Below are positions 1 through 42,915 of a DNA stretch of 42,915 bases, in pieces. Where the stretch lies: the NCBI GenBank assembly GCA_022764085.1, contig JALERP010000123.1, positions 1 to 42,915 of the forward strand. Direction: 5' to 3'. The position numbers and the translations under genes are program-made. The stretch's first letter is position 1. Each line of letters opens with the position of its first letter. The notes under the pieces were generated by a model. The model ran no database searches and was not told the origin of the DNA. It saw only the letters and a program-made list of their open reading frames with translations. The DNA is from Prevotella sp. (lineage in GTDB: Bacteria > Bacteroidota > Bacteroidia > Bacteroidales > Bacteroidaceae).

Positions 1-1840
1 CATCCCCTTTGTGGTGGCATTTTTTGTAGGTTCATGGCTTCTGAACTACAGTGAGACTGGTTCGTTGCTATTCGCATGTATTCTTTCGTCCAACACTCTT
101 ATTGCCTATCCCATTGTATGCAAATATGGTTTGCATAAACATAGGGCTGTTGCTCTCAGTGTTGGCTCGTCGATGATAGCGCTCACATTGTCCCTGCTCA
201 TCTTGGCAGCCATCGTGGGTGCTAATGGTGATGGGGGAGGGGTAACGTTTTGGGTACTCTTTGCCGTGAAGGTAGTATTCTTCTGCGCATTTATGTCGAT
301 AGCCGTCCCGAGGCTTACACGGTGGTTCTTCCGTCATTATGCCGATTCTGTGATGCTCTACATTTATACGATGTGTGTACTGTTCTTCAGTGCCGCAGTA
401 TCGCAGATATGCGGGTTGGAGGGTATATTTGGAGCCTTCCTTGCCGGATTGATTCTCAATCGCTTTATTCCGAGTGTGTCTCCGTTGATGAACCGCTTGG
501 AGTTTATTGGCAACGCATTGTTTATACCCTATTTCCTGATAGGAGTGGGCATGTTGATCGACATCACTGTTTTGTTCCGTGGTTTCGACACCTTGTGGGT
601 AGTGTTCTGCATGGTGTTCTTCGCCACTCTCACCAAGGCAATAGCTGCATATTCGTCATGTCTGATATTCAGGTATCCGTGGCTCAGCGGACACATGATG
701 TTTGGTCTTACAGAGGCTCATGCTGCGGGTGGTATCGCCATGACAATGATTGGTATGCAGATGAAATTGTCTGATGGTTCTTATGTTGTAGATGCCAATA
801 TGCTTAATGGTGTTGTGATGATGATTCTTTTCACGTGTATCATCAGTTCTATTATTGTGGAATATTCGGCACAGGGCATATTGCTTAAAGAGAAGATGCA
901 CCCCGAGGAACCGGACGACAAACTGCTCGACGACGAGAAGATGCTTCTGCCACTGCAGCATGCCGACGATGCCGATCATTTGGTGCAGTTGGCGATATTG
1001 ATGCGCAATAAGCGACTTGGGCGAGGACTCCTGGGTATTAACGTCGTATATGACGATATGAACAGTAGGCGCAACAAGAATGCAGGAAGTCGAATATTGG
1101 AGCACGCACAGGAAACGGCGGCTTCGGCTGATGTGAGGATGATAACGCAGAGCCGACTATCGACAAATATTTCCAATGGTATCAAGCATGCTTTCAAGGA
1201 ATATGAGGCAAGTGAGATAATTATGGGTTTGCATCGCAAGACATCACCTGGCGACACTTTCTGGGGAGCATATACCCAGGGACTCATCAGCGAGATAAGC
1301 AGGCAGATTATGGTGTGTCGCATTGAAAAACCTCTCAATACTATCAGACGCATACAGGTGGCTGTGCCGTCGAGGGTGGAGTTTGAACCAGGGTTCTATC
1401 GTTGGGTGGAGCATCTTGCCCGACTGGCAGGCAATCTCGGTTGCCGCATTATCTTCCATTCGCGTAAAGGGACAGGCGAACTGATTTCGCAGTATATACA
1501 AAACCGTCATCCCGAGGTAAGGGCTGAGTATGAGGAAATGCTACATTGGAAGGACTTGACTAGTATGGCGCGTGGGGTGAAGGACGACCACCTGTTGGTG
1601 GTTATCACAGCACGTAGCGGTACTGTTTCGTATAAGGCAGCATTCGAGCGGTTGCCACAGGAACTCACCGAGTCATTCCCTCATGGCAGTATGATTATTC
1701 TTTATCCCGACCAATATGGTCAGCCGCAGGATACAATGACATTCACTGCACCGCAGATTCAGGAAAAGGAGAGTGCCTATGCTACGGTTTTGAATTTCCT
1801 GATGAATTTTAAAAAGAATAATCGAAACAAAGCTTGTTGA
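1..1840 (+). CDS. Cation:proton antiporter (Na+/H+ exchanger, CPA2-like) with C-terminal cytosolic USP-like region; 5' end truncated by window edge
   Basis: Long ORF, multiple TM segments, '[20 protein letters not shown]' antiporter core motif; frame is open upstream to the window edge. Confidence 0.85.
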
Positions 1841-1907
1841 AATAAAAGAGACGAGGTTTGATGAATTTGGATTAAATAATTATAGGATTAAAGAAATAAA
1901 GTTTATC

Positions 1908-2570
1908 GTGATAGAATTAAAGAATATACACAAGAGTTTCGGCTCTTTGGAGGTGCTCAAGGGCATAGACCTCCATATCGACAAGGGTGAGGTGGTGAGC
2001 ATCGTGGGGCCAAGCGGTGCCGGTAAGACAACACTGCTTCAGATAATGGGTACACTCGACCGTCCTGACAGTGGACAGGTGATTGTAGATGGTATTGATG
2101 TGAGCAGTATGAACGGCAAGAAGATTTCGGAGTTCCGCAATACTCATGTGGGCTTTGTCTTCCAGTTTCACCAACTATTGCCAGAGTTTACAGCCTTGGA
2201 GAATATCATGATTCCGGCATTTATTGCCGGTTGTTCAAAGAGTGAGGCAAAACAGCGTGCGATGGAACTGCTGGAGTTTATGAATCTTTCAGACCGTGCG
2301 CAGCATAAACCCAACGAACTCTCTGGCGGTGAGAAGCAGCGTGTGGCTGTGGCAAGGGCATTGGTGAACAATCCCGCAGTAATCTTCGCCGACGAACCTT
2401 CCGGCAGTCTTGACTCGCAGAACAAGGCTGAGCTGCATCAGCTCTTCTTCGACTTGCGCGACAAGTATGGCCAGACCTTCGTTATCGTGACTCACGACGA
2501 GCAACTTGCCTCAATCACCGACCGCACTATCCACATGAAGGACGGAAAGATAGAACCCCCTACAGAATAA
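1908..2570 (+). CDS. lolD: ABC transporter ATP-binding protein, LolD-like
   Basis: Walker [10 protein letters not shown], signature [15 protein letters not shown], Walker [10 protein letters not shown], LolD-like '[20 protein letters not shown]'; GTG start. Confidence 0.85.
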
Positions 2571-2572
2571 TT

Positions 2573-3415
2573 ATGGTAAAATTAAAATTAGGAGACTACA
2601 ACCGCCTGAAAGTAGTGAAGAAGGTGGATTTCGGAATGTATCTCGATGGTGGTGTCGAGGGTGAGATACTGTTGCCTACTCGATATGTGCCAGAGGGATG
2701 CGCCATTGGTGATGAACTCGACGTGTTTCTCTATCTCGACCAAGACGAGAAGATTATCGCCACAACATTGCAACCACTTGCCAAGGTAGGCGATTTTGTC
2801 TGCCTTGAGGTGGCATGGGTGAATGAATACGGAGCCTTCCTCAACTGGGGACTTATGAAAGACCTGTTTTGCCCTTTCCGCGAACAAAAGAAACGTATGC
2901 AGAAGGGGGAGAAGTATATTGTGTATGTGAAACTCGATGAGGAGAGTTATCGTATCATGGCAACTGCAAAGGTGGACAAGTATCTAAGCCACGACATGCC
3001 TAAATACAAGCACGGCGACGAGGTGGATATGCTTGTCCAGCAAAAGACGGAATTGGGATTCAAGGTGATTATCGAGAATACATACGGTGGACTTATCTAC
3101 GACAATCAAGTGTTCCGTCCACTTCATACCGGTGATCGTCTGAAGGGATATATTGACCATGTGCGTCCCGATGGAAAGATTGACGTGACTGTGCAACCTA
3201 CTGGTAGGCGCCAGACAGAGGAATTCTCGGATGTGCTTCTTAACTATCTGCAGGAGAATGGGGGGCATTGCAACCTCGGCGACAAGAGTCCTGCGGAACT
3301 TATTGCCGACCGATTCAAGGTAAGCAAGAAAACTTATAAGAAAGCCATCGGCGACCTATACCGCAAACACCTCATTTCCATTTCCGATGAGGGTATTGAC
3401 CTCGTAAGACAGTAG
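2573..3415 (+). CDS. S1-like RNA-binding domain protein, CvfB family with C-terminal winged helix
   Basis: 280 aa; 'GDYNRLKVVKKVDFGMYLDGG..EILLP' S1-like start and 'AELIADRFKVSKKTYKKAIGDLYRKHLI' winged-helix C-terminus. Confidence 0.8.
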   Translation: MVKLKLGDYNRLKVVKKVDFGMYLDGGVEGEILLPTRYVPEGCAIGDELDVFLYLDQDEKIIATTLQPLAKVGDFVCLEVAWVNEYGAFLNWGLMKDLFCPFREQKKRMQKGEKYIVYVKLDEESYRIMATAKVDKYLSHDMPKYKHGDEVDMLVQQKTELGFKVIIENTYGGLIYDNQVFRPLHTGDRLKGYIDHVRPDGKIDVTVQPTGRRQTEEFSDVLLNYLQENGGHCNLGDKSPAELIADRFKVSKKTYKKAIGDLYRKHLISISDEGIDLVRQ

Positions 3416-3446
3416 AATAGTTGTGTTGCCAACAGAGTAGTGACAT

Positions 3447-3732
3447 CTACTTGTTTCTCATTGTGAGTTCTGGAGTTTTAGCGTTAATTCCATGTATATG
3501 TTCTATCGCAATGCCTTCAAGGGCTAAATCAGCAGACCTGAATGCCGCATCAACTGCTACTATGCCCTTCATTGTGCAGCCATGGTTGCCTCCGTCGCAG
3601 ACCGGATCTTCTTCCCATGTCCATGTGGTGTATTCCGTGTTTGAAAGCTCTTTCCAGTCTGCAATGGTAGGGATATACCAATTTCAATGCGATGTCCTTA
3701 ACCGTTCCTAAATCAAATCTTTTTAATTTCAT
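3447..3732 (-). pseudogene. Degenerate small CDS with apparent frameshift
   Basis: ATG at 3732 opens 'MKLKRFDLGTVKDIALK'; the neighbouring frame continues as 'NWYIPTIADWKELSNTEYTTWTWEEDPVCDGGNHGCTMKGIVAVDAAFRSADLALEGIAIEHIHGINAKTPELTMRNK*' (3447-3683) after an in-frame TGA at 3684-3686; promoter-like TACCTTTG upstream. Confidence 0.5.
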
Positions 3733-3778
3733 AATTCTGATAATTTTGTTAATAATTTAATATTAAATAATGATGGTG

Positions 3779-3786
3779 CAAAGGTA
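3779..3786 (-). promoter_or_regulatory. Bacteroidetes -7 box (TACCTTTG) upstream of degenerate CDS
   Basis: Plus-strand caaaggta, matches TAnnTTTG; followed by GCACC. Confidence 0.5.
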
Positions 3787-3906
3787 CGGACTTTTGCTTT
3801 ATTATGAAATAGCATATTTATGGTATTGTATATAGCCTAAAAATGGTAAATAGGCATATTTTAGCTGTTTTTAGCGAAAAAAAAACCTGTATATAGACAA
3901 AAAACA

Positions 3907-3950
3907 GATTTACACAAGTTACTTATTTAAAAAGCATACTTGTGTAAATC
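3907..3950 (-). terminator. Intrinsic terminator of asnS
   Basis: 13-bp perfect inverted repeat GATTTACACAAGT/ACTTGTGTAAATC, followed on minus strand by TGTTTTTTG. Confidence 0.7.
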
Positions 3951-3993
3951 CGTTAATATTTGGGTCAACAAATTGACTATGTATGAGAAAAAA

Positions 3994-5397
3994 TTAGAAC
4001 TCAGCAGTCTTCGGCGTTCTCGGGAACGGGATGACGTCGCGGATGTTCTGCATACCAGTTACAAAGAGGATGAGGCGCTCAAAACCGAGACCGAAACCTC
4101 CGTGGGGGCAAGATCCGTATTTGCGGGTGTCGAGATACCACCACATATCCTTCATAGGGATGTTGCGGCGCTCAATCTCTGACATCAGTTTGTCATAGCT
4201 CTCCTCACGCACACTGCCGCCGATGATTTCACCAATCTGCGGGAATAGTACATCGGTGCCCTGAACGGTCTTGTCGTCATCGTTGATCTTCATATAGAAG
4301 GCCTTGATGTCCTTGGGATAGTCAATCATGATGACAGGCTTCTGGAAGTGCTCCTCGACGAGGTAACGCTCGTGCTCACTGGCGAGGTCCATACCCCAGC
4401 TTACGGGGAATTCAAACTTCTTGCCGTTCTTTACAGCCTCTTCGAGAATACGGATTCCCTCGGTGTAGGGCAGGCGCACAAAGTCAGTCTTTACCACCGA
4501 CTGCAGGCGCTCCAGCAGTGTCTTGTCAATCATCTTGTTGAGGAACTCAAGATCATCCTTACAGTTTTTAAGAGCCCAGTTGACGCAATACTTGATGAAG
4601 TCCTCCTCGAGGTCCATCAGGTCGTTGAGGTCTATAAATGCTACTTCTGGCTCAATCATCCAGAACTCAGCGAGATGACGCGGAGTGTTGGAGTTCTCTG
4701 CACGGAAGGTGGGACCGAAGGTGTAAATGGCACCTAAAGCTGTCGCTCCTAACTCGCCCTCAAGCTGTCCGCTCACGGTGAGTGAGGTCTGCTTACCGAA
4801 GAAATCGTCATCGTAGGTGATTTTTCCTTCCTCGTCCTTTTTAAGGTCATAGAGGTTCTTGGTTGTCACCTGGAACATCTGTCCGGCACCCTCACAGTCA
4901 CTTGCAGTGATAATTGGGGTATGGAAATAGAAGAAACCGTGCTCATGGAAATACTGGTGGATGGCGATAGCCATATTGTGGCGGATGCGCATTACGGCTC
5001 CGAAGGTGTTGGTGCGCAGGCGCAGATGAGCATGCTGGCGCATGTATTCAAAGCTCTGACCCTTCTTCTGCATGGGGAAGTCGTTGCCGCAGAGTCCATA
5101 GACTTCAATCTCGCGGCACTGAAGTTCAACGCTCTGTCCAGCTCCCTGGCTCTCCACCAGTTCGCCGTTGACGTTGATGCATGCACCAGTTGTAATCTGC
5201 TTGAGCAGGTCGGCATCAAACTTAGTTGGGTCAACCACCACCTGGATGTTCTTGATGGTGGAACCGTCGTTGAGGGCGATGAAATCCACCGCCTTACTTG
5301 AGCGGTGGGTTCTTACCCATCCTCTCACGTTTACTATCTGTCCGTAGTCGGTGCGTTTCAGAGCATCCACTACCTTTGTTCTTTTTATTGTCTGCAT
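3994..5397 (-). CDS. asnS: Asparagine--tRNA ligase
   Basis: 467 aa class II aaRS; OB-fold N-terminus, '[25 protein letters not shown]', '[29 protein letters not shown]'. Confidence 0.97.
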
Positions 5398-5410
5398 TGC
5401 TACATTATTT

Positions 5411-5518
5411 AATTAAGAATTAAGAATTAATAATTAAGAGAAATGGTATTTGCCCAACATAAAATGTCAAGACATTCTTAATTCTTAATTCTTAACTCTT
5501 AATTCTTAACTCTTAATT
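5411..5518. repeat. Inverted pair of AATTAAG heptamer arrays between rluB-like stop and asnS start
   Basis: aattaagaattaagaattaataattaagag ... cttaattcttaattcttaactcttaattcttaactcttaa. Confidence 0.8.
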
Positions 5519-6930
5519 TATTCAAAAGCTCCCATTCTCAGGCGGTCAACTTCCTCCTCTGTGAGGTAGCGCCAGTCGCCGCGGCGAAGGTTCTTCTTGG
5601 TAAGTCCGGCAAACTGAACGCGGTCGAGCTTGGTCACGCGGTAGCCGAGGCTTTCGAAGATGCGACGCACGATGCGGTTCTTGCCGCTGTGGATTTCTAT
5701 GCCCACCTGCTTCTTGTCCTTCTCGTCGGCATATTCACATGCGTCTGCCTGTATCTCGCCGTCCTCAAGTTCAATACCGTCACGAATCTGCTGGATGTCG
5801 TGAGCAGTGACGTTCTTGTCGAGATATACGTGATAAATCTTCTTCTTGAGGAACTTTGGGTGAGTAAGTTTCGATGCCATGTCACCGTCGTTGGTAAGGA
5901 GAAGCACACCAGTTGTGTTGCGATCAAGACGGCCAACGGGGTAGATGCGCTCGCGGCAAGCGTTCTTTACCAGGTCCATAACAGTCTTGCGCTGCTGTGG
6001 GTCATCACTTGTGGTGACGTAGTCCTTCGGCTTGTTGAGCAGCACGTAAACCTTCTTCTCGATGCTTACGGGCTGGTCGTGGAACTTCACCTCGTCGGTG
6101 CGCAATACCTTTGTTCCCAGTTCGGTGATCACCTCTCCGTTTACGGTGATTACACCTGCCTGTATATATTCGTCAGCCTCCCTGCGGCTGCATATTCCTG
6201 CGTTGGCAAGATACTTGTTAAGACGAATCGGCTCGTTCGGATCGTAGTTCTCCTCCTTATACTCGATACGCTTCTTCATGCTATACTTTGCATTCGGGTC
6301 ATAGCCAGGAGTGTGCTGCTTGCGGAATCCGCCCGGACGCTGTGGCTGTCCATAGCCGCCTCTGCCCTGAGGAGCATAACCGCCGCGCTGTGGTTGTCCG
6401 TAGCCTCCTCTTCCTTGAGGTGCATAACCTCCACGCTGTGGTTGTCCGTAGCCTCCTCTTCCTTGAGGTGCATAACCGCCGCGCTGTGGCTGTCCGTATC
6501 CTCCACGTCCCTGAGGTGCATAACCGCCGCGCTGCTGTGGCTGATAGCCGCCTTCTTTTTGGTAGCCGCCTTGCTGCTGATATCCTCCGCGCTGCTGATA
6601 TCCTCCGCGCATCTGATATCCTCCGCGCTGCTGTGGCTGATATCCTCCCTCATTGTTGTACCTTGGACGGTAAGATGGGCGCTGTGGTGCGCTTGATTGG
6701 AGTCCTGCACCGAATCCTTCGGGACGGAATCCTCCTTCCTCCTTCTTTGTTCTGTCAAAAGATGTCATACGTGGACGCTGTGTGCCATTGTTGATGCGTG
6801 GGCGTGGTGAGCGTCCTGGTGTGCGGTAACCCTGATAGCCACCTGTGTTTCCTGCCGACTGATAGCCATCGCGGCCATCGTTGTTCTGCTCAGCAGAGAT
6901 GTTCTCTGGTTTCTTCTCGTTTTCTTCCAT
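5518..6930 (-). CDS. rluB: 23S rRNA pseudouridine synthase (RluB/RsuA family) with low-complexity Gly/Gln/Tyr/Arg-rich N-terminal extension
   Basis: S4 domain 'IRLNKYLANAGICSRREADEYI', catalytic 'YPVGRLDRNTTGVLLLTNDG'; N-terminal QRGGYQ/PQGRGGYGQ repeats. Confidence 0.93.
   Translation of the reverse strand: MEENEKKPENISAEQNNDGRDGYQSAGNTGGYQGYRTPGRSPRPRINNGTQRPRMTSFDRTKKEEGGFRPEGFGAGLQSSAPQRPSYRPRYNNEGGYQPQQRGGYQMRGGYQQRGGYQQQGGYQKEGGYQPQQRGGYAPQGRGGYGQPQRGGYAPQGRGGYGQPQRGGYAPQGRGGYGQPQRGGYAPQGRGGYGQPQRPGGFRKQHTPGYDPNAKYSMKKRIEYKEENYDPNEPIRLNKYLANAGICSRREADEYIQAGVITVNGEVITELGTKVLRTDEVKFHDQPVSIEKKVYVLLNKPKDYVTTSDDPQQRKTVMDLVKNACRERIYPVGRLDRNTTGVLLLTNDGDMASKLTHPKFLKKKIYHVYLDKNVTAHDIQQIRDGIELEDGEIQADACEYADEKDKKQVGIEIHSGKNRIVRRIFESLGYRVTKLDRVQFAGLTKKNLRRGDWRYLTEEEVDRLRMGAFE
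6338..6529 (-). repeat. Four tandem 48-bp repeats encoding RGGYAPQGRGGYGQPQ-type units inside the pseudouridine synthase gene
   Basis: Unit starts at 6338, 6386, 6434, 6482 (cgctgtgg[c/t]tgtcc...ataacc[g/t]cc). Confidence 0.85.
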
Positions 6931-7019
6931 AAGTAATCTAAATAAATAAATCCTAAAATCTTGAATCCTTAAAACTTTCTTAAGATAATGTTTCTAACTT
7001 AATTATTTTTTGATAGAGT

Positions 7020-8369
7020 TTAAAATATGCCTGTATAGTTGAGGGGAGTAATGTTCATCAGCTCAGCCTTCACGCTGTCGCTGACGTCAAGTCCCTGGAT
7101 AAATTCGTGGATTGTCTGTTCATCCATCTTCTTGTTGGTGCGGGTCAATGCCTTCAGTGCCTCGTATGGGTGTGGATATGCCTCGCGGCGAAGTATGGTC
7201 TGTATGGCCTCAGCCACCACTGCCCATGTGTTGTCGAGGTCGGCGGCAATCTTCTCCTCGTTGAGGATGAGCTTGCGCAAGCCCTTTAATGTGCTCTGGA
7301 AGGCGATAAGGCTGTGACCCATAGGCACACCCACGTTGCGCAGCACGGTGGAGTCGGTGAGGTCGCGCTGTAGGCGGCTTACCGGCAGTTTTTGTGCGAG
7401 GAACTGAAGTATGGCATTGGCGATGCCGAGGTTACCCTCGCTGTTCTCGTAGTCGATGGGGTTCACCTTGTGGGGCATAGCACTTGAGCCTACCTCGCCA
7501 GCCTTGATTTTCTGCTTGAAGTAGTCCATGGAGATATACATCCAGAAGTCGCGGTCGAGGTCAATTACTATGGTGTTGATACGGCGCATGGCGTCGAAGG
7601 CTGCGCCGAGCCAGTCGTAGTTGCTTATCTGGGTGGTGTATTGCTCGCGCTGCAGGCCAAGCTTTTCGCTTACGAACTTGTTGCCGAATTCGCGCCAGTC
7701 GTATTCGGGATATGCCACGTGATGGGCGTTGTAGTTACCGGTGGCACCTCCGAACTTGGCAGTCATTGGTACCTGCTTGAGGCTCTCAAGCTGCTGCTCG
7801 AGTCGATATACGTACACCATTACCTCCTTGCCCAGTCGGGTGGGGGATGCTGGCTGTCCGTGGGTCTTTGCGAGCATGGGCACTTCTTTCCATTCCTCGA
7901 CGAAAGAGCGTAGCTGTGCTATCAGTTCCTCCACAAGGGGATAATATGCCTGCTCCAGCGCTTCCTTGATGGAAAGTGGCACGCTGGTGTTATTGATGTC
8001 CTGTGACGTGAGTCCAAAGTGTATGAATTCCTTGTATTCATCAAGGCCTCCAATCTTGTCGAATTCTTCCTTGATAAAATACTCCACGGCTTTTACGTCG
8101 TGGTTAGTGGTCTGTTCGATGGTCTTCACTCTCTCTGCGTCCTCCTTAGAGAAGTTGCGATAGATGTTTCTCAGTGTTTCAAACAATTTGTTGTCGAATC
8201 CCTTCAACTGTGGCAGTGGCAGCTCACAGAGTGTTATGAAATATTCTATTTCCACTCTCACTCGGTATCTGATGAGTGCATACTCAGAAAAGTACTCTGC
8301 CAGTTTTTCGGTCTTGCCCCTGTATCGTCCGTCTATAGGCGAAATGGCGGTCAATGCATCTAATTCCAT
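7020..8369 (-). CDS. purB: Adenylosuccinate lyase
   Basis: 449 aa; 'LTAISPIDGRYRGKTEKLAEYFSEYALIRYRV', signature 'GSSAMPHKVNPIDYENSEGN'. Confidence 0.97.
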   Translation of the reverse strand: MELDALTAISPIDGRYRGKTEKLAEYFSEYALIRYRVRVEIEYFITLCELPLPQLKGFDNKLFETLRNIYRNFSKEDAERVKTIEQTTNHDVKAVEYFIKEEFDKIGGLDEYKEFIHFGLTSQDINNTSVPLSIKEALEQAYYPLVEELIAQLRSFVEEWKEVPMLAKTHGQPASPTRLGKEVMVYVYRLEQQLESLKQVPMTAKFGGATGNYNAHHVAYPEYDWREFGNKFVSEKLGLQREQYTTQISNYDWLGAAFDAMRRINTIVIDLDRDFWMYISMDYFKQKIKAGEVGSSAMPHKVNPIDYENSEGNLGIANAILQFLAQKLPVSRLQRDLTDSTVLRNVGVPMGHSLIAFQSTLKGLRKLILNEEKIAADLDNTWAVVAEAIQTILRREAYPHPYEALKALTRTNKKMDEQTIHEFIQGLDVSDSVKAELMNITPLNYTGIF

Positions 8370-8419
8370 ATCCTAATATTATATCCGATATAATAATGTG
8401 TTTTTTTACAATTTGGGTA

Positions 8420-8427
8420 CAAAGGTA
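8420..8427 (-). promoter_or_regulatory. TAnnTTTG -7 box for purB
   Basis: minus-strand TACCTTTG ~50 nt upstream of start. Confidence 0.6.
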
Positions 8428-8522
8428 ATCATTATTTTTTAATTTCCAAGCATTTTCCCAATTATTTCTATGTATTTGCGAAACTTTTTTCTCTTTTATG
8501 CACGTTTTTCAATAAATAGTGC

Positions 8523-8530
8523 TATTTTTG
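8523..8530 (+). promoter_or_regulatory. TAnnTTTG -7 box for hflX
   Basis: tatttttgcaccc 28 nt before ATG. Confidence 0.6.
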
Positions 8531-8557
8531 CACCCAATTAATAGAATAATGTTTTAG

Positions 8558-9808
8558 ATGAAGGAATTTGTAATATCAGAAGCCAAGGCTGAAACCGCAA
8601 TTTTGGTGGGACTCATCACCAAGGAGCAAGACGAGGCTAAAACCAAGGAATATCTTGATGAACTGGAGTTCTTAGCCGACACGGCAGGAGCTGTCACTGT
8701 AAAACGCTTTACGCAGAGGCTTAACGGCCCGAGTTCGGTAACTTACGTAGGACAGGGTAAGCTTGATGAGATTAGACAGTTTATCAAGGACGAGGAGGAT
8801 CAGGAACGTGAGGTAGGAATGGTTATCTTCGACGATGAACTGTCGGCTAAGCAGATACGTAATATCGAGAAGGCTTTGCAGGTGAAAATACTTGACCGTA
8901 CTTCGCTCATACTCGACATATTCGCCATGCGTGCACAGAGTGCCGAGGCAAAGACTCAGGTGGAACTGGCTCAGCACCGATATATGCTGCCTCGTCTGCA
9001 ACGCCTGTGGACCCACCTTGAGCGTCAGGGTGGAGGCTCGGGTAGCGGAGGCGGAAAGGGTAGTGTGGGACTGCGTGGTCCGGGTGAGACACAGCTTGAG
9101 ATGGACCGCCGCATCATCCTACAGCGCATCACGCTCCTCAAGCAACGCCTTGTGGAAATTGACAAACAGAAGACCACCCAACGCAAGAACCGCGGACGAC
9201 TTATCCGTGTGGCTCTCGTGGGATATACCAACGTGGGCAAATCTACAATAATGAATCTCCTTTCCAAAAGTGATGTCTTTGCCGAGAACAAACTATTTGC
9301 CACACTCGACACTACAGTGAGGAAGATGGTTATTGACAACCTGCCGTTCCTACTTGCCGATACCGTTGGATTTATCCGCAAGTTGCCCACCGACCTTGTT
9401 GATTCATTCAAATCCACACTTGACGAGGTGCGCGAGGCCGACTTGCTGCTGCATGTGGTGGATATATCCCATCCCGACTTCGAGGAGCAGATAACCGTAG
9501 TGGAGAAAACACTTGCCGATCTGGGGTGTGCCGACAAGCCATCGATGATTGTATTTAACAAGATTGATGCATACACATGGATAGAGAAAGAACCTGATGA
9601 CCTCACTCCCGCTACCAAGGAGAACATCACCCTCGACGAGCTAAAGAGCACGTGGATGGCGAAGATGCAGGACAACTGCCTCTTCATATCAGCCCGCGAG
9701 AAGCAGAATATCGACGAGATGCGCGAGGTGCTGTACAAGAAGGTGCGCGAACTCCACGTCCAGAAATATCCCTACAACGATTTTCTTTATGATATTAATG
9801 AGGAATGA
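8558..9808 (+). CDS. hflX: GTPase HflX
   Basis: GTPase motifs GYTNVGKST, DTVGFIRKLP, NKID; HflX glycine-rich 'GGGSGSGGGKGSVGLRGPGETQLEMDRR'. Confidence 0.95.
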   Translation: MKEFVISEAKAETAILVGLITKEQDEAKTKEYLDELEFLADTAGAVTVKRFTQRLNGPSSVTYVGQGKLDEIRQFIKDEEDQEREVGMVIFDDELSAKQIRNIEKALQVKILDRTSLILDIFAMRAQSAEAKTQVELAQHRYMLPRLQRLWTHLERQGGGSGSGGGKGSVGLRGPGETQLEMDRRIILQRITLLKQRLVEIDKQKTTQRKNRGRLIRVALVGYTNVGKSTIMNLLSKSDVFAENKLFATLDTTVRKMVIDNLPFLLADTVGFIRKLPTDLVDSFKSTLDEVREADLLLHVVDISHPDFEEQITVVEKTLADLGCADKPSMIVFNKIDAYTWIEKEPDDLTPATKENITLDELKSTWMAKMQDNCLFISAREKQNIDEMREVLYKKVRELHVQKYPYNDFLYDINEE

Positions 9809-9865
9809 GTTCTCGTGCCAGGCGCGTCAGCGTCGAGGTGTATAACATAAAAAAAAAGAAAGAAA

Positions 9866-11683
9866 ATGAGAAGCCTTACATTAGACGAGATTGAGTATCT
9901 CGAAAACAACGGATGCCGCGCCGAAGACTGGTCGCGCATCAACGTGGCGGAAGATTTTTCGCCCAAGTACGTCCGCGATGTCCTTTTCTACGGAGAAGTG
10001 ACCCTTGGTGTCTTTGACAAGACAATACAGATTGACGAGGGATTCTCCCGCCACACCGGCATCAGCCGTGCAGTGCTGCGCGATGTCACAGTGGGCGACA
10101 ATTGCCTTATCGAAAATGTCGGCAACTACATTTCCCGTTATGACATCGGTGAGGAATGTGTCATCTCCAACGTGGGAACAATATCCACCACCGACAGTGC
10201 AACCTTTGGACAGAACAACCAGGTGGCATTGCTCAACGAGGCCGGTGATCCCAACATCATTCTCTATGATGCCCTGACATCACAGATGGCAGCTCTTATG
10301 ATGCATTATTCAGGAGACAGGGACGTGTGGAATGCAATCAGGAAGATGGTGGTCGCTTATGTGGAGAAAACAAATCCCCAAAGGGGACAGATTGGTTACA
10401 GGGTGAAGATTGTGAACACGAGGGAAATGATTAACGTTGTTGTCAGCGACGACTGTGAAATCAACGGTGCCTCGTGTCTTTCTGAAGTTACACTTAAAGG
10501 CTCGTCAGACGCCAGCATATACATAGGGCATGACGTGATTTGCGAGAACAGTATAGTGCAGGCTGGTTCGTCAATCCTCGACGGGGCAAAGCTCGACAAC
10601 TGTTTTGTTGGCGAGGCTTGTCACATAGGCAGGGGATTCTCTGCCGAGAGCAGTGTCTTCTTCGCCAACTCTTATATGGACAACGGCGAGTCGTGTGCCG
10701 CCTTCTGCGGACCGTTCTCTGTTAGCCATCACAAGGCTTCGCTGCTAATAGGTGTGGAGACTTCGTTCTATAATGCCGGTTCTGCCACCAATTACAGTAA
10801 CCATGCCTATAAGATGGGACCTATTCACTACGGCACTCTGCATAGAGGCTCGAAAACTGCCAGTGGGGCTCATATCCTCATGCCAGCCAACATCGGCGCT
10901 TTCTCAATGTGCATGGGTAAGGTGCAGACTCATCCAGACACTGTCAACCTTCCGTTCTCGTATGTCATCGCCGAGGGTATGACCACATGGCTCGTGCCGG
11001 GCTGCAACTTTGCCACGGTTGGCACTTACCGCGACATAATGAAATGGCCTAAGCGCGACAAGCGCCCACAGACTGGACGCCGCAGTGTGGTGAACAGCGA
11101 GTGGCTCAGTCCATACGTTATTCAGTCGGTTGTGGAAGGCAGAAACTATCTCAGGCAACTGGAGGACAACGGTGAACTATCAGATGAGACTGACACCACC
11201 GCCACATCCAAGGGATATACCATGCGCAATGGTTCGGCTCTGCGAGGCATCGGTTTCTACGATATGGCAATCCGTATGTTCATTGCTGAGTCGGTAAGGA
11301 TAGAGGGCGAGGGGCTGCCTTCGTCATCCACGGGCACTGGCGAATGGCTTGACCTGAGCGGTCTGTTGGCTCCCAAGTTGGAGATTGAGCAGCTTACCGA
11401 CGACATTCGTTTCGGTACGCTCGACGAATTATATCAAGTGGATGACCGTCTTATAGACATCCACAGACATTATGGTGAGTACAAGTGGAACTACACCTAT
11501 CGCCTGGCTCTCAACTATTACAACCTCGACACTATCACAGCCGACGATGTGGAGATGATGATACGCAAGGGTGACGAGGCAAAGGAGCAGTGGATAGCCC
11601 GCATCAGAAAGGATGCAGAGAAGGAGTTCGCCCTTGGAGATGTGTCAGAGGAGCAGCTTGAGGACTTCCTGGAAGGATTGTAA
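9866..11683 (+). CDS. DUF4954-like protein with left-handed beta-helix (hexapeptide) repeats
   Basis: 605 aa; hexapeptide-type stretches 'GDNCLIENVGNYISRYDIGEECVISNVG', 'GHDVICENSIVQAGSSILDGAKLDNCFVGEACHIGRGF'. Confidence 0.75.
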   Translation: MRSLTLDEIEYLENNGCRAEDWSRINVAEDFSPKYVRDVLFYGEVTLGVFDKTIQIDEGFSRHTGISRAVLRDVTVGDNCLIENVGNYISRYDIGEECVISNVGTISTTDSATFGQNNQVALLNEAGDPNIILYDALTSQMAALMMHYSGDRDVWNAIRKMVVAYVEKTNPQRGQIGYRVKIVNTREMINVVVSDDCEINGASCLSEVTLKGSSDASIYIGHDVICENSIVQAGSSILDGAKLDNCFVGEACHIGRGFSAESSVFFANSYMDNGESCAAFCGPFSVSHHKASLLIGVETSFYNAGSATNYSNHAYKMGPIHYGTLHRGSKTASGAHILMPANIGAFSMCMGKVQTHPDTVNLPFSYVIAEGMTTWLVPGCNFATVGTYRDIMKWPKRDKRPQTGRRSVVNSEWLSPYVIQSVVEGRNYLRQLEDNGELSDETDTTATSKGYTMRNGSALRGIGFYDMAIRMFIAESVRIEGEGLPSSSTGTGEWLDLSGLLAPKLEIEQLTDDIRFGTLDELYQVDDRLIDIHRHYGEYKWNYTYRLALNYYNLDTITADDVEMMIRKGDEAKEQWIARIRKDAEKEFALGDVSEEQLEDFLEGL

Positions 11684-11689
11684 AATTTT

Positions 11690-11932
11690 ACACAGAGATA
11701 TGGAGACACAGAGATACAGAGACCACAGATACAAAGTCCTTAATGAAATAAGGCTATCAATCACAGTGTCTCTCTGTAACTCTGTGTTTATTATTAACTT
11801 AAGTTTTATATGTCTGTAACATACAGTCAGTAAACAAGTTGACAAGTTGATAGTCCAACCACAAAACAGCAGCAAAAGTAATAACTTGTCAACTTGTCAA
11901 CTTGTCAACTCGTTAACTCGTTAACTATTTGC
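11690..11932. repeat. Composite intergenic repeat: inverted ACACAGAG-type octamers followed by inverted AACTTGTC octamers
   Basis: acacagagatatggagacacagagatacagag / cagtgtctctctgtaactctgtgttt; acaagttgacaagttg / acttgtcaacttgtcaacttgtcaactcgttaactcgttaac. Confidence 0.75.
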
Positions 11933-11976
11933 AAATTATGAACTTGCGAAACTTAAATAATTAAATAAAGACCAAA

Positions 11977-14880
11977 ATGAAGAAAAAAATTATATCAGCC
12001 CTTTGTGCCATTGCTTTCCTTCTGCCGGCACAGGCAAAGGACTACAAGTATGAGACAGTTCAGGGCGATCTTATGAAGTCGAGGATTTATACCCTAGATA
12101 ACGGCATGAAGGTATATATGACCGTCAACAAGGAGAAACCTCGTATTCAGACATATATTGCAGTTCGCACCGGAAGCCGCAACGACCCTGCCGAGACAAC
12201 GGGACTTGCCCATTATTTCGAGCATCTGATGTTTAAAGGCTCCACACATTTCGGCACATCCGACTACGCCAAGGAGAAACCGTTGCTCGATGATATACGT
12301 GCCCGTTTTGAGGTGTATCGCAAGGAGAAAGACACCGACCGCCGCAAGCAACTCTACCACGAAATTGACTCTGTATCGCAGTTGGCCGCGCAGTATTTTA
12401 TACCCAACGAGTATGACAAACTGATGGCAAGCATTGGTGCCAAAGGTTCAAATGCCTATACATCCACCGATGTCACCTGTTACACAGAGGACATACCCTC
12501 CAACGAAGTGGAGAACTGGTTGAAGATTCAGAGCGACAGATTCAAGGATGCCGTCATCCGCGGCTTCCATACTGAGCTTGAGACAGTGTATGAGGAATAT
12601 AACATATCACTGGCAAAAGACCAGGAGAAGAGTATCAATGCCTTACTCAAGGGCTTATACCCCACACACCCTTATGGCACGCAGACTGTTATCGGTACTC
12701 AGGAACACTTAAAGAATCCGTCTATCGTGAATATCGAGAACTACTATAACCGATATTATGTGCCTAACAATATCGCAGTGTGTATGTCGGGTGATTTCGA
12801 CCCGGATGTCGTGATAGCGCAGATTGACAAATACTTCGGCAACTGGCAACCCAACCGCCAGCTTTCCCGGCCGGAATATCCGTCCCTGACTCCCATCACC
12901 GCCCACAAGGATACTACAGTCGTGGGACTCGAGGCTGAGAGCCTGATGCTTGCATGGCGTTTTGGCGGTCAGAAGGAACTGTCAACCGACACTCTTAACG
13001 TTGTTGCAAAAATGATGTGCAACGGCAAGGCGGGAGTGATGGAGATAGACCTTGAACAACCGATGAAGGTGCAGTCGGTGTATGTCATGCCCTTTACTAT
13101 GACCGATTATACGGCAATGCTTATGCTTGTGAATCCGGTGCAGGGACAGAGGCTTGAGGATGCACGTGCGCTCGTGCTCGAAGAGATTGAGAAGATGAAG
13201 CGTGGAGAGTTTGCCGACGACCTGTTGGAGTCGGTTAAGAATAACCTGAAGCTCGACTACTACAAGTCACTGCTCAGCAACGAGGAGCGTGCCAGCAAGT
13301 TTGTGGATGCTTTCATCAGCGGAAGGCCTTGGGATGTGGCTGTGGGCGAGATTGACCGTGTGAGCGGCATCACCAAGCAGCAGATTGTGGATTTCCTCAA
13401 CCGTCACTTTGCCGACAACTATGTCTGTGTGTATAAGCGTCAGGGCGAGGACAACACGCTCGTCAAGATTGACAAACCTGCCATCACTGCCATACCATCC
13501 AACCGCGACCTCCGCAGCCGTTTCCTCGATGAGATCACTGCTTCAGAGGCAGAGCCTATACAGCCTGTATTCGTGGATTACTCCAAGGACATGAAGGTGT
13601 TCACCACCAAGCGTGGACTTCCTGTTCTCTACAAGCAGAACACGACCGACGGTATGTTTGAACTGACATTCCGATATGAGTTTGGCGGTGAGGATGTAAA
13701 GGGACTTGACCTTGCGCCCGCATATCTTTATTATATAGGTACTGACAAGAAAACTGCCTCTCAGATAAAGCAGGAGTTCTATAAGTTGGCGTGCGAATAT
13801 GACATCAATGTCGGGGCTGATGCCCTTGAGGTCAGTCTCAGTGGTCTCAACGAGAATATGCCGAAGGCACTTGCCCTGTTGGAGGATTTCCTGAATAACG
13901 CCAAGGCCGACCGTGAATCATACGACAGTTATGTGGCACTGTTGGATAAGAAGCGCACTGACGCCAAGACCAACCAGCGCTCCAACTTCTCGGCATTACA
14001 GAGATATGGTTTGTTTGGCAACTACAACAGTCTCATCAACACACTGAGCATCGATGAACTCAAGGCCGCCGATCCGCAGTCACTGCCCGATATGCTCAAG
14101 TCGCTAAATAATATTGAGCATCGTGTACTTTACTTTGGACCTTCTTCAGAGAGAGAACTGACATCGTTGCTCACAAAGCTTCACAAGACTCCCAAGAAAT
14201 TCACCCCCGTGCCTGAGGGCAGACCATACAAACAATTGCAGTTTGACACAGACGAGACAATCATTGCTCCGTATGATGCCAAGAACATCTATATGATAGA
14301 GGTGATGAATAAGGGCAAAAAATGGGATGCCGCCGAGGCTGCCGTGCGCGGATTGTTCAACGAGTATTTTGGTGGTGGCATGAACTCCATTGTCTTCCAG
14401 GAACTGCGTGAGGCACGAGGACTTGCCTATAGTGCTTTCGCCAAATATGTCAGTCCCGGCAAGATTGAAGACCCGGAGTATTTCTATGACTATATCATCA
14501 CCCAGAACGACAAGATGATGGATTGCATAAGCACTTTCCGCGAGATTATCGACACGATTCCGCAGTCGCAGGGTGCCTTCGACATTGCCAAGCAGAACAT
14601 CATCAAGAATCTGCAGAGCCAGCGCATCACTCGCGAGAATGTCCTGAATTCATACATCACACTGGAGCGTCTTGGAATCAAGGAAGACCTCAACAAGATT
14701 ATCTATGAAGGTGTTCCTTCGCTCAAACTTCAGGACATAGTGGATTTCGAGAAGACGAATTTAGTAGGTAAGCCCCGTCGCCGCCTCATCCTCGGCAACA
14801 AGGACGAACTTGATATCAAGGCTCTTGAGAAACTAGGTCAGGTAAGATACCTTACCACCGAAGAAATTTTCGGTTATTGA
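11977..14880 (+). CDS. M16 family zinc metallopeptidase (two-domain, exported)
   Basis: N-terminal signal peptide; HxxEH motif in 'GLAHYFEHLMFKGS'; second M16 domain with 'FNEYFGGGMNSIVFQELREARGLAYSAFAKY'. Confidence 0.93.
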   Translation: MKKKIISALCAIAFLLPAQAKDYKYETVQGDLMKSRIYTLDNGMKVYMTVNKEKPRIQTYIAVRTGSRNDPAETTGLAHYFEHLMFKGSTHFGTSDYAKEKPLLDDIRARFEVYRKEKDTDRRKQLYHEIDSVSQLAAQYFIPNEYDKLMASIGAKGSNAYTSTDVTCYTEDIPSNEVENWLKIQSDRFKDAVIRGFHTELETVYEEYNISLAKDQEKSINALLKGLYPTHPYGTQTVIGTQEHLKNPSIVNIENYYNRYYVPNNIAVCMSGDFDPDVVIAQIDKYFGNWQPNRQLSRPEYPSLTPITAHKDTTVVGLEAESLMLAWRFGGQKELSTDTLNVVAKMMCNGKAGVMEIDLEQPMKVQSVYVMPFTMTDYTAMLMLVNPVQGQRLEDARALVLEEIEKMKRGEFADDLLESVKNNLKLDYYKSLLSNEERASKFVDAFISGRPWDVAVGEIDRVSGITKQQIVDFLNRHFADNYVCVYKRQGEDNTLVKIDKPAITAIPSNRDLRSRFLDEITASEAEPIQPVFVDYSKDMKVFTTKRGLPVLYKQNTTDGMFELTFRYEFGGEDVKGLDLAPAYLYYIGTDKKTASQIKQEFYKLACEYDINVGADALEVSLSGLNENMPKALALLEDFLNNAKADRESYDSYVALLDKKRTDAKTNQRSNFSALQRYGLFGNYNSLINTLSIDELKAADPQSLPDMLKSLNNIEHRVLYFGPSSERELTSLLTKLHKTPKKFTPVPEGRPYKQLQFDTDETIIAPYDAKNIYMIEVMNKGKKWDAAEAAVRGLFNEYFGGGMNSIVFQELREARGLAYSAFAKYVSPGKIEDPEYFYDYIITQNDKMMDCISTFREIIDTIPQSQGAFDIAKQNIIKNLQSQRITRENVLNSYITLERLGIKEDLNKIIYEGVPSLKLQDIVDFEKTNLVGKPRRRLILGNKDELDIKALEKLGQVRYLTTEEIFGY

Positions 14881-14931
14881 TCTTGTTCCAAAACAGCCTC
14901 AAAAAAGTACGTTGACATAAATGGCAATGTA

Positions 14932-14983
14932 TCTAAAGATAAATGGCAAAGTATGTTTAGATACTTTGCCATTTATCTTTAGA
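14932..14983. terminator. Strong hairpin terminator between convergent M16 peptidase and fumarase genes
   Basis: 23-bp perfect stem tctaaagataaatggcaaagtat/atactttgccatttatctttaga with 6-nt loop, followed by ctctttttt. Confidence 0.85.
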
Positions 14984-15004
14984 CTCTTTTTTATAACAAT
15001 GCTA

Positions 15005-16651
15005 TTACTTACAGCAGGCGCAGGGCTTCAGCTGCTTGAAGAAGTCGTTGCCCTTGTCGTCAACGAGGATGAAGGCGGGGAAGTCCTCAACGGTAATCTT
15101 CCAGATTGCCTCCATGCCGAGTTCGGGATATTCCACACACTCAATGCTCTTGATGGAGCTTTGTGACAGGACGGCAGCAACACCGCCGATGGTGCCGAGG
15201 TAGAAACCGCCGTGCTTCTTGCATGCCTCAGTGACACAGTCGCCACGGTTGCCCTTGGCTATCATCACAAGCGAAGCGCCATTTGCCTGGAACTCGTCAA
15301 CGTATGGATCCATACGGTTGGCTGTGGTCGGACCCATAGAACCACAAGGATAGCCTTCGGGAGTCTTGGCGGGTCCTGCATAGAGGATTGGGTGATTCTT
15401 GAAGTAGTCGGGCATAGCCTCGCCAGCGTCGAGACGTGCCTTGAGCTTGGCGTGGGCGATGTCGCGTGCCACGATGATGGTGCCCTTCAGGTTGACACGT
15501 GTGCTTACGGGATACTTTGAGAGCTCGGCACGCACAGCGTCGATACCCTTGTCGAGGTCAATCTCGATACCCTTGGTGCCTTCGCCCGGCTTGCGCAGTT
15601 CCTCGGGAATCAGCTCTGTGGGGTTGTCGTCCATCTTCTCAAGCCAGATACCGTCCTTGTTGATCTTTGCCTTGATGTTGCGGTCGGCAGAGCAGCTTAC
15701 GCCCATACCGATAGGACAGCTTGCGCCGTGGCGTGGCAGGCGGATGACGCGGATGTCGTGGGCAAGATACTTGCCGCCGAACTGTGCGCCAAGACCAATC
15801 TTGTGAGCCTCTTTTAGCAACTTCTCCTCAAGGTCGATGTCGCGGAAAGCACGACCTGTCTCGTCGCCCGTGGTGGGCAGGTTGTCGTAGTACTTGATAG
15901 ATGCGAGTTTGACGGTGAGAAGGTTCTTCTCGGCAGATGTGCCGCCGATGACGAAGGCAATGTGGTAGGGAGGACAAGCGGCAGTGCCCAGGTGTTTCAT
16001 TTCCTCAACGAGGAACGGCAGCAGAGTGCCCTCGTTCTGGATAGTGGCCTTGGTCATAGGATAGAAATAAGTCTTGTTGGCAGAGCCTCCACCCTTAGCC
16101 ACCATCACGAATCGATATTCGTCGCCCTCGACTGCCTCGATGTCAATCTGTGCCGGGAGATTGCAACGGGTGTTGACCTCGTCGTACATGTTGAGGGGAG
16201 CATTCTGCGAATAGCGCAGGTTGTCCTGTGTGTAAGTGTTATACACACCAAGTGAGAGCGCCTCCTCGTCCTCGAAGTCAGTCCATACACGCTGGCCTTT
16301 CTCGCCATGGATGATGGCGGTGCCGGTGTCCTGGCAGAAGGGCAGGATGCCCTTGCAGGCAGTTTCGGCATTGCGCAGGAACTGCAGGGCCACATACTTG
16401 TCGTTCTCCGAAGCCTCGGGGTCGGAGAGAATCTTGGCCACTTGCTCGTTGTGCTCGCGGCGCAGCATGAACTCCACGTCGTGGAATGCCTGCTGGGCAA
16501 GCAGTGTGAGGGCTTCCTTTGAAACCTTCAGGATTGTTTTTCCTTCAAACTCACCAGTTGACACGCCTTCCTTGGAGATGAGGCGGTATTCGGTGTTGTC
16601 CTTGCCCAACTGGAACATTGGGGCATACTTGAATTCGGGAATGTTTGCCAT
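15005..16651 (-). CDS. fumB: Class I (iron-sulfur) fumarate hydratase
   Basis: 548 aa; '[18 protein letters not shown]', '[51 protein letters not shown]'. Confidence 0.93.
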
Positions 16652-16667
16652 AATACTGTATTAATTA

Positions 16668-18320
16668 TTAAAAAGATGATTTATATGTTTTGTTTGTCTT
16701 CTTATTCCTTATTATATAAATACCGTGCGAAGGTGTGCTGACCTTGCGTCCCTGTGCATCGTAGTATTCGAGGTCGCGTGGGTCGGAGTCGGATATGATG
16801 CCGTCGATGCCGGATGTGCCGCCCATGAAGTCAAATGAGATGAGTCCCTGTTCGTCAAGGCGGATATTTGTGATGGGCTTACCCATTACATTACTGCCAC
16901 TGATGTTGGCGTTAAACACTGATGCAGCTGGTTTGCTGTCATCGGTGAGGCAGTCGTTGGCTATGGTGACAGTGCCGTCTATAGCTTTCGTCGTATATGG
17001 ATAAGGGAATCCCGATGTGCTCTTGTTGGAGTTGTTGGCGGGAATGATTGCCACGCGCTGGTGGGAGGAAATGTTGTTCACGGTGTTTCGTGACCATGCC
17101 GAGGCACTGTAGTCATAGTGGGTAATAAGCAGTCCCTCGCCCGGGATATATGTGTCCCATCCCTCCTTGCGTCTGTTTTCGAGCAGGTAGTATTCATTGG
17201 CACTCTGGGCATCGTTGCGTATGATGTAAGCCTTGCCGCCATTGGCAAGCGAGTTGAGGTTGCTTACAGTGGCTGGTTCGGTGAGTTCCTCATAGTCAAT
17301 CCATCCCATGAAATGCTTTTCGTATGCTGAATATGAGACAGGCACCCATGCCTGATTGTTATAATACCCCGAGTGCATGATTTCGTAAGTGCCGAGATTG
17401 TCTTTGCCGTGCTGTGTGCCGGTGGAGTAGAGGTCGGGCAGGCCAAAACAGTGGCTATACTCGTGGGCAAGTGTTCCGAAGCCGTCGCTCTCGCCTCTGA
17501 ACTCGTCGTTGATAACACAGTAGGAGTCAATGGTGATGTCGTCTTGTATATGAGGTTTGTATGGCGAGTACTGTGAAATCTCCCACTGGTGGGGCCAGAT
17601 GGTCTCGGACTGGTCGGTTGACTTACTGTCATTCTGTCCGTTACCGGCATATATGGCAATAACCTGTTCCACCTCGCCGTCGCCGTTCCAGTCGTAGTCG
17701 CTGAAATTGACTTGGCCTTCAAGTGCCAGGCATCCCTCGATAATTAGCGAGTCGGCGTGCTGGTCGTTGCTGCCGATGTCTTTTCCATAGAACATTCGGT
17801 TGTGCTTTGTGGTGAATGGTCCGCGCACATCAAACTCCACGTCAAAGGTGCCATTGCTCTGGTCGAGGAAATACTGGTGGAGCGAGGCAATGGCGATATC
17901 ATTGTCGATATTGCCTGTGTTAAGTGCGTTGTGCCAGTAGGCTTGCGGGTCGGGATTGAGGAAAGGCTTGTCGGGATACTGCATAAGCAGTACGAGTTGC
18001 TTCTTCTTGCCCGGCTGATATGTGGGAGGAACACCGATGGCACGCCTTGAGTTAGTGTAGTCGCGCACGATACTTGACTTGAGTATAGAGTTGTAGTCGG
18101 GCATCGCTTGTGGAACAAAGTCACCGTCGGCGTTTTGCTCTACAATGGTTCCATCCTTAGTAATATAATAATGTAAGAACTCGTCACCTACAAGTTTCAC
18201 CATAATGGTGGTGCCGTCCTTCTGCACGTGAGGTGTCCAGTCGCCAATGGCAACGGCGGCTGAGGACGGGGAAATGGCGAGTAGCAGGGCGATTGCCGAA
18301 GTGATGATTTTCTTTTTCAT
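16668..18320 (-). CDS. M6 family metalloprotease domain protein, secreted, with T9SS-like C-terminal tail
   Basis: Signal peptide; HExxH in 'GTLAHEYSHCFGLPDLY'; C-terminal 'LEYYDAQGRKVSTPSHGIYIIRNKKTNKTYK'. Confidence 0.88.
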   Translation of the reverse strand: MKKKIITSAIALLLAISPSSAAVAIGDWTPHVQKDGTTIMVKLVGDEFLHYYITKDGTIVEQNADGDFVPQAMPDYNSILKSSIVRDYTNSRRAIGVPPTYQPGKKKQLVLLMQYPDKPFLNPDPQAYWHNALNTGNIDNDIAIASLHQYFLDQSNGTFDVEFDVRGPFTTKHNRMFYGKDIGSNDQHADSLIIEGCLALEGQVNFSDYDWNGDGEVEQVIAIYAGNGQNDSKSTDQSETIWPHQWEISQYSPYKPHIQDDITIDSYCVINDEFRGESDGFGTLAHEYSHCFGLPDLYSTGTQHGKDNLGTYEIMHSGYYNNQAWVPVSYSAYEKHFMGWIDYEELTEPATVSNLNSLANGGKAYIIRNDAQSANEYYLLENRRKEGWDTYIPGEGLLITHYDYSASAWSRNTVNNISSHQRVAIIPANNSNKSTSGFPYPYTTKAIDGTVTIANDCLTDDSKPAASVFNANISGSNVMGKPITNIRLDEQGLISFDFMGGTSGIDGIISDSDPRDLEYYDAQGRKVSTPSHGIYIIRNKKTNKTYKSSF

Positions 18321-18337
18321 AATAATATAGAATAATG

Positions 18338-19120
18338 TTATGCGAGATTAAAGAGTGTCTCCGCATTTTGGGTCGTTTGGCGTGCCACTTCATCTGGTGA
18401 GATGCCGTAGGCTTCCGCCATCTTGTTGATAATGTACGGAATGAATGAACTCTCGTTGCGCTTGCCTCTCATGGGGACTGGAGCCATATAGGGGGCATCG
18501 GTCTCCACAACAAGTCGGTTGAGAGGGATGAAGGGCAATACCTCCGGAAGATGCGACTTCTTGAAAGTCAGCACACCGCCCACACCGATGAGGAAACGGT
18601 CGAAGGCAAGCAGTTCTGCCGCCTCCTTCTCGTTGCCGGCAAAGCAGTGGAAGATGCCTCCGGGCAGGTCAGTGCGGTATTTCTTGAGTATCGCCACCAT
18701 TTCGTTTTGAGCCTTGCGGCAGTGAATCACAAGCGGCAGACGGGAGTAGATGGACCACTTGACCTGCTCCTCGAAGCATTCCAGCTGCTGTTGCTGGTAT
18801 TCGCGGCTCCAGTAGAAGTCGAGCCCCACCTCGCCGATTGCAATGAACTCGTCGGGTGATGAGGCTTGAATGTTGCGCATCTCGGCGAGAACATCGCGCC
18901 AGTCGTCGCGGACGTCCTCGGGGTGTAGTCCAATCATTGCGTAGGCAAAGCCATTGTATTGATTGACGACATTACGGAGACTCTTCAGAGAGGCGAGGTT
19001 GATGGCAGGAACGAGGATGGACTTGGCACCTGCTTGGCGGGCACGGAGAATCATCTCGTTGCGGTCGAGGTCGAATTCCTCACCATCGATATGTGCGTGT
19101 GTGTCAATATATTCCATCAA
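18338..19120 (-). CDS. TatD family hydrolase (DNase)
   Basis: 'YIDTHAHIDGEEF', 'IGEVGLDFYW', 'LVVETDAPYMAPVPMRGKRNESSFI'. Confidence 0.93.
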   Translation of the reverse strand: MMEYIDTHAHIDGEEFDLDRNEMILRARQAGAKSILVPAINLASLKSLRNVVNQYNGFAYAMIGLHPEDVRDDWRDVLAEMRNIQASSPDEFIAIGEVGLDFYWSREYQQQQLECFEEQVKWSIYSRLPLVIHCRKAQNEMVAILKKYRTDLPGGIFHCFAGNEKEAAELLAFDRFLIGVGGVLTFKKSHLPEVLPFIPLNRLVVETDAPYMAPVPMRGKRNESSFIPYIINKMAEAYGISPDEVARQTTQNAETLFNLA

Positions 19121-19132
19121 TCTTTCAATCTT

Positions 19133-20107
19133 TCAATTCTCGCGCTTCATCATTTTGTTGGTGTAGGCACGGAGTTCCTTCTTGCGCTCTTCGGGCAGGG
19201 CAACCTGGTCGAGCCATTTCTTGCCTTCCTCGAAATAGTACTCAATCTTTGCCTCGCAGAGCTGGCGGATGCCTATTTCGTCGTAGAGCTTTGTTACTGC
19301 CGCAACCTTTTCCTTACGGTCGAACTTTTCACCGCAGCACCATTTCTCAAGTTCTGCCCTTTGGACGTTATTTGCGCGGTTGAAGGCGTTGATGAGCATG
19401 TATGTCTTCTTGTTGCACATAATGTCACCGCCGATTTCCTTGCCGAAGACCTTTGGGTCGCCATATACGTCGAGGAGGTCGTCTTGCAATTGGAAGGCAA
19501 GACCAATCTGCTCTCCGAATTTGTAGAGAGCCTCCGCATCTGAGACAGGTGCATCGGCAAGAATGGCTCCAATCTTTAGTGAGCACGCAAGGAGGACGCT
19601 GGTCTTCAGGCGTATCATCTCGATATATTCATCTTCGGTGACATCATTGCGCTGTTCAAAGTCCATGTCGTATTGTTGTCCTTCGCCGATTTCAAGGGCA
19701 GTCTCGGTGAAGAGGTCGAGTACAGGCTTGAGTTTGTCCTTGTCAACTGTAGCCATGCGTTGATAGGCTACAACGAGCATTGAGTCGCCAGAGAGGATGG
19801 CAGTGTTGGAATCCCATTTCTTGTGGACAGTGTCATTGCCCCTTCGCTTGTCGGCGTTGTCCATGAGGTCATCATGCAGTAGGGTATAGTTGTGATAGGT
19901 CTCGATAGCTACCGCCGGCATAAGAATCCTTTCAGGGTCATCCTTCCAAAGGTTATAGCCAAGGAGCATGAGTACCGGTCGAATACGCTTGCCTCCCAGT
20001 GACAACACGTATTTTATGGGGGCGTACAGCGACTTGGGTTCGCGGTTGTACGGCAGTTTGTCGATAAAGGTATTCACCTTGTCAAACAGTTCTTCAGATG
20101 TTTTCAT
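19133..20107 (-). CDS. Polyprenyl (all-trans isoprenyl) diphosphate synthase
   Basis: FARM 'LLHDDLMDNADKRRG' and SARM 'LAFQLQDDLLDVYGD' motifs. Confidence 0.94.
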   Translation of the reverse strand: MKTSEELFDKVNTFIDKLPYNREPKSLYAPIKYVLSLGGKRIRPVLMLLGYNLWKDDPERILMPAVAIETYHNYTLLHDDLMDNADKRRGNDTVHKKWDSNTAILSGDSMLVVAYQRMATVDKDKLKPVLDLFTETALEIGEGQQYDMDFEQRNDVTEDEYIEMIRLKTSVLLACSLKIGAILADAPVSDAEALYKFGEQIGLAFQLQDDLLDVYGDPKVFGKEIGGDIMCNKKTYMLINAFNRANNVQRAELEKWCCGEKFDRKEKVAAVTKLYDEIGIRQLCEAKIEYYFEEGKKWLDQVALPEERKKELRAYTNKMMKREN

Positions 20108-20254
20108 ATTATCTTAATTTTAAATTGACTTCTTCGATTGCTGGCTGCACTTTGACTTCGTCTTCCTCTGTCGCGACTCGGGATAGCACGAGCAAGCTCG
20201 GCTCTCCTCTCGGTTTGCGCAGCAATTCTTAATTCTTAATTCTTAATTTTTTAA

Positions 20255-20971
20255 TTAAAGCTTAAACACCACCGGAATGCACACCATTGTGCGACATGGC
20301 TTGTCGTTTTGCACTCCGGGAGTCCATTTGGGCATCATCCTCATCACACGGAGAGCCTCGCGGTCGAGCGACGCATATTGTGCGCTCTTGACAATCTTGA
20401 GGTCGGACAACGTTCCATCCTTGTTCACAATAAATTGAACCACTACTTTGCCCTCTTTCTTGTTCCTTTGGGCATCATAGGGATATTTCAGGTTTCTTGT
20501 CAGCCATTTCATCAGTTCCACGGCACCTCCGGGAAACTTCGGCAAGTCCTCCACGGTGTGGAAGTTGAACGGGTTGTCTCCAAGCTCGGCTTGCGCGGGA
20601 GCGAAATCGGGTTCCTCTTCCTTAGTGCCTTCCTCAGGAGTGATGTCACCTTTTTGGTCGCCGTCAGCTTTCTGTAGTTCCTCGGTTTGGGGTGTCACCT
20701 CATTGTCCACCACGCGAATCTTCTGCGGTGTGGCTTCCTGCTTTTTCTTCTGCACGAGAGCGATGCGGTTTTCCTGTTGTGCCACTGGCATCATCTCCAT
20801 CTCGTGGGTGACATCCTCAAGCATGTCATCGGCAAAATCATCGTCATCGCCTTCGCCGGTATTCCATTCAAGAGCCACCAATATAGATGCCAGTACGAAT
20901 ATGAGTCCCATGAGGAATCTCGTAGTGCGCCCGTCTTCAAGGTCGGCTCCAATATTCTTTTTAATTTCCAT
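20255..20971 (-). CDS. TonB family protein (energy transducer)
   Basis: N-terminal TM, linker, C-terminal TonB domain 'GKVVVQFIVNKDGTLSDLKIVKSAQYASLDREALRVMRMMPKWTPG'. Confidence 0.92.
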   Translation of the reverse strand: MEIKKNIGADLEDGRTTRFLMGLIFVLASILVALEWNTGEGDDDDFADDMLEDVTHEMEMMPVAQQENRIALVQKKKQEATPQKIRVVDNEVTPQTEELQKADGDQKGDITPEEGTKEEEPDFAPAQAELGDNPFNFHTVEDLPKFPGGAVELMKWLTRNLKYPYDAQRNKKEGKVVVQFIVNKDGTLSDLKIVKSAQYASLDREALRVMRMMPKWTPGVQNDKPCRTMVCIPVVFKL

Positions 20972-21064
20972 TCTAAATATACAATAAAACCGCTTTTTTT
21001 ACGTTCTTCTTTATAAGAAGTGCGATTTTCGCTACAAAAATAGCTCAGATATTTTAAAAAATCG

Positions 21065-21072
21065 TATCTTTG
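21065..21072 (+). promoter_or_regulatory. TAnnTTTG -7 box for porQ-like gene
   Basis: tatctttgcagtc 22 nt before ATG. Confidence 0.6.
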
Positions 21073-21093
21073 CAGTCAAATTCTCAAAAATAG

Positions 21094-22038
21094 ATGAAAA
21101 AAAGATTAATTATGGCCGTTTTTGTCCTTTTTTCTTACGAAATTTGGGCACAAGAGAGCGAAACTGTATATAATTTCCTCCGTTTACCCGTGAGTGCACA
21201 TGCGGCTGCTCTCGGCGGTGACAACATCACCATAGACGATGATGACCCGACGATGGTTTTCCATAATCCGGCGCTTGCGAGCAACGTGTCCGACCGCTCG
21301 CTCAACCTCAATTATATGACATATATGGAGGGGGTGAAGGTGGCGAGTGCGTCATTCGTCAAGGCATACCGCAAGAGGGCGACCTGGGCTGTGGAAGCGC
21401 AGTATATCGACTATGGAAGCATGAAGCATACTACTGCCGACAACGAGATTCTTGGGACTGTGTCGGCAAAGGACGTCGTGCTCGGTGGAACGTTCAGTTA
21501 TGCCCTCAGCGACAAGATTGCAGGAGGCATTACTGCCAAGGTGGTATCGTCAAATATTGCCGACTATAGTTCGATGGCAGTGGCTGTAGATCTTGGCCTG
21601 AATTATTTCAATCCGGAACTGAACCTGTCGGTGTCTGCCGTGGCACGAAACCTCGGAGGACAGGTGAAGGCTTATGAGGATGAATTTGAGAAGTTGCCAG
21701 TGGATTTGCAGTTGGGCGTGTCGAAACGGCTTGGACAGTCGCCACTCCGTTTCTCGATTACTATGGTGCGCATGAACAAGTGGGACGACAAGTTTATCAA
21801 CCATCTCGTCTTTGGCGCAGAGGCATTCCTGGCTGACAATATATGGATTGGCGGAGGATTGAATCCCCGACGCACTAACGAGATGAAGATAGAGGATTCA
21901 GAATCATCGAGCAGTCATGGAGCTGGACTGTCGTTCGGCGGTGGTCTGCAGTTGGAGAGGTTTAAGTTGCAGGTGGCATACGCCAAGTATCATGTGTCTG
22001 CCTCTTCGTTGCTTTTCAACGTGACATATACATTGTAA
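21094..22038 (+). CDS. porQ: PorQ-like type IX secretion system protein (PorP/SprF-like outer membrane barrel)
   Basis: Signal peptide; '[38 protein letters not shown]', typical PorQ N-terminal region; C-terminal barrel. Confidence 0.85.
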
Positions 22039-22058
22039 TTTTAAGGATAATATATCAG

Positions 22059-22775
22059 ATGACTATGGAAAAGAAGATAACAATAGCAATCGACGGGTTC
22101 TCGTCGTGTGGAAAAAGTACGATGGCCAAGGACTTGGCTCGCGAATTAGGTTATATCTATGTAGATACGGGCGCGATGTATCGCTGTGTGACGCTTTTTG
22201 CGATGCGTGGAGGTATGTTTGACTCTGACGGCGAAGTAGCTGCCGCAGAACTTAAGCTGGCTATGGATGAGGGTAAGGTGATAGTGAGTTTCACGCTTAA
22301 TGCCACCACTGGTCGCCCGGATGCCTGTCTCAATGGTGAAGTGGTTGAGAATGAAATACGTTCTATGGAGGTGTCCTCACGTGTGAGCAAGGTGGCTGCC
22401 TTGTCGTTTGTGCGCACGGCGATGGTGGCGCAGCAGCAGGCCATGGGCAAGGACAAGGGCATTGTGATGGATGGTCGAGACATTGGCACTACAGTTTTCC
22501 CCGATGCCGAATTGAAGATATACGTGACCGCTTCAGCTGAGGTACGGGCACAGCGCAGATATGACGAACTGAAAGCAAAGGGTATGCCTGCCGATTATGA
22601 TGACATATTGAAAAACGTGCAGGAGCGCGACTATATCGACTCCCACCGCGAGGTGTCGCCTCTACGTAAGGCAGATGACGCCATTGAGCTTGACAACAGC
22701 AATATGACTATACCCGAGCAGAAGGCATGGTTGATGGAGAAATACCGTGAGGCTTTGGTATTGGTTCAGAAGTGA
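22059..22775 (+). CDS. cmk: (d)CMP kinase
   Basis: '[34 protein letters not shown]', '[35 protein letters not shown]'. Confidence 0.95.
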
Positions 22776-22950
22776 TAATTCCTAATGTATAAGGGTTTTT
22801 ATTTCAACCACAGAGAAAAAGAAGAAAAGAGATTTTTGGTTTTATAGAGAAGGCCAATACTCATAATATCTTAAACTCTGTGGTTCAAAATCACTTCATA
22901 AAGTTGAAATATTAATCCCTGTGCCTTTGTGGCTCAGTGTTCCAATTAAC

Positions 22951-24039
22951 TCAGAATTCCCTTACTCTCCAGTCGAGAATCTTTGAAATCTGTGGTATCA
23001 GTGACATGGCAATCTTGCATTGCCCCTGATAGTTGGGATGCCAGTCGTTGCCCAGGTCAGCTTTCTCGTCGATGATGTTGTTCATCGACTCAGCGAAATA
23101 CACATTCCCGTATTTATTCTGTGTGCGCTCGCGCAGAAGACCGATGGCGGCACGCAGATAGCGGTTGGACGAGTGGGGAGTGATGCAGAGAATGGGCACA
23201 TTGTCGTATCTTCCGCTTATCTGCTCAATCATCTTGATATAAGCGTTGACGTAATTGTCGGCCTCTGGTATCGCCGTGGGTGAGAAGTCATTTGTGCCGA
23301 GGTTTATCATGACGATATCCGGGCGGCGCCAGTTGAAGTCGAACTGTACAGTGGAAAAATCATCGTAGAGTTGGGTGCTGCGAGTTGACATATTAGGATT
23401 AGATACCTGTTTCTTGTCGCCCCAGTTGCGCACCATGCCATTGCCGGAATGTGCGGTGATGCGGTAGTCGGCATCGAAATAGCGAGCGATGATGCAGGTG
23501 TATGCCATATTGCAGTTTTCGGTCTCCAACTTGAATCTCTCACTTGCCTTTTTACCCTCAGTACCATAACCTACGGTGTAAGAGTCGCCATATACCTCGA
23601 TGAGGCGTTGCTTGGGAGCCACGGGTGAGAGCTGTGAGTTCTGGTCAAATGTCAGTCCGTAGATAGTGGTGCAGCCATACTCCCCCTCAGTGCATTTTTG
23701 AAGTCTTAGAGTATGAGTGCCTTTCTTGAGTTTGTCGGCGATTATTACGGTATGGCGTTCTTTTCCCGTGACCTTGATTTTCTCCCTTAGTTGTCCGTCG
23801 ATGAAGACATTGTGATAACTGATGCCTGTGTCGGAGATATCCACTGCCACCTTCGTTCCCGTAAACTGTGTCTGCATATACACGCCAACCCAGTCATACC
23901 TGACACTGCCGTCAGCCAGTTTCTCCACTCTTCCCGTAAAGCTGACGTTGTCGTCGTTTGCTTTCACAACCTTGTCTGCAGCTGTAGCTGTCATGGCTGC
24001 AACGGCAAACATCATTCCAATAAACAGTTTTTTAGTCAT
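22951..24039 (-). CDS. Exported SGNH/GDSL hydrolase, CE2-like acetylxylan esterase architecture
   Basis: Signal peptide; N-terminal beta-sandwich; 'EVYGDSYTVGYG', 'INLGTNDFSPT', C-terminal 'DWHPNYQG'. Confidence 0.85.
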   Translation of the reverse strand: MTKKLFIGMMFAVAAMTATAADKVVKANDDNVSFTGRVEKLADGSVRYDWVGVYMQTQFTGTKVAVDISDTGISYHNVFIDGQLREKIKVTGKERHTVIIADKLKKGTHTLRLQKCTEGEYGCTTIYGLTFDQNSQLSPVAPKQRLIEVYGDSYTVGYGTEGKKASERFKLETENCNMAYTCIIARYFDADYRITAHSGNGMVRNWGDKKQVSNPNMSTRSTQLYDDFSTVQFDFNWRRPDIVMINLGTNDFSPTAIPEADNYVNAYIKMIEQISGRYDNVPILCITPHSSNRYLRAAIGLLRERTQNKYGNVYFAESMNNIIDEKADLGNDWHPNYQGQCKIAMSLIPQISKILDWRVREF

Positions 24040-24083
24040 AATTATTATTGTTTCATTTTAAGAATTGATTTCATAATTATCTG

Positions 24084-24091
24084 CAAAGGTA
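24084..24091 (-). promoter_or_regulatory. TAnnTTTG -7 box for SGNH hydrolase
   Basis: minus-strand TACCTTTGCAG. Confidence 0.55.
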
Positions 24092-24154
24092 GTAACATTT
24101 TCCCATATAACCAAGAAAAATGAAACAAAGCTTGGTTATTTCGACGAAATTGAT

Positions 24155-24162
24155 TAATTTTG
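24155..24162 (+). promoter_or_regulatory. TAnnTTTG -7 box for topB
   Basis: taattttgcaccc 30 nt before ATG. Confidence 0.6.
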
Positions 24163-24191
24163 CACCCTAAAAAGAAGAAAGATTACTATAA

Positions 24192-26324
24192 ATGATTGTC
24201 TGTATAGCTGAGAAACCAAGCGTCGCAAGGGAAATTGCGAGAATCCTGGGGGCAAATGCTTCTAAGGACGGATATATAGAAGGCAACGGATACCAGGTGA
24301 CCTGGACATTCGGACACCTGTGTACACTTAAAGAGCCTCACGACTACACCCCTATATGGAAGACGTGGTCGTTAGGCTCATTGCCCATGATACCACAGAG
24401 ATTCGGCATCAAACTGATAGAGAACGACGGTATCAAGAAGCAGTTTGCCGTGATTGAGAAACTGATGCAGAATGCCGACAGCATTGTCAACTGTGGTGAC
24501 GCTGGACAGGAGGGAGAGCTAATCCAGAGATGGGTGATGCAGAAGGCTCAGGCAAAATGTCCTGTCAAGAGACTGTGGATATCGTCGATGACCGATGAGG
24601 CGATTGCCGAAGGATTTCAGAACTTGAAAGACCAGGCCGACTATCAACCTTTGTATCTTGCTGGACTTAGTCGTGCTATCGGCGACTGGATTCTCGGTAT
24701 GAACGCCACACGGCTATATACAATTAAATATGGTCAGAACAGACAGGTGTTGAGCATCGGTCGGGTGCAGACACCCACGCTCGCGCTAATCGTAAACAGA
24801 CAGAAGGAAATCGAGAACTTCAAGCCTGAGGCATATTACGTGCTCTCAACAACATATCGCGAAACAGTGTTTACCGCGACAAAGGGAAAATTCGCCACAA
24901 AGGAAGAGGGACAGCAGTTTCTCGATGAGATAACGGGTAAACCGTTTACCGTGACGGACGTGCAGAAGAAAAACGGAATTGAACAGCCGCCACATCTGTA
25001 TGACCTGACGTCGCTGCAAGTGGATTGTAACAAGAAATACTCTATGAGTGCCGAGATGACACTCAACGTAATTCAGGGGTTGTATGAAAAGAAACTGACC
25101 ACTTATCCTCGTGTGGATACCCAGTTCCTTAGCGACGATATCTATCCCAAATGTGCCACAACGCTCAACGGACTTCGTGGATATGAGACGTTGGTGGCTC
25201 CATTGGCGGGAAAGCCGCTGAAGAAGACAAAACGAGTGTTCGACTCATCTAAAGTGACTGACCATCATGCCATTATTCCTACAGGTGTGCCTGCTATGAA
25301 TCTCACCGATATAGAGAAACATGTATATGACCTGATAGCTCGGCGGTTCATTGCCGTATTCTATCCTGACTGCAAATTTGCGACAACAACGGTGATGGGA
25401 AAGGTAGAAAAGGTGGATTTTAAGGTGAGCGGAAAAACTATCCTCGACGAGGGATGGCGAGCCGTGTATGGCAAGGGACAGCAGGGCGGAGCTGCGGGAA
25501 ACGGTGACAACGACATAAACGAAAGCCAGGACACCCCCGACAAGGCACAGGCGGAGGAACGCACACTGCCGGTGTTCGTGAAGGGAGAGAGTGGGGAACA
25601 TGTGCCGAGTCTTGCCGAGAAATGGACTACACCGCCGAAGTTCTATACCGAGGCAACATTGCTCAGGGCAATGGAAACGGCAGGAAAATTTGTTGATAAT
25701 GACGAACTTCGGGCCGCGCTCAAAGAGAACGGCATTGGTCGCCCGTCATCAAGGGCTAGCATCATCGAAACCCTGTTTAAGAGGCATTACATCAAGCGCG
25801 AACGCAAAAACCTCATAGCCACGCCTACGGGCATTGAGTTGATTGACCTTATCAGGGAGGAACTGCTGAAAAGCTGCGAACTAACTGGTATCTGGGAGAA
25901 GAAGCTACGGGATATCGAGCATAGGAAATATGACGCCGGGCAGTTTATTGAGGAACTGAAGGGGCAAATAAACGAGATTGTGCGCGATGTGCTCGCAGAT
26001 AATACCAATCGAAGGGTGACTGTGCTCACGGAACAGGACCTGAAAAAGAAAATGGCGCCCAAGGCAAAGGCTGCGCCCAAGGCGGAAGAGCCGGCGATAA
26101 GGACGGAAGGCCCGGCGACTAGGACGGAAGGCCGGGCGACAAAATCGCCGGGAACGGTGGCTGCTGCGCATAATGGAGCGCAGGGCGGAAATGGGGCGCA
26201 GACGGGGGATGCTATCGTCGGACAGAAATGCCCGCTGTGCGGACAGGGCGTCATCATAAAGGGAAAAACGGCTTACGGATGCAGCAGATGGAAAGAGGGA
26301 TGCAGATTTAGGAAACCGTTTTGA
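24192..26324 (+). CDS. topB: DNA topoisomerase III (type IA) with C-terminal low-complexity linker and zinc-finger-like tail
   Basis: 'CIAEKPSVAREIARILGA' Toprim start, 'YEKKLTTYPRVDTQFLSDD' active site Tyr, tail 'CPLCGQGVIIKGKTAYGCSRWKEGCRFRKPF'. Confidence 0.94.
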   Translation: MIVCIAEKPSVAREIARILGANASKDGYIEGNGYQVTWTFGHLCTLKEPHDYTPIWKTWSLGSLPMIPQRFGIKLIENDGIKKQFAVIEKLMQNADSIVNCGDAGQEGELIQRWVMQKAQAKCPVKRLWISSMTDEAIAEGFQNLKDQADYQPLYLAGLSRAIGDWILGMNATRLYTIKYGQNRQVLSIGRVQTPTLALIVNRQKEIENFKPEAYYVLSTTYRETVFTATKGKFATKEEGQQFLDEITGKPFTVTDVQKKNGIEQPPHLYDLTSLQVDCNKKYSMSAEMTLNVIQGLYEKKLTTYPRVDTQFLSDDIYPKCATTLNGLRGYETLVAPLAGKPLKKTKRVFDSSKVTDHHAIIPTGVPAMNLTDIEKHVYDLIARRFIAVFYPDCKFATTTVMGKVEKVDFKVSGKTILDEGWRAVYGKGQQGGAAGNGDNDINESQDTPDKAQAEERTLPVFVKGESGEHVPSLAEKWTTPPKFYTEATLLRAMETAGKFVDNDELRAALKENGIGRPSSRASIIETLFKRHYIKRERKNLIATPTGIELIDLIREELLKSCELTGIWEKKLRDIEHRKYDAGQFIEELKGQINEIVRDVLADNTNRRVTVLTEQDLKKKMAPKAKAAPKAEEPAIRTEGPATRTEGRATKSPGTVAAAHNGAQGGNGAQTGDAIVGQKCPLCGQGVIIKGKTAYGCSRWKEGCRFRKPF

Positions 26325-26327
26325 TCA

Positions 26328-26361
26328 TGAAGAATTAAGAATTAAGAGTGAAGAATTAAGA
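26328..26361 (+). repeat. AATTAAG heptamer array abutting the porE-like start codon
   Basis: gaagaattaagaattaagagtgaagaattaaga immediately before ATGATG. Confidence 0.7.
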
Positions 26362-28476
26362 ATGATGAAAAATAGCTCCTTTGCACGTCGCGTCAGCGTC
26401 GTGTTGTATTTGCCACTTTTGCTTCCACTGCTCTTGTTATGGAGCTGTGGCACATCCGATATGGCAGTGAAAAAGGGTGACAAGTTCTATGCACTTGGTG
26501 AATATTATGATGCAGCTACACAATACCGCAAGGCTTATCAGCAGACACCTGCCAAGGACAGAAAGACTCGAGGACAACGGGCTCTGAAAATGGCGGATTG
26601 CTATCGCAGAATCAACTACACGGCAAAGGCTGTTTCGGCTTATAATAACGCCGTGAGATACGGACAGACCGATAGTCTCACTTTACTGCGATTGGGACAA
26701 CAGCAGATGCTTGCCGGCAACTATAAGGCTGCCGCTATGGCGTTTGCCGCCGCCGTAGATACCATCTCTGCCGCTATCAGTGAAATGAGAGGGGGAAGCG
26801 ATGGAGAAAGCAATAGAGGGAAAATCGGAGAGATGAGAGGATATCTCGCCCTTGCAAAGACAGGAATGAAGTCGGCAGAGATGGCCCCGCAATGGAAACA
26901 AGAAGGCTCGCGTTACACCGTGAAGAAAGAAAATAACTTCAATTCCAGACGTGCGGACTTCTCTCCAGTGTTAGGTGGCGATGAAGGAGAGATACTATAT
27001 TTCTCATCTACACGCAACCAGACAAAGGGAGACGAACTGAGCGGTATCACGGGACAGAAAACCGGAGATATATTCATGGCTCAGAAAGACGAGAAGGGAA
27101 AATGGCAAAGACCCGAAAACATTGACTCCGAACTCAACTCTGAGTTTGACGAAGGCGCATGCGCCCTCACCCCCGACGGCAAGACAATGTATCTGACAAA
27201 GTGCGTTACTGACCCGTCATATCCACGTTATGCACAGATATGCCGTTCGTCACGTTCAGATGCTTCGTGGAGCAAACCGCAGGATGTGGTGCTCACCAAG
27301 GATACACTGTCAAACTTCGCCCATCCCGCAGTGTCGCCCGACGGAAAATGGCTTTATTTCACTTCTGACATGCCGGGAGGAATGGGTGGATTTGATATAT
27401 GGAGAGCACAGTTGGCTAACAATGGAGACGTGATTGCCATAGAGAATTTGGGTGAACCGATAAACACTCCCGGCGATGAGAAGTTTCCGACGTTCCGTCC
27501 CAATGGTGACTTGTATTTCTCGTCTGACGGTCATCCGGGAATGGGAGGCTTGGACATCTTTATAGCCAAGCCAAATGAACAGTATGACCCGGAAAGGAAA
27601 AACGGTCAACCGTATGTTATCGAGCATCCCGGCTACCCTCTCAACTCCCAAGGTGACGACTTCGGCATGACATTTGATGGTCTGCTCAACCGCGGATTCT
27701 TCTCCTCCAACCGCGGAGACGGAAAAGGATGGGATCATATCTATTCTTTCGTGAATCCCGAGATAATCCAGACTGTTAAGGGATGGGTATATGAGAAAGA
27801 CGGATATGAACTGCCACAGGGTGTGGTATATATGATTGGCGACGACGGCACCAACCTTAAGCTTAGCGTAAAGGGCGACGGCTCCTTTGAGCATGAGATA
27901 AAGCCGGGAGTGGAATACGCTTTTCTTGGAACATGCAAGGGCTATCTCAACCATTCCGAGTCGTTGAAGGTAGAACCAGTGGAGGAATCGACTGAATATA
28001 CACTGCAGTTTGCCCTTGCCTCTATCACGGCCCCTGTGCTGATTGACAATATCTTCTATGATTTTGATAAGGCTACATTGCGTCCGGAGTCAACAACCGC
28101 ACTTGACCAGTTGGTGAAGTTGCTAAATGAAAATCCTAATGTCACAATAGAGCTAAGTGCCCACTGCGACTATAAGGGTTCGGAGGCATATAACAAACTA
28201 TTGTCGCAGCGACGGGCAGAGAGTGTAGTAGCTTATCTGAAGCAGAGTGGCATAGCCGAAGACCGTCTCACCCCAGTTGGATATGGAAAGGAGAGACCAA
28301 AGACGGTCAATAAGAAACTGGCAGAGAAGCAGTCGTTCCTGAAGGAGAACGATGTGCTCTCAGAGGAATTTATCAAGCAGCTAAAAGAGCCTGAACAGCA
28401 GGAAATATGCAACCAGCTCAACCGCCGTACGGAGTTCCGCGTGCTTCGCACCACTTACGGAATGTTCAAGGACTGA
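26362..28476 (+). CDS. porE: PorE-like lipoprotein: TPR + PD40/beta-propeller + OmpA C-terminal domain
   Basis: Lipobox LLLWSC; TPR-like N-terminus; PD40 repeats 'DGKWLYFTSDMPGGMGGFDIW'; OmpA 'NVTIELSAHCDYKGSEAYNKLLSQRRAESVVAYL'. Confidence 0.82.
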   Translation: MMKNSSFARRVSVVLYLPLLLPLLLLWSCGTSDMAVKKGDKFYALGEYYDAATQYRKAYQQTPAKDRKTRGQRALKMADCYRRINYTAKAVSAYNNAVRYGQTDSLTLLRLGQQQMLAGNYKAAAMAFAAAVDTISAAISEMRGGSDGESNRGKIGEMRGYLALAKTGMKSAEMAPQWKQEGSRYTVKKENNFNSRRADFSPVLGGDEGEILYFSSTRNQTKGDELSGITGQKTGDIFMAQKDEKGKWQRPENIDSELNSEFDEGACALTPDGKTMYLTKCVTDPSYPRYAQICRSSRSDASWSKPQDVVLTKDTLSNFAHPAVSPDGKWLYFTSDMPGGMGGFDIWRAQLANNGDVIAIENLGEPINTPGDEKFPTFRPNGDLYFSSDGHPGMGGLDIFIAKPNEQYDPERKNGQPYVIEHPGYPLNSQGDDFGMTFDGLLNRGFFSSNRGDGKGWDHIYSFVNPEIIQTVKGWVYEKDGYELPQGVVYMIGDDGTNLKLSVKGDGSFEHEIKPGVEYAFLGTCKGYLNHSESLKVEPVEESTEYTLQFALASITAPVLIDNIFYDFDKATLRPESTTALDQLVKLLNENPNVTIELSAHCDYKGSEAYNKLLSQRRAESVVAYLKQSGIAEDRLTPVGYGKERPKTVNKKLAEKQSFLKENDVLSEEFIKQLKEPEQQEICNQLNRRTEFRVLRTTYGMFKD

Positions 28477-28487
28477 AATGCCATTCG

Positions 28488-28832
28488 TTATCCTTGCAAC
28501 TTAAGTTCCCTGATGGCGAAAACCGATGATATAAGCATTGTTGCAGCTGGCAGAAGGATGATGACAACAAGTATATGCAGCCAATTGATGTTGGCAAGTG
28601 CGCAGCATGTGTTTATCACTCCGTCGAGGAAGTAGTTCCATGCCTTGAAATACGTGAGCAGAAGCACAGCCAATGATACACACACGCCAGTCCATATATG
28701 GTTATATCGCTCGGCACGCGAAGGCAGGCGGCGCATCACCTGCCGTGTAAAACCGTTGTCGGCGATTTCAGTCTTTGCTGCTTCCTCAAAGAGTTTGTTC
28801 AGTAGTATGTCCTTGTTATCTTCCATATCCAT
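28488..28832 (-). CDS. Small two-TM membrane protein downstream of ECF sigma (possible anti-sigma/regulatory partner)
   Basis: Two hydrophobic segments; ORF overlaps sigma gene 3' end by 17 bp (alternative start at 28826). Confidence 0.6.
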   Translation of the reverse strand: MDMEDNKDILLNKLFEEAAKTEIADNGFTRQVMRRLPSRAERYNHIWTGVCVSLAVLLLTYFKAWNYFLDGVINTCCALANINWLHILVVIILLPAATMLISSVFAIRELKLQG

Positions 28833-29352
28833 TAGATTTTAAATATTCTGTCATTTTCTGTTTGCCTCTCGAGATATGCGACTTGATAGTACCCTCGTTG
28901 ATACTCGTAATGTCGGCAATGTCGCTGATGCTTCTTCCGTCAATTAGCTGCATTGTGATGCAAGTACGCTGCACGTCGGAGAGCAGGGCGAGGGCGTTGT
29001 ATAAATCCATTTGCAGTGCGGTGTCGCTTGCGCCCTGTGCAGGTATGGCATTTGCTGAGTCGATGTCAGCTGTGGTATGCAGGCTTCTCTTGTAGTCGTA
29101 ATACACATTGTATGCAATGCGGAAGAGCCATGTGGAGAAACCCGACGTACCGCGGAAAGTGGATATCTTCAGGTACGCCTTGACGAAAGTCTCCTGTGCG
29201 AGGTCATCGCTCAGAGGCTCGTCACCCAAAGTCTGGGCGAGGAAAAACTTCCTCACCCTTGACTGGTATTTACGGACCAGACTGTCGAAGGCGCGCTTGT
29301 TGTTGAACATCACCACCTGCGCAATCAGTGTCAAATCACTTATCGTACCCAC
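28816..29352 (-). CDS. RNA polymerase sigma factor, sigma-70/ECF family
   Basis: 178 aa; sigma region 2 'LAQETFVKAYLKISTFRGTSGFSTWLFRIAYNVYYDYKR'; region 4 'RTCITMQLIDGRSISDIADITSINEGTIKSHISRGKQKM'. Confidence 0.92.
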   Translation of the reverse strand: MGTISDLTLIAQVVMFNNKRAFDSLVRKYQSRVRKFFLAQTLGDEPLSDDLAQETFVKAYLKISTFRGTSGFSTWLFRIAYNVYYDYKRSLHTTADIDSANAIPAQGASDTALQMDLYNALALLSDVQRTCITMQLIDGRSISDIADITSINEGTIKSHISRGKQKMTEYLKSNGYGR

Positions 29353-29376
29353 TTTCTTCTTATTATAAAAATGTAA

Positions 29377-30285
29377 TTATTTGTTGGAGTCGTCGGGATA
29401 TATCTCCATGTCGTCGGTCGTGTCTTTCTTTGCCGGCTCTTCCTCGGTCTTGGGAGTCTCGTTTGCAGTGTTACCTGCATTATCGACATTCCCTTTACCA
29501 ATCGTATTTCGGTTGCTTGTCCAAGCTATGAAAGCCTGTCCGGCTCCGTAGAGTGTCACGAGTACGCCGATGGAGAATCCGAAGTCGCCCATAATAGAGT
29601 CTAACAGCAGCATCAGTCCCAGTCCGATGAAGAAGTGCATAATGCCCTTGCGCCAAAGTGGGTCCTCTGTGGGCATAGAGGCAATAATGTCATTAGCCGA
29701 TGAGGCTTTGTTCGCAGAATATCCGCTATTTGCAGAATATCCTGTATTCTGTGAGCTTTCGGTATTCTGTGAGCTTCCGTGGTTTGGGGAATTATTCGCC
29801 CCTTGCCTCTTAGTCGAATAACCGAGGACAGAGTCGGGTATAGGCTGTCCGTTCTTCATTGCCATCTCGGCGAGTTTCAGCTTTTGCTGGCGGTTCTTGT
29901 ATATGAAGAAGCAGATGATGAGTATTATTATCACCGGAGCCACCACAAATATAATTGCCACAATGATTATGGGCATGAAGAGCGAAGGTCCGAGAGCGTT
30001 CATCACTTCTTTCAGTTCCTGGATGTCATTGTCAGAAGAGTACTGGTATGTATATTCTTCGTCCATCGAATCCTGGTCCTGTGCGGCTGCACTTGTAGTG
30101 TCGGAAAATGCAACTACACCATTGATTGTATCATTGTCAACAGTAGCATTTATCTTGGCACCGTTTTTATTAACCGTAACGTTAGAAGTTGTTCTCGGCG
30201 TGTGCCTGTGGCTTTGCGCCGAAGCGTCAGTCATTGGCATTGCCAGCAGAGTGGCGACTGACAGTAGGAGCATTAATTTTTTCAT
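29377..30285 (-). CDS. Exported/membrane DUF6249-like protein
   Basis: MKKLMLLLSVATLLAMPMTDASAQ signal peptide from ATG at 30285 (the listed ORF extends to 30369); central and C-terminal TM segments. Confidence 0.7.
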   Translation of the reverse strand: MKKLMLLLSVATLLAMPMTDASAQSHRHTPRTTSNVTVNKNGAKINATVDNDTINGVVAFSDTTSAAAQDQDSMDEEYTYQYSSDNDIQELKEVMNALGPSLFMPIIIVAIIFVVAPVIIILIICFFIYKNRQQKLKLAEMAMKNGQPIPDSVLGYSTKRQGANNSPNHGSSQNTESSQNTGYSANSGYSANKASSANDIIASMPTEDPLWRKGIMHFFIGLGLMLLLDSIMGDFGFSIGVLVTLYGAGQAFIAWTSNRNTIGKGNVDNAGNTANETPKTEEEPAKKDTTDDMEIYPDDSNK

Positions 30286-30366
30286 ATCGTTCTTTTTCTT
30301 TAATTGTTCAACATCGTTTTTATTGTTTTCTTTGTCCTTTTGACGTATTGAAACGCAGTTTGGTTG

Positions 30367-30374
30367 CAAAGTTA
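30367..30374 (-). promoter_or_regulatory. TAnnTTTG -7 box for DUF6249-like gene
   Basis: minus-strand TAACTTTGCAACC. Confidence 0.55.
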
Positions 30375-30449
30375 CGAAAAAAAAGATATGAAAAGTGTGT
30401 TTTTTTTAAGAAATACTTCAAGAATAGATGAAAACTGCGTTTTTTTTCA

Positions 30450-30457
30450 TAATTTTG
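30450..30457 (+). promoter_or_regulatory. TAnnTTTG -7 box for rRNA methyltransferase
   Basis: taattttgcagtcg 10 nt before the ATG at 30467. Confidence 0.6.
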
Positions 30458-30466
30458 CAGTCGATT

Positions 30467-31681
30467 ATGGCAAGAATAGAAGAATTACCCGAATCATTCC
30501 TTAGTTACACCCGTGAAACGATGGGCGAGGAACTTTTCGCCGCCTTTGTGTCTGGACTTGGCGAGGAAGCCCCGGTGAGTATCCGCGTCAACAGGGCGAA
30601 GTGGGATGGTGGTGTGGCGCATGGCGAGCGTGTGCCCTGGTCTGTTGATGGTTATTATCTGCCCGACCGTCCCAACTTCACCTTCGATCCACTGCTCCAT
30701 GCCGGATGTTATTATGTCCAGGAAGCCTCGTCGATGTTTGTCGAGCGGGTGCTTGGTCAGTATGTCACAGAACCTGTGGAGATGCTGGATATGTGTGCCG
30801 CTCCGGGAGGTAAGTCACTTGCGGCAATAGCCACCCTGCCAGAGGGTAGTTGGCTTATGAGCAACGAGCCGATACGCCAGCGTGCGTCGATATTGGCTGA
30901 AAACGTGAGCAAATGGGGTTCAGAACGTATGGTGGTGGTGAATAACTATCCCGTCCAGATAAGCAAGAGCAAGATGAAGTTCGACGTGATATTGTGCGAC
31001 GTGCCTTGTTCGGGCGAGGGTATGTTTCGCAAGGATGCCCAGGCTATAAGGGAATGGAGTGTGCAGAACGTGGAGAAATGCCGACAGTTGCAGCGTGAGA
31101 TAGTGGCTGAGGCATGGAAATGTCTGCGTCCTGGTGGAATACTCGTTTATAGTACATGCACGTTCAATACCCGCGAGAACGAGGAGAACGTGAGATGGAT
31201 TATGGATGAGTATGGGGCGGAGCTATTGCCAGTGGATGTCAGTCGTGAGTGGAATGTTGTAGGCTCACTGTTGGATGGATTTGATGGCCCTGTATATAGG
31301 TTTATCCCTGGAGTGACGCGCGGCGAGGGGATATTCATGGCAGTGATGAGAAAGGAGGGAGAGTGGAAGCCGCAAAAGAAACCTTCGCTCGACAAACTGC
31401 CCCCGATACTTCATCGTATGGAACTGACGAGGTTTGGCGGCGAGGGAAAAGACGTGTCTCCAAGAGTTGAAATAGACTATGACACTGCCATATCATACCT
31501 AAGACGTGAGGCTATCCGACTGCCGGAAGATGCCCCGAGAGGCATTGTCACCCTGACTTACCGCGGGGCTGCCATCGGACAGGCCAAGAACATCGGAAAC
31601 CGCGCCAATAACCTTTATCCCAAGGAATGGAGAATCAAAAGCACTCACATGCCGGAGGGGAGACGGGAGGTCTTGAATTAA
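30467..31681 (+). CDS. RsmF-like rRNA cytosine-C5 methyltransferase (NOL1/NOP2/Sun family)
   Basis: 'DMCAAPGGKSLAAIATL', 'DVPCSGEGMFRKD', 'YSTCTFNTRENEENVRWIMDEY'; start chosen at MARIEELPESF. Confidence 0.92.
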   Translation: MARIEELPESFLSYTRETMGEELFAAFVSGLGEEAPVSIRVNRAKWDGGVAHGERVPWSVDGYYLPDRPNFTFDPLLHAGCYYVQEASSMFVERVLGQYVTEPVEMLDMCAAPGGKSLAAIATLPEGSWLMSNEPIRQRASILAENVSKWGSERMVVVNNYPVQISKSKMKFDVILCDVPCSGEGMFRKDAQAIREWSVQNVEKCRQLQREIVAEAWKCLRPGGILVYSTCTFNTRENEENVRWIMDEYGAELLPVDVSREWNVVGSLLDGFDGPVYRFIPGVTRGEGIFMAVMRKEGEWKPQKKPSLDKLPPILHRMELTRFGGEGKDVSPRVEIDYDTAISYLRREAIRLPEDAPRGIVTLTYRGAAIGQAKNIGNRANNLYPKEWRIKSTHMPEGRREVLN

Positions 31682-31747
31682 GAATTAAGAATTAAAAATT
31701 AAGAATTAAAAATTAAGAATTAAGAATTAAAAATTAAGAATTAAGGA
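31678..31747 (+). repeat. AATTAAG heptamer array downstream of RsmF-like gene
   Basis: ttaagaattaagaattaaaaattaagaattaaaaattaagaattaagaattaaaaattaagaattaagg. Confidence 0.85.
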
Positions 31748-31793
31748 TTTTAACACAGAGGAAGCCCCCCTAATCCCCCGAGGGGGACTTGCA

Positions 31794-31899
31794 TTGCGGC
31801 AGATAACTCTGTGTCCTCTGTAAAAGCAGCTTTAGCTGCTCTCTGTATCTTCCGCACCCGCAAAAAAACTCAGTGTCTCTGTGTCTCTGTGTTCAAAAA
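31794..31899 (+). repeat. Composite intergenic repeat unit, copy 1
   Basis: ttgcggcagataactctgtg...aaagcagctttagctgctctctgtatcttccg...gtgtctctgtgtctctgtgttcaaa; ~112-bp tandem duplication with copy 2. Confidence 0.85.
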
Positions 31900-31905
31900 A
31901 ACATC

Positions 31906-32056
31906 TTGCGGCAGATAACTTTGTGGGCTTTGTAAAGCAGCTTTAGCTGCTCTCTGTATCTTCCGCTACCGAAAAAAAACATAGTGTCTTTGTGTCTTTG
32001 TGTTCAAATAAAATTAAGAGTTAAAAATTAAGAGTTAAAAATTAAGAGTTAAGAAT
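31906..32056 (+). repeat. Composite intergenic repeat unit, copy 2, plus AATTAAG-type tail, upstream of thyA
   Basis: 49-nt core identical to copy 3 (42775-42823, opposite strand); tail ttcaaataaaattaagagttaaaaattaagag... Confidence 0.9.
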
Positions 32057-32088
32057 TTATATATTAAGACATATAGAAATATCGAGTT

Positions 32089-32883
32089 ATGAAGCAATAT
32101 TTGGAACTGCTCGACCGCATACTTACGGAGGGCGTAAAGAAAGAAGACAGGACTGGTACAGGCACCGTCAGTATCTTCGGTAATCAGATGAGATTCAATC
32201 TGGAGGAGGGATTCCCGCTCCTTACCACAAAGAAACTGCATCTCAAGTCGATAATATATGAACTGCTGTGGTTCCTCAGGGGTGACACGAATATCAAGTA
32301 CCTGAAAGAACACGGTGTGAGCATTTGGGACGAGTGGGCAGACGAAAACGGAGAACTCGGTCCCGTGTATGGACACCAGTGGCGCTCGTGGCCAGATGAA
32401 AACGGTGGAACTATCGACCAGATTGAGAACGTGGTGAATATGATTAAAAACAATCCTGATTCCCGACGTATGATAGTCAGTGCATGGAATGTAGCGGAAG
32501 TGGAACGTATGGCTCTGCCTCCATGTCATACTATGTTCCAATTCTATGTAGCCAATGGCAGATTAAGTCTTCAGCTCTACCAACGTTCTGCTGACACATT
32601 CCTTGGAGTGCCTTTCAACATTGCATCGTATGCGCTTCTGCTGCAGATGATGGCACAGGTGACAGGACTGAAAGCGGGAGACTTCATACATACAACGGGC
32701 GACACCCATCTCTACCTCAACCATATTGAACAGGCCCGACTGCAACTGACACGCACTCCGCGCCCGTTGCCGAGGATGGTAATAAATCCGGATGTGAAGG
32801 ACATCTTCGACTTCAGATACGAGGATTTCCAACTCGAAGGCTATGACCCATGGCCGCATATCAAGGCAGCCGTGTCGGTGTGA
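32089..32883 (+). CDS. thyA: Thymidylate synthase
   Basis: 264 aa; '[42 protein letters not shown]' active site. Confidence 0.98.
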
Positions 32884-32926
32884 TTTTTATTGGGGAAGAT
32901 AAAACAGATAAATGAATTAAGGAAGT

Positions 32927-33442
32927 ATGAGAATAAATGTGATTGCAGCCGTGGCAAAAAACCGCGGTATAGGACTTGACAATAAACTGCTGTATTGGTT
33001 GCCCAACGATCTCAAGCGCTTCAAGGCACTTACCACTGGGCATACAATAATCATGGGCCGTAACACCTTCCTGTCCTTGCCCAAAGGAGCATTGCCCAAC
33101 CGCCGCAATATCGTGCTCAGCCGCACTCAAAAGGAATTTCCCGGATGCGAGTGTTATGAGTCGCTCGATGAGGCTCTCAGGCATTGCACCTTAGAAGAAT
33201 GCCGTCAGCATGGTATCGATGACGACGATATATATATAATAGGTGGAGCGAGCGTATATTCACAGGCTATGGATATTGCCGACCGGCTTTGCCTTACCGA
33301 GATAGACGACACCCCGGAGAAAGCCGACGTGTTCTTTCCGCCATATAACGAAGGATGGAAAGAAGAAATGCGGGAAGTGCATGACATTGACGAGCGTCAT
33401 GCACACCGCTACGCCTTTGTTGACTATTTAAGGTCGAAATAA
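32927..33442 (+). CDS. folA: Dihydrofolate reductase
   Basis: 'INVIAAVAKNRGIGLDNKLLYWLPNDLKRFKALTTGHTIIMGRNTFLSLP'. Confidence 0.96.
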   Translation: MRINVIAAVAKNRGIGLDNKLLYWLPNDLKRFKALTTGHTIIMGRNTFLSLPKGALPNRRNIVLSRTQKEFPGCECYESLDEALRHCTLEECRQHGIDDDDIYIIGGASVYSQAMDIADRLCLTEIDDTPEKADVFFPPYNEGWKEEMREVHDIDERHAHRYAFVDYLRSK

Positions 33443-33447
33443 TGTAT

Positions 33448-33483
33448 AGAGACACAGATACTAAAGAAAAAGTCTGTGTCTCT
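33448..33483. terminator. Terminator-like hairpin after folA
   Basis: agagacacaga/tctgtgtctct 11-bp stem, 14-nt loop. Confidence 0.5.
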
Positions 33484-33489
33484 GTATTT

Positions 33490-33696
33490 AATATTACTTA
33501 AGTTTTGCATATGCTCAACTTTTTGGAAGTTAAGGAGTTAAGGAGTTATCGCTCCCGTTGGTCGCTTGGAGTTAAGCCATTAGTATTGAGCATTGGATAT
33601 AAGCGCAACAACATTTGGCTTAACTCCTTAACTCCTTAACTCCTTAACTCCTTAACTACCAACTATTATCCTTACTTGTGAAAGTTGAGTAATATT
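33490..33696. repeat. ~207-bp imperfect nested palindromic element with inverted TTAACTCC octamer arrays
   Basis: aattttact-type outer ends aatattact (33490-33498)/agtaatatt (33688-33696); ctcaacttt/aaagttgag; agttaaggagttaaggagtta / taactccttaactccttaactccttaactccttaact. Confidence 0.8.
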
Positions 33697-33708
33697 ATAA
33701 ATGAGAGA

Positions 33709-34191
33709 TCATTCCTCTTCAGATACAGGTATGTTTACGATAGGAATCTGTCTGTTTATAGCAGTATTAAACGAGATGATAGATTCGCTCCTCGCCAAGC
33801 CTAATGGCTGGAGCTTATCGTGTATGATATTGAGCAGATGATGGTTGTTGAGGGCATAGATTTTGATGAACAAATCAAAATCTCCCGTGGTATAGTGACA
33901 TTCCACCACCTCGGGAATATTCCGTAATTCCTCCACCACAATGTCAAAATTTTCGGGATTTTTGAGGTTAAGGCCTATATAGGCACAAGTTTCGTAACCG
34001 ATTTTCTCAGGGTCAACGATGAATTTTGACCCTTTGATAATACCTGCATTCGACAGTTTCTGAATGCGCTGGTGGATGGCGGCACCGCTCACGTTGCAAG
34101 CTCTTGCTACCTCCAGGAAAGGCACTCGCGCATCCTCTGCTATCATAGTCAGGATCTGCTTGTCAAGTTTGTCAATCTTCTGGTTTGCCAT
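33709..34191 (-). CDS. Lrp/AsnC family transcriptional regulator
   Basis: 'IDKLDKQILTMIAEDARVPFLEVARACNVSGAAIHQRIQKLSNAGIIKGSKFIVD'. Confidence 0.94.
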   Translation of the reverse strand: MANQKIDKLDKQILTMIAEDARVPFLEVARACNVSGAAIHQRIQKLSNAGIIKGSKFIVDPEKIGYETCAYIGLNLKNPENFDIVVEELRNIPEVVECHYTTGDFDLFIKIYALNNHHLLNIIHDKLQPLGLARSESIISFNTAINRQIPIVNIPVSEEE

Positions 34192-34221
34192 TTCTTTTCT
34201 TTATTTTTATTATTTGTGGTG

Positions 34222-34229
34222 CAAAGTTA
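34222..34229 (-). promoter_or_regulatory. TAnnTTTG -7 box for Lrp/AsnC gene
   Basis: minus-strand TAACTTTGCACC. Confidence 0.6.
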
Positions 34230-34295
34230 CAAAATAATCTGCATTAACAATAAAAATATAAGCATTTTTATGAAAAAAAATAGAATTTGACATCA

Positions 34296-34754
34296 TTATT
34301 TGCCCTCATGTGTCTCTTTCTTTGCCGAATAGAGTATTTTGAGTGCGTTGGCACGCCTTAGCGACTGTTTCACATCCGTTATGACCCCCATGTTAGCCTT
34401 TTTGTCAGCCTTGATGCTCACGGTCATCTTCTTGGCGTCCTCAGGTGCCATCCTCTTTCTCTCAGCGGCAATGAAGTCTTCCACTTCTGAAGCATCCACA
34501 ATCCTGTCGTTCACTTGCACCAAGTCATCGCTTCCGCCTTTTATAGGTTTGCCAATGTAGATATGTGATACTGTGGATTTCTTTGTCAGTCTCTCGAGTT
34601 TTGACCCTTGCGGTTCTTGGAACTTCACCTTCATCTGGTTTTCCTTCATGTGAGTGACAATCATAAAGAAAAAGAGCACGGTGAAGATGAGGTCGGGTAG
34701 GGATGCCGTGTTGAGACCCGGGACACTGTGGTTGCGTCTTTTGAACATGCTCAT
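34296..34754 (-). CDS. ExbD/TolR family biopolymer transporter (paralog 2)
   Basis: 'VPGLNTASLPDLIFTVLFFFMIVTHM' N-terminal TM; periplasmic ExbD domain. Confidence 0.88.
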   Translation of the reverse strand: MSMFKRRNHSVPGLNTASLPDLIFTVLFFFMIVTHMKENQMKVKFQEPQGSKLERLTKKSTVSHIYIGKPIKGGSDDLVQVNDRIVDASEVEDFIAAERKRMAPEDAKKMTVSIKADKKANMGVITDVKQSLRRANALKILYSAKKETHEGK

Positions 34755-35278
34755 TGTTCCCCTCCTTCCGTTGGCTCCGCCTCAGAGATTCTCTGCGGGC
34801 AAATACGTGCTATGGCATCGCGCTGTTCCTGAGAACATTGGCTGTAATGAATCTTGAACTCCTTGCGGGCAATATCCTCCCTGACTGCTGTATATGCGTT
34901 CACAATAGCGTTTTGCATGGCAAAATAAGCTTCATAACTGCTATATCTGTCGGCTTTTATGGAAATGACATGCTTGTTGCCGCGTTCTGTGATGAATTGC
35001 TCCACTTTTCCCGTGAGTTGTCTTGCCGTCACCGTGTCGTTGTCGCATGTCAAACGGTTATCGGCGTCAATACAGATGTTCAACAAGTCTTCTCGTTTCA
35101 CGTCCATCTGTTTAAGCTCGTTCTTCTCCGGTACGGGCGGCAGATAACGCGTCAGTCCCTCGTCGGTGTCAAGAGACGTGGTGACGAGGAAGAAAATCAA
35201 CAGCATAAACGAGATGTCAGCCGTTGAAGTAGTGTTGAGTGCCGGTATATTGCGGTCTTTTTTCTTTCCGAACAGCAT
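34751..35278 (-). CDS. ExbD/TolR family biopolymer transporter (paralog 1)
   Basis: 'IPALNTTSTADISFMLLIFFLVTTSLDTDEGLTRYLPP'. Confidence 0.9.
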   Translation of the reverse strand: MLFGKKKDRNIPALNTTSTADISFMLLIFFLVTTSLDTDEGLTRYLPPVPEKNELKQMDVKREDLLNICIDADNRLTCDNDTVTARQLTGKVEQFITERGNKHVISIKADRYSSYEAYFAMQNAIVNAYTAVREDIARKEFKIHYSQCSQEQRDAIARICPQRISEAEPTEGGEQ

Positions 35279-35293
35279 GGTGGATAAATTACA

Positions 35294-35788
35294 TTACTTT
35301 AATCTTCGGGAATAGCCAGACATACCGAATGCCACGGCAATGACTGCCAACAAAATCATCACTCCCGATGTAACTATGAACATATCGGAGAGCCTTAGCC
35401 AGATAGTCTCGGAATAGAGCTTTCCGTTCACCTTGATTGGCTCAGTTGTGGCACAAGCGAAAGAGCCTGCCAACAGTAGGACTGTAATGATCCATGTAAT
35501 GGTGTTTATGCGTGCAGTAGGCACACCATTCTCCACGCCACCTTGTCGGCTTCGCGTCCTGATGCCGTGTATGGCAGAAAAAACAGCCACTCCCACTGCT
35601 GCTGCAGTTAAAAGATATACGTATCCAATAAGAACGTCCGTAAGCAAGGGGGCGTTGAAATCAGCATCCTCCTCATACGGCATGTCATATCCAACGAGCC
35701 AGAACAACGCGAACACCACCGCAGATATAGCCACCAATCCAATCTTGAGCCAAGACTGCCAGTTGTTGACATTCACCTTTTTCTTCAT
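35294..35788 (-). CDS. Hypothetical multi-TM membrane protein within the ExbB/ExbD operon
   Basis: 164 aa with about four hydrophobic segments; start overlaps exbB-like stop (ATGA-type). Confidence 0.75.
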   Translation of the reverse strand: MKKKVNVNNWQSWLKIGLVAISAVVFALFWLVGYDMPYEEDADFNAPLLTDVLIGYVYLLTAAAVGVAVFSAIHGIRTRSRQGGVENGVPTARINTITWIITVLLLAGSFACATTEPIKVNGKLYSETIWLRLSDMFIVTSGVMILLAVIAVAFGMSGYSRRLK

Positions 35789-36612
35789 CTCTTCTTGTAT
35801 TTTGTTATACCGTCGAGCAGTGTGATAGCAGATTCCTCCATTTGCGAGGTGATATGCTCAATCTTCGACACGATATAGTTGTAGAAAAGCTGCAACACGA
35901 GTGCTACGATAATACCGAAAATTGTGGTTATGAGCGCCACCTTCATACCTGAGGCAACAATGGTGGCACTAATGTCGCCAGCCATACGGATGTCGTCGAA
36001 TGCCATCACCATACCAATCACCGTGCCAAGGAATCCCAACGACGGTGCAATGGTGATACAAAGTTTTATCCAAGAACATCCTCGCTCGAGGTTGGACATC
36101 TGTACTGCGCCATATGATACAATCGAACGTTCGATATTCTCGATACTTTCGCCAATGCGCATCAACCCTTGGTAGCAAATGGAAGCAACAGGTCCGCGAG
36201 TGTTACGGCAAATATCCTTTGCTCCCTCAATGTCATCTTCCTCAATCTTGCGGCTGAGGGTTTCCATAAGTTTTTTGGCGTTGATTTCAGAAAGAGTAAG
36301 GTATATGATTCGCTCTATGCAAAAAGCCAAGCCAATGACAAGAGCCAAGGCAACGAGCGACATGAAACCGGCACTGCCCTCAATGAACTTCGACTTCAGT
36401 TCCTTGTGCAGTCCCCCCGTCTCTTCCGCTTCGATGAGTTCCTCGTCTGTAATAAGTTCTGTTGCCGCAGAGTCCACTGCTGCCGTCTTTGCAGTCGTTA
36501 TTGTGGAATCCACTTTTGGAATATTTGTGGAATCAGCCACGGAGGCTACCGGGCATAGGGTAGTCATTACAATGATTGCCGCTGCGACAATCTTCGATTT
36601 AATGTGTTTCAT
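35785..36612 (-). CDS. MotA/TolQ/ExbB proton channel family protein
   Basis: 'WIKLCITIAPSLGFLGTVIGMVMAFDDIRMAGDISATIVASGMKVALITTIFGIIVALVLQLFYNYI'. Confidence 0.92.
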   Translation of the reverse strand: MKHIKSKIVAAAIIVMTTLCPVASVADSTNIPKVDSTITTAKTAAVDSAATELITDEELIEAEETGGLHKELKSKFIEGSAGFMSLVALALVIGLAFCIERIIYLTLSEINAKKLMETLSRKIEEDDIEGAKDICRNTRGPVASICYQGLMRIGESIENIERSIVSYGAVQMSNLERGCSWIKLCITIAPSLGFLGTVIGMVMAFDDIRMAGDISATIVASGMKVALITTIFGIIVALVLQLFYNYIVSKIEHITSQMEESAITLLDGITKYKKR

Positions 36613-36632
36613 ATTTGTTCATTAATGCTAAT

Positions 36633-36663
36633 TACCCTCGATGGCCGTTGGCCATCGAGGGTA
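36633..36663. promoter_or_regulatory. Perfect hairpin between tRNA-Ser and exbB-like gene
   Basis: taccctcgatggcc-gtt-ggccatcgagggta, 14-bp stem, 3-nt loop. Confidence 0.6.
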
Positions 36664-36677
36664 TCTTGTTTTAAAAG

Positions 36678-36765
36678 CGGAGAGAACAGGATTCGAACCT
36701 GCGAACCGGTTTTGCCGGTTACACGCTTTCCAGGCGTGCCTCTTCAACCACTCGAGCACCTCTCC
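36678..36765 (-). tRNA. tRNA-Ser (anticodon GGA), CCA not encoded
   Basis: Minus: GGAGAGGTGCTCGAGTGGTTGAAGAGGCACGCCTGGAAAGCGTGTAACCGGCAAAACCGGTTCGCAGGTTCGAATCCTGTTCTCTCCG; long variable arm, GGTTCGAATCC T-arm. Confidence 0.95.
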
Positions 36766-36782
36766 TTTGCGATTTGCGGGTG

Positions 36783-36790
36783 CAAAATTA
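36783..36790 (-). promoter_or_regulatory. TAnnTTTG -7 box for tRNA-Ser
   Basis: minus-strand TAATTTTGCACCC ~18 nt upstream of tRNA 5' end. Confidence 0.6.
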
Positions 36791-36886
36791 TTGCTTTTTG
36801 GGGAGAAAAAAGAATTATTTGAGATAAAAATGCGGGGATTTAAGTTTTTTTTAGGAGTAAAGTGTATTATTGGCAACTTTTTGTTG

Positions 36887-36894
36887 TAACTTTG
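36887..36894 (+). promoter_or_regulatory. TAnnTTTG -7 box for histidine kinase
   Basis: taactttgccaccc 29 nt before ATG. Confidence 0.6.
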
Positions 36895-38920
36895 CCACCC
36901 AAAAGACATAATATAACCCAAAATGACGATGATAGACAATTCACAAGCTCAGTTTATTTACCAGAAGACCATGTCGAAGGCTCTGGAGAGGATATTGCAC
37001 ACTGATGATATTCAGGAGGCGTTCAGTGACGTCCTCCATGACGTGCTCTACTATTTCAAGGCGGGCAGGGTCGCAATAATGTCAACAGACCGGCGCAATC
37101 CCGACTTGCAGTATTGTGTGTTTGAGGTGCTTGCTGAAGGTGTGTCATCATCTATGGATGGCAGGGAGGAGAGTTTCAGAAAACACAGATGGTGGTATGA
37201 CAAGCTTGAGGCGGGTGAATGTGTTGTAGTGGATGACGCTTCTACAAAGCAATGGGACGACCCCACGGCTGCGGAATTGCTCGCTAGCTTGGGTGTAAGG
37301 GCGCATCTTGGTGTGCCAATCATCAGATACGGGAAAATCTCAGGTTTTCTTGCGATTGATATTCTCGACAGACCATATTTATGGTCGGAAGCCGACCTTA
37401 TGTGGCTGAAAGACCTTGCAAACTTGATGATGCTTTGGCGAAGGCTACAGCGCTCGCGAAAGGATGTGGCATCTGAGAGAAACAAGCTTGAAAAGGTGTT
37501 GAGGGACATGCCAATAGGATTGTGCCTGTATAATATTGACGGAAGCATCACATTCGCTAATGACAGGGCGATGAACATCTTCGGAGTGAAGTCGTTTGAA
37601 GAGGCGAAGGTTTTCAACCTTTTCAGGAGTACACTGCTCACTGAACAGGTGAAGCGAAGCATAAGGGAGCAGGATATTGTGGATGCATCGTTTGAATACA
37701 GCTATGGCAAGATGCCATTTGAGCAGGTGGGAGACTGCAATAGCATGAGGATAACGGTGATGGCAAGATACAGCAAACTATACAGCAGCGACGGAGAAAT
37801 GAAAGCATATCTTGTGGCATACGTAGATAAGACCCGCGAGCAGAACAACTCGCAGAAAATCCACGAACTGGACGAGATTATATCTCTCACCGCCGACTTT
37901 GCCCAGTTGGGATATGCAAGGATTAATGTCATCGACAATACAGGATATGCCACAAGACAATGGTACAAGAACAATAAAATGCCTATTGACGACAGTTCCA
38001 CAGGAATATCCGATTTTGTAGATATTCTCCATCCTGATGACCGTAAGGTTAGCGACGATTTCAGAAATGCGGTGAGACAAGGAAAGAATGTGAGGCTCAA
38101 CAGGCGTATGCGAATTAGGAGACCGGGGGAAAAGGACGCGTGGGATTACCTGCAGGTGTATTCTGTGGTGACAAAATACGAACCGCAGTACGGGGTAATC
38201 GAGATAAGTACTCTGACCCAGTGCGTCAATCATCAGGTGAGACTGGAACATTCGCTCTTGAAGGCTAAGGAGGAAGCTGAACAGGCTGACAAACTGAAAT
38301 CGGCTTTCCTTGCTAATATGAGCCATGAGATACGTACCCCGCTCAATGCCATTGTGGGATTCTCGCAGATGCTCTGCCATAACGATGTGCCTGAGCAAGA
38401 AAAGAACGAGATGATGAAGATTGTGGAAGAGAACAACGAGTTGCTGCTACAGTTGATAAGTGACATACTCGACCTCTCGAAATTGGAAGCGGGTACATTG
38501 GAATTCGTCGAGAAAGATGTTGATGTCAACAATATTTGCAAGGCTGTGGCTGCCTCGATAGAAATGAAGGTAAAGGACGGGGTGAAGGTTAAGGTGGAAT
38601 GTCAGAAGGAGGAATGCCACATAATGAGCGACCCGAACAGGCTCAAGCAGGTGTTGATAAACTTCGCTTCGAATGCAGCTAAGTTCACCAACAGGGGACA
38701 TATCATAGTAGGCTATCATTTCTCAAAGAAAGACCGTATAAGATTCTTTGTAGAGGACACAGGCATAGGTATTCCCGAAGATATGAAAGCAAAGATTTTC
38801 GAGAGATTTGTCAAACTGAATTCCTTTGTTCAGGGTACAGGATTGGGGTTGCAGATAAGCAAGGAAATCGTGCAGAGATTGGGCGGGGTTGTCGGTGTTG
38901 AGAGCGAACCAGGGGAAGGC

Positions 38921-41109
<2,189 letters not shown>

Positions 41110-41115
41110 TTATAA

Positions 41116-41733
41116 TTATTCGCCATTTATCAGTGTTCTCATCATAGCCACCGGATTCTCTGCAGTCAGCACGCTTCCGCTCACCGCAATCCCCTTGACT
41201 CCTGTTGCGAGGATGTCGTCAATGTCAGAGGCGGTAATGCCACCTATGGCTACTACAGGGATGTCGATTCCTGCGCGACGCATATTCTCGATAATGTCGC
41301 GATAGCCTTCAATCCCGAGCACAGGCGCAAGGTTCTTCTTTGTCGTGGTGAAACGGAAAGGTCCGCAACCTATGTAGTCAGCCCCCTGGCTTGCCAGTCG
41401 CTCTATATCCTCAAAGGTATTTGCCGTGCCTCCAATGATAAACTCTTCGCCAAGCACACGGCGCGCCTCGTCAACTGGCATGTCGTTCTTTCCGAGATGT
41501 ACACCGTCGGCATGCAGTTCGCGAGCCAGTTCCACGCGGTCGTCAAGAAGGAATATCGCTTCATTTTGTTTGCATAACGGCTGTATCTCAGCAGCCACTA
41601 CCCTCACCTCATCATCGGTGGCGTCCTTCATTCTCAACTGTATCCATTTACATCCGCCTTCGAGAGCCATTTTCGCTCCCTCCGCATAACCGATGCAGTC
41701 GTTCTGGTGGGTGATGAATTGTATTGATCTCAT
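41116..41733 (-). CDS. thiE: Thiamine phosphate synthase
   Basis: 'WIQLRMKDATDDE', 'DGVHLGKNDMPVDEARRVLG', 'VVAIGGITASDIDDILATGVKGIAVSG'. Confidence 0.94.
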   Translation of the reverse strand: MRSIQFITHQNDCIGYAEGAKMALEGGCKWIQLRMKDATDDEVRVVAAEIQPLCKQNEAIFLLDDRVELARELHADGVHLGKNDMPVDEARRVLGEEFIIGGTANTFEDIERLASQGADYIGCGPFRFTTTKKNLAPVLGIEGYRDIIENMRRAGIDIPVVAIGGITASDIDDILATGVKGIAVSGSVLTAENPVAMMRTLINGE

Positions 41734-41753
41734 TTGTATAAGTGTGCTAATGA

Positions 41754-42626
41754 TTAGTCATCATAAATGATACGCATAGTCCTGGGAGCGTAGAAATGGT
41801 TCACAGGCCCGTGTCCGCTACCTATCTCCACCTCAGCTCCTGCAATGAGAGCCGATGTGAGCCAGTACTTGGCTTTGTCAATAGCCTGGTTAATACCCAA
41901 TCCCATGGCAAGATTTGAAGCGATGGCAGCCGATAGCGTGCATCCCGTACCGTGGGTGTTGCGTGTTTCCACTGTTTCGCTCTCGAATGAATCACCAAAC
42001 ATGGCGGTTAATTCGCTCTCACGGGATTCCGTTTTGCGTACTGGGCAATAAAGCATGTCAACCTTTTTCTCTCCTTCTATATGTCCACCTTTTATTAATA
42101 CAGCCCCGGCACGCTTTGAGAGTATTATGCCTGCCACATCATTCATGGATTCTTCATCGGTAATTTTCTTCCCTGCCAGGATTTCGGCTTCGTATATGTT
42201 TGGAGTGATTAGTGTTGACATCGGGAGCAGTTTCTCGATAAACACTTTTATTGCGTCGTCCTGCATCAGTTTTGACCCGCTTGTAGATACCATAACAGGG
42301 TCAACCACGATATTGATATTTTCGATATCGTAGTCGGCGAGGGTGTCTGCAATAGCCTTGATGGTGTCTGCATCATTCACCATCCCGATCTTTACAGCAT
42401 TTGGCTTGATGTCATCCATTACTGCGCGTATCTGTCCTGCCACGATTTCTGGTGGAACGGCATGTACGGCAGTCACGCCCAGTGTGTTTTGCACTGTTAT
42501 GGCGGTAATGGCTGACGCAGCATAGCATCCGAGAGCCGAAATGGTCTTGATGTCAGCTTGTATTCCCGCACCGCCGCTACTGTCGCTGCCCGCAATGCTC
42601 AGAACTGCGATATATCTTGCATCCAT
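41754..42626 (-). CDS. thiD: Hydroxymethylpyrimidine/phosphomethylpyrimidine kinase
   Basis: 'LSIAGSDSSGGAGIQADIKTISALGCYAASAITAITVQNTLGV', 'RNTHGTGCTLSAAIAS'. Confidence 0.96.
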   Translation of the reverse strand: MDARYIAVLSIAGSDSSGGAGIQADIKTISALGCYAASAITAITVQNTLGVTAVHAVPPEIVAGQIRAVMDDIKPNAVKIGMVNDADTIKAIADTLADYDIENINIVVDPVMVSTSGSKLMQDDAIKVFIEKLLPMSTLITPNIYEAEILAGKKITDEESMNDVAGIILSKRAGAVLIKGGHIEGEKKVDMLYCPVRKTESRESELTAMFGDSFESETVETRNTHGTGCTLSAAIASNLAMGLGINQAIDKAKYWLTSALIAGAEVEIGSGHGPVNHFYAPRTMRIIYDD

Positions 42627-42628
42627 TT

Positions 42629-42852
42629 TTAATTCTTAATTCTTAATTCTTAACTCTTAACTTTTAATTCTTAATTTTTAATTCTTAATTTTATTTGAAC
42701 ACAGAGACACAGAGGCACAGAGTTTTTTGTTTTTTAAACACAAAGACACAAAGAGACTATGTCTTTTTTGGTATCGGAAGATACAGAGAGCAGCTAAAGC
42801 TGCTTTACAAAGCCCACAAAGTTTTTCGTCCGCAATGTTTTTCATCCGCAAG
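42629..42852 (-). repeat. Composite intergenic repeat, copy 3 (inverted relative to copies 1/2), upstream of thiD
   Basis: Minus strand: cttgcgga...aactttgtgggctttgtaaagcagctttagctgctctctgtatcttccg...tttgtgtctttgtg...ttcaaataaaattaagaattaaaaattaag... up to the thiD ATG. Confidence 0.9.
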
Positions 42853-42915
42853 GCTTTGTGGCGACTTTTAAGTCGCATGTTACCTTTGTATCAGGAAAAA
42901 CCTTTGTTCCTTTGT

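Follow-up and report, generated by a model that had tools for sequence, protein, structure and literature searches.

The window, a 42,915-nt stretch of Prevotella sp. DNA that corresponds to contig 66 of a 3.0 Mb, 205-contig genome assembly, carries a composite repeat cassette directly upstream of thyA (32089–32883, plus strand; thymidylate synthase by NCBIfam), which lies outside the element as a neighbour. On the plus strand, the first of the parts is a left heptamer array of the AATTAAG type (31675–31749), detected as a tandem repeat. This array is followed by a remnant of a left octamer array (TTTTAACACAGAG, 31748–31760), recognized by comparison with complete copies, in which the rest of the left arm is deleted, and by a nested module (GAAGCCCCCCTAATCCCCCGAGGGGGACTTGCATTGCGGCAG, 31761–31802) that is also found between the arms of other copies. 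Two right arms then stand in tandem with a period of 111 nt, as determined by tandem repeat search: the first (31800–31898; profile match 91.6 bits) has a hairpin at 31825–31840 and an octamer array at ~31869–31894, and the second (31912–32008; 92.9 bits, with copies across the genome) has a hairpin at 31936–31951 and an octamer array at ~31982–32004. A right heptamer array (AAAATTAAGAGTTA, 32010–32057, tandem repeat) follows, so that AATTAAG heptamers enclose the cassette. All that is left of the left arm, TTTTAACACAGAG, is joined to a nested module of the type with a CCCCCGAGGGGG hairpin, and then come the two right arms. Judged against complete copies, the thyA copy is probably a deletion-duplication derivative whose left arm collapsed and whose right arm doubled.

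A second copy precedes thiD (41754–42626, minus strand; HMP/HMP-P kinase by NCBIfam) at the end of the contig. A heptamer array (42625–42690, minus; tandem repeat) is followed by an additional octamer array (42694–42728, minus), which sits between the heptamers and the first octamer array, and by one right arm (42733–42826, minus) with its hairpin at ~42788–42803, both found by profile search. Profile search and comparison also identified a left arm (42850–42915, plus) with the hairpin GCGACTTAAAAGTCGC; the contig ends within this arm. A first-pass annotation had described the two cassettes as matching, and the core and tail bear this out: 31917–31965 is identical to the reverse complement of 42775–42823 at 49/49 nt, and the AT-rich tail has 4 differences over ~56 nt. 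A 29-mer within the core occurs three times in the window (31826, 31937 and 42775) and not once in 100 dinucleotide-shuffled windows. The match does not extend to the whole cassettes; the thyA unit is tandem and the thiD copy alone has a left arm and an additional octamer array, so the two copies do not correspond in every part. The annotation's naming of the two downstream genes agrees with NCBIfam.

An Rfam scan of the window at gathering score returned only one tRNA and left the cassette without a match, on which ground we rejected a known structured RNA, and we found no sigma-70-type promoter consensus or terminator at the thyA site. Two further octamer arrays lie between genes in the window, at 11883–11926 (AACTTGTC, 5.5 units) and 33619–33657 (CTTAACTC, 4.9 units), with unit types that differ from that of the cassette. 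Coding repeats of 48 nt and 18 nt (6338–6660) lie inside an ORF on the minus strand (5518–6930).

Structure and dispersal of the element

Complete copies elsewhere in the genome (L047:34-216, minus; L063:3445-3628; L052:3294-3475) are 182–185 nt long and show that the full element is an imperfect palindrome of ~183 nt, in which an octamer array, two hairpins and an inverted octamer array follow one another; the thyA cassette represents its right arm. The left half runs from the outer array (AACACAAAGACACAAAG) through a spacer, GATACAAAGA, the hairpin GCGACTTAAAAGTCGC and ACAAAG to a short centre. The right half continues with ACTTTGTGGACTTTGT, the hairpin GCAGCTTTAGCTGC, CTCTGTATCTTCCG and a spacer, and ends in the inverted array CTTTGTGTCTTTGTGTT. 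Many copies hold another module, with a CCCCCGAGGGGG hairpin, nested between their arms at the centre. Each arm is a diverged copy of the other in inverse orientation, the right-arm profile detecting the left arm on the opposite strand. Arrays occur as 30 facing pairs (+/−) versus 5 back-to-back pairs (−/+). When a complete copy is single-stranded, its ends pair and two stem-loops protrude; DNA folding of the three complete copies was better than that of shuffled sequences (z = −2.75, −4.61 and −4.30). In the right hairpin, pairing reaches 98%, and two sequences have one double-sided change from C-G to A-T. No GTAG tag is fixed beside the hairpins, AGTAGC occurring only as a C-to-T variant within the stem. 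Of the 48 right-arm units, only 8 contain the −7-like box (TAnnTTTG) that the first-pass annotation had noted in one copy (31915–31922).

Searching the genome with a 161-nt query gave 107 matches at E ≤ 10, and a profile trained on the copies identified, in the genome stretches examined, at least 48 strong right arms, 32 of them with a left-arm partner, spread over 35 intergenic regions. Several contigs terminate in the repeat, so the true copy number is probably higher. The element combines many copies and terminal inverted repeats with the lack of an ORF. Among 26 copies with both neighbours known, 11 lie between tandem genes facing a start codon, 5 between tandem genes facing a stop, 8 between convergent genes and 2 between divergent genes; these counts are approximate because we used our own ORF caller. 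The proposal that the cassette supplies a leader or promoter to cofactor and nucleotide biosynthesis genes fails on these mixed positions, on the lack of a promoter consensus and on the rarity of TAnnTTTG. By the criterion that the first-pass annotation itself had set, the functional-cassette reading fails: beyond a weak 11:5 bias the element is not tied to genes in orientation or position, and thyA and thiD are bystanders.

Filled and empty sites in related genomes

The closest species compared, G153, has a thyA 88% identical to that of our genome. A short AT-rich repeat stands upstream of it in G153 and the unit is absent; where the left heptamer array (31675–31749) stands in our genome, G153 has a different short repeat. 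We placed 24 orthologous sites in G153 using a chimeric query and scored as filled or empty the 13 with alignable genes on both flanks. G153 lacks the unit at nine of these (thyA, two in L043, L062, L057, L052, L066, L055 and L049) and common to both species at four (L069, L065, L064 and L042). Heptamer arrays at the same site vary in unit by species (AATTAAG versus TTCATTC and AATTAGG). We found no evident target-site duplication, the junctions between filled and empty sites lying in repeats; a possible AATT duplication was seen at a single G332 copy only.

A model of the unit matched 16 of 398 genus genomes at E ≤ 0.001, considering up to 10 candidates per genome; six of the 16 matched strongly (G000, G153, G146, G332, G370 and G104), and most of the six hold several copies. 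These pattern and model searches overturned an earlier reading, drawn from 60 relatives of which one had octamers alone, that a 107-nt unit is private to this genome. In a tree of the copies, limited in resolution by the shortness of the sequences, those from our genome mostly group together, and the shared sites L069 and L065 pair across species. With some 48 copies and both filled and empty orthologous sites, the first-pass suggestion of a mobilised non-coding element is upheld, and by sequence comparison the element is a mobile, spreading repeat. In L098 (G104) and L102 (G332) it adjoins an unrelated repeat common to both (CATTTGGCC..GCCAAGAGCGAAACGTGAAATAACT).

Inverted arrays around GxxExxY and S23 genes

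The genome contains three PF13366 genes, and all three adjoin octamer arrays of the element's class (CACAGAG type). Their proteins (L031, L032 and L033) exceed the TIGR04256/PF13366 family cut-off and contain the D..ExK motif. L031 and elements of the genome have 18 identical end bases (GTGTCTCTGTGTTCAAAT); no hairpin arms were seen around any GxxExxY gene, so that the common part consists of the array class and these 18 bases. The cassette itself has no GxxExxY gene between its arrays, and with the three such genes located elsewhere in the genome it is at most a non-autonomous derivative. By eye, the array-bounded L031 gene lies between apparent methylmalonyl-CoA mutase subunit genes. A single scan of IMG/VR contigs, within its sensitivity, found no encoded relative of the L031 protein, and we rejected phage cargo as an explanation.

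Across 31 Bacteroidota GxxExxY loci, an inverted match between left and right flanks was common. Scoring arrays with strict regular expressions gave two-sided arrays at 13/31 loci and 0/183 controls; this approach missed many real variants, and we therefore preferred an alignment test. We applied it to 77 loci from more than 10 phyla in all, including Bacteroidota, Ignavibacteria/Chlorobi, Planctomycetota, Verrucomicrobiota, Chloroflexota, Acidobacteria, Alpha-, Beta-, Gamma- and Zetaproteobacteria, Sumerlaeota, Nitrospinota, spirochaetes and others. Inverted flanks scored above the 95th percentile of 400 control windows from the same loci at 62 of the 77 and above the control maximum at 54 (p = 6e-32); at 23 loci the signal did not exceed this maximum. 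With neighbouring ORFs as controls, bracketing flanks were found at 41/63 GxxExxY genes versus 9/176 neighbours (p = 1.6e-19), and at least three of the nine positive neighbours resemble four-helix-bundle genes in sequence, by eye. A locus's own right flank matches its left flank better than the right flanks of other loci do (p = 3e-26), and the flank consensus, by eye, is TTTAACCACAGAGNNCACAGAGNNCACAGAG, the gene, and the inverse. Among 148 Bacteroidota genomes, the array pattern is present in 32/75 with PF13366 and 5/73 without (p = 3e-7 by Fisher test), a comparison that is not fully independent because the genomes are related and kinship is uncorrected. G466 is an array-bearing genome without a PF13366 match.

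The predicted structure of the GxxExxY protein is confident (pLDDT 94, pTM 0.88). Fold comparison gave SSO0001 (4ic1), a Cas4 protein, as the best PDB match, with LHK-Exo and lambda exonuclease next; no TM-score exceeded 0.5, which limits the resemblance to a common core. A GxxExxY profile had no match among PDB sequences, and NCBIfam gave a sub-threshold Cas4 match. D, E and K are invariant among 30 GxxExxY sequences. GxxExxY (PDDEXK_3) thus models as a minimal Cas4/lambda-exonuclease-like PD-(D/E)XK fold. The literature we searched mentions GxxExxY only in passing, and a search on the repeat sequences returned unrelated papers only.

Heptamer arrays likewise bracket S23/four-helix-bundle genes, as octamer arrays do GxxExxY genes. 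PF05635 (S23) is found in 116/148 genomes, and at 30 S23 loci inverted flanks exceeded the 95th percentile of 180 control windows at 18 and their maximum at 11, the flank arrays consisting mostly of 7-mer units. S23 ORFs are known from intervening sequences of 23S rRNA, which are held to be selfish and have terminal inverted repeats (PMC4990558).

We also observed two other array families. The second (L032, L045, L047, L048, L056, L060 and L068) has the layout AACCACAGAGTTTAAGAGATTAAGAG ... hairpins GCCAAGGC and GTCGCTTGCGAC ... CTCTGTGGTTTAAA and is often bounded by AACTCAAGTTTCGGAAG and CTTCAGAAAGTTGAGTT ends; in L032, a relative of this family adjoins the GxxExxY gene. The third has ACCACAGATTAACACAGATT arrays (L033, L055, G000:C15:28724, C36:11959 and C78:57428), with an AGAGCC..GGCTCT hairpin in L033 and L055.

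Origin of the thyA cassette and relation to known systems

Building on the established dispersal, palindromic structure and filled and empty sites of the element, and on the bracketing of GxxExxY genes by octamer and S23 genes by heptamer arrays, we consider it probable that the thyA cassette is a decayed, non-autonomous, palindromic, array-bounded mobile element, derived from GxxExxY-encoding elements and nested in S23-type arrays. We infer that the arrays flanking GxxExxY genes are the ends of GxxExxY-encoding elements; they could instead be preferred landing places of these genes. The small nuclease gene may be what moves the element. In the mechanism we envisage, the GxxExxY protein would nick or resect array palindromes, which would then anneal into other arrays, so that the element would be copied by resection and annealing and mobilised in trans by GxxExxY. 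Such a mechanism would place elements inside arrays, put one array variant on both flanks of a locus and leave no evident target duplication. More tentatively, GxxExxY proteins might be the recombination nucleases that mobilise an undescribed, domain-wide class of array-bounded palindromic elements, with S23/four-helix-bundle proteins acting likewise for heptamers and the thyA cassette a gene-less parasite of both.

Dispersed, palindromic, non-coding copies with empty sites would also be expected of a MITE of an ordinary DDE or Y1/RAYT transposase, with the arms as terminal inverted repeats, the full copy absent or unassembled, as a 205-contig assembly may miss a master copy, and the GxxExxY link incidental. 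We regard this as unlikely, since no target-site duplication was seen, array flanks track GxxExxY across phyla, and the one clear RAYT gene of the genome (L038, G000:C119:656-1000) has different REPs, at other sites or nested. This gene is flanked by GCCCTGAAAGGGC-type and CCCAGGG REPs, with no element unit in its flanks by BLAST, and on these grounds we rejected a RAYT-mobilised REP. In G153 (L180 and L194), REPs of the C119 kind occupy places filled in our genome by the octamer element.

Less probable still is that slippage and gene conversion alone build and rewrite the arrays, with GxxExxY and S23 as selfish ORFs inserting there and the hairpin composites as enzyme-less by-products. Heptamer units that vary between species at one site and the nesting of elements in arrays fit this account, but slippage does not produce inverted facing arrays (30 versus 5) that enclose two fixed hairpins at 32 sites, and it leaves the spread to new intergenic regions unexplained. 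Stable hairpins, one compensatory change and the 11 of 16 tandem-gene copies that face a start codon speak for a leader or RNA element that regulates in cis (as promoter, attenuator or mRNA stabiliser) and, once brought to genes, was retained for its function, but the copies between convergent genes (8/26) or facing away (5), the missing Rfam match, the scarce TAnnTTTG box and the empty thyA site in G153 make this very improbable.

If the array-bounded class is real, it would account for a large part of the anonymous intergenic repeats, both CACAGAG-type and heptamer, in Bacteroidota, Planctomycetota, Chloroflexota and others. Both protein families, GxxExxY and S23, are widespread and multi-copy and have no known function; the link to inverted arrays offers them a role that can be tested and suggests a candidate cause of the array repeats. 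It also cautions against taking repeats of this kind for regulatory leaders when they stand in front of genes.

In REP/REPIN systems with RAYT (REPtrons) and in TIRtrons, many short palindromic extragenic repeats surround a presumed mobiliser gene (PMC3733652). The element resembles these in its many extragenic palindromes, and its class in bracketing one small gene. REPs are GTAG-tagged 20–40-nt palindromes around a Y1 tyrosine transposase gene, whereas the ends here are 8–10-mer arrays and the bracketed gene encodes a PD-(D/E)XK protein. Like a MITE, the element is a dispersed, non-coding inverted repeat with terminal inverted repeats, no ORF and empty sites in relatives; unlike one, it ends in tandem arrays with no evident target-site duplication, and where a MITE has a parental transposase with the same ends, the array-bounded gene seen here is GxxExxY. 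The 23S rRNA intervening sequences (PMC4990558) are similarly selfish and palindrome-bounded, and inverted heptamer arrays of the class that also encloses the thyA cassette stand on either side of S23-family genes; the intervening sequences sit in 23S rRNA with an S23 ORF, whereas the cassette lies outside 23S rRNA, among protein genes, and has no ORF. TAACTGA heptamer direct repeats, found between genes in Beggiatoaceae, cyanobacteria and Bacteroidetes, have been proposed to act in translational control, with gene rearrangement among the suggested roles (MacGregor 2015, PMC4679880). These too are heptamer arrays, often directly upstream of start codons, but their unit differs and no S23 or nuclease link is named for them (PMC4679880). 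With the GxxExxY-associated array elements, the class proposed here, the element shares inverted CACAGAG-type arrays as its outer ends.
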